A DNA stretch of 64,000 nucleotides, taken from the NCBI RefSeq assembly GCF_030127125.1, contig NZ_CP126156.1, positions 1,612,001 through 1,676,000 of the forward strand. The letters run 5' to 3'. Made by a program: the position numbers and the translations under genes. How positions within the stretch are numbered: the stretch's first letter is position 1; every line of letters starts with the position of its first letter. The notes below the pieces were generated by a model. That model saw only the letters and a program-made list of their open reading frames with translations, was not told the DNA's origin and did not search any database. Positions 1-64,000 of the stretch are shown one piece after another. This DNA comes from Halobaculum litoreum. GTDB taxonomy: Archaea > Halobacteriota > Halobacteria > Halobacteriales > Haloferacaceae.

Positions 1-92
1 TTACGACAGGTCCGGCCCGCGCGGCGGGTCGCCGGCGGCGCCCCGGCGACGGGGAGCCAATCGCTAAGTACGCCGACCGCCCATCTCCGCCG

Positions 93-853
93 ATGACCGA
101 GCAGCTCTATCTCGCCGACAGCACGGTGAGGAGTTCGAGGCGACCGTCGAGCGGTCGCTCGACGACCGGGTCGTCCTCGACCGGACCCACTTCTACCCGA
201 CCGGCGGCGGCCAGCCCAACGACACCGGGACGCTCCGCGTCATCGGCGGCAGCCTGTCGGCCGCCGGCGACGACGACGTCGACGGCTGGACGTTCGACGT
301 GGTCGACGTGGAGAAGACCGACACGGTGTACCACCGACTCGACGGCGCCGCCCCGCCCGCGGGAACGCGGGTCCGCGGGCGGATCGACTGGGACCGCCGG
401 GCCGCGCACATGCGCTACCACACCGCCCAACACCTCCTCTCGGCGGTCCTCCTCGAGGAGTTCGGCGCGCGGACCGTCGGCAACCAACTGTACGCCGACC
501 GCGCGCGCCTCGACGCCGAGTATCCGAAGTTCTCCGACGCCGACCTCGCGCTGGTCGAAGACCGGATGAACGACCTCGTCGCCGAGGCGCTCCCGGTGAC
601 GACCTACACGATGACCCGCGCGGACGCGGAGGCCGAACTGGACACCCAACGCACGCGGATCGACCTCCTTCCCGACTCGATCGCCGAGTTGCGGATCGTC
701 GAGATCGGCGACCCGGACGACCCGTTCGACCGGACGGCCTGCGCGGGCACACACGTCCGGAACACGGCCGACGTCGGGGCGGTGACGGTGACGGGGCGGA
801 CGACACAGGGCGGCGACCGAGAGCGCGTCGAGTTCGCCCTCGCGGCGCCGTGA
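93..853 (+). pseudogene. alaX: AlaX-type alanyl-tRNA editing hydrolase, frameshifted near its start
   Basis: A stand-alone trans-editing domain that would remove mischarged Ser or Gly from tRNA-Ala. The zinc-site motifs are visible: HTAQH (bases about 418-432) and CAGTH near 740-755, together with the GGGQP stretch typical of AlaX and AlaRS second domains. The ATG at 93 opens with MTEQLYLADS, but the family-like continuation (EFEATVERS, HFYPTGGGQ) lies in another frame from about base 122. One missing C near 122 would join the two as LADSHGEEFEATV. The rest, to the stop at 851-853, is intact. Seen: motifs and break. Inferred: a single-base indel, probably a sequence error. Confidence 0.8.
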
Positions 854-1000
854 GTCGGGGGGCGTCCCGCCGGGAAGCGACGGGGCCGGTACCCGGGGCG
901 CGCCGATCGGTTTCACGCCTGATATTCGGGTCAGTAGGTATATACGACGATCCCGGATAGGGAGCGATAGCGGCACAGGGAGTGCGGAGCGACCAAGAAC

Positions 1001-1459
1001 ATGCTCAGACCGAGCGATTACGACCCGAAGGAGTTGCGAGCGTTGACGGGAGCGGCGGCGCCGACGCACGCCGACGAGGAAGCCGACCGGTGGACGGAGC
1101 CGGGCGACTTCCTCGGTCGAGCGGACGCGCGCGTGCGGGCGGCGCAGGTGGAAGACGCCTTCCTCCTTCAGGCGGCGGCCGGCGGCGCGGGCAGACCCTA
1201 CCTTCCGGAGCTACCGGACTCGGTGGTGGGGACCCAGCTCGTGCTCGACTGGTTACGCTACCTCGTCGGCGTCGGCGGGCGCGAACGCGCCCGCGAGGCG
1301 CTCGCGCTGTATCGGGACGTCGAGTGGCTCACCGAGTCGACCGAGGAGGCCCTCGCGGCCTACCTCGAGGCCTTCGACGGCGTCGAGGGCGACCGACTCG
1401 ACTTCGGCCACCATCGGACGAGCCTCCTGTTCGTCGCCCGCCTCGCCGCGCTCCGATAA
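1001..1459 (+). CDS. FlaD/FlaE-domain protein (archaellum accessory family)
   Basis: A 152-residue protein. The middle, from about residue 65 (YLPELPDSVVGTQLVLDWL), through ALALYRDVEWLTE, to AAYLEAF near residue 125, matches the FlaD/FlaE fold pattern: LP.. followed by a W-L--L helix, then -YY--I-WI-E and -YL-GF. In archaellum operons such proteins (ArlD/ArlE) form the cytoplasmic motor scaffold and meet chemotaxis proteins. Here the gene stands outside any visible archaellum cluster. It begins the operon: its TAA is two bases before the ATG of the actin-like gene. Family assignment is from pattern; the role beside an actin is inference. Confidence 0.65.
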   Translation: MLRPSDYDPKELRALTGAAAPTHADEEADRWTEPGDFLGRADARVRAAQVEDAFLLQAAAGGAGRPYLPELPDSVVGTQLVLDWLRYLVGVGGRERAREALALYRDVEWLTESTEEALAAYLEAFDGVEGDRLDFGHHRTSLLFVARLAALR

Positions 1460-1461
1460 CT

Positions 1462-2529
1462 ATGGCAGCAGAATCCGATTCAGCGGACGACAGTTTCGAG
1501 TCCAGCAATCCGACCCCCATCGGCGTCAAACTCGGCTCCACCCGGACCGTCCTCCGATACCGGGAGGCCGACGCCGACGAGATGACCACCGTCCGGACGC
1601 TCACGTGTCTGGCCCTCTACGAGGACGCGATCACCGGCGACGAGAAGGCCCTGTTCGGGGAGCAGGCCGCCGCCGAGTACCCCGACCGCGTCGAGTACAT
1701 GCTCCGCTCGGGCCTGCCCGAGGACGACGACCGCGCCGAGCTCGCGAGCCGCTTCTTCCGCGAGCAGCTCTCGGCCAACGGCGTCCCGCAGGACTCCGCG
1801 GTCGTGTACGCCATCCCGACGATGGAGAACGACGCCGGCCTCGAGAACCTCACCGAGGTCATCGAGTCGTCGGACATCGGGGCCCACACCATGCGCGCGT
1901 ACCCCGAGTCGCTGTGCGGCGCCATCCCCGCGATGGGCGACGGCGTCGAGGCGGTCTCGGACGTGTTCATCTCGGTGAACATGGGCTCCACGAACCTCGA
2001 GGCGTGCGCGTACCGCCGCGGCGACCAGCTCGTGCCCTTCTCCACCGGCTCGGTGACGGGCAACGACGTCGACCGCCGCATCGTCGCCAACGTCGAGGAG
2101 GAGACGCAGGGGCGCGTCCACGTCGACCTCACGACCGCCCGCGAGTACAAGGAGGAGCACGGCGACGTCGGCGACTTCGAGCCGTTCTCGGACGTGATCC
2201 AACAGCCCGGCGGCGGCTCCCACGAGTTCACCATCGCCGACAGCGTCGTCGACGCGCTCGACTGGTACCTCGACGCCGCCGTCGACGAGGTCGCCAACGA
2301 GTTCCTCCCGGAGCCCGCCAACGACTACATGAAGGTGTACCAGCTCTCGCTGGGCAACGACATCGCCCTCACCGGCGGGATGGCGTGCATCCCGGGCCTC
2401 CCCGAGGAGTTCCAGCGCCGCCTGTCGGCTGAGTTGGACCGCGACGTGAACGTCGTCGTCCCCGACGAGCCCGACCTCGCCGCGGCCGAGGGCGCCCGTC
2501 GGATCGCCGAGAAGCTCGCCGACCAGTGA
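1462..2529 (+). CDS. Actin/MreB-like protein of the salactin type
   Basis: A 355-residue member of the actin/Hsp70 ATPase superfamily, closest in character to the haloarchaeal filament protein salactin. Phosphate-1-like segment IGVKLGSTRTVL lies near residue 20, phosphate-2-like segment SVNMGSTNLEACAY near residue 175, and the adenosine-type motif IALTGGMACIPG near residue 310. The usual Asp of the phosphate-1 motif is Lys and that of phosphate-2 is Asn, so ATP handling may differ from MreB. It lies two bases after the FlaD/E-domain gene and six before a membrane protein gene, which suggests co-translation. Salactin is known to form dynamic polar filaments in Halobacterium; the same role here is inferred. 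Confidence 0.75.
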   Translation: MAAESDSADDSFESSNPTPIGVKLGSTRTVLRYREADADEMTTVRTLTCLALYEDAITGDEKALFGEQAAAEYPDRVEYMLRSGLPEDDDRAELASRFFREQLSANGVPQDSAVVYAIPTMENDAGLENLTEVIESSDIGAHTMRAYPESLCGAIPAMGDGVEAVSDVFISVNMGSTNLEACAYRRGDQLVPFSTGSVTGNDVDRRIVANVEEETQGRVHVDLTTAREYKEEHGDVGDFEPFSDVIQQPGGGSHEFTIADSVVDALDWYLDAAVDEVANEFLPEPANDYMKVYQLSLGNDIALTGGMACIPGLPEEFQRRLSAELDRDVNVVVPDEPDLAAAEGARRIAEKLADQ

Positions 2530-2535
2530 GGTCGT

Positions 2536-3372
2536 ATGGGGAGCTTCGAGTTCGGTAGCGACGACGCGACGGCGGCCGACGACCCGGCGACCGACCCGGA
2601 GCCCGCCGCCGACGGCGGCGCGGCGTTCGGCGAGCCCGCCGACACGGCCGTCGCCCCCGCCGAGCCGGAGCCGCTCCCCGCCGACCTCGACCCCGATTCC
2701 CGCGACGACCCGTCCCCGACGAGCGGCCGCGCCGCCGACGCGGACGCGCCCGCGCCCGCGACCCGGGCGTCCGTCGACGCGGTCGACGCCGCCCTCCTGT
2801 ACGCCGGCGAGGAGCCGCGGGCGGAGCTGCCGGTCGCCGACGGCCGCCTCGTGGCGACGAGCCACCGCGTCATCGCGTACGCCCCCGACGACGACGAGCG
2901 CGCGACGCTGCGCGGCGTCCACCGCGCGAACGTCCGCGCGGTGCGGCTGTCGTCGACCGGCACCGACTGGCTGGCCCGCCCCATCGCCTACTGCGTGGTG
3001 GGCGGGCTGGCGATGGTGGCCGGCGGCTCGCTCGTCTCCTTCGACGCGATGTCGACCACGATGCCCGACTCGGCCGGCGCCACCGGCGTCGGCGGCCTCC
3101 TCTCGACGATCGGGGGGATCCTGTCGATGCTCGCGTTCGTCGACGACCTCCTCCGCGTCGGCGGCGCGCTCGCGCTGCTGGCGGGCGCGGCGCTCATGGG
3201 CGTGTACGCCTACACACGCGGCCGCGAGGTCGTCGTCGAGACGGAGGGCGAGGCCGACACCTTGCGCGTCGCCGCGGCCGACGCCGACGGCGACGCAGTC
3301 GAGCGGTTTCGCGCGGCCGCGGGGCTGGAGACGGAGGACGACGGGACGCTGAAACGGGTGTTCGGACGGTAG
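2536..3372 (+). CDS. Acidic-tailed membrane protein, third gene of the actin operon
   Basis: A 278-residue protein of unknown function. Residues 1-80 are disordered, acidic and Ala/Asp/Pro-rich. Residues about 85-145 look like a small beta-rich PH-like module (DGRLVATSHRVIAYAPDDD). Two hydrophobic spans follow: AYCVVGGLAMVAGGSLV near 150 and VGGALALLAGAALMGVYAY near 205, with a glycine-rich loop between. A short charged C-terminus ends the protein. It begins six bases after the actin-like gene, so it is probably a membrane partner or anchor for that filament. That is inferred from position only. Confidence 0.6.
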   Translation: MGSFEFGSDDATAADDPATDPEPAADGGAAFGEPADTAVAPAEPEPLPADLDPDSRDDPSPTSGRAADADAPAPATRASVDAVDAALLYAGEEPRAELPVADGRLVATSHRVIAYAPDDDERATLRGVHRANVRAVRLSSTGTDWLARPIAYCVVGGLAMVAGGSLVSFDAMSTTMPDSAGATGVGGLLSTIGGILSMLAFVDDLLRVGGALALLAGAALMGVYAYTRGREVVVETEGEADTLRVAAADADGDAVERFRAAAGLETEDDGTLKRVFGR

Positions 3373-3434
3373 CGCGACGGGCGGCCGTCGCGCGTCGCCG
3401 TGCGGTCGGTCGGGCCGGGACGGCTACCCGGCGT

Positions 3435-4577
3435 TCACAGCTCGCCGAGCTTGCGCAGCAACTGCCCGCGGTAGCGCTCGTCGGCGGTGACGCCCTTCAC
3501 TTCGAGGACGTTCCGCTCCAGCTTGTCGAGCGCGACGTGGAAGGCGTGCTCCGAGCCGTACCCCTCGCCCGAGCCGGCCACCTGCCCGTGGGTGGTGCGC
3601 AGGCGGATCTGGCACTGGATGAGCGGGGTGCCGCGGAGCTTCTCCTTGTGCTCGTGGAAGCGGACGTGCGCGTGGAGCACGCGCATCTCCTGGTACTTCT
3701 CGGAGACCTGCCCGATCGAGCTGCGGATGTCCTCGCGGGTGAGCGTGTCGAGCAGGCCGACGTTCGTCACCTGCACGTCCATCGCCTCCTCCTCGGTGAA
3801 CGTGAGCGCGCGCAGCACGTCCGTCTTGGTGAGCACCCCCTTCACGAGGTCGTCGCGGTCCTGCGGCGTGACGACGAGCCCGCTCACGTCGTTGTCCATC
3901 ATCAGCTCGACGGCGTCGCGGACCGACTCCGCGGCCGTCACGGTCAGCACGGGCGAGGACATCATGTCGTACACCGGCAGGTCGAGCATCCGGTCGATGT
4001 CGCCGCTGCGGTCGCCCCGTCCCTGCCGTTCGTCGTCCCGGACGACGAAGTCGACGATGTCGTGGGTCGTCAGGATCCCCTCCAGCCGACCGTTCTCGTT
4101 GACGACGGGGAGCCGCGAGATGCCGTTCTCGCGCAGCCGGTTGATCGCCTTGCCGACGTGGGCGTCCTCGGGGACCGTCACCACGTCCTCGGTGTAGATG
4201 TCGTCGACGGTGAGCGCGTCGAGGTTGTCGAGCACCGCCGCGAGGATGTCGTCGACGGTGACGATGCCGTACAGCCGCTCCCCCTCGTAGACGGGCGCGA
4301 TCTTCACGTTCCCCTCCACGAGCAGTCGGGCGACCTCGCGGACGTCCTCGGTGCGGGACACCTCCGGGGCGGGCTTCATCAGCGCCGCCGCGCGGGTGTC
4401 GTCGTCGACGCGCGAGTTGATCAGCTCTCGCTCGCCCATGACGCCCGCGTACTCGCCGTCCTCGGTCACCACGATACCCTTCGGGTTCTCACGGTCGAAG
4501 ATGGCGCGGACCTTCCCCAGCCGCTCGTCAGCGTCCACCTCGACGAACTCCGGCACGGCGATGTCTGAGATATCCAT
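3435..4577 (-). CDS. Four-CBS-domain protein with HPF-like C-terminus
   Basis: A 380-residue soluble protein. Two Bateman pairs (four CBS repeats) span about residues 1-270, with linkers such as GIVTVDDILAAVL and LEGILTTHDIVDFVV. The last 100 residues (HAHVRFHEHKEKL, then the IQCQIRLRTTHG strand and a helix AFHVALDKLERNVL) resemble the ribosome hibernation factor fold (S30AE/RaiA). CBS pairs usually bind adenosyl ligands, so the likely role is energy-sensitive control of ribosomes. The start MDISDIAVPEF was chosen because CBS homology begins there and a TATA-like CAATAG lies about 30 bases upstream. The longer frame to 4655 adds only non-conserved residues. Confidence 0.75.
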   Translation of the reverse strand: MDISDIAVPEFVEVDADERLGKVRAIFDRENPKGIVVTEDGEYAGVMGERELINSRVDDDTRAAALMKPAPEVSRTEDVREVARLLVEGNVKIAPVYEGERLYGIVTVDDILAAVLDNLDALTVDDIYTEDVVTVPEDAHVGKAINRLRENGISRLPVVNENGRLEGILTTHDIVDFVVRDDERQGRGDRSGDIDRMLDLPVYDMMSSPVLTVTAAESVRDAVELMMDNDVSGLVVTPQDRDDLVKGVLTKTDVLRALTFTEEEAMDVQVTNVGLLDTLTREDIRSSIGQVSEKYQEMRVLHAHVRFHEHKEKLRGTPLIQCQIRLRTTHGQVAGSGEGYGSEHAFHVALDKLERNVLEVKGVTADERYRGQLLRKLGEL

Positions 4578-4832
4578 AACTCCAACACGGCAGTACGATC
4601 CCCCGGCTATTGAAGCTTGGTTCGGCTCCCAGCGATTTGTACTGTGTTGTGACACCCACGGTCCCGCCGAGAACCGTGCGACACGACGGGGGTGGGGTCC
4701 GGGTCGACCCGCGCTCCTGTCAGGTTTCCTGTCGGAACGTCCCGCGGACGCGGGCCGGCCACGGCCGTCACACAGGAACGAGTGGCTCCGCCCGGGGAGA
4801 AAACGCCTCGGCGGTCGACGGCGGGAGTGTCC

Positions 4833-5252
4833 TCAGACGATGCCGTCCGCCTCGCCGATCGGCGTGACGGAGTAGTCGACGGTCTTGGTGTCGGTGGTCG
4901 CGCGGACCTTCCCGACGAACGCGGAGATCTGTTCGAGGTTCCCCTCGAGGATGAACAGTTCCATGCAGTCGTGGTCGCCCACGTGGCTGTGGAAGTTCGA
5001 GGCGACGATGTCCTCGTGTTCGTGGCGGAGCTGCATCATGCGCTCCTCGACCGAGGTCCCCTCGTAGTCGAACACCACCGTCACGACCCCCATGAGGTCG
5101 CGGTCCTCCAGCTTCCGGTCCTCGAACTCCCCGAGGAGGTCGCGGGCGGCCTCCCGGAGGAACTCGCTGCGGCCGGTGTAGCCGTGTTCCTCGGTGAACT
5201 CGTCGATCCGCTCGACGAGGCTGTCCGGCATCGAGACGCTGACCACGCCCAT
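4833..5252 (-). CDS. nikR: Nickel-responsive regulator NikR
   Basis: A 139-residue protein with the NikR architecture. An N-terminal ribbon-helix-helix ([16 protein letters not shown], residues 4-40) is followed by a ferredoxin-like ACT domain. The square-planar nickel ligands are in place: a His at 77 or 79, H88, H90 (NFHSH) and C96 (DHDCMEL). It should bind palindromic operators under high nickel and repress uptake or nickel-enzyme genes; no such target lies next to it here. A TATA-like TTAGTAA at 5275-5281 sits about 26 bases before the ATG, which predicts a leaderless transcript. Confidence 0.9.
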
Positions 5253-5323
5253 GTATTAATCGAGGGGCGTGCAGTTACTAAGCTTTCCGTATCGAACGAC
5301 CCCGGTCCGGGGCCGGCCCGCCC

Positions 5324-6898
5324 TCACTCGGTGAGGCGGCCGACGGACCCGCTCACCCGGTCGAGTCGGGCACGCTGTTCGTCCGCGGCGGTGGCGATCG
5401 CCTCGACGTTGCGCCGGACGGCCGCGGCCTCGGTGCTGGCCTCCTCGACGAGCGAGGCGACCTCCTCGGTCGTCGTCGCCTGCGAGTCGGTGGCGTTGGC
5501 GACCTCCTCGACGCCGGAGGCGGCCTCGCGGATCGCCTCGGCGATGCGGTCGAGCCGCTCCATCGCCTCGTCGACGCGGGCGACGCCGTCGGCGATGCGC
5601 TCCTCGGTGCGTTCGAGGCTCTCGACGGTGTCCTCGGCGCCGGACTGGATGTTGTCGACGAGCGACTCGATCTCGCCGGCGCGCTGTTGGGACTCCTCGG
5701 CGAGGCTCTTGACCTCGTCGGCGACGACGGCGAAGCCGTCGCCCGCCTCGCCGGCGCGGGCCGCCTCGATGTTCGCGTTGAGCGCGAGCAGGTTCGTCTG
5801 GTCGGCGATCCCGTCGATGACGGAGACCACCTCGTCGATCTCGCCGACCCGGCCGCGGAGGTCGTCGAGTTCGTCCGTCACCTCGTCGGTGGCGGCCTCG
5901 ATGTCCTCCATCGTCTCGCGCGCCTCGCCGGCGGCGTCGACGCCCTCCTCCGCGAGCGTCTCCGCGTCGCCGGAGACGGCCGCCACCTGCTCGGCGCTGG
6001 CGGCGACCTCCTCGACGCTCGCCGAGAGGGTGCCGACCTCCGCCTCCACCTCGGCCATCCGGTCGGCCTGCGTCTCCGCGAGGTCGGCCAGTTCGTCGGC
6101 GTTCCCGGCGACGTCGCCGGCGGCGTCGCCGACCTCCGCCAGCGGCGACGCCACCTCCTCCGACACCTCGGTCGTCAGCTCGCGCCGCCGGTCGATCTCC
6201 GACTCCATCTGCCGGGCGTACGAGTCGATGTACGTGTCCATCGCCACCTGCTGGTCGATCAACAGGAGCTTCAACAGGGGGACGAGCCGGTCGACGAGGC
6301 GGGACAGCGCCGCCTCGCCCGCCGAGTCCGCCGCGAGGTCCGTCTCCGCGCGCGCCTCGTCGGCCAGCGCGTCGACCAGTCCCTCGTAGTAGACGCTGTA
6401 CCCCGCGAAGTACACCCGCGGGCCCAGATCGAGCATGTCGTGGATCTTCCCGATCCGCGCGCGGCGCTCGAAGTACTCGCGTCCGTACTCCCCGCCCCCC
6501 AGGTCCGAGAGGTACGACTCCTGCGAGCCCTTCAGCGCCCGGATCCCCTTGCTGGAGCTGCCGAGGATCTCGCGCATCTCCTCGTTGTCCGTGAGGTGGT
6601 CGTAGAACTCCTCGACCAACGCCGGCGCCACGTCGTCGATCGTCGACTCCAGCGACGCCAGCGTCTCCTCGTCCGCCGCCGACAGCCGCGTGAACCGCTT
6701 TCGCGTCCGGATCTCCGCGTCGTCGATCCCGAGTCGGTCCGCGAGGCCGGCGCCGTCGACGCCGCGCCGGTCCGCGTCGGACACCGCGTAGCCGGCGTCC
6801 GGGCCCGCGTCAGGCGGTCCCGATCCCGCACGTGGATCCGCGACGCCGCCGTCGGTTCGTTCGCTCCCCCGCCCGTCCGCCCCGTCACGCTCTCGCAT
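5324..6898 (-). CDS. hemAT: HemAT-type globin-coupled aerotaxis transducer
   Basis: A 524-residue soluble chemoreceptor. After a disordered acidic leader (residues 1-55), a sensor-globin domain covers about 60-235 with proximal His 153 in [14 protein letters not shown] methyl-accepting coiled coil follows, with the signalling hairpin [16 protein letters not shown] and [16 protein letters not shown]. There are no membrane spans, as expected for HemAT, which binds oxygen at heme and signals to CheA. The start MRERDGADG was chosen over a longer frame to 6994 because an ATTAAA box at 6923-6928 lies 27 bases upstream, which predicts a leaderless mRNA. It is transcribed away from a CheY-like gene. 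Confidence 0.9.
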
Positions 6899-6922
6899 AC
6901 GTTCGTCTCCAGCGATGCGACG

Positions 6923-6977
6923 TTTAATCCAAACGCCCCGAATCTCACGACTGGTTCCGCCGCGTGAACACTTATCC
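6923..6977. promoter_or_regulatory. Divergent promoters of hemAT and the CheY-like gene
   Basis: On the minus strand ATTAAA (6923-6928) is 27 bases from the hemAT ATG. On the plus strand CTTATCC (6971-6977) is 27 bases from the ATG at 7000. Both distances match leaderless haloarchaeal transcripts. The 101-base intergenic region could carry a shared operator, but no clear palindrome was seen. Confidence 0.6.
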
Positions 6978-6999
6978 CGGGGCGGCGGTCCCACCCCAC

Positions 7000-7362
7000 A
7001 TGGTCAGACGGATCCTGATCGTCGACGACTCGGGGTTCCAGCGGACGCTCATTCGCGGGATCCTCGAGGACGACTTCGAGGTCGTCGGCGAGGCGGAGAA
7101 CGGGTCGGAGGCGGTTGAACTGTTCGAGGAGACGAAGCCGGACCTGGTCACGATGGACATCATGATGCCGGAGGTGAACGGCATCGAGGCGACCAGCGAC
7201 ATCAAACAGCGCGACCCGGAGACGCGCGTCGTGATGTGTACCAGCGTCGAACAGCGCGACCAGATGAGACAGGCGGTGAAAGCCGGCGCCGACGGCTACG
7301 TGACGAAGCCGGTCGAGGAGGACACCCTCCGGACGGAAGTCGAGAGCGCGCTGGCGGCGTGA
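7000..7362 (+). CDS. CheY-like single-domain response regulator
   Basis: A 120-residue receiver domain without output domain. Acidic pair D9/D10 (ILIVDDSG), phospho-acceptor D53 ([12 protein letters not shown]), T81 (VVMCTS) and K103 (YVTKPVEED) are all present, so it should be phosphorylatable. The divergent HemAT receptor suggests it acts in taxis, but the main cheA operon is not in this window, so it could serve another kinase. The ATG at 7000 was preferred to the upstream frame at 6964 because homology begins at [10 protein letters not shown] and the TATA box fits. Confidence 0.85.
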
Positions 7363-7389
7363 ACACGCGGGTCGCCCCTCGGTACTCCC

Positions 7390-8112
7390 TCAGTAGTCGT
7401 CCGGCGAGAACACGAGGCGGAGCCCGTGCTCGGCGAGCCACGCGCGGTGCGCCTCGTAGTCGGGGTCGTGTTCGGCGACCACCGACCAGAACGCCGGCGA
7501 GTGGTTCATCTCGCGGCGGTGTGCCAGTTCGTGGATCACGACGTACTCGCCGATCTCGGGGGGTGCGAGCTGGAGCCGCCAGTTCAGGCTGATCGTCCCG
7601 GTCGTCGAGCAGCTGCCCCACTTCGTGCGCTGGTTCCGGACCTCGATCCGGTCGTAGTCGACCCCCATCGCGGCCGCGTGTGCCTCGGCCAGCCGTTCGA
7701 ACCGGGCACGCGCACGCCGCCGGTACAGCGTCTCCAGCGCCCGCTCCACGGAGGTGTCGGCGACGTGGTGGGCCGCGAGCCGCAGCGTCCCCTCACCGAC
7801 GACGGAGTACGAGCGCGTCTCGACGACGACCTCGTGGGGCTCCCCGAGGTGGGGGAACGTCGCCCCCGGCTCGAACCGCCGGTCCGGGAGGCGCTCGCGA
7901 CGGGCGGCCGCCTCGCGGGCGTGTTCGACCACCCAGTCGGCGTGGTCGCGGAGGAGCCTCGCGGGGTCGACCGCCGCGCCCGCCGGGACGACGACGGTGA
8001 CGCCGTCCAGGCCCACGTCGATCCGGGCCCGCTCGGCCCGGTCGCTCTCCCTGACCGCGTACGCGACGGACTCCCCGGCGAGCGTGACGGTCCGGGGCGG
8101 GCGCGCGGACAT
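7390..8112 (-). CDS. YgjP/DUF45-family zinc metallopeptidase-like protein
   Basis: A 240-residue protein of the M48-like YgjP (DUF45) family. The zinc motif is IHELAHRREMNHSPAFW (HEXXH plus a downstream His) near residue 195. The family-typical RNQRTKWGSCSTTGTISLNWRL precedes it in the sequence as RNQRTKWGSCS and ISLNWRL. An N-terminal beta domain covers about the first 110 residues. The second ATG (MSARPPR) was taken as start; another ATG lies six codons upstream. Substrates are not known for the archaeal members. Confidence 0.8.
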   Translation of the reverse strand: MSARPPRTVTLAGESVAYAVRESDRAERARIDVGLDGVTVVVPAGAAVDPARLLRDHADWVVEHAREAAARRERLPDRRFEPGATFPHLGEPHEVVVETRSYSVVGEGTLRLAAHHVADTSVERALETLYRRRARARFERLAEAHAAAMGVDYDRIEVRNQRTKWGSCSTTGTISLNWRLQLAPPEIGEYVVIHELAHRREMNHSPAFWSVVAEHDPDYEAHRAWLAEHGLRLVFSPDDY

Positions 8113-8161
8113 CGCTCGTCGTTCGGGCACCGGCCGCCAAAAGTCCCGCCGTCGACGCCGG

Positions 8162-8467
8162 TCAGGCGGGGTCGAACCCCGGCGCGAGGACCATGTCGCT
8201 GTCGGCGGCCGCGTGCCGGACCGGCACCACCTCGCCGTACCGGTCGTCCGAGAGGAACCCCCGCGCGTTCGCCGCCGACGGGAACTCGACGACGACCGTC
8301 CAGTTGGCGTCCCACTCGCCCTCGACGACCTCGGCCTCGTCAGTGCCGACCAACACCTCGCCGCCGTGTGCCTCGATCCGCTCCAGCGCCGTCGGCAGGT
8401 ACTCGTTCCGGTACGCCTCCCAGTCGTCCACGTCGATCGCCGCGATCACGTACGCCTCGTCGCTCAT
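8162..8467 (-). CDS. DUF1330 family protein
   Basis: A 101-residue dimeric alpha/beta-barrel protein. The pattern AYVIAAIDVDDWEAYRNEYLPTA, then GGEVLVGTDEAEVVEG and FPSAANARGFLSDDRY, is typical of DUF1330. Members are small ferredoxin-fold proteins of unknown function, sometimes near oxidoreductases. It lies between the metallopeptidase gene and tRNA-Val, with 49 bases to the former, and could share its transcript. Confidence 0.8.
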   Translation of the reverse strand: MSDEAYVIAAIDVDDWEAYRNEYLPTALERIEAHGGEVLVGTDEAEVVEGEWDANWTVVVEFPSAANARGFLSDDRYGEVVPVRHAAADSDMVLAPGFDPA

Positions 8468-8575
8468 CTCGGGGATCGTGTTCTCGGCGCGCCGACAAAC
8501 CGTTGGGGGCCGACTGGTGGCCGGATACGTGTCGACACGGGCCGCGTCGCTCGTCGTCGGTGCGCCGCGAGAGGA

Positions 8576-8650
8576 TGGGTTGGGGCGGATTCGAACCGCC
8601 GACCTGCTCCGTGTGAAGGAGCCGTCATAACCGGACTAGACCACCAACCC
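8576..8650 (-). tRNA. tRNA-Val (CAC)
   Basis: The minus strand folds as a cloverleaf. Acceptor GGGTTGG pairs with CCAACCC, the D arm contains GGTCTAGTCCGG, and anticodon stem GCTCC/GGAGC holds loop TTCACAC with anticodon CAC. The T arm is GGCGG-TTCGAAT-CCGCC and the discriminator is A. CCA is not encoded and no intron is seen. Confidence 0.95.
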
Positions 8651-8752
8651 GGCACTCCGACGTACCCCGGTCGGACGCTTAAGGCTTACCGTCCGAGCCG
8701 GTCGCCCCCACCGACCCGAGGATTAATCCCGCCCCACCACGGAGGCGAGTTC

Positions 8753-8998
8753 GTGACGAAGATCGAAGTCGACCTGCCCGACCGCATCGACAGCGAGATC
8801 TCGCGGCTCGCCGAGCAGGGGGAGTTTCTGAACCGCAACGAGGCCATCGAGGAGTTCCTCACCCGCGGCCTACAGGCGTACGACGTCGAGGACGACACCC
8901 GGGTCGGCGAGGCCGACGGCGACCTCTTCACCGACGCCATCGACGAGCAGCAGGACCCGGCCGCGCTCGACGACCCCGGCGACGAACCCACGTTCTGA
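8753..8998 (+). CDS. Small ribbon-helix-helix protein
   Basis: An 81-residue protein beginning at GTG. Residues 2-45 (TKIEVDLPDRIDSEISRL, then NRNEAIEEFLTRGL) form a ribbon-helix-helix of the CopG/MetJ type. The C-terminus is acidic and disordered. The start is supported twice: ATTAAT at 8722-8727 lies about 28 bases upstream, and a GGAGGCGA Shine-Dalgarno-like run ends about five bases before the GTG. No toxin partner is adjacent, so it is more likely a small DNA-binding protein than an antitoxin. Confidence 0.75.
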   Translation: MTKIEVDLPDRIDSEISRLAEQGEFLNRNEAIEEFLTRGLQAYDVEDDTRVGEADGDLFTDAIDEQQDPAALDDPGDEPTF

Positions 8999-9023
8999 GG
9001 CGCCCGCGGGCCGCCGGCGACCC

Positions 9024-9290
9024 TCACTCGGCGGACTCGTCGGTCCGGTACGCCCGGAGGCGCTCGCGGGCGTCCTGCACCGCCTCCTTCGCCTCGCCCT
9101 CCGCCTTCTTCGAGAGCTCCTTCAGGTCGGCCTCCAGCCGGTCGAGCCGGGACGGCTCCGGTTCCTTCTCGCGGCCGACGAGCGTCCGCACCCGGTCCTC
9201 GACGGGCTCCAGCTCCTCTTTGACGCCCTCCTTGGCGTGGTCGGCGGCGCGTCCCAGGTAGTACCGTGCGTCCTCGAAGTGCTTGGACAT
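9024..9290 (-). CDS. Small helical haloarchaeal protein
   Basis: An 88-residue, highly charged helical protein (HFEDARYYLGRAADHAKEG, then EADLKELSKKAEGEAKEAV) with no cysteines and no membrane span. It resembles a conserved haloarchaeal family of unknown function. It lies convergent to the ribbon-helix-helix gene. Nothing in the sequence points to an activity. Confidence 0.7.
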   Translation of the reverse strand: MSKHFEDARYYLGRAADHAKEGVKEELEPVEDRVRTLVGREKEPEPSRLDRLEADLKELSKKAEGEAKEAVQDARERLRAYRTDESAE

Positions 9291-9464
9291 ACCTGTCGGT
9301 TGCCGCAGGACGAATAAAGTGTTTGTGGGCAGGGGAGTCCCCGACCGCACGCCGTCGCCGCGGCGGGCGCGGTCGCCGGCGGCGGCCGGGGAGCCGCGGG
9401 CCGCGACGACGCGACGACGTGTCGTACTGACTAGGTTATGCCGTGAGCGCGCGATAGGGAGGGT

Positions 9465-10358
9465 ATGGAAACGACATCCACAGCGACGGTGCTCGTGTTG
9501 GGCGCGACCGGACGGCAGGGCGGCGCGGTCGTCGACGCCCTCGGTTCGGGCGAGTTCGGCGACTTCGAGGTCGTCGGCGCGACGCGCAACCCCGCGAGCG
9601 ACGCCGCCGAGGCGCTGCGCGACCGGGGCGTCCGCGTCGTCCCCGTCGACATGCTCGACGAGGCGTCGCTGGTCGCGGCGATGGACGGCGTCGACGCCGT
9701 GTTCGCGGTGACGACGTTCTTCGAGGGCGGCGTCGGCGTCGAGCGCGCACAGGGCGGCCACGTCGTCGCCGCCTGCGAGGCCGCCGGCATCGACCACCTC
9801 GTGTTCAGTTCCGTCGGGTCCGCCGACGGCGACACCGGACTCGCGCACTTCGAGTCCAAGGCCAACACCGAGCGGCTGATCGCCGAGTCGGGGATCGACG
9901 CGACGGTCCTGCGCCCGGTGTACTTCATGCAGAACCTCGCGCTCCAGGCCGACGAGATCCTGTCGGGGACCATCTCGCTGGCGCTCGGTGAGGGGACCGA
10001 ACTCGCGATGGTCGACGCCCGCGACATCGGCCGCGCGGCCGCCGCGGCGTTCGCCGACCCGGAGCGGTTCGTCGGCGAGACGCTCACGCTGGCGGGCGAC
10101 TCGCTCACGGTCGCCGAGACGGCAGAGGTGTTGAGCGACCACCTCGGGATCGACGTCGAGCCGGTCCACCTCGACGTCGCGGTGCTGCGCGAGGCCGCCG
10201 GCGACGAGATGGCCGACATGTTCGCGTGGTTCGAGTCGACCGGCTACGACGTCGACGTCCCGGCGCTCGAGGGGACGCTCGGCTTCGAGCTGCGGGACCT
10301 GGAGACGTGTCTCGCCGAGACGGCGTTCCTCCCGCGGCCGGAGACGACGGCGCGATAG
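9465..10358 (+). CDS. NmrA-like NAD(P)-binding protein
   Basis: A 297-residue atypical short-chain dehydrogenase. A Rossmann glycine motif (VLVLGATGRQGGAVV) opens the protein, ATRNP marks the dinucleotide phosphate pocket, and VFSSVGSADG and LRPVYFMQN are NmrA-family segments. The Tyr-Lys dyad of true dehydrogenases is not evident, so it may be a redox sensor or a quinone-reductase-like enzyme. It stands alone, convergent to the cobalamin adenosyltransferase gene. Confidence 0.8.
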   Translation: METTSTATVLVLGATGRQGGAVVDALGSGEFGDFEVVGATRNPASDAAEALRDRGVRVVPVDMLDEASLVAAMDGVDAVFAVTTFFEGGVGVERAQGGHVVAACEAAGIDHLVFSSVGSADGDTGLAHFESKANTERLIAESGIDATVLRPVYFMQNLALQADEILSGTISLALGEGTELAMVDARDIGRAAAAAFADPERFVGETLTLAGDSLTVAETAEVLSDHLGIDVEPVHLDVAVLREAAGDEMADMFAWFESTGYDVDVPALEGTLGFELRDLETCLAETAFLPRPETTAR

Positions 10359-10389
10359 GCGCGGTCCGGCCGCGCCGTCGCGCCCCGTA

Positions 10390-10926
10390 CTACTCGTAGT
10401 CCGGCGCGTCCTCGGGGACGCCGTCGCGGGCGTTGACCGCCCGCGCGAACGTGAACAGCGCGTCGGACAGTCGGTTGAGGTACGCCACCGCCTCGCCGTT
10501 GACCGGCTCGTCGTCCGCGAGGTCGACCGCGCGGCGCTCGGCGCGCCTGACGACCGTCCGCGCGTGGTGGAGCTTCGCGCCCGCCTCGCTCCCGGACGGG
10601 AGCACGAAGTGGGTCAGCGGCTCCAACTCCTCGTCCAGCTCGTCGATCCACGTCTCCAACTGTTGGGTGTGGCGCGGCTTCACCACGGGGTCGTCCTCCC
10701 CGGGGTCGGGGTTGGCGAAGTCCGCCTGGAGCACGTGGAGGTGGTCCTGCACCGTGTGGAGCATCTCGTCGACGTCGTCGTAGCCCGTCGGCCGGATCGT
10801 CCCGATGAGGGCGTTCGCCTCGTCGACGGTGCCGTACGCCTCGATGCGGCGGGAGGTCTTCGACACCCGGGACATGTCCCGGAGGTCGGTCTTCCCCTCG
10901 TCGCCGCGGCCGGTGTAGATGGGCAT
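10390..10926 (-). CDS. pduO: PduO-type cob(I)yrinic acid a,c-diamide adenosyltransferase
   Basis: A 178-residue protein that transfers the adenosyl group of ATP to reduced cobalamin. Family marks are the N-terminal IYTGRGDEGKTDL loop, the VDEANALIG helix, FVLPSGSEAGAKLHHARTVVRRAERR (ATP/corrin site, read in parts) and YLNRLSDALFTFARAVN near the end. Length is normal for a single-domain PduO enzyme. Its ATG follows the glutaredoxin stop by three bases, so the two are an operon. Confidence 0.9.
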   Translation of the reverse strand: MPIYTGRGDEGKTDLRDMSRVSKTSRRIEAYGTVDEANALIGTIRPTGYDDVDEMLHTVQDHLHVLQADFANPDPGEDDPVVKPRHTQQLETWIDELDEELEPLTHFVLPSGSEAGAKLHHARTVVRRAERRAVDLADDEPVNGEAVAYLNRLSDALFTFARAVNARDGVPEDAPDYE

Positions 10927-10929
10927 CGG

Positions 10930-11172
10930 TCAGGCCGCGAGCGTGCGCTCGATGTACTCGAGGATGTTCGCCGACTCGTTCATCGTCACGCCGTGTTCGG
11001 TGTCGACCAGCACGGGGACGCCGCGCTGGCCGCTGACGCGGGCGACCTCGTCGCGCTTCGAGTGGAGCCCCTCCGTCCACACCGTCTCGTACTCGACGTC
11101 GTGCTCCTGCAGGGCGTCGTGGACCTTCTCGCACCACGGACAGCCGTCCAGCGCGTACAGCGTGATGGACAT
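10930..11172 (-). CDS. Glutaredoxin-like protein
   Basis: An 80-residue thioredoxin-fold protein with a CPWC redox motif (LYALDGCPWCEKV) and the cis-Pro segment GVPVLVD, ending in a helix ILEYIERTL. It resembles the N-terminal domain of GST-like glutaredoxins. The start MSITLYALDG was chosen because homology begins there. It is the first gene of a two-gene operon with the cobalamin adenosyltransferase and could supply thiols for cobalamin reduction; that is inference. Confidence 0.8.
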   Translation of the reverse strand: MSITLYALDGCPWCEKVHDALQEHDVEYETVWTEGLHSKRDEVARVSGQRGVPVLVDTEHGVTMNESANILEYIERTLAA

Positions 11173-11406
11173 ACCCGGACGGTGGGTCGCGAAACCGAAG
11201 TAGCTTGCCACGGTGGCGCCCCGGCGGAACCAGCAACGGTCGCCGGATCCTGTGACGCGGAACGAGTCGCTGAAGTCGCTGCCGCCGCGAGCGTGCCCCG
11301 TGCAGCCACCGACGTCGCCCGTCGAGCGGTGTGCGGCGGTCGACCGCGGGACGCCGACGGCGCCGGCGACCGCCGTCGTCGCCGTCGAGACCGCCGCCAG
11401 CGCCGG

Positions 11407-12513
11407 ATGACCGGGTCGGGGGAGGCGCCGTCGACGGCGCGCACGGCCGTCGGGCCCTCGGTCCGTGTCCGGCTCCGGCGACTCCTGCCGGGAGTGGCGA
11501 CGTTACTCGCCGTCGCCGGGGTCGCGACGGTGCTCGCGGGCCGGCTGCCCGGCACCGCGCTGCTGTTCGCGGTCGCGACGGGCGCGGTGGTCGCGAACAC
11601 GGTCGGCGTCCCCGACGCGGTCGAGCCGGGCGTCGCGCTCCACTCGCCGCTGCTCGAGGCGGGCATCGTGCTCCTCGGGGCGAGCGTCTCGGTCGCCGCG
11701 CTCGCGGCGGCCGGCCCGTCGCTGCTGGCCGCGGTGGTGGGGGTGGTCGCCGTCGGTCTCGTCCTCGTCGAACTGCTGGCGCGGATCGCCGGGCTCCCGG
11801 AACGGACGGGGTCGCTCCTCGCGGCCGGGTCGGCCGTCTGTGGCGTCTCCGCCGTCGCGGCGGCCGCGGGCGCGCTCGACGCCGACGAGTCCGAGGTGGC
11901 GCTGGCGGCCGCGACCGTGTTGGCGTTCGACGCCGCGACGCTCGCCGTCTACCCCGCCGTCGCGGCCGCGTTCGCGCTCGACCCGCGGGTGTTCGGGGTG
12001 TGGGCCGGGCTGTCGATGTTCTCGACCGGCCCCGTCACCGCCGCCGGCTTCGCGTACGACCCCGTCGCCGGCGAGTGGGCCACGGTCACGAAGCTGGCGC
12101 GCAACGCGCTCATCGGGGTCGTCGCCGTCGGCTACGCGGTTCGCGCGGCCGGCGTCGACGCCGGCGGGGGCGGAGGTGGGAGGGGAGCCCGCGGCGCGCT
12201 CGGCGGGCGACCGGGCGGCGGCGACGGCGACCGCGCGGCGGTGGGCCGGTACGCTCCGGGACGGCCTCCCGACGTTCCTCGTGGGGTTCCTCGCGGTGGC
12301 GGCGCTCGCGAACGCGGGCGTGCTCCCGGCGGCGGCCCGCGAGGCGCTGGCGGTCGCCTCGGACGCGCTGTTCCTCCTCGCGTTCGCCGGCCTCGGGTTC
12401 GACATCCGCGTCGAGCGCATGCGCGCGGCCGGCGCGCGCCCCTCGCGGTCGTCGGCGCGGCGTTCCTCGCGGTCAGCGCCGTCGCGTTCGTCGTGGCGCG
12501 CGGACTGTTCTGA
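11407..12513 (+). pseudogene. YeiH-family putative sulfate exporter, two compensating frameshifts
   Basis: A polytopic membrane protein of the YeiH (UPF0324) family with about ten hydrophobic helices. Typical stretches are GIVLLGASVSVAALA, GSAVCGVSAVAAAAGALDAD and FGVWAGLSMFSTGPVTAAG. The frame from 11407 runs to about base 12165. The continuation LRDGLPTFLVGFLAVAALAN to FAGLGFDIRVERM is in another frame, and LAVVGAAFLAVSAVAFVV returns to the first frame after about 12435, ending at 12513. The breaks lie in a G-rich run (12163-12188) and a CG-repeat (12431-12440). Together they restore the frame, which points to sequence errors. Confidence 0.75.
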
Positions 12514-12549
12514 CGACGCGGTTCCGGCCGGGGCCGACTGGGGTGGCGA

Positions 12550-13407
12550 CTATCGGCTCGCGACCGGTTCGACCCGGGGGTACGTCGCCGGCACGCCGAA
12601 CGCATCGCCGGTCCACTCGCCGGCGACGAGCGTCCGGAACGCCGCGGCGACGGCGGGGTCGTCCCGGCGTGCGACCGCCCCGTAGCTGACTGGCGCGCCG
12701 ACCACGGTCGTCCCGTCCGGGAGCTCGTAGCGGTGGTCGGCGTAGGCGGCGGCGTGTGCCGGCGAGCCGAGGTTGACCGTCGGCGGCAGTCGCCGGTACG
12801 CGACGCCGTGGTCGAGCGCCATGTTCCGGTAGACGACGGCGGCGTCGAGTTCGCCCGCCGCGAACACGGCCAGCAGTTCCGCCTCCGGGATCACCCGCCC
12901 GGCGTCCAGCGCCGTCGCGTACGGGCGCCCCCACAGCGACGCGGCGAGGCGGAGCGCGAACACCGTCCGGTAGCCCAGCGGGTCGGCGTCGGGGTCCGTC
13001 CGGCCCCACGGGAGGTCGCGGTCGAGGAACGGGTCGAACGGTCGCGCCGAGTCGCGGACGGCCCGGCCGCCCGGGCGCGCCGGGTCGTACGCGACGACCA
13101 CCTCGTTGGTCGCGAACGCCGTGTAGCGGTCGGCCAGCCCGGCGAACAGCGCCGGGTCGGCGAGGACGAGCACGTCGGGGTCGCGCAGCCCCTCGGCGAC
13201 CAGCCGGGCGCACACCGCCGACCCGTGGAACTCCAGTTCCAGCGGCGCGTCGACGCGGGGCCGGAGCCGCTCGTCGAACGCCCGCGCGAGGCTCCCGGCG
13301 GCCAGCACGGAGACCGACTCCCGGTCCGTCCGTCCCACACACCCGGTCGCGCCGGCGAGCCCGACAGCCCCGGTCCCCGCCAGCACGGCCCGTCGGGTGA
13401 CGGTCAT
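12550..13407 (-). CDS. Molybdate/tungstate-type ABC substrate-binding lipoprotein
   Basis: A 285-residue exported protein. The N-terminus has a twin-arginine signal (MTVTRRAVLAGTG) with lipobox-like GATGC. The mature part begins with SVLAAGSLARAFDE and continues with ATNEVVVAYDP and GRVIPEAELLAVF, as in the WtpA/ModA group of anion-binding proteins. No ATPase or permease gene is adjacent, so the partner transporter must lie elsewhere or this is an orphan. Anion specificity cannot be read from the sequence. Confidence 0.7.
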   Translation of the reverse strand: MTVTRRAVLAGTGAVGLAGATGCVGRTDRESVSVLAAGSLARAFDERLRPRVDAPLELEFHGSAVCARLVAEGLRDPDVLVLADPALFAGLADRYTAFATNEVVVAYDPARPGGRAVRDSARPFDPFLDRDLPWGRTDPDADPLGYRTVFALRLAASLWGRPYATALDAGRVIPEAELLAVFAAGELDAAVVYRNMALDHGVAYRRLPPTVNLGSPAHAAAYADHRYELPDGTTVVGAPVSYGAVARRDDPAVAAAFRTLVAGEWTGDAFGVPATYPRVEPVASR

Positions 13408-13545
13408 CGGACGAACCCACGGGAGGCTACGTCTTGACGGTTTGCTAGCCGTTCGGGGTTTCGGGATCGCGCCGAACCGGCGGCTCGGCGGCGTGAAAGA
13501 ACCGAAAACCGCGGGGCGCGCCCGAGGGCGCGGTGGTTGGGTGCC

Positions 13546-13740
13546 TTACAGGCGCGTGACGTTCGTCGCGCGCGGGCCCTTCTCGGCCGTCTCGATGTCG
13601 AACTCCAGCTCTTCGCCCTCCTCGAGGTCGCCGCCCTCGATGTCGTCCATGTGGACGAACACGTCGTCGTCGGAGTCGTCAGTCGCGATGAAACCGTAGC
13701 CGCCAGTGTCGTTGAAGAAGTCGACCTTCCCTTTCGCCAT
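13546..13740 (-). CDS. cspA: Cold-shock domain protein
   Basis: A 64-residue five-stranded beta-barrel nucleic-acid chaperone. The RNP1-like segment is GGYGFIA and RNP2 is DVFVHM; both are conserved. It carries many more acidic residues than bacterial CspA (EGGDLEEGEELEFD), as is normal for halophiles. TTATCA at 13763-13768 lies about 26 bases before the ATG, consistent with a leaderless transcript. Confidence 0.95.
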   Translation of the reverse strand: MAKGKVDFFNDTGGYGFIATDDSDDDVFVHMDDIEGGDLEEGEELEFDIETAEKGPRATNVTRL

Positions 13741-13907
13741 ACCCGTGAGTGTCGAAGGGACTTGATAACCCTTCCGTCACGCGATTCCGTGCGTGAACGG
13801 TTCGCGCGCCGTGTCGTGACACGGGTGGCGCGAGCGGGGCGGGCACGGCGGGCGGCGCGGTGGGCGGTCGGCGCGGTCGGCGGTGCCCCCGTCCCGCCCG
13901 GCGACGG

Positions 13908-15140
13908 TCACAGCCCGAGACCGAGCGCGCGGTTCGCGCCGAGCAGACACAGACACGTCGCGAGCAGCGCGACCACCAAGCCGTAGGCGGCGGGCCAGCC
14001 GGCCGCGCTCGCGACCGCGCCGGTGACGACCGACCCCGCGGCCGCGAGGAACATGTAGACCGTGCGCAGCAGGCCGAAGCCGTACCCGCGTTCGGCGTCG
14101 CCGAGGCGGTCCATGAACCGCGCCTGGATCGGGCCGGGCCACGAGACGCCCGCGCCCAACACCGCGACGCCGGCGACGGTGCCGGCGAGCCCCGGGACGA
14201 GCACGAGGACGGCGATGCCCGTCCCCGCGAGGGTGACGCTGATCGCGACGGCCGCGTCCCGCGAGAACCGGTCGGAGACGACCCTGTTGGCCGGCTGGGC
14301 GACGGCGCTGATGGCGAACACCGCGCCGAAGGCGACCGCCGCCGTCGACGGCGCGAGGCCGCGGTGGGCGACGAGGAACGCCGCGAGGAACGAGGAGACG
14401 GCCTGGAACGTGAAGCCGCACAGCACCGCGACGACGGTCGTGTACGCCAGCGGCGGGCGCGCGAGGATCCCCCGGACGCGGGCCGGGTCCACGAGCGCCC
14501 GGAGGTCGCGGTCGGGGTTCGCGGGGGCGAGCGCGGGGACGAACACGAGCGTGGCGGCCGCCGCGGGGAGCGCCACCGCCGCCCCGGCGCCGACGGCGAC
14601 CTGCCACCCGAACCGCTCGGCGAGCAGGCCGCCGGCCGCGGGGAACGCCGCGCCGGCGACGGCGCCGGCGCCCGTGAGCACGCTGAGCGCGCCGCCGCGC
14701 TCGTCGTACAGCCGCGAGAGGAGCGCGGTCGCCGGCGCGAAGAACAGCCCCGCGCCCGCCCCGAGCACGACCGTCGCCGCGCCGAACGCGAGGACGGTCG
14801 GCGACAGCGCGACCAGCAGCGTGCCGACGGCCGCGCCGGCGACGCCCGCGAGGACGACCGGCCGCTCGCCCACGCGGTCCGCGAGGACGCCGCTGGGGAA
14901 CTGGGCGAGCGCGTACGTCGCCCACATCGCCGTGAGCGCGAGCCCCAGCGTCGCCTCGGTCGTCCCGTAGTCGACGAGGACGAACGGGACGACGGCGCCG
15001 AGGAGGATCCGCGCGCCCAACTGGCTGAAGTTGCCGCCGCCGATGGCCGCGAGCGCGAGGCGACGCCCGCCGGCGGAGGGCGGCTCGGCTCCGGGATCGT
15101 CCGCGGCTCCGGCGACTCCGGCGCCGTCGTCCCCGCTCAT
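13908..15140 (-). CDS. Major facilitator superfamily transporter
   Basis: A 410-residue membrane protein with about 12 hydrophobic helices in two halves. The MFS loop motif between helices 2 and 3 reads GVLADRVGERP. A long Ala/Gly-rich central part separates the halves, and GVSWPGPIQARFMDRL marks the second half. The substrate cannot be deduced. Its ATG overlaps the stop of the thioesterase gene (ATGA), so it is the last gene of the HPP, thioesterase, MFS operon. Confidence 0.85.
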   Translation of the reverse strand: MSGDDGAGVAGAADDPGAEPPSAGGRRLALAAIGGGNFSQLGARILLGAVVPFVLVDYGTTEATLGLALTAMWATYALAQFPSGVLADRVGERPVVLAGVAGAAVGTLLVALSPTVLAFGAATVVLGAGAGLFFAPATALLSRLYDERGGALSVLTGAGAVAGAAFPAAGGLLAERFGWQVAVGAGAAVALPAAAATLVFVPALAPANPDRDLRALVDPARVRGILARPPLAYTTVVAVLCGFTFQAVSSFLAAFLVAHRGLAPSTAAVAFGAVFAISAVAQPANRVVSDRFSRDAAVAISVTLAGTGIAVLVLVPGLAGTVAGVAVLGAGVSWPGPIQARFMDRLGDAERGYGFGLLRTVYMFLAAAGSVVTGAVASAAGWPAAYGLVVALLATCLCLLGANRALGLGL

Positions 15141-15523
15141 TCGACGCGGTGGCGCTCGGCCGCGTCGCGGACGTCGTCGGGGAGCGGCGTCGGCTCGCCG
15201 TCGGCGACGGCGACCTGCACGGTCTCGCCCTCGGCGACGAGACGGCCGCCGGCGTACAGTTCGTACGCGAAGGTGACGCTGGAGCCGCCGACGGCGGCGA
15301 CGTCGAGGACGGCCCGGACCTCGCCGGTCCCCTCGATCGGCGCGCGGAAGTCGAGGTCGATGGACGCCAGGACCGCCCGAGAGTCGGCGAGGTCGAGCCC
15401 GACCTCCTCGCGGAAGAACGCCGTGCGGACCTCCTCGAGGTAGGTCGCGTACACGGCGTTGTTCACGTGGCCCATCGGGTCGAGGTCGCGGTATCGGACG
15501 GGAACCGTCGTCTCGAAGGTCAT
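15137..15523 (-). CDS. 4HBT-type acyl-CoA thioesterase
   Basis: A 128-residue hot-dog-fold protein. YRDLDPMGHVNNAVYATYLEEVRTAFF (read in parts) holds the catalytic Asp/Asn region of 4-hydroxybenzoyl-CoA thioesterase-like enzymes; SIDLDFRAPIEGTGEV is the second conserved strand. It should hydrolyse a fatty or aromatic acyl-CoA. It overlaps the MFS gene by four bases and follows the HPP gene by 30. Confidence 0.85.
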   Translation of the reverse strand: MTFETTVPVRYRDLDPMGHVNNAVYATYLEEVRTAFFREEVGLDLADSRAVLASIDLDFRAPIEGTGEVRAVLDVAAVGGSSVTFAYELYAGGRLVAEGETVQVAVADGEPTPLPDDVRDAAERHRVE

Positions 15524-15553
15524 ACTCGCCCCTCGGTCGGGTCGGGTTTCGGG

Positions 15554-16075
15554 CTATCGTTCCGCGTCGACGGCGGCCGGGGACCGCGACGCCAGCGCCG
15601 CCCCGACGGCGGCGGTCGCCCGGGAAGCCAAGAACAGCGCCGCCACGCCCGCGGCGATCACGGCCGCGTCCGTCGGCGTCGGGAGGAGGCCGAGCGCGAC
15701 GATGAGCGTCGTCGCGCAGGCGGGGGCGTGGGCGGTGTCCGTCACCGCCATGCCGAGCGTCGTCAGCGCGACCGAGGCGACCGCGCTGGCGGCGAGGCGC
15801 GCACCCGCCGGCGCCGTCGCGGCGACCGCGCCGGTGATGACCGCCCCGCCCGCGAGCCCGTGGTACGCGAGCAGGCCCGCGACGACGCCGACGGCGTGGC
15901 CGCCGAGCAGTTCCCGCGCGGTCGGCCGCGGCTCGGCGACGGCGACGAGGTACGCCGACGGGCCGAGGCTCGGGAACACGAGCGGCCGGCCGGTCGCCCA
16001 CGCGAGCGCGCCCGCGACCGCGACCAGCGCGGCGGCGTGGGCGGCCTCGGCGGCGCCGGCGGCGAGTCGTCGCAC
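15554..16075 (-). CDS. HPP-family integral membrane protein
   Basis: A 173-residue protein with four or five membrane helices. The family signature (FPSLGPSAYLV) is present, as are LLGGHAVGVVAGLLAYHGL and GLLPTPTDAA, typical of HPP proteins; some bacterial members have been linked to nitrite transport. No ATG is available before the conserved region. The GTG at 16075 (VRRLAAGA) leaves an 84-base divergent promoter region; a GTG at 16147 would add 24 poorly conserved residues. It is the first gene of a three-gene operon. Confidence 0.75.
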   Translation of the reverse strand: MRRLAAGAAEAAHAAALVAVAGALAWATGRPLVFPSLGPSAYLVAVAEPRPTARELLGGHAVGVVAGLLAYHGLAGGAVITGAVAATAPAGARLAASAVASVALTTLGMAVTDTAHAPACATTLIVALGLLPTPTDAAVIAAGVAALFLASRATAAVGAALASRSPAAVDAER

Positions 16076-16159
16076 GGACGGCGGTGGGGGACGGGAGGCG
16101 GATGAACCCGACGGTTCGGGACCGGTGTCTTGAAATTCTCGGCCCACACAGGCACGGAC

Positions 16160-16330
16160 ATGAGTCTGGAACAGGAGTTCTACTGTCCGGCGTGCGGCGA
16201 GGACTGCGACTTCTGGCGCGTCGCCGCGATGACGCTCCACCTCGGCGAGAAGACGAAGTGGCGCTGCAACGACTGCGACTACGGCCTGACGCGGATCAAC
16301 GGCGACATCAGCACCGCCATCGAGGCGTAG
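16160..16330 (+). CDS. Small zinc-binding protein
   Basis: A 56-residue protein with two CxxC knuckles (YCPACGEDC and RCNDCDY) that should bind one zinc ion. Similar short proteins are common in haloarchaea and have no assigned function. TGAAATT at 16130-16136 lies about 27 bases before the ATG, which supports a leaderless start here over an earlier in-frame ATG at 16130. Confidence 0.75.
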   Translation: MSLEQEFYCPACGEDCDFWRVAAMTLHLGEKTKWRCNDCDYGLTRINGDISTAIEA

Positions 16331-16345
16331 GCGGGCCGCACTCGC

Positions 16346-16975
16346 TTATCCCGGCAGCAGATCGCCCAGCGCCGCGCCCACCGCCATCGGGAGCGTCGCG
16401 ACGAGCGTGCTCCCGAGCGCGACCGCGGGGGCCGCCCAGTCGACCCGTCCCCACGCCGTCAGGCCGACCACGGCGGTCACGAACGCGACGCCGAGCACGC
16501 CGACGAGCCGGCGCGGCACCACCCCGAGGATGGGCTTGTGCACCCGCACGTCCTGGAAGTCCGCGACGTACAAGATCCCGATCACCAGCAGGACCGTCAC
16601 GACCGCCGTCCCGACCAGCGCCGGCGGCCGCGACGCGAGCACCGCGCCGACCTCGGTGGTGCCGCCCTCCACGAGCATCGGGATGCCGAACAGCACGCTC
16701 CCGAGCAGCGCCTCCGCGAGGTCGCTCCGGTCGAACCCGCGGACGACCCGCCCGAACACCGACGGCGGCTCGCGCGTCGCGAGACCGCGGGCGGCCCGCA
16801 TCGCCTCGCGCACCTTCCGGCGCTCCTCGGTGTCGTCGACGACCTCCTCGAGCGTCTCCAGCGACTGGATCAGGGCTTCGACCGTGGGCGGCTCTCCGCC
16901 CCCGGGCGGGTCGGCGTCGGGCCGCGGTGCCGGAGGGTCGTCCGCCCGGTCGCCGTCGGCGTCGCGCTCGCTCAT
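16346..16975 (-). CDS. DUF2391-like integral membrane protein
   Basis: A 209-residue protein. About 60 acidic, Pro-rich residues precede a coiled segment (LIQSLETLEEVVDDTEERRK), then five hydrophobic helices. FDRSDLAEALLGSVLFGIPMLVEGG and FQDVRVHKPILGVVPRRL are the conserved stretches seen in haloarchaeal DUF2391 proteins. Function is unknown. It is convergent with the small zinc protein gene and stands upstream of no obvious partner. Confidence 0.7.
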   Translation of the reverse strand: MSERDADGDRADDPPAPRPDADPPGGGEPPTVEALIQSLETLEEVVDDTEERRKVREAMRAARGLATREPPSVFGRVVRGFDRSDLAEALLGSVLFGIPMLVEGGTTEVGAVLASRPPALVGTAVVTVLLVIGILYVADFQDVRVHKPILGVVPRRLVGVLGVAFVTAVVGLTAWGRVDWAAPAVALGSTLVATLPMAVGAALGDLLPG

Positions 16976-17086
16976 CGGTCGGACCTGTCGCCGTCGCCAC
17001 GTAGTTCCGACGGTGGCGGCGGCCGCGAAAGAACGAGGGTGTCGGACGCGCGCTTCGGTCGTCGTCGGGCGGCTCGACCTCGGCGA

Positions 17087-18130
17087 TCAGTCGTCGTCGT
17101 TCGAGGAGGTGATCGGCTCCGAGCGGTCCTCGGCGAAGCCGGCCGACTCCTCGATGCGCTCCTCCGCCTCGGGGTCGAACCGCGTCTCGATGTCCTGGTA
17201 GCGGTCGACGAAGGACAGCGCGTGGTGGCTCTCGGTCTCGTGGCCGATGTAGCGCTCCTCGAGGTCGAACTGCGCCTGTTCGGCGTTCTCCGCGATGTTC
17301 TGCATGTCCTCGTACACGCTGTGGGCGCCCGAGTGCAGGGCGTACAGCGTGATGAACTGGTACTTGTAGCCGAGGTCGCCCAGCTCCTGGAAGGTGAGCG
17401 GGTCCTCCTCGGCCCCCCACTCGAACGACGAGGAGTAGTTGAACGCGAGGTCCAGATCGGGGTGCGTCTCGTGGATGGTCTCGGCGTACTCGACGGCGTC
17501 CTCGCGGCTGGGGTCGGGCATCTCCGGCCAGACGAGGTCGACGCCGGCGTCGGCGTAGATGCGGCCGCGCTCGAGGTGTTCCTCCCAGTCGCCGTTGGCG
17601 GAGCCGTAGGCGTCCGTGCGGGCGATGATCACCGTGTCCTCGCTTTGGGTGGCGTCGACGGCCGCCTCGAACCGCGAGCGCGCCTGTTCGCGGGAGACGA
17701 TCTGCTTGCCCGCGATGTGGCCGCACCGCTTCGGCGTCGTCTGGTCCTCGATGTGGATCGCGGCGACGCCGGCCTTCTCGTACTCGCGGACGGCGCGCCG
17801 GACGTTGTGCGTGCCGCCGTAGCCGGTGTCGCAGTCGGCGATGACCGGGAGGTTCGTCGCCTCGACGATGCGCTTTGCGTTCTCGACCATCTCGGTCATC
17901 GTCACCATCTCGAGGTCCGGGAAGCCGAACTGGCCGAGGACCGTCGAGTAGCCGGACATGTACGCGGCGTCGAGCCCGGCCATCTCCGCGAGGCGGGCGT
18001 CGAGCGCGTGGTACAGGCCGGGCGCGAACACGTAGTCCTGTTCGTCCAGCATCCGCCGGAGCTTCGCGCCCTGCGGGTTGTCGATGTCCTTCGTGAAGAC
18101 GTCCTGGTCGAGTTGTGAGGGGTGCGTCAT
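17087..18130 (-). CDS. aceA: Isocitrate lyase, haloarchaeal type
   Basis: A 347-residue member of the isocitrate lyase/PEP mutase superfamily that splits isocitrate into glyoxylate and succinate in the glyoxylate bypass. The metal and substrate regions are clear: [28 protein letters not shown] with the catalytic Cys of KRCGH, and [12 protein letters not shown]. It is shorter than the bacterial enzyme, as in other haloarchaea. No malate synthase gene follows, unlike the frequent aceA-aceB pairing. Its ATG overlaps the stop of a 70-residue ORF, which in turn overlaps two more micro-ORFs, so aceA translation is probably coupled. Confidence 0.9.
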
Positions 18131-18339
18131 TCTGAGTCCTCCATGAGCGCGAGTTCGAACGGGTCGCGGCGACGGCGGCGCCCGGCGCGGTCGCTGGCGG
18201 TGTCGGTCGGCGTGGCGGTACGGTCGGGGCGGCCCGTCCGGGTCAGGTCGGGGACCAGCGGCGCGTCGGTCTCCGGCGTCGGCCGCGTGCGGGGCGTGCC
18301 GGCGGCGGGCTCCGTCGGGGCGGGGGCGCGACGGCTCAT
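18127..18339 (-). CDS. Micro-ORF b, directly coupled to aceA
   Basis: A 70-residue disordered, Pro/Thr/Arg-rich protein whose C-terminus, [12 protein letters not shown], resembles the end of the preceding ORF ([11 protein letters not shown]). It overlaps aceA by ATGA and its own ATG overlaps the previous stop. It has no recognisable domain. The shared D-P-x-E-L-x-L tail argues that it is translated and selected, but this has not been tested. Confidence 0.5.
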
Positions 18340-18425
18340 CGGTCGTCGGCCTCCGTGTCGAACAGGCTCAGTTCGCGCGGGTCGATGTCGTCGATGTCGG
18401 TGTCGGGGTTCGGGTCGAACGTCAT
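18336..18425 (-). CDS. Micro-ORF a2, 29 residues with DPxELxL motif
   Basis: A 29-residue acidic peptide ending in [17 protein letters not shown]. Its ATG overlaps the TGA of the 38-residue ORF upstream, and its TGA overlaps the ATG of micro-ORF b, each as ATGA. The tail motif DPxELxL is shared with micro-ORF b. A longer frame reaching 18644 would run back across the promoter and is unlikely. Confidence 0.5.
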
Positions 18426-18538
18426 GTGGGTCGTGTGGGTGGTATCGGTGGTGTCAGCGGGCCGCCGTCGGTCGTGGTCGCTCCGTGCTGTGCTGCCGCG
18501 GATGTGTGGTGGGGTACGCCCATGCTGTGTCGCCTCAT
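18422..18538 (-). CDS. Micro-ORF a1, leaderless first ORF of the aceA operon
   Basis: A 38-residue ORF opening MRRHSMGVPHH and ending PPIPPTRPT. Its ATG at 18538 lies about 26 bases from a TTTATT box (18561-18566), so it should be the first codon of a leaderless mRNA. Its TGA overlaps the ATG of the next micro-ORF. The peptide is His/Thr/Pro-rich and has no known relative that I recognise. It may act as a leader that delivers ribosomes down the overlap chain to aceA. Confidence 0.45.
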   Translation of the reverse strand: MRRHSMGVPHHTSAAAQHGATTTDGGPLTPPIPPTRPT

Positions 18539-18556
18539 CCGGTTCGAGCCGGTGAC

Positions 18557-18605
18557 ACCAAATAAATGTAATGATAGATAATGATAATATTCTATAATCG
18601 GTTTT
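18557..18605 (-). promoter_or_regulatory. AT-rich promoter region of the aceA operon
   Basis: About 50 bases that are mostly A/T in a G/C-rich genome. On the plus strand it reads as spaced ATGATA copies (near 18571, then 18581), followed by ATATTCTATAATC. The part nearest the genes gives TTTATT on the minus strand, correctly spaced for micro-ORF a1. The rest may be a second TATA box or a repeated regulator site. Confidence 0.55.
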
Positions 18606-18698
18606 GTGTCTCGAAGGTCGTTTAATTGTCACACCGTACCACACCTGCCGGCGGGCCGAACCGACACGTCGATACGGCGACCGGCGGAGGTGTGACCG

Positions 18699-19094
18699 AT
18701 GGCACCGCGTCGCGACTCGCTGGTCGTCCCCGCGCTCGTCGCCGCCGGCGGCGCCGTCGGCGCGACCGCCCGCTACGCCGTCGGCGGCGCGCTCCCGGGG
18801 CCGTGGGGGACGCTCGCGGCGAACGTCTCGGGGAGCCTCCTGCTGGGGTTTCTCCTGTACGAGGCGCTGCGCACGGACCGGCTGGGCGACCGGACGCGGA
18901 CGCTGCTGGCGACGGGCGTGCTCTCCTCGTACACCACCTACAGCACGTTCGTCGTCGAGGTCGTGCGGGCGACGCCGCTCGTCGGCGCGACGTACCTCGT
19001 CGGGAGCTACGCCCTCGCGGTCGCCGCCGCGCTCGTCGGGCGCGCGCTCGCCGCACGGCTCGACCCGCGATCCGACCGGGAGGTGTGGCCGTGA
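18699..19094 (+). CDS. crcB: Fluoride channel subunit FluC/CrcB, first copy
   Basis: A 131-residue, four-helix membrane protein of the Fluc fluoride-export family. Signature segments are GGAVGATARYAVGG, WGTLAANVSGSLLLGF and TGVLSSYTTYSTFVVEV, where the usual TTFSTF is TTYSTF. A GGAGGTG Shine-Dalgarno-like run ends six bases before the ATG, so this gene has a leader, with a possible TATA (TTTAAT) near 18619. I could not fit a fluoride riboswitch to the leader. Its stop overlaps the GTG of the second copy. Confidence 0.9.
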   Translation: MAPRRDSLVVPALVAAGGAVGATARYAVGGALPGPWGTLAANVSGSLLLGFLLYEALRTDRLGDRTRTLLATGVLSSYTTYSTFVVEVVRATPLVGATYLVGSYALAVAAALVGRALAARLDPRSDREVWP

Positions 19095-19468
19095 GCGCCG
19101 CCGCGCTCGGCGCCGTCCCGGCCCCGGCGCTCGTCGCCGCCGGGGGCGCCGTCGGGGCGCTCGCCCGCTACGGCGTCGAGTCGGCCGTCGAGGGCGACGG
19201 CTCGTTCCCGCGCGGCACCCTGACCGTGAACGTGCTCGGGAGCTTCCTGCTCGGCGTCCTCGTGTTCCACCCCGTCGGCGGCGACGTGCTCCTGCTGGCC
19301 GGGACCGGCGCCTGCGGCGCGTTCACCACGTTCTCGTCGTTCTCGGTCGCGACGGTCCAGCTGTGGGACCGCGGGGAGCGGACGCGCGCGGCCGCCTTCG
19401 TCGTCGCCAACACGGTCCTCGCGGGGGGCGCTGTAGGCCTCGCCGCGGCGCTCGTGGCCGCGGCGTGA
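19091..19468 (+). CDS. crcB: Fluoride channel subunit FluC/CrcB, second copy
   Basis: A 125-residue paralogue of the preceding protein, starting at GTG in a GTGA overlap. It keeps GGAVGALARYGVESA, RGTLTVNVLGSFLLGV and GACGAFTTFSSFSVATV. Adjacent pairs of divergent Fluc genes in prokaryotes are thought to form a heterodimer in dual topology; the differing pore-Phe segments (TTYSTF against TTFSSF) fit that idea. Confidence 0.9.
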   Translation: MSAAALGAVPAPALVAAGGAVGALARYGVESAVEGDGSFPRGTLTVNVLGSFLLGVLVFHPVGGDVLLLAGTGACGAFTTFSSFSVATVQLWDRGERTRAAAFVVANTVLAGGAVGLAAALVAAA

Positions 19469-19562
19469 GCCGACGCGCCCGAACTGCCGCCGGGTCGCCA
19501 CGTCGCCGCCCGTCGGCCCCGTGACCGAAACCTCCGAGTGGTCCCCGGGTGTCGTCGCCGGT

Positions 19563-20003
19563 ATGCCACGACGGATCCTCGTCCCGATCGACGACGCCGA
19601 CCACTCCACCAAGGCGCTCGACCACGCCGTCGCCGTCCACGGCGACGCGACGCTCGTCCTCTGCCACGTCGTCGACCCGACGCGGTGGATCTCCTCGGGC
19701 GACGAGGAGGAGCTGGAGCCGTTCTACTCGAAGGAGCTGGAGAAGTCGGCCCGCGCCCGGAGCGACGACCTGCTCGCGGAGGCGGCCGAGCGCGTCCGCG
19801 AGGCCGGCGTCGACGTCGAGACCGTCCAGTTGATCGGCGGCCCCGCCCGGAGCATCCTCGGGTACCTCGAGGACGAGGGCGACGACGTCGACCAGGTGGT
19901 GATGGGGAGCCACGGCCGGACGGGCCTCGGCCGGATGCTCATGGGGAGCGTCGCCGAGCGCGTGACGCGCCGCTCGCCCGTGCCGGTGACGGTGGTCCGC
20001 TGA
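19563..20003 (+). CDS. Universal stress protein (UspA family)
   Basis: A 146-residue alpha/beta protein. It opens with RRILVPIDDADHSTKALDHA and carries the ATP-binding pattern GSHGRTGLGRMLMGSVAERV near residue 115, then SPVPVTVV. It should bind ATP and dimerise. The ATG at 19563 was chosen because the Usp fold begins there; an in-frame GTG at 19521 would add 14 residues. No partner gene is indicated. Confidence 0.9.
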   Translation: MPRRILVPIDDADHSTKALDHAVAVHGDATLVLCHVVDPTRWISSGDEEELEPFYSKELEKSARARSDDLLAEAAERVREAGVDVETVQLIGGPARSILGYLEDEGDDVDQVVMGSHGRTGLGRMLMGSVAERVTRRSPVPVTVVR

Positions 20004-20127
20004 CGCCGTGGGCGCACGACGCGGGCTCGCGGCCCCCGCCGTCGGCGGCGGCTGTCCGCCCGGCCGTGCCGCGGCGCTCGTCCGGGCCGCCGGTACCGAT
20101 TAGCCGCTCGGGCGCGTGACACGATCG

Positions 20128-21645
20128 ATGGACGGTCACCCCGGCTTCGGCTCGCTTCACGAGGAGACGGCGACGACGATCCCGGTCGACGGCTCCCTCC
20201 CCGACTGGCTCACGGGGAGCCTCGTGCGGAACGGGCCCGGCGCGTTCTCCTTCCCCGACGGGAGCGCGGTCGACCACTGGTTCGACGGTCTCGCCATGCT
20301 GTACCGCTTCACGTTCGACCCCGGCAACCGCGCGGGCGGGGACACCGGCGGAGGGAGCGGCCTCGGGCGTCGCCTCCGCGGCCGCGGCGACGCGGTCCAC
20401 TACCGCAACCGCTTCCTCCGAACAGACGCCTACGAGGCCGCCCGCGCCGGCGAGTTCGACGGCGGCTTCGCCACCGGCGAGACGACCCTCCGCTCGCGGC
20501 TCGCCACGTTCCTCCGCGACCCGTACGACAACACGAACATCGTCGCCGAGCGGATCGGCGACGACTACCTCGCGCTCACCGAGTCGCCGCGCAGGGTCCG
20601 CTTCGACCCGAACACGCTCGACGCCGTCGGCCACGACGACCACGACGACGGCGTCCCATCGGGCCAGTTGGCGTGTGCCCACCTCAAGCGCGACCCGGCG
20701 ACCGGAACCTTGCTGAACGTCGAGACGGCGTTCGGGCGGACCAGCCGGTACCACGTCACCGCGACGGCCCCCGACGGGACGCGGCGCCACGTCGGCACCG
20801 CGACGACCGACGAGCCGGCTTACCTCCACTCGTTCGCGCTCACCCCGCGGTTCGTCGTGCTCGCGGAGTTCCCGCTCCGGCTCGACCCGCTCCGCCTGTT
20901 CAAGCCGGGGCGCCAGCGCCCGTTCATCGAGCAGTTCGAGTGGCAGCCCGACCGCGGCACCCGGGTGATCGTCCTCGACCGGACGACCGGCGAGGTCGTG
21001 GCCGACCCCGTCACCGACCCCGTGTTCGGCTTCCACCACGTGAACGCCTTCGAGCGCCGCGGCGGCCGCGAGATCGTGTTCGACCTGGAGACGGTGCCGG
21101 ACGCGACGACCATCGACTCGCTGTACCTCGAGGAACTCCGGGCGGGGAGTTTCGGCGCGCTCGGCGCGCGGGTGGACCGCTTCGTCGTCGACCTCGGGAG
21201 CCCGACCGGGCGCGGCCGCTACGGCGTCGGCGACGCCTCGGTGACCCGGGAACCGCTGTACGAGGGCGGCACCGCCCTCCCGACGGTGTCGCCCGCGCGG
21301 TGGTGCGAGGAGCACCGCTACGTGTACGCGATGAGTACGGATCGGCCGGTGAACGAGTGGGCGCGGCGCGTGCTGAAGCTGGACACCGAGACCGGCGAGG
21401 TGGTCGAGTTCGACGGCGGCGGCTACTTCGGCGAGCCGATCTTCGTGCCGAACCCCGCGGGCGACGCCGAGGACGACGGCGTCGTGCTCGTGGTGACGCT
21501 GGAGGAGGGGGCGGAACGCTCGTCGCTGGTCGTGTTGGACGGCGAGTCGTTCACCGAGCGGGCGCGGGCGCGGCTGCCGCATGCGGTGCCGTTCGACTTC
21601 CACGGGCGGTACTTCCCGGAGTTGAGGGCGAAGCCGGCGACGTGA
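20128..21645 (+). CDS. Carotenoid cleavage oxygenase (RPE65/CCD family)
   Basis: A 505-residue iron(II) beta-propeller dioxygenase. The four iron-binding His residues fall in CAHLKRDP, YLHSFALT, FGFHHVNAF and the C-terminal FDFHGRYFPE. The N-terminus LPDWLTGSLVRNGPGAF is typical. It should cleave a carotenoid or apocarotenoid double bond; whether it makes retinal or degrades bacterioruberin-type pigments cannot be told. Start: the second of two nearby ATGs (MDGHPGFGS). It is convergent with gcvPB. Confidence 0.88.
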   Translation: MDGHPGFGSLHEETATTIPVDGSLPDWLTGSLVRNGPGAFSFPDGSAVDHWFDGLAMLYRFTFDPGNRAGGDTGGGSGLGRRLRGRGDAVHYRNRFLRTDAYEAARAGEFDGGFATGETTLRSRLATFLRDPYDNTNIVAERIGDDYLALTESPRRVRFDPNTLDAVGHDDHDDGVPSGQLACAHLKRDPATGTLLNVETAFGRTSRYHVTATAPDGTRRHVGTATTDEPAYLHSFALTPRFVVLAEFPLRLDPLRLFKPGRQRPFIEQFEWQPDRGTRVIVLDRTTGEVVADPVTDPVFGFHHVNAFERRGGREIVFDLETVPDATTIDSLYLEELRAGSFGALGARVDRFVVDLGSPTGRGRYGVGDASVTREPLYEGGTALPTVSPARWCEEHRYVYAMSTDRPVNEWARRVLKLDTETGEVVEFDGGGYFGEPIFVPNPAGDAEDDGVVLVVTLEEGAERSSLVVLDGESFTERARARLPHAVPFDFHGRYFPELRAKPAT

Positions 21646-21655
21646 GCGTTCTCGA

Positions 21656-23170
21656 CTACTCCCCGTCCTCCAGCGCGTGCCACGACAGCCGCGGGTCCCG
21701 CGCCGCCGAGGTCTGGTCGACACGGCGCGCGGTCGTCTTGTGCGGCGCGTCGTGGAGTTCCTCGTCGGAGTCGGCGAACGCCTCGTTGAACGCGTGCGCC
21801 AGGTCCTCCAGCGAGCGCTTGTTCTCCACCTCGGTCGGCTCGGTGAGCATCGCCTCGTCGACGAACTCGGGCCACTTCGTCGTCGGCGGGTGGACGCCGT
21901 AGTCGAGCATCCCCTTCGCCACGTCGGCGGCGTCGCGCTCGCCCGCGGTCGCGGCGAACTCGTGGTGGAACGGGCCGTACGGCACGTCCAAGTCGAGCAG
22001 GCTCGCGAGGTAGTTCGCGTTCAGCGTCGCCTTCGCGGAGGCGTCGAGCAGCCCCTCGTCGCCGAGGCGGCGGATGTACGCGTACGCCCGGATCAACACG
22101 AGCCAGTTGCCCGAGAAGCCGTGCACCTTCCCGATGGAGCGGGCGGGGTCGAACAGCTCGTACTCGGGGCCGTCCGCGTCCTCGGTCGTGTCGTCCACGT
22201 CGTCGGCGTCGCCCGCGTCCGCGAACGCGCCGCCGTCGGCGGCCGCGGCCGGCGTGTCCGCCCCGACCTTCCGCACCTGCGGGCGCGGGAGGAACTCGGC
22301 CAACTCCTCGACGACGCCGACCGGCCCGGCACCGGGCCCGCCGCCGCCGTGGGGGGTGGCGAACGTCTTGTGGACGTTGTAGTGCATGATGTCGAACCCC
22401 ATGTCGCCCGGGCGAGCGCGACCGAGCAGGGCGTTGAGGTTCGCGCCGTCGTAGTACAGCAGGCCGCCCGCGTCGTGGACCACGTCCGCGATGTGGGCGA
22501 TGTCGCGCTCGAACAGCCCGACCGTGTTGGGGTTGGTGAGCATCAGCGCCGCGGTGTCCTCGCTCACGGCGGCCTCCAACGCCTCCACGTCGACGCGGCC
22601 GTCGTCGCCGGAGGGGAGTTCGACCACGTCGTAGCCCGCCATCGCCGCGGTGGCGAAGTTGGTGCCGTGCGCGGACGCGGGGATGATGACCTCCGACTTG
22701 TCGGTGCCGTGGTGCTGGTGGTACGCCTTCGCGACCGCGATGCCGGTGAACTCGCCGGCGGCGCCCGCGGGCGGCTGGAGGGTGACGGCGTCCATCCCGC
22801 CGATGGTCGCGAGGTACTCCTGCAGCCCGTAGAGGAGTTCGAGGGTCCCCTGCACCGTCTCGGGGTCGCGGTCGGGGTGGACCGCCGCGTTCGGGTCGGC
22901 CGCGACCGCGTCGGTGAACGAGGGGTTGTACTTCATCGTACAGGAGCCGAGGGGGTACGGGCCCAACTCGACGCTCCAGTTCATCTGCGACAGCCGGGTG
23001 TAGTGGCGCGCCAGTTCCGGCTCGGAGATCCGGGGCAGCTCCAGCGAGTCGCGCGTCAGGTCGTCCGGGAGCACGGAGTTCTCGCCGGGGTCGACCGCCG
23101 TCGCGTCCTTCTCCGACAACAGGGGCTCGTTGCGGGTGTCGTCGCCGAAGCGGGCCTGGTCGAAGTTCAC
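21656..23170 (-). CDS. gcvPB: Glycine dehydrogenase (decarboxylating) subunit 2
   Basis: A 504-residue PLP enzyme subunit, the C-terminal half of the P-protein in organisms where it is split. The PLP lysine is in YNVHKTFATPHGGGGPGAGP near residue 250. LGSCTMKYNP and the SAHGTNFATAAMAGY stretch are also conserved. A 35-residue acidic Ala/Asp insertion (about 285-320) is unusual for the family but common in halophiles. The GTG at 23170 was chosen because GGAGGTGG precedes it by about six bases. It follows gcvPA by 52 bases. Confidence 0.93.
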   Translation of the reverse strand: MNFDQARFGDDTRNEPLLSEKDATAVDPGENSVLPDDLTRDSLELPRISEPELARHYTRLSQMNWSVELGPYPLGSCTMKYNPSFTDAVAADPNAAVHPDRDPETVQGTLELLYGLQEYLATIGGMDAVTLQPPAGAAGEFTGIAVAKAYHQHHGTDKSEVIIPASAHGTNFATAAMAGYDVVELPSGDDGRVDVEALEAAVSEDTAALMLTNPNTVGLFERDIAHIADVVHDAGGLLYYDGANLNALLGRARPGDMGFDIMHYNVHKTFATPHGGGGPGAGPVGVVEELAEFLPRPQVRKVGADTPAAAADGGAFADAGDADDVDDTTEDADGPEYELFDPARSIGKVHGFSGNWLVLIRAYAYIRRLGDEGLLDASAKATLNANYLASLLDLDVPYGPFHHEFAATAGERDAADVAKGMLDYGVHPPTTKWPEFVDEAMLTEPTEVENKRSLEDLAHAFNEAFADSDEELHDAPHKTTARRVDQTSAARDPRLSWHALEDGE

Positions 23171-23222
23171 GCGAGCCACCTCCGTGGCGAGCGCGAGCAC
23201 GTCGGACGCGGTCCGACGGAGT

Positions 23223-24563
23223 TCACCGGACCACCTCCGCGAACGCGGCGACGAGGTCGTCGGCCGCGTCGGCGTTCAGGTCGGTCACGCACACCTGCAG
23301 CGTCCCGTCGTCGAGGACGTGGACCGCGAACCCCGCCTCGCGCAGGTCGGCGGCGACGCCGGGCGCGTCGGCGACGCCGACGGTGAACTCCCGGAAGTGG
23401 TGGCGGTCGTCCAGCGGCGCCTCGACGCCCTCGACGGCGTCCAGGTCCGCCGCCAGCGACGCGGCGTTGCGGACGCAGTCCTCCGCCAGCGCGACGAGCC
23501 CCTCGGGGCCCAGCGAGGCGGCGTGCATCGCCGCCCGGAGCGCGACCCACGCCTGGTTCGTGCAGATGTTGGAGGTGGCGCGCTCCTTGCGGATGTGCTG
23601 TTCGCGCGTCTGGAGGGTGAGCGTGAACGCCCGGCGGTCGGCGGCGTCCTCGCTCTTGCCGACGAGGCGGCCGGGCACCTGCCGGAGGTAGTCCTCCTTG
23701 CAGGCGAACAGACCGAGCCCCATGCCGTAGCTCGTCGGGAGCCCGAGCACGTCGGCCTCGCCGACGACGACGTCGGCGCCGACGCTCGCCGGCTCCTGCA
23801 ACAGCGAGAGGGCGACGGGGTCCGAGCCGACGCAGAACAGCGCGTCGGCGTCGTGGGCGAGGTCGCCGACCGCCGCCAGCGCGGGCTCGATGGCGCCCGT
23901 CACGGTCGGCGTCTCCGCGTACACGAACACGGTGTCGTCGCCGACGCGGTCGGCGAGCGCGTCGAGGTCGACCGTGTTGTCCGCGTACGGGTACGTCTCG
24001 ACCGTCAGGTCGGAGCCGTCGACGTAGTTGTCGAGGGTGGCCCGCTTCCCGTCGCGGAGCGCCTCGGGGACGAGGACGGTCGTCCCGGAGGTCGAGCGGA
24101 CGCGCTCGGCGAGGAGGGCGGCCTCCGCGAGCCCGGTCGCGGCGTCGTACATCGAGCAGTTGGCGACCGGCAGCCCCGTCAGCTCCACCAGCATCGACTG
24201 GTACTCGAACAGGGCCTGGAGGAACCCCTGTGCGATCTCGGGCTGGTACTGGGTGTAGCTCGTGAGGAACTCCGAGCGCGAGGCGAGGTCGTCGACGACC
24301 GCGGGGACGTAGTGTGCGTAGTGCCCGCGCCCGAGGAACTCGGTGAGGTCGTCGTTGCGCGCGAACGTCTCGCGGAGGTCCGCACGCACCGTGCGCTCGT
24401 CGCGCTGCGGGATGCCGAACTCGCCGTCGAAGGCGACCTCGTCGGGGATGTCGAACAGGTCGGCCTCGCTGTCGACGTCGAGGGCCTCGAGCATCGCCGC
24501 CGTCTCGGCGGCGGTGTGGGGGGCGAACGGCGACCCGCTCGACCCGGCGGTGCGGCCGCTCAT
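23223..24563 (-). CDS. gcvPA: Glycine dehydrogenase (decarboxylating) subunit 1
   Basis: A 446-residue subunit that pairs with GcvPB to decarboxylate glycine and load the aminomethyl group on the lipoyl arm of GcvH. Conserved segments include [54 protein letters not shown] and [14 protein letters not shown]. The gene is complete and lies directly upstream of gcvPB in the same operon. It is separated from gcvH by a lipoprotein gene and a small plus-strand gene. Confidence 0.93.
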
Positions 24564-24760
24564 CGCGACCCCACCCCACCACGTCCGTGCGGGGAAGCGG
24601 GCGTTCCGTGTCCACGTCTGTCCATAGATGTGCCTACGGCGCGCCCACCAAGAGTCGTTCGTTCCCGGGCGGCGTGGCCGCCTCGTCCGGCGGGATCACT
24701 CGCGTGCGAGTGAGTCGTTCCGCGGAGCCGTTTTTGTCCGTCGCGCCCCGACGACCGCCC

Positions 24761-24964
24761 GTGCCCGACCCGGTCGACCCGCCGAAGACCGACCCGCTCG
24801 ACGTGGACGACGAGGCCGACGTGACGCCCCGCCCGTACGCGGATCTGGTCCACGGCGTCATGGAGGCGCGCGGCTGCTCGAAGCCCGACGCCGAGGCGTG
24901 GGTGGACGAACACGGGCGCGAGGCCGCCGAGCGGTTCCTCCTCGCGCGGTGGGCGGGCCGGTGA
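24761..24964 (+). CDS. Small acidic protein between the gcv genes
   Basis: A 67-residue protein starting at GTG. It is acidic at first (DPVDPPKTDPLDVDDEADV), then helical (YADLVHGVMEARGCSKPDAEAWVDEHGREAAERFLL). A T-rich TATA-like stretch at 24730-24735 lies about 28 bases upstream. It is transcribed against the surrounding gcv genes, and its stop abuts that of the lipoprotein gene. I do not recognise the family. Confidence 0.6.
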   Translation: MPDPVDPPKTDPLDVDDEADVTPRPYADLVHGVMEARGCSKPDAEAWVDEHGREAAERFLLARWAGR

Positions 24965-25978
24965 TCAGCCCTCGGTCGGCGTCTCGGTGAACGTCGACTC
25001 GTCGACGGCCAGGTCCGCCCAGTAGACGCTCCCCTCGTACTCGACGACGTAGTCGCCGGACACGCGCCACTCGTCGCGCTCGGCGTCCCACTCGAAGCGG
25101 ACGGGGTCGTGGGCGCGGAAGCGGTCGACGAGCGCGCGGAAGGCGTCGCCGGGCCGTTCGTCGTGGTCGAGGTGGTAGCCGGTGCCGGCGCGCTCGTGGG
25201 ACGTGTCCCCAGTGGGCGTGTCCGCGATGGCCGTCTCGACGATGTCGCGCTGGGGGTCGGTGAGTCCGTCGAGCGACCACGCGAACCGCTCGCGCACGTC
25301 GGCGCCGAACGCCACGGCCGAGGAGACCCGGTCGGCGGTCAGTTCGTAGGTGTAGACGGTGTACGAGCCGTCTTCGTCCACCTCGACGGTCGCGGGGCCC
25401 TCCGGCCAGACGACGGCCCCGTACTCCGGGTCGGGGACCAGCACCGACGCCTCGACGGCCTCGGGGCGGTAGCGGAGCGTGGTGATCACGCCCGGCGGTC
25501 GGTGGTCGTCGTAGCCGGCGGCCGCCAGCGCCTCCCGATCGACCGCGGGGAGGTCAGCGAAGGCGATGCTGTCGTCCGGGCCGGGCGTCTCCTCGCCGTC
25601 CTCGGTGCGGATCGGGTCCATCGTCACGCCGAACGCGCGCATCTCGCGGGAGTCGGTGGGCTCGGCGGCGAAGCGGTACACGCCCTCGCCCGCGACGACG
25701 ACCGGGCGGTCGGTGGGCAGCGGCGGCTCGGTGTCCTCGACGGTCGCCGAGCCGGTCTCGACGACCTCGCGGGCGAGCGCGTCGCGGTTCTCCGGGTCGG
25801 GGTCGGCCCCGTCGCCGGCGCCGAACCTCCACAGCGCCCGGTCGGCGAGGCCGGCGTCGTCTTCGGGAACCATCTGGAGGGAGGCGGTCGGTGCGGGGAC
25901 ACAGCCGGTGCAGCCGCCGGCGGCTGTCACGGCCAGCGTCGCCGTCGTCGCGAGGAACGAACGGCGGTCGAGTCGCAT
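24965..25978 (-). CDS. Tat-exported lipoprotein of unknown function
   Basis: A 337-residue protein with a clear twin-arginine signal (LDRRSFLATTATLAVTAAGGC) followed by a second Cys (TGC), so it is likely a membrane-anchored lipoprotein. The mature part is acidic and beta-rich (DRPVVVAGEGVYRFAAE, PTVEVDEDGSYTVYTYEL in parts). I see no catalytic motif. It sits inside the glycine cleavage cluster but has no obvious role in it; it is probably an insertion. Confidence 0.7.
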   Translation of the reverse strand: MRLDRRSFLATTATLAVTAAGGCTGCVPAPTASLQMVPEDDAGLADRALWRFGAGDGADPDPENRDALAREVVETGSATVEDTEPPLPTDRPVVVAGEGVYRFAAEPTDSREMRAFGVTMDPIRTEDGEETPGPDDSIAFADLPAVDREALAAAGYDDHRPPGVITTLRYRPEAVEASVLVPDPEYGAVVWPEGPATVEVDEDGSYTVYTYELTADRVSSAVAFGADVRERFAWSLDGLTDPQRDIVETAIADTPTGDTSHERAGTGYHLDHDERPGDAFRALVDRFRAHDPVRFEWDAERDEWRVSGDYVVEYEGSVYWADLAVDESTFTETPTEG

Positions 25979-26056
25979 ACCGCCGACTACCGGACAGGGG
26001 AGTGAGAGTTTTGTGGTGACGAAAACGGGCGTGTGTGTCTCGCGCGGCGGCGTCGC

Positions 26057-26431
26057 CTACGCGATCTGGTCGGCGTACTCCTCGGCGGTGAGCAGGTCGT
26101 CGAGGTCGCCTTCGTCGACGTCGAGCTGCAGCATCCACCCCTCGCCGAACGGGTCGTCGTTGACGAGCTCGGGCGCGTCGAACAGCGCCTCGTTCACCGC
26201 GGTCACCGCGCCCGAGGCGGGCGCGTACAGGTCCGAGACGGCCTTGATCGACTCGATGACGCCGAACTCGGCGCCCGCCTCCACGGCGTCGCCCTCGCTC
26301 GGGAGTTCCACGAACACCACGTCGCCGAGTTCGTCCTGCGCGAAGTCGGTGATGCCGACCCGGCCCGTCTCCGGGTCGATCCACTCGTGCGACTCGCGGT
26401 AATGCAGGCCCTCGGGTACGTCGAAGCTCAT
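26057..26431 (-). CDS. gcvH: Glycine cleavage system H protein
   Basis: A 124-residue lipoyl carrier. The lipoylated lysine lies in [15 protein letters not shown] near residue 64, and the [19 protein letters not shown] strand is standard. The lipoyl arm carries the aminomethyl group between GcvPA/PB and GcvT. The length is normal. It follows gcvT by 114 bases on the same strand. Confidence 0.95.
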
Positions 26432-26545
26432 CGTCTATCGGTACCCGTGCGGCGAGGGTACTTGGGTGTATGCGAATCCGACCGACCCGCCGGATCCCCG
26501 GCGACGGCGGCGCGGGCGGGCCGGCGACGACCACCGGCCGAGCCG

Positions 26546-27661
26546 CTACTCGAACGGGACCGTGACGACCTTGGCGCGCTTCTCGCGGCCGCGGACGACG
26601 ACGTTCACCTCGGTGCCGGGGTCGGTGAGGTCCACCGGGAGGTACCCCAGCGCGATGGGCTTGTCGAGGCTCGGGCTCATCGTCCCGGAGGTGACGACGC
26701 CGACGACGTGGCCGTTCTCGTCGGTGACGTCGTAGCCGTGGCGCGGGACGCCGCGGTCGAGCAGTTCGAGCCCGACGAACGTCTCCTCGACGCCCGTCTC
26801 CGCCTGCTCGGCGAGCGCGTCGCGCCCGACGAAGTCGGTGTCGAGGTCGACGACGAAGCCGATGTCCGCTTCGTACGGCGTGCGCGGCTCGTCCTCGGGG
26901 TGGAAGTCCTGCCCAGACAGCAGGAACCCACGCTCCATACGGAGGGTGTCGCGGGCGCCGAGCCCGCACGGCGCGGCGTCCTCGGCGAACAGGCCCCACA
27001 CGTCCTCGGCGGCGTCCCACGGACAGAGCACCTCGAAGCCGTCCTCGCCGGTGTACCCGGTCCGGGCGACCCAACACTCCGCCCCGGCGATCGGGGCGTA
27101 CGTCGCCGAGAAGCGCGACAGGTCCAGCAGGTCCGGCCCGCCGGCGTCGACGGCGTCGGCGACGAGGCCGGGCGCGTCGGGCCCCTGCACCGCGAACATG
27201 GCCCAGTCCTCGGTGACGTTGCGCACCTCGCAGTCGAGGGCCCGCTCGTCGCGGTGGGCGACCCACCGCTCGTGGGACTCGGCGTCGTGGCCGGCGTTCG
27301 GGACGAACAGGTACGCGGGGACGGCCCCGTCCTCGCGCACCTCGTCGGGGAGGCGGTAGACGACCGTGTCGTCGAGCATCACGCCGTCCTCGCGGGTGAT
27401 CGCGGCGTACTGCGCGTCGCCGACGTCGAGGGCGGCCACGTCGTTCGTCGTCAGGCGGTCCACGAGCGTCCCCGCGTCGGGGCCGGCGACGACGATCTCG
27501 CCCATGTGGGAGACGTCGAAGACTCCCGCGGCCTCCCGCACCGCCGTGTGCTCGGCGCGGATCGAGTCGAACTCGACGGGCATGTCCCACCCGCCGAACT
27601 CGGTGAACTTCGCGCCGCGCGCGGCGTGTGCCTCGCGGAGGGGCGGCTTCCGGAGCGTCAT
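26546..27661 (-). CDS. gcvT: Aminomethyltransferase (glycine cleavage T protein)
   Basis: A 371-residue folate-dependent enzyme that releases ammonia from the H protein and forms methylene-tetrahydropterin. Conserved segments are FTEFGGWDMPVEFDSI, AGVFDVSHMGEI, RTGYTGEDGFEV and the C-terminal VVTSGTMSPSLDKPIALGYL. The start MTLRKPPLREAH was chosen because homology begins there; the longer frame to 27730 adds Arg/Pro-rich residues only. It is the first of the gcv genes on this strand. Confidence 0.95.
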   Translation of the reverse strand: MTLRKPPLREAHAARGAKFTEFGGWDMPVEFDSIRAEHTAVREAAGVFDVSHMGEIVVAGPDAGTLVDRLTTNDVAALDVGDAQYAAITREDGVMLDDTVVYRLPDEVREDGAVPAYLFVPNAGHDAESHERWVAHRDERALDCEVRNVTEDWAMFAVQGPDAPGLVADAVDAGGPDLLDLSRFSATYAPIAGAECWVARTGYTGEDGFEVLCPWDAAEDVWGLFAEDAAPCGLGARDTLRMERGFLLSGQDFHPEDEPRTPYEADIGFVVDLDTDFVGRDALAEQAETGVEETFVGLELLDRGVPRHGYDVTDENGHVVGVVTSGTMSPSLDKPIALGYLPVDLTDPGTEVNVVVRGREKRAKVVTVPFE

Positions 27662-27811
27662 ACCCGACCGGTCGGTCGCCCCCGAGTAAGGGTTTGGCGT
27701 TCGGCGCCGACCGCCGTCGGCCGGCGGCACACGCGGCGTCGGTTCACACGAGTTTCAGTATCGATAGCCGGAGAACTCAATATTAAATACCTCAAACGGG
27801 TGGGTCCGACG

Positions 27812-29518
27812 ATGTTCGGACTCGGAGGAACGGGGGCACTCGCCGTCTACGTGGCGGCGTACACGGTCGCGATCGTCGGGTGCGGCGTCGCGCTCCGTCG
27901 GGCTGTCTCCGTCGACGACGACGAGACGCGGCGGGGACTGGTGGCGCTGTTGGTCGCCAGCGGCGGCTGGGCGGTCGCCCAACTGGCGTACCTGCTCGCG
28001 CCGACGGCCGACCTGCAGTACGCGCTGTACCTGACCGGCCTCGTCGTCGGCCTGACGACGATCGGCGGGTGGCTGTACTTCTGTTCGGCCTACACCGGCC
28101 GGTCGTTCCACCGCGATCGGACGTACCGGCGCGTCGCCGTCGGCGCCTACCTCGCCGTCGTCGCGATCAAGGTCACCAACCCCTTCCACCAGCTGTACTT
28201 CACCGCCGAGTTCGTCGCGACGCCGTTCCCGCACCTCGCCGTCCAGCAGGGGCTCGCCCACTGGGTCGTCACCGGCCTGTCGTACTCGCTGGTCGCGATC
28301 GGCTTCTTCATGCTGTTCGACCAGTTCCTCGAGGCCGACTTCGACACCCGCCCGCTCGGGGCGCTGGTCGGCGCGACGGCGTTGCCGGTCACGTTCGACC
28401 TGACCGAGATGGTCACCCCGGTGTTGCTGGACCTCAGCATGGAGCCGGTCGGCGTCGCCGTCTTCGCCGTCGGCACGCTGTACGTGTTCGAGGACCGGTT
28501 CCTCTCGGTACAGCTGTCCGACGGGGTCGACGAGGCGCTGATCTACCTCGACGAGGACGACCGCGTGCGCGAGGCGAACGACCTCGCTCGCGACACGCTC
28601 CCGGCGCTGCGCGGCGCGCGCGGCGAGCCGATCGCGGAGGTCCTCCCCGAGGTCGCCGCGGAGCTCGACGGCGGCGAGGGGCTGTTGGACCGCGTCGCCG
28701 CCGACGGCCACCGGTACTACCTCGTGACGACGACGGAGTTCGTCCGGGCGCACGGCAGCGTCGGACGGCTCGTCATGTTGAGCGACGTGACCGGCTCCGA
28801 ACGCCGTCGCCAGGAGCTGGCCAGACAGAACGAGCAGTTGGAGTCGTTCGCCGCGGCGATGCGCCACGAACTGTTCAACACGCTCCAGATCGTCGCCGGA
28901 CGCGTCGAGATCGCGGGGACCGAGCTCGAGGACGGCGACGTGGCGGCGGCCCGCGAGTCGCTGTCGACCGCCTCCGAGACCGCCGAGCGCATGCGGATGC
29001 TGGTCGAGGACTTCGCCGCGCTCGCGCGCCAGGGGCGGACCATCGAGGGCACGGAGTGGACCGCGTTCGACCCGACCGTCGAGCGTGCGTGGCGGTCGCT
29101 CCCGACCGACGGCGTCGTCCTCGAGGTGGAGCGCGGCGGCCGGATCGACGCCGACCCCGACCGGCTCGAGTCGCTGCTGGCGAGCGCGTTCCGGTTCGCC
29201 GTCCACAACGACGCCTCGCGGGTGACCGTCGCGCTGCGCGAGGACGGCATCGCCGTCGCCGACGACGGCAACGAGTACCCGCACCTGTCGCCGGAGTCGT
29301 TCTTCGAGTACGGCGGCGCCGTCCCCGACGCCGAGGCCGGCATCGCGCTCCCGAACGTCCGCACGCTCGCGCAGGTCCACGGCTGGGACGCCGACGTCGA
29401 CGCGACGTACGACGGCGGCGTCAGGGTCGTCGTCACCGACGCGTGCACGGACGTCGGGGAGCCGTCGACGAGCGCGGACGGCGCCGACCCCGAGCGCGCC
29501 TCCGTCGCCGGCGAGTAG
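27812..29518 (+). CDS. Membrane sensor histidine kinase with 7TM N-terminus
   Basis: A 568-residue kinase. Seven hydrophobic helices (about residues 5-225, HisKA_7TM type) are followed by a PAS-like region (230-340), then the dimerisation helix with phospho-His in RHELFNTLQIVAG. The ATPase domain is degenerate: the N box is reduced to FAVHNDASRV and the G1 box reads VADDGNEY instead of a D-x-G-x-G motif, so catalysis is doubtful. TATTAAATA at 27781-27789 gives a leaderless ATG at 27812. No response regulator is adjacent. Confidence 0.8.
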   Translation: MFGLGGTGALAVYVAAYTVAIVGCGVALRRAVSVDDDETRRGLVALLVASGGWAVAQLAYLLAPTADLQYALYLTGLVVGLTTIGGWLYFCSAYTGRSFHRDRTYRRVAVGAYLAVVAIKVTNPFHQLYFTAEFVATPFPHLAVQQGLAHWVVTGLSYSLVAIGFFMLFDQFLEADFDTRPLGALVGATALPVTFDLTEMVTPVLLDLSMEPVGVAVFAVGTLYVFEDRFLSVQLSDGVDEALIYLDEDDRVREANDLARDTLPALRGARGEPIAEVLPEVAAELDGGEGLLDRVAADGHRYYLVTTTEFVRAHGSVGRLVMLSDVTGSERRRQELARQNEQLESFAAAMRHELFNTLQIVAGRVEIAGTELEDGDVAAARESLSTASETAERMRMLVEDFAALARQGRTIEGTEWTAFDPTVERAWRSLPTDGVVLEVERGGRIDADPDRLESLLASAFRFAVHNDASRVTVALREDGIAVADDGNEYPHLSPESFFEYGGAVPDAEAGIALPNVRTLAQVHGWDADVDATYDGGVRVVVTDACTDVGEPSTSADGADPERASVAGE

Positions 29519-29572
29519 CGCCGCTGGGAGGCGAGTCGGTCGAAAAAGCGACCGTCGCGACGGGGGCCGGGA

Positions 29573-30631
29573 TCAGTAGGCGTCGACGTACGCGGCGACG
29601 TCGAGCAGGCGGTTCGAGAAGCCGTACTCGTTGTCGTACCACGTCAGGATCTTGGCGACGCCCTCGTCGTCGTCGCCGACGACGTTCGTCGAGCGCAGGT
29701 CGACGTACGACGAGAACGGCAGCCCGAGGATGTCGCGGCTGACGACCTCGTCGTCCGTGTAGCCGAGCACGCCCGCCAGCGGCCCCGAGTCGGCGGCGTC
29801 GCGGAACGCCGCGTTGATCTCGTCGGCCGACGGCGACTCCTCCAGGTCGACGACCAGCTCCGTGAGCGAGCCGTTCGGGACGGGAACGCGCATCGCCATC
29901 CCGTCGAGCTTGCCCTGCAGCTGCGGGAGGATCTCGGTGGCCGCCTTCGCGGCGCCCGTCGACGTGGGGACGATGTTCTCGGCGGCCGCGCGGCCGCGGC
30001 GGGTCTTCGCCTTCGGCCCGTCGACGAGGTTCTGACTCCCCGTGTACGCGTGGACGGTCGTGAGCGTCCCGGAGGCGATGCCGAACTCCTCGTCGAGCAC
30101 CTTCGCGACCGGCGTGACGGAGTTGGTCGTACAGGAGGCGTTCGAGACGACCGTCTCGCCGTCGTACTCCTCCTCGTGGTTGACGCCGTACACGAGCTGC
30201 TTGACCGGCGCCTCGCCCTTCGGCGGCGCGGAGATGACGGCCACGTCGGCGCCCGCCTCGACGTGCTTCTCGGCGTCGCCCTTCGTGCGGAACACGCCCG
30301 TACACTCCAGCGCGACGTCGACGCCGAGGTCGTCCCACGGGAGGTCGGCGGGGTCCTGCTCGTCGAACAGCGGCACCGCCGTGTCGCCGATGGCGAGTTC
30401 GCGGGACTCCGCGTCGTAGCTCACGCCGTCGAGGCGACCCATCACGGAGTCGTAGGCGGCGAGGTAGCGCATCTCCTCGCCGTCCATCACGTCGTTGATG
30501 CCGACCAGCTCGATGCGCGGGTCCTCCATCACCGCGCGGAACACGTTGCGCCCGATCCGACCGAACCCGTTGAGCCCGACGCGCACGGGGTTCTCGACGT
30601 CGTCGCCCGCCGCGAGGTACGATTTACTCAT
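29573..30631 (-). CDS. gap: Glyceraldehyde-3-phosphate dehydrogenase, type I
   Basis: A 352-residue phosphorylating GAPDH of the bacterial type rather than the archaeal type II enzyme. The Rossmann start is VGLNGFGRIGRNVF, the cofactor strand ends in GINDVMD with the Asp that favours NAD, the catalytic Cys is C167 in SNASCTTNS, and WYDNEYGFSNR closes the active site. It can serve sugar breakdown or gluconeogenesis. GATAAG at 30655-30660 lies about 27 bases from the ATG. It is divergent from an hsp20 gene. Confidence 0.93.
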   Translation of the reverse strand: MSKSYLAAGDDVENPVRVGLNGFGRIGRNVFRAVMEDPRIELVGINDVMDGEEMRYLAAYDSVMGRLDGVSYDAESRELAIGDTAVPLFDEQDPADLPWDDLGVDVALECTGVFRTKGDAEKHVEAGADVAVISAPPKGEAPVKQLVYGVNHEEEYDGETVVSNASCTTNSVTPVAKVLDEEFGIASGTLTTVHAYTGSQNLVDGPKAKTRRGRAAAENIVPTSTGAAKAATEILPQLQGKLDGMAMRVPVPNGSLTELVVDLEESPSADEINAAFRDAADSGPLAGVLGYTDDEVVSRDILGLPFSSYVDLRSTNVVGDDDEGVAKILTWYDNEYGFSNRLLDVAAYVDAY

Positions 30632-30654
30632 ATCCGAATAACTGATGGCCGACG

Positions 30655-30744
30655 ACTTATCGCTTGTGGGTGCGGCCGAGCGGCGCGAATCGGGGCGCGA
30701 GACCCGACCCAGCGGCCGGTGTGCCGGGGGGAGAAGGCTTATTC
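30655..30744. promoter_or_regulatory. Divergent promoters of gap and hsp20
   Basis: GATAAG on the minus strand (30655-30660) is correctly spaced for the gap ATG at 30631. CTTATTC on the plus strand (30738-30744) is about 30 bases before the hsp20 ATG at 30771. The 139-base region between the two start codons holds both; no clear operator was seen. Confidence 0.5.
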
Positions 30745-30770
30745 GGCAAAGCGTACAAGGAAGGTTGAGA

Positions 30771-31154
30771 ATGCGTGACAACCGCGACGATCCGTTCGGC
30801 GACATCTTCGACGAGATCGAACGGATGATGAGCGAAATGACCGGCGCACCCGGAAACGGTTCGGGGTTCGGCGACGCCGGCTTCGGCGACGAGACCCACG
30901 TGTCGGTGTACGAGGAGGGGTCGACGATCCGACTCGTCGCGGACCTCCCGGGCGTCGACAAGGGGGGGATCGACCTCCAGTGCGACGGCTCGACGCTCAC
31001 CGTCGTCGCCGAGGGCGACCACCGCCGCTTCGACGAACGGGTCCGCCTGCCCGCGCGCGTCGACGAACACTCCGCGTCGGCGTCGTTCAACAACGGCGTC
31101 CTCGAGGTGACGTTCGACGTGCTCGAACCGTCGGCCGACATCGACGTCGAGTAG
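30771..31154 (+). CDS. Hsp20/alpha-crystallin family small heat-shock protein
   Basis: A 127-residue chaperone-like protein. A short N-terminal arm (DPFGDIFDEIERMMSEM) leads into the alpha-crystallin domain: THVSVYEEGSTIRLVADLPGV, GGIDLQCDGSTLTVVAE and the strand SFNNGVLEVTFD with a C-terminal acidic tail. The canonical IxI tail motif is replaced by ADIDVE. Such proteins hold unfolding proteins under heat or salt stress. Confidence 0.85.
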   Translation: MRDNRDDPFGDIFDEIERMMSEMTGAPGNGSGFGDAGFGDETHVSVYEEGSTIRLVADLPGVDKGGIDLQCDGSTLTVVAEGDHRRFDERVRLPARVDEHSASASFNNGVLEVTFDVLEPSADIDVE

Positions 31155-31184
31155 TCCGCCGCGCAGCGCCCGTTCTCGCGACCC

Positions 31185-32080
31185 TTACCGCTCGGCCGTC
31201 CGACGCACCAGCGCCGCCAGCGACGCGTCGAACCCGTCGCGGTACTTCGCGGCGGCGTCGACGGTCGGCCGCGCGTTCGTCTCCGAGACGACCAGCCGGC
31301 CGTCCGACGCCAGCAGGTCCACGCCCACGAGCGGGACGTCGAGCGCGCGCGCCGCCCGCTCGGCCAGGTCGCGGGCGTCGTCGTCGAGGGCGACCCCTCG
31401 GCGACCGCGCCGCGGTGGACGTTGTGTTTCCAGTTCCCCTCGGCGACCGCGCCGTCGGGGAGCCGACGCTCCACGGCGCCGGCGTAGTCGCCGTCGACGA
31501 CCATCGCGCGGTAGTCGGTGGCGTCGGGGAGGAACTCCTGCACGAGGAACGACTTGTCGCCGGTCGCGCGGTAGTCGTGGACGAGGTCGAGGTAGTCGGT
31601 GACGCCCAGCAGGCTGTCGGGGTCCGCCGCCTTGGCGACGCCCACGCCCCGCGTCGCGGAGTTGGGCTTCACGACGACCGGGTAGCCAACCTCGTCGGCG
31701 GCCGCCAGCACCGCCCCGTCGTCGACGGGGTTCGACACCGCACGCGTCTCGGGCACCGGGAGGCCGGCGGCCGCCAGCGTCGCCAGCGTCCCGGCCTTGT
31801 TGCGCGAGGCGAGCACCGCCTCGCGGCCGTTCACCCACGGCACGTCGAGGTGGGTGTCGACCACCGCGCCCTCCATCAGCCGCGAGGGGTACACCCAGCC
31901 GACGTCGAAGCCGGCGAACTCGCCGTCGGGGTCGGCGTCGACCCGGAGCACGCGCTCGTCGGGTCGGACGTGGTCGACGGCGATGCCGTGGGGCGCGAGT
32001 CGCTCGCGGAGGCGGTCGAACGTCTCCGCGCGCGTCGTCACGGCGAGGCGGAGGTCGGGGTCGGTGGGGGGCGACGGCAT
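31185..32080 (-). pseudogene. RimK-type ATP-grasp ligase, frameshifted
   Basis: An ATP-grasp enzyme of the RimK/LysX group that would join an amino acid (often glutamate) to a carboxylate. Intact in the first frame are AVLASRNKAGTLATLAAAGL, VGYPVVVKPNSATRGVGV, SFLVQEFLP and GNWKHNVHRGAVAEG. The remainder, VPLVGVDLLASDGRLVVSE and TNARPTVDAAAKY, lies in another frame after about base 31397. One missing base in a run of G (C on the plus strand, near 31395-31398) would restore GAVAEGVALDDDARDL. The domain order is complete, so a sequence error is likely. Confidence 0.75.
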
Positions 32081-32273
32081 CGTCGGTCGCCACGAGGGGG
32101 CCGCGCGGATAGCCGTTCGGCTCGGCGGCGCCGACGGGGGCGGCCCGCGACCGGCGGACGCCGGGCCGTCGGCGGCCCGCTCGGGGGCCCCGTTCGGCGC
32201 CGACCCCGACACGCTCCCACACGCGCATCCGGAGAAACGAGGCTTCTTACGGCCCGAGCAGGTAGTCGCTGCC

Positions 32274-32927
32274 ATGAGCGATCCCGACGTTCCCTCGCAG
32301 GTGCCCGTGGAGTGCCCGGGCTGTGCCGAGGAGACGCCCCACGAGGTGCTGAAACCCGGCGGCCACGCGACGGTGCAGTGTACGCAGTGCGGCCACACCC
32401 ACAAGGTCGAGGTGCCGGAGCCGACGACCGTCGACGTCGACGTCGTCGTCTCGCAGGACGGCGAGTCGTACACGACGACGCTCGCGGGCGAACCCGAGGA
32501 GACGGTCGCCACCGGCGACGAGTTCATCGTCGAAACCCCGGAAGCGATCCAGCAGGTGCGCGTCACCTCGATCGAGCTGTCGGGCGACCGCCGCGTCGAG
32601 GAGTCCGACCTCGAGCACGCCGCGACCGTCTGGACGCGCGTCGTCGACAACGTCGGCGTCAACGTCACCGTCCACCCGAAGGACGGCCGCCGCGACGAGA
32701 CGCGGAGCCTGAAGGTGTACGTCCCCGGCGACTACGAGTTCACGGTCGGGAAGACCGAGTCGTTCGGCGACGACGAGATCGAGATCGAGGGCGTGCAGGT
32801 GCGCGACGAGGCCGCCGACACCTACCGCCACGAGAAGTTCGACCACGACGGCGACATGGTGTACGCGAAGGACGTGAAGCGGGTGTACGCCCGCGACACC
32901 AAGACCGCCGCCTGGTCGGCCTGGTAG
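32274..32927 (+). CDS. HVO_0476-type zinc finger protein
   Basis: A 217-residue protein. An N-terminal zinc ribbon has two CxxC pairs (VECPGCAEETPHE and VQCTQCGHTHK) in residues 10-45. The rest is beta-rich and acidic, with an ATVWTRVVDNVGVNVTVHPK region and a basic C-terminus. It looks like a conserved haloarchaeal nucleic-acid-binding or translation-associated protein, but no function is proven. A weak TATA (CTTCTTA) lies about 28 bases upstream. Confidence 0.75.
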   Translation: MSDPDVPSQVPVECPGCAEETPHEVLKPGGHATVQCTQCGHTHKVEVPEPTTVDVDVVVSQDGESYTTTLAGEPEETVATGDEFIVETPEAIQQVRVTSIELSGDRRVEESDLEHAATVWTRVVDNVGVNVTVHPKDGRRDETRSLKVYVPGDYEFTVGKTESFGDDEIEIEGVQVRDEAADTYRHEKFDHDGDMVYAKDVKRVYARDTKTAAWSAW

Positions 32928-33032
32928 GCCGCCGACGGCCGCTCGCGACCCGCCCCGACGGACGCGGGTCGGGCGGCCCGACCGCCGAGGGATGCCCTTT
33001 TATCCACCCAGTCGAAGGTCGGGGAACGAACG

Positions 33033-33956
33033 ATGCCGACCGACGAGCGGACCGGGCTCGACGCCGAGGAGTTGCTCCTCGTGTGGGCGGCGCGGCGGAC
33101 GGGGGTGCTGGAGGCGCTGTTGACGACGGCGGGGACGCCGGCGCAGGTCGCCGAGACCACCGACGTCGCCGAGCCGTTGGCTCGCCGGCTCGTCGAGGCG
33201 CTCGCGGACCTGGGGTTCTTCGAGGCGGTCGGCGACGAGTACGAGCCGACGAACCGCGCGCTCGGGCTGCTCGCCAAGCGGGACGTGCGCTCGATCGGGG
33301 CGACGCCCCACGCGCTCGACGAGCTGGACGAACTGGTCGGCCTCCCCGAGACGCTGGAGACCGGCGTCCCGCCGGAGCGCCGCAGCGACTGGGAGGCGAA
33401 CGCGCTGGGCGCCCACTACGCCACCGACCCCGCGGTCGTCCGCGCGTGCGTGACGGCCGCCGTCCGCGCGCGCCCGGACGCCGACGCGGTCGTCGACCTC
33501 TGTGGCGCCTCGGGCGTGTACGCCCGCGAGTTCGCCGCCCGCGGCCTCGACGCCACGCTGGTGGAGTCGCCGTCGGCGATCGACCTGCTCGGGCGCGTCC
33601 ACGGCGACGACGTCCGCTTCCACGCCGGCATCCCCGCGACGCTCGACGGCTCGTTCGACCTGGCGTTCCTCGGCGACGGCCTCTCGGGGATGGACCCCGC
33701 GGAGGTCGTCCCGACGCTGTCGGTCGCGGTCGACCTCCTCGACGGCGACGGCGCGCTCGTCGCGACCGGCGTCCTCGACGACGGCACCGGCGACGCCGTC
33801 GCCGTCGAGGCGCGGGCGCTGGCGGCGGGCCACGGCGGGGCGTACGAGCCGGACACCGTCCGTCACTGGTTCAGCGAGGCCGGCCTCGCGGACGTCCGCG
33901 TCGACCCGATCCCCGGGACGGACCGCCACGCCGCCGTCGGCGTCGTCGACGGGTAA
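33033..33956 (+). CDS. O-methyltransferase-like protein with winged-helix start
   Basis: A 307-residue protein. Residues 1-85 are a winged-helix dimerisation module (TGVLEALLTTAGTPAQVAETT, then RRLVEALADLGFFE). The SAM-binding fold begins at DAVVDLCGASGVYAREFAARG (a variant glycine loop, DLCGASG) and continues with SFDLAFLGDGLSG. The C-terminal PDTVRHWFSEAGLADVRVD is typical of O-methyltransferases. Substrate unknown. CTTTTATCC just before 33005 may be its TATA region. Confidence 0.75.
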   Translation: MPTDERTGLDAEELLLVWAARRTGVLEALLTTAGTPAQVAETTDVAEPLARRLVEALADLGFFEAVGDEYEPTNRALGLLAKRDVRSIGATPHALDELDELVGLPETLETGVPPERRSDWEANALGAHYATDPAVVRACVTAAVRARPDADAVVDLCGASGVYAREFAARGLDATLVESPSAIDLLGRVHGDDVRFHAGIPATLDGSFDLAFLGDGLSGMDPAEVVPTLSVAVDLLDGDGALVATGVLDDGTGDAVAVEARALAAGHGGAYEPDTVRHWFSEAGLADVRVDPIPGTDRHAAVGVVDG

Positions 33957-34021
33957 CTCGCCGGCCGTGGCGGGGACCCGGACCCGGACGACCGGGACGG
34001 GTCCCCGTCCCCGTGGCGCGG

Positions 34022-34974
34022 CTACTCCGACCCCACCCTCGGATCGAGCGTCGCGGTCACGGCGTCCTCGGCGAGCGTCCCGAGGACGCCGAGCAGGGAG
34101 GTGATCAGCGTCGCCGCGAGGACGACCGCGACGTCGCGGTCGCGGATCGCCTCCAGCGTCACCAGGCCGAACCCGGGCATCCCGAGCGCCGCCTCGACGA
34201 GGTAGACGCCGAGCAGGAGCGCCCCGAGCACCCGGATCGAGAACAGCGCGACGATCGGCGCCGCGGCGTTGCGGAGCACGTGGGCGGCGACCCGCCGCGG
34301 CGGTGCACCGTTGGCCCGGACGAGTTTCACGAAGTCGGTGCCGACGACCGCGGCGGTCTCCGCGGAGGCGTACCGGACGATCGCGGCCCCGAGCGTCGTC
34401 GCGACGACGGCGGTCGCGACCCCGACCGCCGCGACGTTCGGTCCCGCCAGCGGCCCCACGTCGGGGTTCCAGCCGCGACCACGCCGGCGCGCTCGGCGGC
34501 GACCAGCGCGATCGCCTCCGCGAGCAGGAACGCCGGGAACGCCGCGCCGAGGTGGCCGAACGCCTCCGCGAGTCGGCCGACGGTGCCGCGCCACAGCGAG
34601 GCGGCGAGTCCGCCGAGGACGCCGAATACCCCGGCGAGTAGGACGCCCGGGACGAGGTACGCGAGCGTGACGCCCAGCGCCGGACCCAGGATGGCGTCGA
34701 CCGGGCGGTCCTGCACGTACGAACGGCCGAACTGGAGCGTGCCCAGTTCCCACAGCCAGTGCCCGTACCGCCGGTGCAGCGGCTCGTCGTAGTGCATCCG
34801 TTCGCGGTACTGTTCGGCGACCGCGCGGGCCTCCTCCGGCGGGAGGCCCCACTGGATGAAGCTGAGGTTGTGGTCGGGCGCGGCCGCGAGCGCGAGGAAG
34901 GCGACGGTGACCACGACCCAGACGACGAACCCCGCCCACGCGAGCCGACGCGCGAGGAACGCACGGGCGGTCAC
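34022..34974 (-). pseudogene. dppB: DppB-type peptide ABC transporter permease, frameshifted
   Basis: A membrane permease of the DppB/OppB family. Intact marks are FLARRLAWAGFVVWVVVTVAF, the dipeptide-permease N-terminal region (YGHWLWELGTLQFGRSY) and, in another frame after about base 34475, VVGTDFVKLVRANGAPPRRV and the EAA-loop region ending LGMPGFGLVTLEAIRDRDV. One base is missing near 34470-34480 (AGVVA and GWNPDVGPLA should be joined). The GTG at 34974 is the likely start. Uniquely, it is divergent from the other three transporter genes. Confidence 0.75.
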
Positions 34975-35268
34975 GCCGGGGCACCCCGGGACTGGCTCGT
35001 CGACGGGTCGGTCGACTGCGCCGGCGGCGCCCGGAACCGGGCGCCACGCGGCGGGAGGGAGTCGATCCGCATACCACGGCCCTGCAGACGACAGCCGTAT
35101 AATACTACCGCGGCCCCCCACCCGCCCCGGCGGTACCATTATTCGCCCGGACCATCACGCAGGCGACGTGCGAACGGTTCCCACTCCCTCGCGGGCGCCC
35201 TCCGCTCGTGATCGACCCAGTACTGCCTTCCGACGCGACCCGACGGTTTCCCGCGGGGGGGAACCGCC

Positions 35269-36471
35269 GTGAGCCACGGCTCGGACGCGGTCGAGGACCG
35301 CTTCGAGGTCGACACGGACGGCCGACGGGTCGTCGACCGCCTCCCGGTCCGACTCCGGACGGTGGCGCTGGCCGGCGTCCTGACCGTGCTCGCGGTCGCC
35401 GGTGTCTGGGAGGAGGTGGTGACGCCCGACGGCGTCGTCCCGTTTTGGGGGGTGTCCACGTCGATCATCGAGTACCTGTACTACGCCTCGCTGGCGGTCG
35501 CGGCGTGTTACGTCGGGGTCCCGCTCGCCCGTCGCCCCGACCTGCGCCGCCGTTACTGGCGGCGTCTCCGCCGGAGACCGGTCGGACTCGCGGCGGCGGC
35601 GTACCTGCTGGTGGTGTGGTACGCCGCGACGTTCGGCGCGTGGACCATCGACGCCCTCGGCGTCGAGTCGACCGAGGAGATCACCTACGGCGTGCCGCCG
35701 TCCCAACCGCCCGCGTGGGCGACCGTCGAGATGTCGCCGACGATCCCCTACTGTCAGGGGACGCTCGAGGGCGACCTCTGTCACGGGACGTGGTACTTCC
35801 CGCTCGGGACGACGGTCAACGGGGACGGGCTGGTCACCCTGATCGTGGAGGGGGGGCGCGCGTCGCCGTGCAGGTGTCGTTCGTCGCCGCCGCGCTGATC
35901 GTCCCGGTCGCGGTGGTCGTCGGCGTCACGGCCGCCTACTACGGCGGGCGCGTCGACGCCCTGTTGATGCGGTACGTCGACCTCCAGCGGGTCGTGCCCG
36001 CGGTGTTCGTCGTGTTGCTCGTGCAGGAGTCGTTCAGCCGGAGCCTCGTGTCGATCGTCGTGGTGTTCGGGCTGTTCGACTGGGACGGCACCGCGCGGCT
36101 CGTCCGGTCGGCCGCACGCTCGCGGGTCGACACCGGCTACGTCCGGGCCGCCCGCGACGCCGGCGCGAGCGACCTCCGGATCGTCCGCCGACACGTGATC
36201 CCGAACGTCTCCGAGACGGTCGTCGCGGCCGTCGCCGACAGGATGCCGATGCTCGTGCTCGTCGAGGCGGGCGTCGCCTACCTCGGGTTCACCAACCCCC
36301 CTCGCGCAGTCGTGGGGGTCGACCATCGCGATCGGCTTCACGGCGTTCCCCGAGCTGTGGTGGCCCGTCCTGTTCGCCGCGCTCCCGCTCGTGGCGACGG
36401 TGGCCGCGATGTCGGTGCTCGGGTCGGCGTTGCGCGACGTGCTCGACCCGAAGGCGGGGGTGGGCGCGTGA
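35269..36471 (+). pseudogene. dppC: DppC-type peptide ABC transporter permease, two frameshifts
   Basis: The second permease of the transporter, with an unusually long N-terminus that includes two extra hydrophobic helices and an acidic start. The frame from GTG 35269 runs to TWYFPLGTTVNGDGLVTLIVEGG. From about 35855 the protein continues in a second frame (FVAAALIVPVAVVVGVTAAYYG to AGVAYLGFTNP), then from about 36303 in a third (SWGSTIAIGFTAFPELWWP), ending at 36469-36471. The breaks sit in a G7 run and a C6 run. The stop overlaps the GTG of dppD as GTGA. Confidence 0.7.
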
Positions 36472-37549
36472 GCCGCGACGACGGGGAACCGCTGTTGTCG
36501 GTGCGCGGCCTCCGGACCCGCTTCCCCACGCCCGACGGCGTCGTCCGCGCCGTCGACGGCGTCTCCTTCGACGTGCACCCCGGCGAGACGGTGTGCCTCG
36601 TCGGCGAGTCGGGGTCGGGGAAGACGGTCACCTGCGAGTCGATCGGCGGGATCGTGGACGCGCCCGGCGAGGTCGACGGCGGCGAGGTCCGGTTCGACGA
36701 CCGCGACCTCACCGAGCGCTCCGAACGGGAGCTGCGGTCGATCCGCGGGGACCGGATCGCGTACGTGTTCCAGGACCCGCAACGCTCCCTCGACCCCGTC
36801 TACACGGTCGGCGACCAGGTCGCCGAGGCCGTCGGCTACCACCGCGGCGTCGACGGCGCGACCGCCCACGACCGCGCCGTCGACCTGCTCGACCGGGTCG
36901 GGCTCCCCGACGCCGGCGGCCGCGCGGACGACTACCCCCACCAGCTCTCCGGCGGGATGAAACAGCGGGTCGCCGTCGCGATGGCGTTGGCCGGCGAGCC
37001 GGACCTCCTGATCGCCGACGAGCCGACGACCGCGCTCGACGTGACCGTGCAGGCGCGGATCCTCGACCTGTTCGCGGACCTCGGCGCCGAGGCGGACCTC
37101 GCGACGCTGTTCGTCACGCACGACCTCGGCGTCGTCGCCGGGATCGCCGACCGCGTCGTCGTCATGTACGGCGGCCGCGTGATGGAGCGCGGCGACGTGA
37201 CCCAGGTGTTCGAGCGGCCGGCCCACCCGTACACCCGGGCGCTCCTCGGGTCGCTCCCCGGGCGCGACGGCGAGCGGATCGGGGGCGAACCCCCCGACCT
37301 GATCGACCCTCCCGAGGGGTGCCGGTTCCACCCGCGGTGTCCCCACGCGGTCGCCGAGTGCCGCGGCGGGGACCACCCGCCGGTGTACGACGCGGTCGCC
37401 GGCGGCGAGGCCGCGTGTGTGTTCCACGACGGCGTGCGCGACCCCACGGCCCTCGACCGTGGCGCCGGCGACCCCGGCGACGGCGACCCGACGGCGACCC
37501 CCGCGGCGCGCGACGGGGCGGGGTCCGGCGCGGGGGTGGTGACCGGTGA
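36468..37549 (+). CDS. dppD: DppD-type peptide ABC transporter ATPase
   Basis: An ABC ATPase of the OppD/DppD group. Walker A is GESGSGKTVT, the Q loop YVFQDPQRSLDP, the signature LSGGMKQRVAVAMAL, Walker B LLIADEPTTALD and the H loop VTHDLGVV. The OppD/F C-terminal motif with Cys residues (CRFHPRCPHAVAEC) is complete near 37320-37365. The frame then has no stop before dppF: the natural TGA at 37547-37549 is in another frame, so an indel is likely in the G/C-rich linker between 37430 and 37545. The given end is that inferred stop. Confidence 0.8.
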
Positions 37550-38835
37550 GCCGACGCGGGACGGCCGACGACGGGTCGACCGGGGACGCCCGAGCGACCG
37601 ACGGCGACGGACCCCCCGCGGACGGCGACCGACCGGCCGGTCCCTCGGGGTCGGAGCCGCTCGTGGCGGTCGAGGGACTGGAGAAACACTACCCCGTGCG
37701 GTCCGGATTGCTCCGGCGGCGGACCGGCGCCGTCCGCGCCGTCGACGGCGTCTCCTTCGAGGTCGGTCGCGGGGAGGCGCTCGGGCTGGTCGGGGAGTCC
37801 GGGTGCGGGAAGTCGACGGTGGCGGAGACCCTGCTCCGGTTGGAGGAGCCGACCGGCGGCACGGTCCGGTTCGACGGGACCGAGGTGTCCGGGGACGTCG
37901 ACGACGCCACGATCGACGACCTCCGCCGGCGGACCGCGACGGTGTTCCAGGACCCGGCCGACAGTCTCGACCCGCGGATGCCCGTCGGCGAGTCGGCCGC
38001 CGAGCCGCTCGCGGTCCGCGGGGTCGCCCGCGACCGCCGGCGCGACCGCGTCGCGACGCTGTTCGAGCGGGTCGGTCTCTCGCCGGACCTGCGCGACCGC
38101 TACCCCCACGAACTGTCCGGGGGGCAAAAGCGGCGCGTCACCGTCGCCCGGTCGCTCGCGCTCGACCCCGAGTTCGTCGTGCTCGACGAACCGACCGCCG
38201 CCCTCGACGTGAGCGTGCAGGCGGCGATCCTCGACCTGCTCGCGGAGCTGCGCGGCCGGTTCGGCCTCTCGTTGCTCCTGATCAGTCACGACATGAGCGT
38301 GGTCCGGGAGGCGTGCGACCGCGTGGCGGTCATGTACGCCGGCGAGATCGTCGAGACGGGACCGACCGCGGCGGTGCTCGACGACCCCGCCCACCCGTAC
38401 ACCCGGGCGCTCGCCGCGGCAGTCCCGACGCCGGACCCCCGCGCGGGCCGGCCCGAGAACACCCTCTCGGGGGCGGTGCCGGACCCGTCCGACCCGCCGG
38501 ACGGCTGTCGGTTCCACACGCGGTGTCCGGAGGTGATCCCCCCGGCGGGGAGCGCGCTCTCGAGCGAGGAGTTCGCCGCGGTGGTCGACTTCCGGACGGC
38601 GCTGGCGGACGGCACGGCGGACGTCGGCGGGTCGCGGTCGGCCGACGCCGGGGACGGCCGCGAACGCGCGCTCCGGGAGGCGTACGGCCTCCCCGACCCG
38701 GGCGGCGAGGAGGGGAGGCGCTCGTGGCGGCGCTCGCGCTCGCGGCGGACGGCGACGACGACGCCGCGCTCGCGCGCCTGCGCGAGGCGTTCCCGTCGGT
38801 CTGTCTCGGCGAGGCGCCGGCACGGACGCCGGTAG
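37546..38835 (+). CDS. dppF: DppF-type peptide ABC transporter ATPase
   Basis: The second ATPase, starting at GTG in a GTGA overlap. After about 40 disordered residues it has Walker [12 protein letters not shown] loop [11 protein letters not shown], signature [17 protein letters not shown], Walker [13 protein letters not shown] and H loop ISHDMSVV, then [13 protein letters not shown]. The end is probably misread: at about 38715 the likely C-terminus ([20 protein letters not shown], then [12 protein letters not shown]) continues in another frame to a stop at 38919-38921. The break lies in a GGAGGGGAGG run. Confidence 0.85.
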
Positions 38836-39036
38836 ACCGGTCGGAGGGGGCCCGGACCGAGGACGGCGACGACACGGGCTCCCGCGTCGGGACGGCCGCG
38901 TGTCACCTCACCGACCGGTGAGGGGGCGGCGCCTTCTCAGGCGGCGCCGGGGCGCGCGGGCGACGTGAGGCGTGACCGGCGGCCCCGCTGGGCGTCCGGA
39001 CCGTGTTCGAGCCGTGGGCGCGTTCGGCACCGTCGG

Positions 39037-39186
39037 GTGGACCGGCCGAGCCGGCTCCGCACCGTCGCGGCCGCGCGGTCGACGCGCCTCGCGTTCGCCG
39101 GCCTCCTCGCGGTCGTCGTGCTCGTCGCGGTCGTCCGGGCGGCGCGTCGCCGTCTCGCCGCTCGGCGGCGGGCGGAAACGACGTAG
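39037..39186 (+). CDS. Possible 49-residue single-span membrane protein
   Basis: A short frame from GTG 39037. A basic N-terminus (DRPSRLRTVAAARSTR) is followed by one hydrophobic helix (LAFAGLLAVVVLVAVV) and a basic tail (RAARRRLAARRRAETT). It lies alone between dppF and the HTH gene. The Arg-rich ends could be a by-product of G/C-rich DNA, so the call is weak. Confidence 0.3.
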   Translation: MDRPSRLRTVAAARSTRLAFAGLLAVVVLVAVVRAARRRLAARRRAETT

Positions 39187-39201
39187 GAGGGGGCGGTGGA
39201 C

Positions 39202-39495
39202 CTACCGGGCGGACGCGGACCGCTCGTGGGCGAGCCCGATCTCCGGCTCGTCGGGATCGCGCTCCCCGTCCTCGAGGGAGTAGAAGCGCTGTCGTGCGTC
39301 CATGATGTTCAGCTCCTCTCTGAGCACGTCCGCCTCGCGGAGCTCCTCGAGCGCGTAGCGGACGGTCCGCTGTGGCAGCAGCGTCTCCTCGGCGAGCGCG
39401 GCCTGTGTGAGTCGCTCGTGTCGTTCGAGGACGACGAACACCAGCTTCGCGCTGGGCGGGAGCTCCGCCACCGCCGACCGCAGGTCCGTTGGCAT
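39202..39495 (-). CDS. Small winged-helix regulator (MarR/TrmB-like)
   Basis: A 97-residue protein with a winged helix at about residues 10-75. The recognition region is LTQAALAEETLLPQRTVRYAL followed by the wing ELNIMDARQRFYSL. There is no ligand domain. Such mini-regulators are abundant in haloarchaea. It is divergent from pcm, 131 bases apart, which makes that gene a candidate target, though self-regulation is as likely. Confidence 0.7.
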   Translation of the reverse strand: MPTDLRSAVAELPPSAKLVFVVLERHERLTQAALAEETLLPQRTVRYALEELREADVLREELNIMDARQRFYSLEDGERDPDEPEIGLAHERSASAR

Positions 39496-39626
39496 CGGTA
39501 GGGCCCACTCCCGGCATCGCAAAGACGCTCTGCATCGTGTGCACCGGACGCGCACAACCGACCGCCACGCCGCGGTCCGGGGCGGCGAGCGTGCGGTTCA
39601 TTAGCTGTGAGGTCGTGCGGTCGGCC

Positions 39627-40398
39627 ATGGACGGACCCGACCCGGCGCTGCTGCGCGAGGACATGCTCGACTCGGTCGAGCACACGCTCGGTCGCGCGGT
39701 CGCGCCGGCGGTTCGGGAGGCGATGGCGACGGTCCCCCGCGAGGAGTTCGTCGCCGAGGCGCCGTACGCGAACCGGGCGGGCGAACAGGGCGGGACGCGC
39801 GTGCTCGCGCCGGCGACGGTCGCGCGGCTGCTGTCGGCGCTTGAGGCGGACGCGGGCGACGAGACGCTCGTCGTCGGCGCCGGCGTCGGCTACACCGCGG
39901 CGGTGCTGGCGGAGGTGGTGGGCGCGAGACACGTCCACGCCGTCGACATCTCCCGGCGGATGGTGTACGACGCCCGGCAGAACCTCTCGGCGGCCGGCCA
40001 CGGCGCGGTGCTCGTCGACCGCGCCGACGGCGCCCGCGGGCTCCCCGCGTACGCCCCGTTCGACCGCGTGCTCGTCGAGGCGGCGGCCGTCGAGCCGCCG
40101 CGCGATCTCGCGGACCAGCGGCTCCGGGGGCCGGCTGGTCCTCCCGCGCGGACGGGGCGCCGACCAGACGGTCGTCGCGTTCGAGCCCGACGAGGCCGGG
40201 CGGCTCCACGAGGCCGACACCGCGGGCCCGGTGTCGCTGTCGCCGCTGTTGGTCGAGGGCGAACAGGCCGGCGCGGGCGTGCGCAACCGGACCCACCGCG
40301 AGGACGCCGAGTTCTCCGACCAGGGCTACTTCGCGAAGACCGGGTGGGAACACGAGTGGATCGACTGGGACGACCGCCTGACCGGGACGGATCGCTGA
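39627..40398 (+). pseudogene. pcm: Protein-L-isoaspartate O-methyltransferase, frameshifted
   Basis: A SAM-dependent repair enzyme that methylates isoaspartyl residues. Present are MATVPREEFVAEAPYAN, the SAM site ETLVVGAGVGYTAAVLAEVVG, VHAVDISRRMVYDARQNL and APFDRVLVEAAAVEPPRDL. The next segment, GGRLVLPRGRGADQTVVAFEP, and the rest to 40398 are in another frame. The break is in a GGGGG run near 40127-40131. ATTA near 39600 fits as TATA for a leaderless start at 39627. Confidence 0.8.
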
Positions 40399-40465
40399 CG
40401 GGCGCCCCCGCCGTCGACCGCGCTTCGAGAGCTTTTAGCGACGCCCCCACCCACGACCGACAACC

Positions 40466-42178
40466 ATGGATGCCGACGGGGACCCGACGAGGGCCGCGGA
40501 CGTCGATCCGGCGGCGGTGCTCGCCGACGGGGGACGGCCCGACTGGTACCGCGACGCGGTGGTGTACAGCCTCGACGTCAAGACGTTCCAGGACAGCGAC
40601 GGCGACGGCTGGGGCGACTTCCGCGGGCTGATCGACCGCCTCGACTACCTCGAGGAGTTGGGCGTCGACTGCCTGTGGATCCGGCCGTTCTACCCGAGCC
40701 CGCTGCGCGACAACGGGTACGACGTCGCCGACTACCGCGGCGTCGACGACCGCGTCGGGTCGCTCGACGCGTTCGACGCGCTCGTCGAGGAACTGGACGA
40801 GCGGGGGATCCGGCTGATCACCGACCTCGTGCTCAACCACACCTCGACCGAGCACGAGTGGTTCCAGCGCGCCCGCGAGGACCCCGAGTCGAAGTACCAC
40901 GACTACTACCTGTGGACGAGCCACGTCGAGCAGGCGTACAACACGTCCAACATCTTCCCCGAGTACGAGGACGGCGTCTGGAGCTACGACGAGGTCGCGG
41001 ACAAACACTACTTCCACCAGTTCTACAACCACCAGCCCGACCTCAACGTCGCCAACCCGGACGTCCAAGAGGAGCTGTTCTCCATCGCGGAGTTCTGGCT
41101 GGAGCGGGGCGTCGACGGCTTCCGCATCGACGCCGCCCACCCGATGGTGCTGCCGAAGGGACACAACGCCCACCGGCTGGACGACCCGCAGTGGCTGTTC
41201 CGCGAGCTGAAGCGGCGGGCGCGCGCCGTGAAGGACGACGCCGTCCTGCTGGCGGAGGCCGACGACGAGCCCGACCGGCTCGACTTCTACTTCGCGGGCG
41301 GCGAGGGGTTCGACGCGCTGTTCAACTTCGTCGGCAACTCCCACGTCACCTACGGCGTCGGCGTCGGCGACACGTGGCCCCTGTACCGCATGTTCGAGCA
41401 GATCCCCGACGCCCAGCCGAACGGCCACGTCTGGTGGGCGAACTTCCTGCGCAACCACGACGAGTGGAACCTCCTGAAGCTCCCGCACGAGGCGCTCGAA
41501 CACGCCCGCGAGGAGTTCCGCGAGGGTCACGGCGACGGGCGCGACTCGTGGATCTTCGGCCGGGGCCACCGCCTCCGGCTGGCGGACCTGTACGACGGCG
41601 ACCACGACCGGATCGCGATGGCCCACAGCCTCCTGCTGTCGCTGCCCGGGACCCCGATCCTCTTCTCGGGCGACGAGATCGGGATGCACGCCGATCTCGA
41701 CCTGCCCGAGCGACAGGCCGTCCGCACGCCGATGCGGTGGGACGGCGACGAGCCGAACGCGGGCTTCTCGACGGCCGCCCCCGAGGAGTTGGTGCTCCCG
41801 GTCGACGGCACCGGCTGGCCGGGCGTGTATCAGGCCGACGCCGCCGGCCAGCGCGGCGTCGAGGGGTCGCTGTTCGAGCGCGTCGCCGACGCCACCGCGG
41901 CCCGGGCGGCGAGCCCGGAGGTCGCGCGCGGCGACTGTTCGATCGTCCACGTCGACCCGAAGGAGGTGTGGGCCCACCGCTTCGACCACGACGGGACGAC
42001 GCTGCTGGCGGTCCACAACTTCGCCGACGAGCCGCGCGAGGTCGTCGCCGACGTCGACGTCGCCCCGGACGCCGTCGAGCGCGTGCTCGGCGCGTCCGAC
42101 TACGACCTCGTCGACGACGGCGTGCGCGTGACGCTGGGCGGCTGTGACTACCTCTGGCTGCGCGGCGAGCGGCGGTAG
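40466..42178 (+). CDS. treS: Trehalose synthase-like GH13 glycosidase
   Basis: A 570-residue alpha-amylase-superfamily enzyme close to maltose/trehalose isomerases. The GH13 motifs are LITDLVLNHTS (region I), VDGFRIDAAHP (nucleophile Asp), LLAEADDEPD (acid/base Glu) and FLRNHDEWN. The opening WYRDAVVYSLDVKTFQDSDG and the WIRPFYPSPLRDNGYDVADY stretch are typical of trehalose synthase. It could equally be an oligo-glucosidase. It would connect to trehalose as compatible solute. CTTTTAG at 40432-40438 is a likely TATA. Confidence 0.75.
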   Translation: MDADGDPTRAADVDPAAVLADGGRPDWYRDAVVYSLDVKTFQDSDGDGWGDFRGLIDRLDYLEELGVDCLWIRPFYPSPLRDNGYDVADYRGVDDRVGSLDAFDALVEELDERGIRLITDLVLNHTSTEHEWFQRAREDPESKYHDYYLWTSHVEQAYNTSNIFPEYEDGVWSYDEVADKHYFHQFYNHQPDLNVANPDVQEELFSIAEFWLERGVDGFRIDAAHPMVLPKGHNAHRLDDPQWLFRELKRRARAVKDDAVLLAEADDEPDRLDFYFAGGEGFDALFNFVGNSHVTYGVGVGDTWPLYRMFEQIPDAQPNGHVWWANFLRNHDEWNLLKLPHEALEHAREEFREGHGDGRDSWIFGRGHRLRLADLYDGDHDRIAMAHSLLLSLPGTPILFSGDEIGMHADLDLPERQAVRTPMRWDGDEPNAGFSTAAPEELVLPVDGTGWPGVYQADAAGQRGVEGSLFERVADATAARAASPEVARGDCSIVHVDPKEVWAHRFDHDGTTLLAVHNFADEPREVVADVDVAPDAVERVLGASDYDLVDDGVRVTLGGCDYLWLRGERR

Positions 42179-42185
42179 CGCGGGC

Positions 42186-44101
42186 TCACTCGGCGGCGTC
42201 CGCGTCGTCGCGCTCGGCGGGGTCGACGGCCGGGAACCGCGCGACGACGCGAGCGCCGCCACCGGGGGCGTCCTCGTAGGCGACGGTGCCGCCGGCGGCG
42301 TCGACCGTCCACCGCACGAGCCACAGCCCGACGCCTTGCCCGTGTTCGGTCGGCGTCTCCGAGGCGTACCGCAGCGGCGCCCGACTGTCGTGTGTGATCC
42401 CCGGGCCGTCGTCGGCGACGCGTAACACCGCCTCGCCGTCCTCGGCCGTCAGCGACACCGCGACCGTCGGGTCCTCGAGGTGCTCGATCGGGTTCGTCAA
42501 CAGCTCCTCGGCGACGAGCGACAGCGGCGCCGCGCCGGCGACGAAGACGGCCTCGTCGGGCAACGCGAGCCGGACGTCCGCGGGGGCGCGCCCTCGAGCA
42601 CGCGGGTGACCGCCTCCTCGACGACGGCGGCCGCGTCGACCGGGTCGGGCCGGTCGGCGTCGACCACGTCCTCGCGGAACCGCCGGGCGCTGTCCGACAG
42701 CGCGAGGGCGTCCGCCGCCGCTTTCCGGACGTGGTCGGCGTCCGCCCGGACCGCGTCGACGTCGATGCCCGGGTCCGCGTCGGCGCCGTCGACGGCGGCG
42801 AGCACCTCCTCGATGTGGTCGGTGTAGCCGAGGACGACGTTGAGGCGGTTGCGGATGTTGTGTCGGAGGACGCGGTCCAACACCGTGAGTCGCTGGTCGC
42901 GGGTGACGCGCTCGCTCACGTCGCGCTGGAACCCGAGGTAGTGGGTCACCGTCCCGTCGGCGTCGGTGATCGGGGAGACGTCGAGGGCGTTGTACCACGT
43001 CCGCCCGTCCGCCCGGCGGTTCAACAGCACGACCGACGCCTCCTCGCCGGCGTCGATGGCGCGCCGGAGGCGGGCCACCGGCTCCACGTCGGTCGCGTCC
43101 GTCTGGAGGAACCGGGGGTTGCGCCCGAGGAGTTCGTCGCCGGACAGCCCCGTCAGGCGCTTGAACTCGTTGTTCGCGTAGACGAGGACCTCGTCGTCGT
43201 CGGTGTGGTCGGCGATGGTGATGCCGACGGTCGCCTCGTCCATCGCCCGCCGGTACAGCGCGAGGCGGTCCTCCCGCTCGCGCCGCTCGCGCAGGTCGCG
43301 CGCGAGGACCTGCACCTCGCCGTCGCCCACGTCGATGGCGGTCACCTCCACCGGGACGCTCGCGGGACGCTCGCGTGCGGTCCCGACGGCGTCGGCGGCG
43401 TCGGCGCCGTCGCGGTCGTCGGCGACCCCGCCGTCGGCGTCGCGCGCGACCGAGCGTGCCAACACGGTCTCCACCGGGCCGCCGCGCCCGGTGTCGGCGG
43501 CACACGCGAGCGCCGACGTGACGGCGTCGCGGTCGACCGGCGGGACCAGCGAGGCGAACGACCGCCCCGCCAACCCCGTCGGCTCCGCGCCCAACAGCGA
43601 CTCGGCGACGGGGTTGGCGTACGTCACCGTCCCCTCGCGGCAGCGGAACACGGCGTCGGGCAGGTACCGCACGAGGCGACGGAGGCGGTCGCGGCCCGCC
43701 GCCGCCTCCGCGGAGCGGCGCTTGGCGCGGGCCAGCGACCGCAGCCGCCGCTCCAGCGCCGGGCCACCGGCCGGGTGGGCGAGCAGGTCGTCGACCGCCT
43801 CGCCCGCCTCGCCCAGGGCGGCGAGCGTCTCCTCCGGGTCGCCGGCGTCCGCCGGGACGACCAACACCGCCGGGAGGTACGCCCGCGTCGTCGCGCGGAC
43901 GGCGGCGAGCGCGTCGGCGTGGGCCCGGAGCCCGGCGGCGTCGAGCAGACAGACGTCGAAGTCGGCGTCGAACGGGGCCGCCGCCGGCCCGACCCGCGGG
44001 ACGAACCCGTCCTCGCCGTCGAGCCGCTCGCGGAGCTCCGCGCGGACGGCCGCGTCGTCGACGACGAGCAGGACGGCGGCGTCGGGCGCGTCGTCGGTCA
44101 T
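42186..44101 (-). pseudogene. Soluble PAS sensor histidine kinase, frameshifted
   Basis: A kinase of about 638 residues without membrane spans. A receiver-like N-terminal domain (AAVLLVVDDAAVRAELRERL) is followed by one PAS domain (LPDAVFRCREGTVTYANPVA), a second PAS/PAC pair with FMN-PAS-like features (ANNEFKRLTGLSGDELLGRN), the phospho-His helix LRHNIRNRLNVVLGYTDHI and the ATPase domain. The last part (LVAEELLTNPIEHL and VADDGPGITHD) is in another frame after about base 42590. The receiver Asp is in VCLLDAAGLR, so phosphorylation there is possible. An indel near 42585-42598 joins VLEG to APADVRL. Confidence 0.75.
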
Positions 44102-44309
44102 CCGTGGCTCCCGTCGCCGACCGGCGGCGGTCCGGTCGCCGCTTCCCCCCGAGGTGTCGCTCGCCGGGTCCGTGTCCGCCGGCCGGACCGCGAGGACGTG
44201 TACATACCGGATCGAGGGAGCGTCGGCTACATAAGCAGGGGGGGAGGTGTCCGGCGCCTGGGGCGTCGCGCGCGCCGGTCGGCGACGGCGGCGGCCGACC
44301 GCGTCCCGG

Positions 44310-45314
44310 TCACTCGATCCGGAGGGGGTCGCCGTCGGAGGCGAACACCGCGTCGACGACGCGCTGGACGGCCGTCGCCTCCGCGAACGAGACGAGGTCG
44401 CCGTCGCCGCCGTCGAGCGCCGTCACGAACTCGTCGACGAGCGTCAGCGTCGTCGACGCGCGGTCGGCGCACAGCTCCCGTTCGTCGTCGGTGCCGGGGT
44501 CGGCGACCAGCCGGTACCACTCGGTCAGCGCCAACTCGCCGTCCGTCCCGGTCACCGTGATGGCGTTCTCCTCGGGGCGGTCGTGGTCGGTGAGCAGGTC
44601 GATCGTCCCGTGGACCGGCGCGTCGGTGTCGACCGCGCCGGCGTCGGCGCTCCCCTCGCCGCCCGCGGCGAACCAGCCGACGACCGACTCCTCGCACTCG
44701 TCGGGGCCGGCGTACTGCACCGCGGCGCTCAGGCGATCGACGCCGCCGAACAGCTCCCGCACGCCGAACAGGAAGTGCGTCCCCACCTCGCGGACCGGCC
44801 CGCCCTGCTCGCGCGAGCGGAGCCAGTCGACGTCCTGCCACTCGCGGGGCCACCGGGGGAACCGGAAGTCCAGCGAGACGCGCCGGGGGGTGCCGACCTC
44901 GCCGGCGGCGACCCGCTCGCGCAGCTCGACGAACCCCGGCGTGTAGCGGAACGGGAGGTTCACCGCGGTCACGAGGTCCGTCTCCGCCTCCAGCGCGGCG
45001 AGTTCGGCGCCCGCCTCGGCGTCCTCGGCGATCGGCTTCTCGCAGATCACGTCGACGCCGGCGTCGAGGCCGGCGGCGGCGATCTCGCGGTGGTGGACCG
45101 GCGGGACGCCGACGTACAACACGTCGAGGTCCGCGGTCGCCAGCATCGTCCCGTGGTCGGTGTAGGCGTCGGCGTCGCGCTCGGCGGCGAACGACTCGGC
45201 GCGGTCGGCGTCGACGTCGCAGGCGGCCGCGACGGTCGTCTCCGGGTGGTCGGCGAACGACTCCGCGAGCCGGGTGCCGATGACGCCACAGCCGACGATC
45301 CCCACGTCGTACAT
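44310..45314 (-). CDS. Gfo/Idh/MocA-family oxidoreductase
   Basis: A 334-residue NAD(P)-dependent sugar dehydrogenase-like enzyme. The Rossmann motif is VGIVGCGVIGTRLAESFADH; the family's conserved Lys is in DVICEKPIAEDAEAG; PFRYTPGFVELRERVAAG begins the C-terminal domain. Substrates in this family are sugars, inositols or their acids; none can be specified. It stands alone between two sensor kinases on the same strand. Confidence 0.85.
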   Translation of the reverse strand: MYDVGIVGCGVIGTRLAESFADHPETTVAAACDVDADRAESFAAERDADAYTDHGTMLATADLDVLYVGVPPVHHREIAAAGLDAGVDVICEKPIAEDAEAGAELAALEAETDLVTAVNLPFRYTPGFVELRERVAAGEVGTPRRVSLDFRFPRWPREWQDVDWLRSREQGGPVREVGTHFLFGVRELFGGVDRLSAAVQYAGPDECEESVVGWFAAGGEGSADAGAVDTDAPVHGTIDLLTDHDRPEENAITVTGTDGELALTEWYRLVADPGTDDERELCADRASTTLTLVDEFVTALDGGDGDLVSFAEATAVQRVVDAVFASDGDPLRIE

Positions 45315-45371
45315 ACCGGCGGGTTCGGCCGCGGCGGGATGTGCGTTGCCATCGCGGGACGCCCGCGGCGG

Positions 45372-47179
45372 TCAGTCGTCCGCCTCCGCGGGGTCGCCGT
45401 CCGACGACGCGTCGACCGCGTCGTCGACGAGCGGCCCCTCGGGACCGTGCGGCGTCCGCGTGCCGTCGACCGCGGCGCGCTCGTCGGCCGCCGCGTGCGT
45501 CGGGAGCGTGACCCGGACGACGTTGCCGTCGTCGTACTCGAACTCGATGCGCCCGTTGAGCGCGGTGACGCACCAGTGGACGATCCACAGGCCGATCCCG
45601 CTGCCGTGTTCGAGCGCCGTCTCGTCGCCGGCGCGGAGCGCGTCGATCTCCGCGTCGTCGATCGGGGGGTTGTCGTCGGCGACCTCGACGACGGTGGCCG
45701 ACCGGTCGTCCGGGCCGTCCGTGACCCGGACGACGACCGTGGGGGCGGGGCCGTCCGCGGCGTCCTCGGCGTGGACGATCGCGTTCTCGATCAGGTTCGA
45801 GACCACCATCGAGAGCACCGTCGCGTCGGTCCGGACCCGGGTCCGGTCGGTCTCGATCTCGGCGGCGACGTCGGCGTGCGGGTACGACTCGCAGAGTTCC
45901 CGCCACACGTCGTTGATGAGGTCGGTCACCTCGACGACCGACAGGTCGAGGTCGCGCCCCCTGGATCCGGCCGAACCGCTTCGCCTTCCGCGCGGTCGCG
46001 AGCAGCCGGTCGCTGGACGCGACGATCGCCCCCGCCTGCGTCCGGACGGCGGGGTCGCCCGCGCTCGCCCGGATCGCCTGGGCGTTCCCCCCGGGCGACG
46101 GTGAGTTCGTTCCGGAGGTTGTGTCGGAGGATGCGGTTGAGCACGGACAGCTGCTGTTTGCGGCGCCGCTCGACCGTCACCTCGTAGAGGACGAGCAGCC
46201 CGCCGACGTCGTCGCCGCGCTGGTCGGACAGCGGCGTGTGCGAGACGGCGAAGATCCCGCCGTCGGGGCCGCCGACCGTGAGCTCCCCCCGCGCCCGGAC
46301 GTCGTCGAGGTCCGCGCCCGCGAGGTCGGCGAACGGGACCGGGACCGCGTCCCTCCCGTCGACGTCGAACAGGGTCTCGGCCCGGCGGTTCATGTTCACG
46401 ACGGCCGCCTCCGTGTCGAGGACCAACAGCGGCTCCGCCAGGTCGTCGAGGGCGCTGCGCTTTGCGGCCCGCTGCGTCGTCGGGGCCGTCTCGAAGAGGC
46501 GCGTCCCGACGAACGCGTACGCGTCGAGGGCGACGTGGAACAGCAGCAGCGGCGCCCCGAAGTTCACCGCGGGCCACGGGCCGGCGCCGACGAGCCACAC
46601 GACGACGCCGGTGGCCGGGAACAGCGTGCTGAGCGCGATCGCGGTCGACTCGCGACGGTACAGCGGCCCGTACGTCTGGATCGCTCCCACCAACAGGAGC
46701 ACGCCGACGGCGGCGGTCCCGAGGCCGACCAGCAGGGCCGCGTACCCGGGGAGCTGGATCGCGTACCGGACCGTCGTGATCCCGAACTCCGGCGACCGCC
46801 TGAAGAACAGCCACAGGACGTCGTGGAGCGGGTGCGTGAGCGCGAGCAGCGACGCCGACGCCGGGACCGCGAACAGGAGCCGGAACCCACGGGACCGGAG
46901 CAGCGCCGACCGGCCCGTGTACGCGAGCGCGAACCCGAGGAACAGCGGCCCGAGCCACACCATCCCGACCCACGCGACGGCTTCCGCGTACGCTCGCACC
47001 GTGAGATCGGTCGCGAGCAGGCCGACGGCGTACGCGAGCGCCCACAGCGCCTGCGCCGAGAGCGTCGCCATCAGCCAGCCGGCGCCGGCCGACCCGCGGT
47101 GCCGGTCGAGATACCACGCCAGCGCCGCGGAGCCGACGCCGGCGGCGCCGGTGCTCACAACGATCGTACTCCCGATCAC
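45372..47179 (-). pseudogene. 7TM sensor histidine kinase, two frameshifts
   Basis: Start is GTG 47179 (a TTG three codons earlier is also possible). Seven hydrophobic helices (first about 225 residues) are followed by a PAS-like region (EPLLVLDTEAAVVNMNRRAE) and the phospho-His helix LNRILRHNLRNELTVAR. The frame breaks at about 46095 (a CCCCCC run) and the next 45 residues (NAQAIRASAGDPAVRTQAGA) are in a third frame; it breaks again at about 45960. The ATPase domain (VVSNLIENAIVHAEDA, VVEVADDNPPI, SGIGLWIVHWC) is complete. G1 reads VADDNPPI in place of a Gly-rich box. Confidence 0.75.
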
Positions 47180-47341
47180 TCCGGTCAAAGCTATTGCAGT
47201 CTACGGCTTCGTAGGGAAGAACATTGGCTTCCGAGGCGGTACACGTCGGGAGCGCGACGTTTCGCCGGTCCCGGACGGGGGCCGCGAGCGGCGCCGACGC
47301 CGCCGCCACACTGACGTGTCGACGCTCGGTACCGAACGGCG

Positions 47342-47617
47342 ATGGACGGATCCGAACGGCGCCGACTGCTCGACCGGCTGCGGGGCGGGAGCACGGTCGG
47401 CGCACGGATGCCCGAGCGGGTCGAAGTCGACGGCGAGACGGTGGAGCTGAAGCGACTCGTGTTCGAACTCCGGAGCCTCGACGCGATCCCGGACGGCGAG
47501 CGCGAGCGGGTCGCGGACCTGCTCGGGCACCTGCGGCGCGAACGGATCCGGCGGCGACGCCGCATCGCCGAGGGGGACATCTCCGTCGCGGAGGGGGAAG
47601 CGCAGCGGACGCGGTGA
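47342..47617 (+). CDS. Small DUF5788-like haloarchaeal protein
   Basis: A 91-residue, strongly charged helical protein (MDGSERRRLLDRLRGGSTVG, then TVELKRLVFELRSLD and ADLLGHLRRERIRRRRR). Similar proteins in haloarchaea have no known function. Its TGA overlaps the GTG of the next small gene as GTGA, and the two continue the same theme of Arg-rich helices. Confidence 0.6.
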   Translation: MDGSERRRLLDRLRGGSTVGARMPERVEVDGETVELKRLVFELRSLDAIPDGERERVADLLGHLRRERIRRRRRIAEGDISVAEGEAQRTR

Positions 47618-47742
47618 TCGGCCTCGACCGGGCGATCAACGCCTTGGAGCGTCTCGACGAGGCGAGCTACGGCGAGGAGGCGCGCCGCAGCCGGATCGAG
47701 GGGCACGAGGAGTGGCTGGGACTGGTGAACCGGCTTCGGTGA
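47614..47742 (+). CDS. 42-residue helical protein coupled to the preceding gene
   Basis: A short protein starting at GTG in the GTGA overlap (IGLDRAINALERLDEASYG, then HEEWLGLVNRLR). It has a clear amphipathic helix pattern and no cysteine. Translational coupling makes it a likely partner of the 91-residue protein. I do not recognise a family name with certainty. Confidence 0.55.
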   Translation: MIGLDRAINALERLDEASYGEEARRSRIEGHEEWLGLVNRLR

Positions 47743-47833
47743 GGGTCGACCCGACCGAGAGGACCGACCGACTCGGGTCGGGGAGTCCTCCTGCTCGTCC
47801 AATCCACCGCCGGGTGACGGCTGACGTGCCCCG

Positions 47834-48292
47834 CTACTCGGTGGTGACGTTCGTGTAGCAGTCCGGGCTCCCGCCGCAGAGGTGCACCGCCGACCCGTCG
47901 GGGCCGAACCGATACAGCTTCGCGCCGGATCTGTACGTCACCTTCTCTCGTGGCGTCGTGTCGAACTCCGAGCGCGCCACCGTGTCCTCGTCTTCCGGTC
48001 GAACCGTGATCACGTACGTCTCGCCACCGTGTTCGGCCTCCGTCAGGGTCGTTGCGACCCATCGGTCGCCCGAGGCGACCGACCTCGTCTCGTTCAGCAC
48101 CGTCTGGCCGGTCGGTGTCGCGACCGTCAGCGTGTACGGTTGGGTGTCGTACCCGTTCTCGACGACGATCCGGTAGCTCCAGGCTGCGTCGGACTCGGGA
48201 GTCGCCGTGTCGGAGGACGCGACGGGGACGCCGCTGCACCCGGCGAGGAGGACGAGGAGAACACCCAAGACGAGTAGGGACCGATGGTTCAC
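47834..48292 (-). CDS. Small secreted lipoprotein
   Basis: A 152-residue protein starting at GTG. A Sec-type signal with lipobox is evident (NHRSLLVLGVLLVLLAGC). The mature part is one beta-sandwich-like domain (WSYRIVVENGYDTQPYTLTV, TYVITVRPEDEDT) with two Cys near the end (HLCGGSPDCYTN) that could form a disulfide. Function unknown. Confidence 0.7.
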   Translation of the reverse strand: MNHRSLLVLGVLLVLLAGCSGVPVASSDTATPESDAAWSYRIVVENGYDTQPYTLTVATPTGQTVLNETRSVASGDRWVATTLTEAEHGGETYVITVRPEDEDTVARSEFDTTPREKVTYRSGAKLYRFGPDGSAVHLCGGSPDCYTNVTTE

Positions 48293-48443
48293 AGGCCTGT
48301 GCGTGTCCCGTGTTCCACATAAGCCCGGTGGAGAGCACCCGGTTCGAGAGCACCGGCAAACGCGGCGGGTCGCGCGCCGCACCGAGGGGGGGCGGCACCC
48401 GACCACGCGAAACGACTTTCACGCGATCCGGAGTCCCTCCGAT

Positions 48444-48930
48444 ATGGCATACAGCTACGAGCCGCACTACTTCGAGGACTTCGAGGTCGGTCAGGAGTTC
48501 GTCACCGTCGGGCGCACCGTCACCGAGTCGGACTTCGTGATGCACTCGGCGCTGACGGGCGACTGGACGGAGCTAGCTGCACACCAACGCCGAGTACGCC
48601 GAGGACAACGCCTTCGGCGAGCGCATCGCCCACGGCCCGATGACGTTCGTGCAGGCGACGGGGTTCGTCTACCGGACGGGCATCGTCGAGCGAACCGCGC
48701 TGGCGTTCCTCGGGATGAACTACATGGACCTCCCGAACCCGGTGTTCATCGGCGACACCATCTCGATGGAGATGGAAGTGACCGAGACGAAGGACCTCTC
48801 CAGCCGCGACGACGCCGGCCTCGTCGTCCTCGACTGCGAGGTGACGAAGCAGGACGACACGGTCGTCCTCCAGGGCGACATGAAGTTCCTCATCAAGACG
48901 CGCGCCGAGGCCGACGACCCGCACGCCTGA
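48444..48930 (+). pseudogene. MaoC-like hydratase, frameshifted by a 4-base repeat
   Basis: A hot-dog-fold (R)-enoyl-CoA hydratase-like protein. The start YEPHYFEDFEVGQEFVTVGR and SALTGDWTEL are in frame with ATG 48444. The catalytic region (HTNAEYAEDNAFGERIAHGP) and the rest to 48930 are in another frame. AGCT is repeated at 48571-48578; one copy restores TEL-HTNAEYA exactly. In phenylacetate degradation a MaoC-type domain opens the oxepin-CoA ring, which fits the neighbourhood, but the sequence alone cannot distinguish that from a general enoyl-CoA hydratase. Confidence 0.75.
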
Positions 48931-48934
48931 GCCG

Positions 48935-49678
48935 TCAGCCGTCGCCCAGCAGCCCCTGCACCAACTCCGGGGCGCGACGCCCGACTCGCGCGGCCGTCCA
49001 CGCCCCCTTCCGACCCGCGCCCGACAGGTAGTGCTGTGCGCTCCGCGGGATTGGCTGGCGCCGCCCGTGGACCGACCCGTTGCCGTCCGCCAGCGCCGCG
49101 ACCACGTCGTCGCCGTCGACGGCACCCCGTCGCGCGCCGGGCACGGCGACCTCGGTGAACGCCCGGCCGATGTAGCGCGCGTGGTGGGCGTCGCTGGCGG
49201 CGACGCCCGGGAGGCCGCGCGCCGCGGCGAACCGCCGGGCGCGCCGGTTCCGGTAGCCCGTGAACAGCCACGCGTTGTACACCTCGATCCCGTCGCAGTC
49301 GCCGATGTGGCGCCGGCGAACCCCGTGGCGCGTCCGCTGGAAGGGGTGGGGGACGACCGCCGCGCCGCCCGCGTCGCGGACCGTCGCGACCGTCTCGTCG
49401 AACGGCCGGCCGGGCGGCGGGCGCTCCTCGACGCCGATCGCCAGCAGGTGGCCCGCCGCCGTCGACACCTCGACGCCCGGGATCCCCACGAGCCCGTAGT
49501 CGGGGGCGAGGGCGGCCGCCCGCAGCGACGCCTCGATCTCGTCGTGGTCGGTGACGACGATGCCGTCCAGCCCGATCTCGCTGGCCTGCTCCAACAGGAG
49601 TTCGACCGGGTCGTGCCCGTCGTACGACGCCGCCGAGTGGACGTGCGGGTCGATCCGGAGGGCGGCCGGCTCGCTCAT
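48935..49678 (-). CDS. PHP-domain phosphoesterase-like protein
   Basis: A 247-residue protein of the PHP superfamily. Metal-binding motifs are IDPHVHSAASYDG, VVTDHDEIEAS, AAVVPHPFQRTRHG and GVAASDAHHARYIG. It should hydrolyse a phosphoester (for example a nucleotide or sugar phosphate). The ATG at 49678 (MSEPAALRIDPHVH) was chosen because homology begins there. It is convergent with the MaoC-like gene, four bases apart. Confidence 0.85.
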   Translation of the reverse strand: MSEPAALRIDPHVHSAASYDGHDPVELLLEQASEIGLDGIVVTDHDEIEASLRAAALAPDYGLVGIPGVEVSTAAGHLLAIGVEERPPPGRPFDETVATVRDAGGAAVVPHPFQRTRHGVRRRHIGDCDGIEVYNAWLFTGYRNRRARRFAAARGLPGVAASDAHHARYIGRAFTEVAVPGARRGAVDGDDVVAALADGNGSVHGRRQPIPRSAQHYLSGAGRKGAWTAARVGRRAPELVQGLLGDG

Positions 49679-49802
49679 CGTCGGTGCCTTACCGCTCCAG
49701 CGTCCCAAGCGTTGCGGCGGCGGACGCCGGCGCGACGGCGCGCGTTCCGACGCGTCCGGACCCGTCGGAATCCCTATTCCTCGGTGACACGTAGGTGTGA
49801 GG

Positions 49803-49982
49803 ATGTCACACGTACCCGAGACGGTCAAACAGTACGTCTGTGCAGACTGCCACGCGGTCTACGCGGGGACGCCGATCCACCACGACGGCGGCAGCCACAC
49901 CTTCGAGCCGCCGACCGCGTGTTCGGTGTGCGAGTCCGGCGAGTTCGTCGAGCTGAGCGCGTGGATCCACCACCACGAGTGA
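49803..49982 (+). CDS. Small zinc-ribbon protein
   Basis: A 59-residue protein with two CxxC pairs (QYVCADCHAVYAG and ACSVCESGEFVE) and many His residues (HHDGGSHTF, HHHE). It should bind zinc. Similar short proteins occur across haloarchaea with no known role. The ATG at 49803 is preferred to a GTG two codons earlier. Confidence 0.7.
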   Translation: MSHVPETVKQYVCADCHAVYAGTPIHHDGGSHTFEPPTACSVCESGEFVELSAWIHHHE

Positions 49983-50000
49983 GTCGCCCGCCGTCGCCGT

Positions 50001-50258
50001 TCAGGCGGCGCGAGCGTAGCGGACGCCAAAGACGAACGCCACGACCGGGACTCCGAACGTCGCGAGGAGGCTCACGGGGAGGGTGTACGCGACCATCGTC
50101 TGACCGATGGTGCCCACGGTCGGCAGCCACGTCGTGCCGGTCGCCGCGTAGCCGGTCAGCGTGACCTCGAGGAGGTACTCGAGGAGGAGGAGGCCCGCGA
50201 CGACGGCGACGAGCGCGAGCGGGTAGCGGAGACGACGAGCGGGAGTGCCGACGGACAT
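50001..50258 (-). CDS. Small two-helix membrane protein
   Basis: An 85-residue protein with a short basic start and two strong hydrophobic spans (YPLALVAVVAGLLLLEYLL and PVSLLATFGVPVVAFVFGV). No known family. It is separated from the PaaD-tail gene by about 70 bases, on the same strand, downstream of the paa operon and probably not part of it functionally. Confidence 0.65.
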   Translation of the reverse strand: MSVGTPARRLRYPLALVAVVAGLLLLEYLLEVTLTGYAATGTTWLPTVGTIGQTMVAYTLPVSLLATFGVPVVAFVFGVRYARAA

Positions 50259-50329
50259 ACCTGTTCGACTTCTCTACGACGAGTCATAACGGTTCGGGAG
50301 GGTATCCGGACGGTTCGCGAGGCCGCCGC

Positions 50330-50512
50330 CTACCCGAACCGCTCGAACGGCTCCGAACAGTCGTTGCAGAAGTGCATCGAGCGGCACAGTCCCGGCCCCT
50401 TCGGGTGCTCGCGCTCGGTGTCCGTCGACCCGCAGTAGGGGCACTCGGCGGGGTCGTCGTCGCTCCCGGCGACGCCGGCGGCGACGCTCGGGTCGGGGGC
50501 GCTGCGGCGCAT
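50330..50512 (-). CDS. Zinc-ribbon tail of PaaD as a separate small protein
   Basis: A 60-residue protein that corresponds to the C-terminal zinc ribbon of bacterial PaaD (ECPYCGSTDTERE, then GLCRSMHFCNDCSEPFERF). Here it is encoded separately, its ATG sharing a base with the TGA of the PaaD gene. It is the last gene of the paa operon and probably works with PaaD. Confidence 0.75.
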   Translation of the reverse strand: MRRSAPDPSVAAGVAGSDDDPAECPYCGSTDTEREHPKGPGLCRSMHFCNDCSEPFERFG

Positions 50513-50952
50513 CAGACGCTCAACCCGAACTCGCGCAGGGCCTCCCGGCCCGCGTCGGTCACCATCGCCACGGTCCACCCCGGCGTGTAGCGCAGCCGCA
50601 CGTCCGCGCGGTCGACGCCCGGCGCCGTCTCGGCGGCGCAGCGCACGTCGTTCAGGATCATGTCCCGCGCCGGACAGCCCGTGTACGTGAGCGTCATCTC
50701 CACTTCGCACAGGCCCGACGCCTCGTCGACGGCCACGTCGTAGATGAGCCCCAGATCGACGACGCTGACGGGCATCTCGGGGTCCTCGACCTCGTACAGC
50801 GCCGCCCACACGTCGGCCTCGGCGCCCGTCGCGCCCGCGCCGGTCTTCGGGTACTCGGCGGGCGCCTCGCCGTCCTCGTAGGCGGTGTACGCGCACGCCT
50901 CCGACTCCGCGGGCGGGCCGTCCGACGTGTCCGTCGGCATGCTGGTGGGCAT
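50512..50952 (-). CDS. paaD: Phenylacetyl-CoA epoxidase subunit/assembly factor PaaD
   Basis: A 146-residue MIP18/DUF59-type protein. An acidic N-terminal extension is followed by the conserved LYEVEDPEMPVSVVDLGLIYDV and TLTYTGCPARDMI (Cys of the PaaD group). It is thought to help mature the epoxidase's metal centre. Unlike bacterial PaaD it lacks the C-terminal zinc ribbon, which follows as its own ORF. The start follows the PaaC stop immediately. Confidence 0.85.
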   Translation of the reverse strand: MPTSMPTDTSDGPPAESEACAYTAYEDGEAPAEYPKTGAGATGAEADVWAALYEVEDPEMPVSVVDLGLIYDVAVDEASGLCEVEMTLTYTGCPARDMILNDVRCAAETAPGVDRADVRLRYTPGWTVAMVTDAGREALREFGLSV

Positions 50953-51813
50953 CTACGCCTCCTCCCCCCGGAGCCGGGCGGGCCGGTCGAAGTCGACCTC
51001 GCGGTGGGTCGCGGTGAACGCCGCCTGCAGGTCGCCCCAGTCGTCGGTGTGGGTGCGGTCGCGGCCGCGGGCCGCGGGGCGTTCCACGTCGTCCGGTTCG
51101 GGGACGACGAGGCCGTACCCCTCGAGCGTCGGGACGACCGTGTCGAGCCACTCCGCGCGCATGTCGGCCAGCGACGCCCGCCGGAACCCGTTCGCGCGGA
51201 TGTCGTCCTCGTGGGCGCCGGGGGCGAACAGCGACAGCGCGTGGGGGAACAGGTCGTCGACGGCGGCCTGCAGGCGCGCCCGCGCGTCGTCGTCGCTCGC
51301 GAGGCGTTCGAGCCAGCTCACGGCGTGGTCGCGGTGGTAGTCCTCCTCGGCGAGCGCCTTGCCGACGCGGTCCGCGAGGGGGGCGTAGCTCGTGTCGACC
51401 AGCGCCTCCAGGCGGAGCCGTTCGGCGGTGTCGTACAGGTACGTGCGGACGACGGCGTCGCCCCAGCCGTCGTCGGCGAACGCCAACTCGACGAGCGTCG
51501 CGTGCGTCCAGTCGTCCGGGTCGCGCCGCCAGATGCACTCCTCCTCGGTGTAGCCGAGCTCCTGCAGGAGGTCGTACCACAGGCGGGCGTGGCCGAACTC
51601 GTCCTGTGCGATGTTGGCGAGCGCGAGGTCCGACTCCAGCGTGGGCGCGTAGATCTGCCACTCGGTGAGGCGCTCGGCGTGCACGAACTCGTCGTCCGCC
51701 AGCCGGAAGAGGAGCTCTCCTCCAGCGCGACCTGCTGGTCGGGGGCGAGGTCGCCGCGGTCGAGGGGAGGCCGCGGCGGGCGCGTCGGTGACCCCGTCGG
51801 CGTCGCCGTTCAT
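50953..51813 (-). CDS. paaC: Phenylacetyl-CoA epoxidase subunit PaaC
   Basis: A 286-residue ferritin-like subunit that supports PaaA structurally. The helical core is clear: FRLADDEFVHAERLTEWQIYAPTLESDLALANIAQDEFGHARL (read in parts), and EEDYHRDHAVSWLERLA. Residues about 16-34 are out of frame: the expected LDRGDLAPDQQVALEE is encoded in the alternative frame between about 51765 and 51715, bounded by two compensating indels, one a repeated CT at about 51716. ATGA overlap with paaB. Confidence 0.85.
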   Translation of the reverse strand: MNGDADGVTDAPAAASPRPRRPRPRPAGRAGGELLFRLADDEFVHAERLTEWQIYAPTLESDLALANIAQDEFGHARLWYDLLQELGYTEEECIWRRDPDDWTHATLVELAFADDGWGDAVVRTYLYDTAERLRLEALVDTSYAPLADRVGKALAEEDYHRDHAVSWLERLASDDDARARLQAAVDDLFPHALSLFAPGAHEDDIRANGFRRASLADMRAEWLDTVVPTLEGYGLVVPEPDDVERPAARGRDRTHTDDWGDLQAAFTATHREVDFDRPARLRGEEA

Positions 51814-52151
51814 CGCTGCCCCTCCGACTCCAGTTGCTCGCGGCGCTTGCGCGCGGCCTCGCGCTGTTCGGCCTCGCTGTCCTCGACCTCCTGGGCAAAC
51901 GAGGAGTCGATGTCGTTGTACGTCATCGCCCAGCGGTACGCCTTGTCCGTGCGGCCGCCGAAGGCGGCGTCCTCGGTGTCGACCTCACCGACCTCCTCCT
52001 GCGGGACGACCCACAGCGAGTTGGTCTGCATCCGACGGGCGTGCTGGATCTGCGCGAACAGCTTCGCCATGTCGCGGTCGGGCGCGTGGACGTTGCCGAC
52101 GTGTCGGTGGTAGTCGCCCGGCTTCTCCTGTCTGAACACTTCCCAGATCAT
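51810..52151 (-). CDS. paaB: Phenylacetyl-CoA epoxidase subunit PaaB
   Basis: A 113-residue small subunit (MIWEVFRQEKPGDYHRHVGN, then RMQTNSLWVVPQEEV), which bridges or scaffolds PaaA and PaaC in the bacterial epoxidase. The C-terminus is charged and helical. It lies two bases after paaA and overlaps paaC by four. Confidence 0.9.
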   Translation of the reverse strand: MIWEVFRQEKPGDYHRHVGNVHAPDRDMAKLFAQIQHARRMQTNSLWVVPQEEVGEVDTEDAAFGGRTDKAYRWAMTYNDIDSSFAQEVEDSEAEQREAARKRREQLESEGQR

Positions 52152-52153
52152 GG

Positions 52154-53092
52154 TCAGTCGGCCGCCTGCGGGGTTCCCGCGGCGCTCCCCTCCCAGTTGT
52201 CGAGGCTGTCGCGGACCCACGCGACGGCCTCCTGCCGGCGGGCGCGCGAGCCGATCTGTTCGTGACTCCCGTCGGAGTCGTTCTTCGCGATGGTCCAGAA
52301 CTCGTCCCAGTCGAGGTCCGACTCCCGGACGGCCATCGTCCCGTCGTCGCGCTCGAAGATGCGCGGGGACTCGGGGATCTCGAGGCCGTACTTCTCGGCT
52401 TTCGGGACGTACATGTTGAGGAACGAGTTGCGGAGTTCGTCGTTGGTGACGGTCTTGAGCCCCACGTCCATCGCGAAGTCGTTGTGCGTGGACTGGTCGT
52501 TCGTCGGCCCGAAGAACTGGAGGATCCGTGGCCACCACTCCTCGAACGTCTCCTGCGTGCGCTCCTGGGTCGCCTTCGACCCGCGCATCAGCTCGCGGAG
52601 GATCGACTCGCCGTGCTTCACGTGGAACCCCTCCTCGAAGCACACCTTGTCCATCGCGTGGGCGTACGGCGTCCAGCTCGTGGACTTGAGCGTCGCCTGT
52701 CGGCGCATCGCGCCGCCGTCGACGAAGAAGTCGATCATCGGCGCCTCGTACCACGAGTCGACCGGGTAGTGGAAGCAGTTGAGGAACTTCCCCTCACCGT
52801 TCTGCAGTTCGTCGAGCATCTCGTCGCGCGTCTTCACGCCGAGGGTCTCGGCCGCGCGGTACAGCAGCTGCGCGTGCCCGATCTCGTCTTGCACCTTCGC
52901 GGTGTTCGCCAGCTTCCGGTCGAGCGAGGGCGCGTGGCGGGTGAACTCCTTGTCGAGGTACCCGCCCATGACCTCCGAGTTCGCGTGGAACTGGATCATC
53001 CGCGTCGCGGCCTTGCGGTACTCCTCGGGCATGTCGTCGTTCGGCCCGAATTGGCGCGGCCCGGCGCGCTCCTTCACCGTCTCGATATCCAT
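52154..53092 (-). CDS. paaA: Phenylacetyl-CoA epoxidase catalytic subunit PaaA
   Basis: A 312-residue diiron subunit that epoxidises the ring of phenylacetyl-CoA. Diiron-ligand segments are ANTAKVQDEIGHAQLLYRAA (E..H) and FEEGFHVKHGESILREL, with the substrate region CFHYPVDSWYEAPM. It is the first gene of a tight paaA-B-C-D-Zn operon. No reductase PaaE gene is present in the window. A weak TATA-like GGTAAG lies about 30 bases upstream. Confidence 0.95.
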   Translation of the reverse strand: MDIETVKERAGPRQFGPNDDMPEEYRKAATRMIQFHANSEVMGGYLDKEFTRHAPSLDRKLANTAKVQDEIGHAQLLYRAAETLGVKTRDEMLDELQNGEGKFLNCFHYPVDSWYEAPMIDFFVDGGAMRRQATLKSTSWTPYAHAMDKVCFEEGFHVKHGESILRELMRGSKATQERTQETFEEWWPRILQFFGPTNDQSTHNDFAMDVGLKTVTNDELRNSFLNMYVPKAEKYGLEIPESPRIFERDDGTMAVRESDLDWDEFWTIAKNDSDGSHEQIGSRARRQEAVAWVRDSLDNWEGSAAGTPQAAD

Positions 53093-53118
53093 AACGGTCG
53101 ATCCTTCGCGTTGTGCGC

Positions 53119-53153
53119 CTTACCGGTTCACCCGTTCATACGCGGGTTTTATA
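53119..53153. promoter_or_regulatory. Divergent promoters of paaA and the HTH-10 regulator
   Basis: TTTTATA at 53147-53153 lies about 27 bases before the regulator ATG at 53177. GGTAAG on the minus strand (about 53120-53125) is roughly 30 bases before the paaA ATG. Both genes' promoters are within 84 bases, so a regulator bound here could act on both. Confidence 0.55.
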
Positions 53154-53176
53154 CGTAGATCGCGCTACCACCCCGC

Positions 53177-53815
53177 ATGATCGCGGAGTGTCTCGTCGTC
53201 GAGGTGCGCGTCAGCGGCGACGACTGCCCGCTCGCCGAGGCGACGGCGGCGACGCGGACGCCCGTGCGGGCGGAGCCGCCGCAACTGCGCGCGGACGGCA
53301 ACGTCCTCCTCCGGTTCGGCGCGCCCCGCGACGACGACCTCGCGGCCCACCTCGACGCGGACGACCGGATCCGGTACCTCCACCGCTCGCGCGCGGGCGA
53401 GCGCGACACCTACCGCTGTCTCTCGAAACACCCCTGCGTCGTCCACGAACTCGTCTCGGTCGGCCTGCTCGTCGAGGACGTCCGCTACCGCGACGGCGAC
53501 GCGACGGTGACGGGCGCCGTCGTCGGCCACGACGTGCTCCGGGGCGTGATGGAGACCGCGGGGGACACCGTCGGGGTGCAGTTGACGCGGACGTACCCGC
53601 TGCGCGAGGAGGCCGAGCCCGTGACCGAGCAGTACGGGCTGACGCCGCCCCAGACGGCGGCGTTGCGCGCGGCGGTCGCGGCGGGCTACTTCGCGGTGCC
53701 GCGGGAGGCGAGTTCCGCGGAGGTCGCCGAGTCGCTGGGGCTGTCGAAGAGCGCGTTCTTGGAGCGCCTGCGGCGCGCGGAGGCGACGCTGTACGGGGAG
53801 CTGTTCGGGGAGTGA
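53177..53815 (+). CDS. HTH-10 (bacterio-opsin activator-like) regulator
   Basis: A 212-residue transcription regulator. An N-terminal BAT-type sensory domain (residues 1-150, e.g. ECLVVEVRVSGDDCPLAE) leads into an HTH-10 DNA-binding domain near 160-210 (YGLTPPQTAALRAAVAAGYF and SSAEVAESLGLSKSAFLERL). It is divergent from paaA with an 84-base gap, so it is the natural candidate for control of the paa operon; the ligand is unknown. Confidence 0.85.
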   Translation: MIAECLVVEVRVSGDDCPLAEATAATRTPVRAEPPQLRADGNVLLRFGAPRDDDLAAHLDADDRIRYLHRSRAGERDTYRCLSKHPCVVHELVSVGLLVEDVRYRDGDATVTGAVVGHDVLRGVMETAGDTVGVQLTRTYPLREEAEPVTEQYGLTPPQTAALRAAVAAGYFAVPREASSAEVAESLGLSKSAFLERLRRAEATLYGELFGE

Positions 53816-53936
53816 TCGCTCACCGCGACCGATGCCATTACGGCGGTGACACGCCTCGTCGGCACCGACACGGCGTGCCCGACCCCGCTCCCGACGCGAC
53901 GACCGCGACCGCCGGCCAGCCGCGGGTGGGTCGCCG

Positions 53937-55430
53937 ATGACCCTCCGCATCGACTGGCGCGTCAGCGCGAGCCTGCTGGGCACGTTCCTCAAGTGGCTGT
54001 GGGTGCCGATGCTGCTGCCGCTCGGCGTCGCCGTCCTCGACGGGACGGCGCTGGCGCCGTTCCTCGTGCCGATGCTCGGGACCACGGTCGTCGGGCTCGG
54101 CTTGGAGCGGCTAACCGACGACCGCGAACTCCGGGCGCGCGAGGCGTTCCTGCTCGTGTCGCTCACGTGGCTGTCGTTCGCGCTCGTGGGTGCGGTGCCG
54201 TTCGTCCTCGCGGGCAACGGGACGCTCGCGACGCCGGTGAACGCGCTGTTCGAGGCGATGAGCGGCGTCACGACGACCGGCGCGACCGTCGTCGTCGACT
54301 TCGCTGCCCACTCCCGGGCGGTGTTCATGTGGCGCGCGCTCATCCAGTGGCTCGGCGGGCTCGGGATCCTCGTGCTCGCCATCGCGCTGCTGTCGCAGCT
54401 GTCGGTCGGGGGCGCCCAGCTGATGGAGACGGAGACCCAGACGCAAGACGTCCGGAAGCTCACGCCCCGGATCCGCGAGACTGCGGCGCTGTTGTGGCAG
54501 GTGTACATCGGCCTGACCGCGCTGATGGTCGCGGTGCTGTACGGCCTCCACGTCGTCGGCCTCGCGCCCGAGATGACGCTGTACGACGCCGTCGCCCACG
54601 CGTTCACCGCCGTCTCGACGAGCGGGTTCTCCCCGCGCGGCAACAGCCTCGCGGCGTTCTCGCCGGCGGTCCAGTGGGCGACCATCCCGTTCATGGTCGC
54701 CGGCGCGACGAACTTCGTGCTCATCTACTTCGTCACCACGGGCGACTTCGACCGCCTCCGCCGCAGCGACGAGTTCCGCTTCTACGTCGGCATCCTCGCG
54801 CTGTTCGCCGTCGCGGTCGGGGCCGTCCTCGCGGTCGACGCGCAGTTCGCCACCGGCGAGGCGACCGCCCGCCACGCGGCGTTCCAGGTCGTCTCCATCG
54901 TGACGACGACCGGGTACGCCAGCACCGACTTCAACCTCTGGTCGTCGGCCGCCAAGCACCTGCTGTTCGTCTGTATGTTCATCGGCGGGATGGCGGGGTC
55001 GACCACCTGTTCGGTGAAGACGCTCCGCTGGCTGGTCGTGCTCAAGTCGTTCCGCCGCGACCTGTTCGTCGCCTCCAACCCCGACGTGGTCCGGCCGGTC
55101 CGACTCAGCGGGCGGGTCGTGAGCGAGGACTCGATCCGCGACATCTACGCGTACACGCTCGTCAGCCTCGTGTTCTTCATCGCCGCCACGGTGATCGTCG
55201 TCGTCGACGCCGCCCGGTCCGGCGTCGCGGTCACGGAGTTCGAGGCGATGAGCGCCGCCGCCTCCACGTTCTTCAACGTCGGGCCGGCGTTCGGCATCGC
55301 CGGGCCGTTCGCCAGCTACGAGCCGTTCCCCGCCTCGACGAAGCTCCTGATGACGTTCCTGATGTGGATCGGCCGCATCGAGATCGTGCCGGTGCTCGTC
55401 CTGCTCACGCCGGGCTACTGGCGCTCGTGA
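53937..55430 (+). CDS. trkH: TrkH-type potassium uptake protein
   Basis: A 497-residue channel-like membrane protein with about ten helices. The four selectivity-filter repeats are visible as SGVTTTGATV, TAVSTSGFSP, TTTGYASTDF and FFNVGPAFGI. It imports potassium, usually with a cytosolic TrkA subunit; no TrkA gene is next to it. It stands between the HTH-10 gene and paaK without evident functional tie. Confidence 0.92.
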   Translation: MTLRIDWRVSASLLGTFLKWLWVPMLLPLGVAVLDGTALAPFLVPMLGTTVVGLGLERLTDDRELRAREAFLLVSLTWLSFALVGAVPFVLAGNGTLATPVNALFEAMSGVTTTGATVVVDFAAHSRAVFMWRALIQWLGGLGILVLAIALLSQLSVGGAQLMETETQTQDVRKLTPRIRETAALLWQVYIGLTALMVAVLYGLHVVGLAPEMTLYDAVAHAFTAVSTSGFSPRGNSLAAFSPAVQWATIPFMVAGATNFVLIYFVTTGDFDRLRRSDEFRFYVGILALFAVAVGAVLAVDAQFATGEATARHAAFQVVSIVTTTGYASTDFNLWSSAAKHLLFVCMFIGGMAGSTTCSVKTLRWLVVLKSFRRDLFVASNPDVVRPVRLSGRVVSEDSIRDIYAYTLVSLVFFIAATVIVVVDAARSGVAVTEFEAMSAAASTFFNVGPAFGIAGPFASYEPFPASTKLLMTFLMWIGRIEIVPVLVLLTPGYWRS

Positions 55431-55502
55431 CGCCGGGGACACCGGGCCCCGGGGCCGGCGTCGGCGGTACTGCTTTGATCCCCGTTCGCGTCGTGTGACA
55501 CG

Positions 55503-56789
55503 ATGACGTGGAACGAGGTCGAGACGGCGAGCCGCGAGGAGCTCCGGGCGCTGAAGGGCGAACGACTCCGCGAGACGGTCCGTCGGGCGTACGAACGCGT
55601 GCCGTTCTACCGGGAGCGACTGGACGAGGCGGGGGTCCACCCGGACGACGTCGACGGGATCGAGGACGTCCGGCGGCTCCCGACGACGACGAAGGAGGAC
55701 TTCCGTGCGGAGTACCCCGACGGCCTGTTCGCGGTCCCCGACCGGGAGGTCCGCCGGATCCACGCCTCCTCGGGGACGACGGGGAAGCCGAAGGTGGTCG
55801 GCTACACGGACGGCGACCTCGCGACGTGGCGGGAGGTGGTGGCCCGGTCGCTGACGGCCGCGGGCGTCGCCCCCGGCGACACCGTGCAGAACGCGTACGG
55901 CTACGGCCTGTTCACGGGCGGCCTCGGCGTCCACGGCGGCGTCGAGGAGCTCGGCGCGACCGTGATCCCCGTCGGCGGCGGGCAGACCGACCGCCAGATC
56001 GACCTCCTCGTCGACCTCGAATCCGACGCCCTCACCTGCACGCCGTCGTACGCGCTGTACCTCGCCGAGCGCGCCGCCGAGCGCGGCGTCGACGTGCGCG
56101 AACTGCCGCTGTCGACGGTGATCGTCGGCGCCGAGCCGTGCACCGACCCGATGCGCGCGGAGATCGAGGACCGACTCGGCGTCACCGCCGTCGACATCTA
56201 CGGCCTCTCGGAGATCATCGGCCCCGGCGTCTCCAACGAGTGTGTCGCCGCGCAGGACGGCCTGCACATCTGGGAGGACCACTTCCACCCGGAAGTGGTC
56301 GACCCCGGGACGGGCGAGCCGTTGCCCGAGGGCGAGGAGGGCGAACTCGTCCTCACGACGCTGACGAAGGAGGCCGTCCCCGTGCTCCGCTACCGGACGG
56401 GCGACCTGACGACGCTCACGACCGAGCGGTGCGAGTGCGGCCGGACGATGGTCCGCATGGACAACGTCACCGGACGGGCGGACGACCTGATCATCGTCCG
56501 GGGCGTCAATCTGTACCCCAGCCAGATCGAGGACGTGGTGCTGGAGTTCGACGCCGTCGCCCCCTTCTACCGGATCGACCTCCGCCGCGAGGGCGCGCTC
56601 GACACGTTCGAACTCACCGTCGAGCGCCGTGGGGACGCGACGGTCGACCCGTCGACGCTCGCGTCGCGCATCGCCGACCGGATCCGGAACGTCGTGGGGA
56701 TCACCCCCGACGAGGTCCGCGTCGTCGACCCGGGCGGGGTCGAACGCACGGAGACGGGGAAGGTGCAGCGGGTGTTCGACCACCGCTGA
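55503..56789 (+). CDS. paaK: Phenylacetate-CoA ligase
   Basis: A 428-residue adenylate-forming enzyme that converts phenylacetate, ATP and CoA to phenylacetyl-CoA. The AMP-binding loop is HASSGTTGKPKVVGYT near residue 85; YGLSEIIGPGVSNEC and RTGDLTTLTTERCECGRTM are PaaK-type, the latter with Cys residues. The C-terminal domain ends at GKVQRVFDHR. It supplies the substrate of the PaaABCD enzyme encoded 2.4 kb away. Confidence 0.93.
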   Translation: MTWNEVETASREELRALKGERLRETVRRAYERVPFYRERLDEAGVHPDDVDGIEDVRRLPTTTKEDFRAEYPDGLFAVPDREVRRIHASSGTTGKPKVVGYTDGDLATWREVVARSLTAAGVAPGDTVQNAYGYGLFTGGLGVHGGVEELGATVIPVGGGQTDRQIDLLVDLESDALTCTPSYALYLAERAAERGVDVRELPLSTVIVGAEPCTDPMRAEIEDRLGVTAVDIYGLSEIIGPGVSNECVAAQDGLHIWEDHFHPEVVDPGTGEPLPEGEEGELVLTTLTKEAVPVLRYRTGDLTTLTTERCECGRTMVRMDNVTGRADDLIIVRGVNLYPSQIEDVVLEFDAVAPFYRIDLRREGALDTFELTVERRGDATVDPSTLASRIADRIRNVVGITPDEVRVVDPGGVERTETGKVQRVFDHR

Positions 56790-56848
56790 GGCCGACTGCC
56801 GGACGGGGCGTCCGGTAGCGTAATGTGGGCCCCGGTCGTCGGGCAGCC

Positions 56849-57256
56849 ATGCTCGACGCCGATCGCCTCCTCGACTCGAAACTCGCACACGTGGTCGCGG
56901 TCGTCCTCGGTGTCGTCGGCGTCGTCGGCCTCGTGGTCGGCGCGCCGACGGTCTGGTTCTGGATCCTCTACGGCATCGCGTGGCTCGCGTTCCTGGACCT
57001 GTTCGACGGGGACGACGCGGGGCGCTTCTGGGAGGGCGTGTTCACCGGATCGACCGACGAGTCGGAGTCGGTCGGCGACCGCGCCGGGAGCGACCGGGCG
57101 ACACGACACGCCGAGGACGACGGCGAGGACCCGCTCGCCGTGCTCAAACGCCGCTACGCCGAGGGAGCCATCGACGACGACGAGTTCGAGGAGCGGCTGG
57201 ACCGCCTGCTGGAGACGCCCGACACGCTCGCGGAACTCGAGCGCGCTCGGGGCTGA
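56849..57256 (+). CDS. Small SHOCT-type membrane protein
   Basis: A 135-residue protein. Two hydrophobic helices (VAVVLGVVGVVGLVVGAP and TVWFWILYGIAWLAFLDLF) are followed by a disordered acidic linker and a C-terminal SHOCT motif (DPLAVLKRRYAEGAIDDDEF, then EERLDRLLETPD). SHOCT segments are short oligomerisation modules. The ATG at 56849 was preferred to a GTG eight codons earlier. Function unknown. Confidence 0.75.
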   Translation: MLDADRLLDSKLAHVVAVVLGVVGVVGLVVGAPTVWFWILYGIAWLAFLDLFDGDDAGRFWEGVFTGSTDESESVGDRAGSDRATRHAEDDGEDPLAVLKRRYAEGAIDDDEFEERLDRLLETPDTLAELERARG

Positions 57257-57383
57257 ACGATCCGGCGCGTTCGGTGACACCAACCGGTCGACGACCGTCC
57301 CCGTCGGATCGCCAGACGAGAGCCAGTCGGCGAATTTCGCCGTTTCTACGATCGCCAGAAAGCGGCGCGTTCGGGCTTCTGGC

Positions 57384-57404
57384 GCCCGAATCGGGCCAGT
57401 TATA
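57384..57404 (+). promoter_or_regulatory. Palindrome abutting a TATA box before a small gene
   Basis: GCCCGA-A-TCGGGC (57384-57396) is a perfect 6-base inverted repeat around one base. It is followed within four bases by TTATA (57400-57404), which lies about 26 bases before GTG 57428. The position over the BRE/TATA region suggests an operator that would block initiation. Confidence 0.5.
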
Positions 57405-57427
57405 CCCGTCCACCGGGAAACGACGGT

Positions 57428-57604
57428 GTGACGCGCACCGACGTCGACCCCGTCGACCGGCCGACTTCCGTCTCGAGCCACGCCTACCGGATCACGCTCG
57501 ACAACGGGCGAGAGACGTTCGACGCCCTCGAGATCTGCGACGACCACTGTCCGGAGGCGTACCTCATGTCCGACACGGTCCACTCCCTCGAGGAGATGCG
57601 ATAG
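57428..57604 (+). CDS. 58-residue protein with a leaderless start
   Basis: An acidic short protein beginning at GTG (TRTDVDPVDRP, then HAYRITLDNGRETFDALEIC and CDDHCPEAYLMSDTV). A CxxxC pair (ICDDHC) is present. It is preceded by a well-spaced TATA box, so the mRNA is probably leaderless. I do not recognise the family. It is convergent with the hydrolase gene. Confidence 0.6.
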   Translation: MTRTDVDPVDRPTSVSSHAYRITLDNGRETFDALEICDDHCPEAYLMSDTVHSLEEMR

Positions 57605-57632
57605 CCGGTCGGCGTCGCCACCCCCTCCGTTC

Positions 57633-58304
57633 TCACCCGTCGACGACTGCCGCCAACCGGTCGTTCAGCCACGCGAACTCGTCGGCCGTGACCTCGTGCC
57701 CGACACCGTCGTACACGCGCTCGGTCACGTCCGCACCCAGTTCGCGCAACGCCGCCGCCGTCGCGTGCACCCGTTCCGGCGGCACGCGGTCGTCGTCCGC
57801 GCCGCCCGCGACCAGCGTCGGCGTTCCGGTGAGATCGCCCGTGCGGGTCTCGGCGCCGACGCTCGGCCCCAAGAGGCCGCCGCTGAGCACCGCGATAGGG
57901 TGGGCCCCGCCGCGATCGGCGGCGTGCTCGGCGGCGACCGACGCCCCCTGCGAGAACCCGACGAGGAACACCGCCTCCGGTGGGAGCGAGAGCGTCTCGC
58001 GCGTCTCAGCGAGGACGCGGTCGACGACCGCCACCGCCGAGGCGAGGTGTGGCTCGTTGCGCTCGCGCGGCTCGTCGCCCGCGTACGGGTACCACCGACC
58101 ACGCTCGGCGGCGGGGGCGACGAACGCGACGCCGTGGCGTGCGAGCGGGTCGAGGAGGTTGAGCACCCCCTGTGCCGTGGCGCCGCGACCGTGGAGCGCG
58201 ACGACCGCCGCCCGTGCGCCGCCGCGCGGCGCGCCCGCGGTCACGACCGGCCGGCCGGCGTGCGGCCCGGGGAGGTCGTCCGGGAGCGTGCCGTCGCCGA
58301 ACAT
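57633..58304 (-). CDS. Alpha/beta hydrolase of the phospholipase/carboxylesterase type (MhqD-like)
   Basis: A 223-residue serine hydrolase. The nucleophile is in FLVGFSQGASVAAEHA (GFSQG), the acid is Asp in GGADDDRVPPE and the His in DGVGHEVTADEF; VVALHGRGATAQGVLNL forms the oxyanion region. Its ATG shares one base with the stop of the dioxygenase gene, as mhqO-mhqD pairs do in bacteria, where they detoxify quinones. Confidence 0.85.
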   Translation of the reverse strand: MFGDGTLPDDLPGPHAGRPVVTAGAPRGGARAAVVALHGRGATAQGVLNLLDPLARHGVAFVAPAAERGRWYPYAGDEPRERNEPHLASAVAVVDRVLAETRETLSLPPEAVFLVGFSQGASVAAEHAADRGGAHPIAVLSGGLLGPSVGAETRTGDLTGTPTLVAGGADDDRVPPERVHATAAALRELGADVTERVYDGVGHEVTADEFAWLNDRLAAVVDG

Positions 58305-59260
58305 CAGCCGTCGTCGTCCCCGCGGCCCGCGGCCGCGGCCGGGAGCGCCAGCGACGGCAACTGTCCCTCGATCATCTCGCGGTCCTCCTCGGCCCACGGC
58401 GGGAGGACGAGCGACTCGCCGGCGGTCGCCGGGTCCTCGTCGATCGTGAACCCCGGCCCCTCCGTCGACAGCTCGATCAGGATCCCGCCGGGCTCGCGCA
58501 CGTAGAGCGCGTGGTAGTAGTGCCGGTCGCGGATCCGGGAGACGTCAACGTCGCGCTCGCGGAACAGGTCGTGCCACTCGCGCAGTTGGTCGCGGTCGGG
58601 GACGCGCACGGCGACGTGGTGGACGCTCCCGACGCCCTCCCGGGCGTACGGCGCCTCGCGGTCGAGGAGGTCGACGACCGTCGCGCGGTCGCCGCCGGCC
58701 CGGTAGCGGACGCGGTCGCCGTCCTCGCCCGCGTACTCGAAGCCGAGCGTGTCGAGGACGCTCGCCGTCGCGAACGGGTTCGTCGGGAGCGCGGTCACGC
58801 CGTGGATGCCACGGACCGCGTGGCGATCGGGGACCGGCCCCCCCGCCCACGGCGCGACGGACTGGTCGGCGGCGACGAGTTCGAGGCGCGTCCCCGCCGG
58901 GTCCTCGAACCGGAGGGCCGACTCGTCGAAGCGCGAGACCCGTTCCGCGTCGACGCCCCGGTCCGCGAGCCGGTCGCGCCAGTAGTCGAGCGACCCCTCG
59001 GGGACGGCGAACGACGTCGCCGTGAGTTGGGGTTTGCCGCGCCTGCCGGGCGGTTCGTTCGGGTAGGGGAAGCAGGTGTAGACCGTGCCGAGGTCGCCCG
59101 CGCCGTTGCCGTAGTACAGGTGGTACCGGAGGACGTCCTCGTGGTTGACCGTCCGTTTGACGAGGCGGAGCCCGAGCGTCCCGACGAGGAAGTCGAGGTT
59201 CGCCTGCGCGTCCCCGACCATCGCGGTGACGTGGTGGATCCCCGGCGTATCTGTGAGCAT
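58304..59260 (-). CDS. Ring-cleaving dioxygenase of the VOC superfamily (MhqO-like)
   Basis: A 318-residue protein with two VOC (glyoxalase-fold) halves. Metal ligands are the His of PGIHHVTAMVG, HHVAVRVPD near residue 215 and Glu in GILIELSTEGPG. TCFPYPNEPPGRRGKPQLTAT (read in parts) is typical of MhqO/MhqA hydroquinone dioxygenases. It lies directly before the MhqD-like hydrolase. The substrate (hydroquinone or catechol) is an inference from the pair. Confidence 0.85.
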   Translation of the reverse strand: MLTDTPGIHHVTAMVGDAQANLDFLVGTLGLRLVKRTVNHEDVLRYHLYYGNGAGDLGTVYTCFPYPNEPPGRRGKPQLTATSFAVPEGSLDYWRDRLADRGVDAERVSRFDESALRFEDPAGTRLELVAADQSVAPWAGGPVPDRHAVRGIHGVTALPTNPFATASVLDTLGFEYAGEDGDRVRYRAGGDRATVVDLLDREAPYAREGVGSVHHVAVRVPDRDQLREWHDLFRERDVDVSRIRDRHYYHALYVREPGGILIELSTEGPGFTIDEDPATAGESLVLPPWAEEDREMIEGQLPSLALPAAAAGRGDDDG

Positions 59261-59447
59261 TCGGACGCCGTGGGTTCGTCGCGCGCCGTGTTAGGCCTCT
59301 CGGCACCGGCGAGCGCGTGTCGTCGTTTCGCCGTCGTTGTGGAACGAGGCACGAAAGTAAACGGACATGTCGATTAGCGGGTGTTATCTGTCATTTCTGT
59401 GTCCATCCAGTTCCGACTCCCGGTCTTCCGTTCGTTTGTTGCGAAAG

Positions 59448-59454
59448 AGTAAAC
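59448..59454 (+). promoter_or_regulatory. TATA box before the leader ORF of the HalOD1 gene
   Basis: AGTAAAC at 59448-59454 lies about 24 bases before ATG 59473 (28 before the in-frame ATG 59479). The spacing predicts a leaderless mRNA starting at this small ORF. Nothing else of note was seen in the interval 59261-59472, which otherwise appears gene-free. Confidence 0.5.
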
Positions 59455-59472
59455 CCGCGGTCCGCCGACCGG

Positions 59473-59589
59473 ATGAATATGGTCCTCGACGACCCGGACG
59501 AGGGGGCGATCGACTCCCCCCGACGAGACGACGGGCGGCCGCCCATCGACGCGACCCGTCGGCTCCTCGACGGGGACGCCCCGCGGTGA
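59473..59589 (+). CDS. 38-residue leader ORF coupled to the HalOD1 gene
   Basis: An acidic short ORF (MNMVLDDPDEGAIDSP to RRLLDGDAPR). Its TGA at 59587-59589 overlaps GTG 59586, the likely start of the HalOD1 protein. Position after a TATA box suggests that ribosomes enter here. A one-base indel joining both into a single protein cannot be excluded. Confidence 0.45.
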   Translation: MNMVLDDPDEGAIDSPRRDDGRPPIDATRRLLDGDAPR

Positions 59590-59939
59590 CCCGGTGGCTT
59601 CGCCGCGACGGTGCGACCGCCAGGGGGGGGTGTGCGCCCGTGAGCGGCGACCCGGCCGAGGACGTCGACGTGACGCACGACCCGGACACCGGCGAGTACG
59701 TCGCCGCGTTCGATCCGTTGCGGGTCGACGCCAGCATCGCCGTCATCGAGGCGACCGCCGAGATCCGGAGCGCGGCGCCCGACCGACACGCGCCGCTGTT
59801 CGAGGTGATCGACCCCGACGCCCTCGACCGGATCTGTTCGGGAGACGACGACACGCTCGTCGAGTTCACCTACCTCGATCACCGGATCCGTGTCCGCAGC
59901 GGGGGCCACATCACGGTGACGCCCGTCGAGTCCGCCTGA
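59586..59939 (+). CDS. HalOD1-domain protein
   Basis: A 117-residue protein starting at the coupled GTG (a later GTG at 59640 would give 99 residues). The HalOD1 output-domain pattern is seen from residue 25: EYVAAFDPLRVDASIAVIE, LFEVIDPDALDRI, and the strands VEFTYLDHRIRV and GGHITVTP. The domain is found attached to signalling proteins or alone in haloarchaea; its role is not known. Confidence 0.75.
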   Translation: MTRWLRRDGATARGGCAPVSGDPAEDVDVTHDPDTGEYVAAFDPLRVDASIAVIEATAEIRSAAPDRHAPLFEVIDPDALDRICSGDDDTLVEFTYLDHRIRVRSGGHITVTPVESA

Positions 59940-59992
59940 TCGGGCGACCTACTCCGAGGAGCGACGGACCGACTCGCCGTCGCTCGCCGCCG

Positions 59993-60867
59993 TCACTCGT
60001 CGCCGGCACCCGTCGGGCCGTCGTCCGCGCTCCGTTCTTCGAACGCCGTCGTCTCCGCGTCCGCGTCGGCGACGAACCGCATCGTCGCCAGGTTCCCGGC
60101 CAGTCCGAGGACCGCGCCGGCGGGCAGGCCGACGACCAGTCCGACGACCGGGACCGAGACGACGACCGCGGTGACCAGCGGGGAGACGACCGCGACCGCG
60201 GCGACGAACCCGACCGCGTACCGGAGGTAGGCGCCGCCCGCGAGCGCCAAGTCGACGGACGCCCGCGCCGCCGCCAGCGCGCCCGTGTCGCGGAGGACGA
60301 TCAGGTACGGCGTCGCGAACAGCAGGTACGCCGCGCCGAGGGCGACGACGAGCAGGGGAGGAGGACGACCGGCGCGCTCGCGGGGGCGGCGGCGACGAGG
60401 AGCGCCGCCGGCGCGAACACCGCGACCGGCGCGACCGTCACGACGAGGAACGCCCGGAAGTGCCGACGGACGTGCTCGACGAAGCGGTAGCGCCGCCCGG
60501 CGAGCGCGTCGGCGACCGACCCGAAGTAGCCCGCCGAGAGCACCGCCGTCACGAGGAGGCCGCCGGCGGCCGCGGCGACGGTCGCGGGGTCCGTCAGCCC
60601 CGTGGTCGGGACGCCCGCGTTCACCGACACGCCGGTGGCGGGGGTGGAGACGAACCCCCAGACCGTGAGCACCGACGCGGGGAGGGTGAACCGGACGCCG
60701 GTCCGGAACCCGGAGAACGCCAACACGGCCCGGATCTTCTGCACGTCGGTGAGGGCCAGCGCCAGGGGAACGAGCGCGAGCGGGAGGTTCGCGAGCGCCG
60801 CGCCGACGCCGTCTGCGAGGCGGGTGGCGATGGAGGGCACGCCGTGACGTGGTCCGGCCGCCGACAT
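59993..60867 (-). pseudogene. DUF4013-like membrane protein, frameshifted
   Basis: A polytopic protein with about five or six hydrophobic helices. The first frame (ATG 60867) carries LLVTAVLSAGYFGSVADALA and RYRFVEHVRRHFRAFLVVTV. After about base 60357 the protein continues in another frame (LLVVALGAAYLLFATPYLIV to LAGNLATMRFVADADA) to the stop at 59993. The break is in a CCCCT-rich run (GGGGAGGAGG on the plus strand). DUF4013 members are unannotated membrane proteins. GTG 60840 is an alternative start. Confidence 0.65.
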
Positions 60868-60897
60868 GGCGGTTTCGGAACACGTCGGTGCCGGGGG

Positions 60898-61431
60898 TCA
60901 GGCCGCCACGACGAGCACCCGCGTGTTGCCGCGACGGTCGGCGTACTGCCCGCCGGCGGGCGGCTTGATCGTCACCGACAGCGTCCCCTGTTCGCGGTTC
61001 GGCCCGAGGCTCGGCGCCACCGTCACCGACGTGGTGCCGTCGGGACCGGTCCGACCGGTCGCGACGCCGTCGAGGCTCGCGCTCTCGCCGGAGACGACGA
61101 CCGTGGCGCCGGCGACGGGGTCGCCGTCGGGGCCCACGACCGTCAGCGCGAGCTCCTGTTCGCCCGGCGTCGTCACCTCGGGCTCGGGGCGCACGTCGAG
61201 TTCGGTCACGGCGAGCCCCTGCACGCCGGAGACCATGTTGAGCATGACGCTGAGGCTGGCGACGCCGACGACGAGCGCGACGACGAGCCGAACCGGCAAC
61301 CCCTCGATGGCGCGCTCGTCGCGGCGCAGCGCCGCCAGCCACGCGCGCTCTGCGGCGAGCCGCGAGTCGACCCGATCCCGTGCCGCCGCGAGGACGGCCC
61401 GCGGCCGTGGACAGTGGTGGTCCGTGGACAC
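60898..61431 (-). CDS. Membrane-anchored protein with Ig-like domain
   Basis: A 177-residue protein starting at GTG 61431 (a TTG ten codons earlier is possible). A basic helical start (RAVLAAARDRVDSRLAAERA) precedes one hydrophobic span (LPVRLVVALVVGVASLSVML). The rest is an extracellular beta domain of the carboxypeptidase-regulatory or Ig-like kind (VVGPDGDPVAGATVVVSGES). It is divergent from the HerA-like gene, 74 bases apart, and on the same strand as the DUF4013-like gene. Confidence 0.65.
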   Translation of the reverse strand: MSTDHHCPRPRAVLAAARDRVDSRLAAERAWLAALRRDERAIEGLPVRLVVALVVGVASLSVMLNMVSGVQGLAVTELDVRPEPEVTTPGEQELALTVVGPDGDPVAGATVVVSGESASLDGVATGRTGPDGTTSVTVAPSLGPNREQGTLSVTIKPPAGGQYADRRGNTRVLVVAA

Positions 61432-61505
61432 ACCCCGGCTGGTCCCGGCCTCGGGCTTCAACCTTCGTCCGAGGCCTTTCGTACGGAGCCGGGGGCACCC
61501 GCCCC

Positions 61506-62592
61506 GTGCACGTCATCGGGAGACAGAGCGGAACCGGCTGCGACGATGGGACCGCGGCGGGCGAGGACGCCGAGCGGTGTGCGCCGGTGGGGCGGTACCG
61601 GGCGCACGACGGCAGCGTCGGGGCCCGCGTCGCCCTCGACACCGACCGGCCCCACGCGGGACTGGTCGTCGGCAAGCGCGGGAGCGGGAAGACCCACACC
61701 CTCGCGGTCGTGGCCGAAGGGGTCGCCGCCGCCCGCGGGGTCGCCCCGGTCGTCGTCGACCCGATGGGCGTGCTCGGCGGGCTCGCCGAGTGCGGGGGAC
61801 CGTCCACCGACGGCCGCGGATCCGGCCGGACGCGCTCCCGGCGGCGGCGTGGCCCGGGCTGTTCGGGCTCGACCGGACCGGCGCGGTCGGGTCGCTCGTG
61901 TGGCGGGCCGTCGCCGACCGCGACCGGCCGACGGTCGCGGCCGCCCGGGAGTACGTCGCGGACGCCGACGCCGCTCGGGCGGCGCGGCGGGGCGCCGACG
62001 CCCAACTCGCGCTCGCCGAGCGGTGGGACGTGTTCGACCCGGACGGGCTGACGGCGGCCGACCTCGCCGACGGCGACGCGACGGTGCTCGACTGTTCGGC
62101 GCTCCCGCCCGCGGCCGCGACAGCGGTGTGTGCGGCCGTCGCGCGGGCGCTGTACGACGCGCGCGTCCGGGGGACGATCCGCCGGCTGCCGTGGCTGTTC
62201 GTCGACGAGGCGCACGCCTTCTTCGGCGGCGTCGCCGGCGACGCGCTCGCGACGCTGCTCACGCGCGGCCGCGCCCCGGGCGTGTCGCTGGTGTGTGCCA
62301 CCCAGCGTCCCGCGGCGCTCCCCGACGTCGCCGTCTCGCAGGCCGACCTGCTCGTCGCCCACCGGCTGCACGGGCGTGCCGACCTCGACGCGCTCCGGGG
62401 ACCAGACCCCGTGCGCTCGGCGACGACCTCGCCTCGCGACTCCCCGACGCCGTGGGCGAGGCGCTCGTCGTCGACGACGCGACGGGGGCGGCGACGACCG
62501 TCGGCGTCCGCGAACGGCGGACGCCCGACCGCGGGGAGAGCGCCCGCGCGTCGGACGCGGCGCGGGAGTCGCTCGCGGCCGGGCCGGACTGA
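61506..62592 (+). pseudogene. HerA-like ATPase, two frameshifts
   Basis: A small (about 361-residue) HerA/VirB4-like P-loop ATPase starting at GTG 61506. Walker A is in LVVGKRGSGKTHTLAVVAEG, Walker B in PWLFVDEAHAFFGG, and LVCATQRPAALPDVAVSQAD is the sensor region. The frame breaks at about 61797 (a GGGGG run) and again at about 62398 (GGGG), the last part (DLASRLPDAVGEALVVDDAT) ending at 62592. It lacks the HAS-barrel N-terminus of true HerA and has no NurA nuclease beside it. It may move DNA or protein at the membrane. Confidence 0.7.
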
Positions 62593-62639
62593 GGGCGCGG
62601 TCGACGTGGGTTTAACTCTCGGCGTCGCCAACGGCGGCC

Positions 62640-62660
62640 ATGGACGTGACTCGCCAGTGA
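62640..62660 (+). other. Six-codon minigene overlapping a small membrane gene
   Basis: ATG 62640 reads MDVTRQ and stops with a TGA at 62658-62660 that overlaps GTG 62657. TTTAACT (62611-62617) lies about 26 bases upstream, so transcription probably starts at this ATG. It may be a leader peptide or the true start of the next gene broken by a one-base indel. Confidence 0.35.
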
Positions 62661-62794
62661 GCGCCGACGGTCGGTCGGTCGGCGAACGGCTCGTCGCCGG
62701 CGCCGTGGAGAAGCCGGTGCTCGGGCTGTTCGTCGTGTTGCTGCTGGTGATGGCGACCGGGTTCCTCGTGGGACTGGTGCTCGTCGTCACCTGA
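62657..62794 (+). CDS. 45-residue single-span membrane protein
   Basis: A short protein from GTG 62657 (SADGRSVGERLVAGAVEKP), then one strong hydrophobic helix (VLGLFVVLLLVMATGFLVG). It follows the HerA-like gene by 64 bases. The start is coupled to the six-codon minigene. Small anchors of this kind are common in haloarchaea; no function is known. Confidence 0.6.
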   Translation: MSADGRSVGERLVAGAVEKPVLGLFVVLLLVMATGFLVGLVLVVT

Positions 62795-62816
62795 CGCGCC
62801 GTCCCGAGGGCGCCCG

Positions 62817-63728
62817 TCAGTCGCGCTCCCGGCGGAGTCGTGCCTTCTCGCGGTCGTGTTCGAGTTCCCGGGCGATCCAGCGTGCCGCCACCTCGATCCC
62901 GGTGCGCTCCCAGCCCGCGAACCCCCGCCTGCGCGACCGGTCGACGACACACAGCGTACCGAACAGGTCGCCGTCGACGGACACCGGGGTGCCGAGGTAA
63001 CACTGGAGCCCGAGCCGCCGGCCGATGGCGGGCCGGCCGCGGTCGGCGATGCCCCCGTCGGCGTTCGAGGCGACGGTGCGCCCCTCGGCGACGGTGGTCT
63101 CACAGTACGTGTTCTCGAGCGGCACCGTCTCGGCCAGCGACTCGCACAGGGTCGCCGTACCGCGGCCGGCCACGAACCGGAACTCGTCGTCGCGGATCCG
63201 CGCCAAGCCGGCGTAGTCCACCTCGTAGGTGTCGCGAACCGCCTCCAGCACCCCGTCGATCGCCGCGTCCACGTCGGTCGGCGCGCCGGCGATCGCGTCG
63301 CCGAGCCGTCGGAGGGTCGCGGCCCCGCGGTCCTTCCGCTGGCGCTCGTGGTACGCCTCGACCGCCGTCTCCAGCCGGGCGGCGAGCGCCGCGTGGTCGT
63401 CCGCCCCCGCGACGGGGAGGTGGTCGGTGGCGCCGGCGCGAAACAGCGCGCGCACCGTCCGGGCGTCGAACGCGTCGGCGTCGCCGTACGTGACGACGGG
63501 CAGGTCGGGGTACCCCCCGCGGACGACGCCGAGGAACGACGCCGTCCCGTCGGGCAGCGGGTGGCCGACGACGAGCCCGTCGTACGACTCGTGGCCGAGC
63601 GTGTCGACCGCCGCCTCCCCGCACGGCTCCGGGTCCGTCACGAACGGCCCGTCGTCCGCCAGCCGGGCCGCGACCCGATCGCGGCGGTCGGCGTCGGCGT
63701 CCACGTGGAGGAGTCGGTGGTCGGTCAT
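62817..63728 (-). CDS. Pseudo-receiver plus GAF domain protein
   Basis: A 303-residue soluble protein. Residues 1-120 have a receiver fold (RLLHVDADADRRDRVAARL, VVGHPLPDGTASFL), but the phospho-acceptor Asp position is Gly (YDGLVVGHP), so it is probably not phosphorylated. Residues about 155-290 are a GAF domain (RFVAGRGTATLCESLAE, GRRLGLQCYLGTPVSVDG). The C-terminus is charged and helical. There is no kinase or DNA-binding domain, so it may sense a small molecule and act by binding a partner. Confidence 0.75.
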   Translation of the reverse strand: MTDHRLLHVDADADRRDRVAARLADDGPFVTDPEPCGEAAVDTLGHESYDGLVVGHPLPDGTASFLGVVRGGYPDLPVVTYGDADAFDARTVRALFRAGATDHLPVAGADDHAALAARLETAVEAYHERQRKDRGAATLRRLGDAIAGAPTDVDAAIDGVLEAVRDTYEVDYAGLARIRDDEFRFVAGRGTATLCESLAETVPLENTYCETTVAEGRTVASNADGGIADRGRPAIGRRLGLQCYLGTPVSVDGDLFGTLCVVDRSRRRGFAGWERTGIEVAARWIARELEHDREKARLRRERD

Positions 63729-63878
63729 CCGTCTCACCGGGGGCCAGCGGGACGTAAGAGGTTGTTGGCCGGATCGCCGGACGACCGCCGCCGGACCCGC
63801 CCGTGGCGACGGAGGGAGCGGGCGACCGGAACCGTGTGCCGCGACGGCCGCGGCTCGGCGGTCGGTCGCAACAGAAAG

Positions 63879-63951
63879 CGCCCGGAGCGGGATTTGAACC
63901 CGCGTCACGACCGTGACAGGGTCGTATGATGGGCCACTACACCATCCGGGC
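63879..63951 (-). tRNA. tRNA-Asp (GTC)
   Basis: The minus strand folds as a cloverleaf. Acceptor GCCCGGA pairs with TCCGGGC, the D arm is GGTGTAGTGGCCCATC, and anticodon stem CGACC/GGTCG encloses CTGTCAC with anticodon GTC. The T arm is GCGGG-TTCAAAT-CCCGC and the discriminator is G. CCA is not encoded. The remaining 49 bases to the window end hold nothing recognisable. Confidence 0.95.
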
Positions 63952-64000
63952 GTGCATCGCGTCGGCGGGTTTCCACCTCGCCTCTGCGCATCTCATCGTA

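Follow-up and report, generated by a model that had tools for sequence, protein, structure and literature searches.

A conserved pairing of arlD with the gene for the actin-like protein salactin, tied to motility genes in haloarchaea

Genes and features of the locus

The window (the whole stretch of DNA that was analysed, 64 kb in length) carries a head-to-tail trio of genes, arlD, salactin and a membrane protein gene, which are separated by intergenic gaps of 2 and 6 bases. These genes and the other features referred to in the text are located as follows.

911..924, + strand: TTTCA-N4-TGATA, a 9/10 match to the CsmR operator (pattern search)
939..944, + strand: TATATA, probable TATA box of the arlD-salactin operon (position only)
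1001..1459, + strand: arlD (flaD), archaellum switch-complex subunit of 152 aa (PF04659, 3e-18)
1001..1051, + strand: short N-terminal motif, residues 1-17 of ArlD, put forward as a salactin-binding peptide (alignment)
1193..1447, + strand: FlaD/E domain, residues 65-149 of ArlD (PF04659)
1462..2529, + strand: salactin, actin-like filament protein of 355 aa (PF25229, 6.5e-171; NCBIfam salactin equivalog, 5.1e-169)
1528..1530, + strand: Lys23 of the phosphate-1 motif (salactin sequence)
1978..1980, + strand: Asn173 of the phosphate-2 motif (salactin sequence)
2536..3372, + strand: membrane protein of 278 aa, clade-limited third gene and possible anchor, without a credible family
5324..6994, - strand: neighbouring chemoreceptor, protoglobin and MCP signal domain (profile match; context only)
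6964..7362, + strand: CheY-like receiver protein (profile match; context only)

The preliminary description had reported the tight packing of the trio, and the open reading frames at 1001-1459, 1462-2529 and 2536-3372 bear it out; in a mechanical ORF call, the open frame of salactin can be extended 5' to a GTG at 982. The closest named relatives found are Halobaculum species, with the salactin of locus L073 being 93% identical. Further along the window, the protoglobin-MCP chemoreceptor (5324-6994) adjoins the CheY-like protein (6964-7362).

The first protein had been named as a FlaD/E protein and matches PF04659 with 66 bits (cut-off 21), the Pfam scan finding a FlaD/E domain and no FlaC match in a layout of N-terminal motif, linker and FlaD/E domain. 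Two PF04659 matches occur in the window genome (86% complete), namely this protein and a 482-aa frame, which adjoins genes resembling ArlF, ArlG and ArlI (named by likeness) in the arl cluster, where no further short FlaD/E gene was seen at this completeness. The FlaD of H. salinarum DSM 3754 (L153:12058-12531), which is encoded directly 5' of FlaCE, ArlF, ArlG, FlaI and a T2SSF gene, matches positions 1-166 of an ArlD profile built without it (7.3e-46). Because this end-to-end profile partner occupies the flaD place in the H. salinarum operon, the window protein is, as judged from profile match and gene place and not from a tree, ArlD itself, the orthologue of the fla-operon FlaD, and in the window genome its gene has moved out of the arl cluster. 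A side paralogue was also considered and was ruled out, since the same protein is encoded by flaD in the H. salinarum operon. The ArlD/FlaD proteins of H. salinarum and Haloferax volcanii share the FlaD/E domain and the N-terminal motif with the window protein, whereas the window arlD sits outside the arl cluster and beside an actin gene. FlaD is reported to be polar and to be indispensable to H. volcanii for archaella as well as for motility, and ArlD-GFP is likewise polar, with small foci that are mobile and now and then travel from pole to pole (PMC6509185). The CheF-type protein OE2404R is reported to interact with FlaD (PMC2666748), and accounts of H. volcanii and H. salinarum describe the binding of ArlD to CheF and ArlH and its requirement for archaella (PMC6509185, PMC2666748, PMC8978795).

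The second protein was rightly described as a salactin-type actin, as it exceeds the curated cut-offs over its full length (PF25229, 568 vs 27.1 bits; NCBIfam equivalog NF053533, 562 vs 400), and it falls below the Pfam cut-off for the volactin family (PF25216, 15.6 bits vs 35). Other actins have Asp at both phosphate-motif positions, and the replacements by Lys and Asn pointed out in the preliminary description are present at Lys23 and Asn173, but they are not special to this locus, since Lys occurs in 142/143 and Asn in 143/143 distinct salactins, the 143 being those caught by the motif pattern, including seven from loci outside haloarchaea. A loss of nucleotide use from these motifs was ruled out, given that the whole family shares them and that the salactin of H. 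salinarum is an ATPase. The MreB profile PF06723 was uninformative in 17 genomes, where the best match per genome was a frame of 640-891 aa, presumably of Hsp70 type, and salactin was weakly seen. The window protein shares its Pfam and NCBIfam family and the Lys/Asn motifs with the salactin of H. salinarum (VNG0153C), which, in contrast, lies far from arlD and is without a CsmR-type site, whereas the window salactin shares an operon with arlD. The volactin of H. volcanii is likewise a haloarchaeal dynamic actin but belongs to another family (PF25216), and its mutant is described as affected in cell shape and parent-like in motility (PMC10869688). The salactin of H. salinarum is reported to form dynamically unstable, ATP-dependent filaments that grow out of the poles, and the account of its deletion describes unchanged motility together with defects in DNA partition and viability in low phosphate (PMC10746226).

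The third gene had been proposed to supply a membrane anchor. A membrane protein is indeed encoded in the operon, but the anchor role fared less well, with homologues lying 3' of salactin in 9/40 loci of the genome-draw set and in 6/80 named loci (best 80 of 145; the two sets have some genomes in common). Several genera have such a homologue after salactin, Natronomonas among them. The protein gave no Pfam match up to an E-value of 1 and matched an NCBIfam pilin model weakly, far under its cut-off.

Conservation and surroundings of the arlD-salactin pair

Among 292 genomes drawn from the class, 140 carry salactin above the Pfam cut-off (142 among the matches listed at E <=1e-3, from which G049 and G288 were left out as falling under that cut-off), and linkage was counted over the ArlD matches listed, to ~1e-33. 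Among these matches, arlD lies <=2 kb from salactin in 114/140 salactin genomes and 23/28 genera, being upstream on the same strand in 113 of the 114; it lies ~5 kb away in two further genomes (genus g64), is distant or on another contig in 16/140, including 8/8 Halobacterium-genus genomes, and has no strong match in 8/140. A FlaD/E gene of more diverged sequence adjoins salactin in six of the last eight (G183, G277, G021, G220, G099 and, in convergent orientation, G110). Among named loci (best 80 of 145), a FlaD/E gene is found <=2 kb from salactin in 74, upstream in 73 and downstream in one (Haloferax mucosum L099); two Halosimplex loci have it ~5 kb away, and none was found near salactin in L091 (contig end), L134 (H. 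salinarum), L144 and L152. The open frames of the two genes overlap in L073 and L101.

Around 40 linked loci (of 43 chosen from the named set), the neighbours fall into 25 kinds on the upstream side and 27 on the downstream side, as counted with a simple gene finder that scores each unclustered gene as its own kind, and the arlD-salactin pair is therefore kept while the flanking genes turn over. The gene-order conservation expected from the preliminary description thus holds for the pair (114/140 genomes), whereas the outer neighbours vary and the third gene is clade-limited. Salactin synteny has been called poor even within Halobacterium, with DNA replication and repair neighbours noted (PMC10746226), and a split of arlD from salactin is seen in few genera, of which Halobacterium is one. 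The pairing is named in no title or abstract start found among open-licence PMC papers.

The conserved pair is also tied to motility genes. Locus L060 carries two salactins, one flanked by arlG and a gene for FlaC plus FlaD/E, the other by arlH and another such FlaC+FlaD/E gene, after which come a further arlH-like gene and the archaellum ATPase gene. In L065, two salactins are set among FlaD/E genes together with an arlG-like gene. The order in Haloferax L113 is cheY-cheC-cheD-arlD-salactin (the CheC and CheD families were confirmed on L116 and L049), and in L154 arlD lies ~5 kb from archaellins. Archaellins (PF01917) occur in 138/140 salactin genomes vs 94/152 without salactin, in raw counts with descent not factored in, and salactin occurs in 132/147 genomes with the window type of ArlD vs 8/145 others, again in raw counts and among the matches listed.

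Genes for a CheW-domain protein (28 loci) and a ParA-type ATPase (19 loci) occur near arlD-salactin, always on the opposite strand, some genomes being counted twice. The CheW proteins carry an arginine-rich N-terminal peptide in 26/28 cases (in variant form in L129), with L082 and L119 lacking it, and this peptide appears to resemble the end of the ArlD motif. Proteins with an N-terminal ERMDRA.RIR.MREG stand beside the ParA-type ATPase at L129:5391-7324, L125:5296-6345, L231:5528-7332 and similar loci, and the two look like a pair for ParA-driven partition of chemosensory arrays. Bacterial arrays are placed by ParA/TlpT and ParC/ParP, with ParA working with a chemotaxis partner, and the CheW-ParA pair that some loci carry on the strand opposite arlD is similar in this respect. 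Polar placement of ArlD and CheW is a theme in common with MinD2/MinD4 of H. volcanii (PMC11588486), which are ParA/MinD ATPases, whereas salactin is an actin.

Outside haloarchaea, no FlaD/E was found near salactin in 20 loci, several of which are short. Twelve of these 20 have a ParA/MinD-type ATPase 3' of salactin, with a coiled-coil gene detected between them in nine; rows of salactin, coiled-coil protein and ParA/MinD ATPase are found at L167:6935-9327, L173:6878-9388, L168:6908-9429 and L176:6872-9453. The families represented here, f15 and f35, are taken to be Archaeoglobi. Archaellins were matched in 16/21 salactin genomes outside haloarchaea and were without a match in 5/21. At the edge of haloarchaea, the Actinarchaeum-genus genomes G183 and G277 have salactin adjoining a FlaD/E-like gene and one MCP each, and profile search gave no archaellin or FlaC match in either among the matches listed. 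Actinarchaeum and relatives (L118, L142, L152, L062-L064, L067, L068) carry several salactins and FlaD/E-like partners, and one L067 protein has, by eye, the N-terminal ArlD motif twice.

Operator-like site and N-terminal motif of ArlD

The operator of the archaellum regulator CsmR is reported as TATCA-N4-TGATA (PMC13286277). The site at 911-924, which starts 90 bases 5' of arlD with a TATATA at 939, is the only place in the 64 kb window that comes within one mismatch of this operator, where 0.05 such matches would be expected, and is a candidate CsmR site by its agreement at 9/10 positions beside a TATA box. The same operator variant precedes a CheY-like gene elsewhere in the window genome (L158:12698-12711), and in the Halobacterium-genus loci L153, L161 and L225 it precedes an archaellin gene. 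A CsmR-type score of 9-10/10 was obtained for 42/131 FlaD/E upstream regions, which include some genomes twice, vs 42/3000 random windows, and by genus representative (hand-chosen, with the genus labels of L090 and L117 assigned by the author) the site occurs in 7/24, all seven from the window's own family. Because it was found in 0/29 promoter rows of salactins not beside arlD (>=2 rows being the same place) and before none of the four salactins of L060 and L065, the putative site is assigned to arlD, and salactin would share it by linkage. Deletion of csmR in H. volcanii is reported to upregulate ArlD/HVO_1202, described as one transcriptional unit, along with arl and che genes (PMC13286277). 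From gene order, HVO_1202 is probably salactin, because the pair is adjacent in 14/14 genomes of genus g7 (which includes Haloferax; among the matches listed) and H. volcanii has a Pfam salactin match (control). Haloferax also has a second short FlaD/E near salactin with its own 10/10 CsmR-type site (L113:13081-13521, L116:11455-11895).

The N-terminal motif is marked by residues M1, P4, Y7, D8, L12 and R13, which are invariant in 27 aligned ArlDs whose starts were chosen with the motif search, and it is followed by a variable linker. In 16/16 genomes with a distant salactin (among the matches listed), the profile match starts from position 1, with G093 as a variant. The window type of ArlD occurs without salactin in 15 genomes (among the matches listed), and here the motif varies: it is intact or near-intact in G003, G012 and G210, has Leu12 changed to Arg in G219 and G289, and is absent in G007, G001 and G129. 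Of seven salactin-free f6 genomes, five were read (G147 and G162 were left out), two passing the motif pattern and three being variant. In another set of 25 salactin-free genomes (G129 again included), the motif was not found in the best FlaD/E match, the one match read per genome, with a pattern that misses some variants such as that of L189. In G210, arlD directly precedes a gene 66-76% identical to the one found 3' of salactin in Halorubrum, and salactin was thus lost there; no remnant of it was seen. Although the exceptions are real, the motif pattern is suggestive of a peptide that binds salactin and decays once salactin is lost. At two che-arlD loci without salactin (L218:7307-8650, L219:6914-8086), the otherwise invariant Leu12 is changed to Arg, possibly by one event. 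In three salactin-free f6 genomes, a small protein is encoded directly 5' of arlD (L159:6844-7266, L221:6835-7221, L222:4443-4886); these frames of 128-147 aa are membrane-like by eye, and the one that was scanned is without a Pfam match.

Possible roles of the pair

The favoured reading, held at roughly even odds (about 0.5), is that ArlD tethers the archaellum switch to polar salactin through an N-terminal peptide that binds salactin. The operon encodes ArlD of the switch complex and salactin, a dynamically unstable actin growing from the pole. ArlD has the build of an adaptor, with a variable linker joining its short, conserved N-terminal peptide to the FlaD/E domain; the peptide would bind salactin, and polar salactin may in turn capture, tether or distribute motor precursors that contain ArlD. 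In some clades, chemosensory arrays might be placed likewise via the neighbouring CheW/ParA pair. The link between a polar actin and the archaellum or chemotaxis machinery that had been proposed at the outset is well supported by the gene order, the placement at arl and che genes, the co-occurrence and the CsmR-type site, and from these we infer binding of ArlD to salactin, a direction of action and a role in motility.

The pairing, the co-occurrence, the places within arl/che clusters, the motif pattern and the operator-like site all count for the tether. Against it stand the H. salinarum deletion strain with its unchanged motility, the split pair of Halobacterium, the 0/29 promoter rows with a CsmR-type site among salactins not beside arlD, the salactin-free genomes that bear the motif, the 94 archaellated genomes without salactin, the Actinarchaeum pair without archaellins, the 0/20 outside loci (several of them short) with FlaD/E and the raw nature of the counts, in which phylogeny is not factored in. 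The main contrary result is the H. salinarum deletion, with the same motility and a DNA phenotype, in a species that has the split arrangement. A related reading, doubtful in itself, is that salactin belongs to the structure at the pole, be it the polar cap or a track leading there, to which euryarchaeal archaella are attached, and that ArlD links the motor to this actin. In that case, the H. salinarum DNA phenotype would be secondary, or would be seen because the genus has uncoupled salactin from its archaellum genes. A polar cap has been described beside the motor, the connections between cap and motor not being resolved in that account (PMC8978795).

A wider role for salactin is the strongest rival to the tether and is possible, if tentative: salactin would be a general pole organiser with chromosomes, archaella and arrays as cargoes, ArlD would be one adaptor and ParA/CheW and coiled-coil proteins others, and the archaellum link would be real yet not the core function. 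The ParA/MinD-type ATPase after salactin in 12/20 outside loci (nine with the coiled-coil gene between), the CheW-domain and ParA-type genes opposite arlD-salactin (28 and 19 loci), the Actinarchaeum pair without archaellins, the 5/21 outside genomes without an archaellin match and the reported DNA phenotype of H. salinarum (PMC10746226) are all in keeping with such an organiser, although archaellins in 138/140 haloarchaeal salactin genomes are more than a free-standing role would need. The low-phosphate DNA phenotype and unchanged motility reported for H. salinarum (PMC10746226), together with the ArlD motif kept in three salactin-free genomes, would also suit a filament for chromosome segregation only, whose place beside arlD is inherited order without function. 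This is improbable, given that the pair survives while both flanks change, that salactin is separately found inside arl operons (L060, L065) and that it occurs in 132/147 genomes with this ArlD type (among the matches listed). A three-part machine, in which the FlaD/E protein and the actin would be complexed with the third protein as their membrane anchor, is highly improbable: the gaps of 2 and 6 bases and the third-gene homologues 3' of salactin in several genera, including Natronomonas, speak for it, but the third gene is found in 9/40 and 6/80 loci, whereas the pair is nearly general, and the third protein is without a function-giving domain.

Because synteny was considered poor in Halobacterium, gene context contributed little to the role proposed earlier for salactin. 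The pairing with arlD suggests that the salactin cytoskeleton holds or places the swimming machinery and does not only serve in DNA sorting, as has so far been proposed. It bears on the questions of how the pole retains archaella and passes them on and of what the polar cap is composed, and the ArlD motif offers a candidate binding peptide of ~15 residues. If the tether is true, salactin would be an actin serving a rotary motility machine in archaea.
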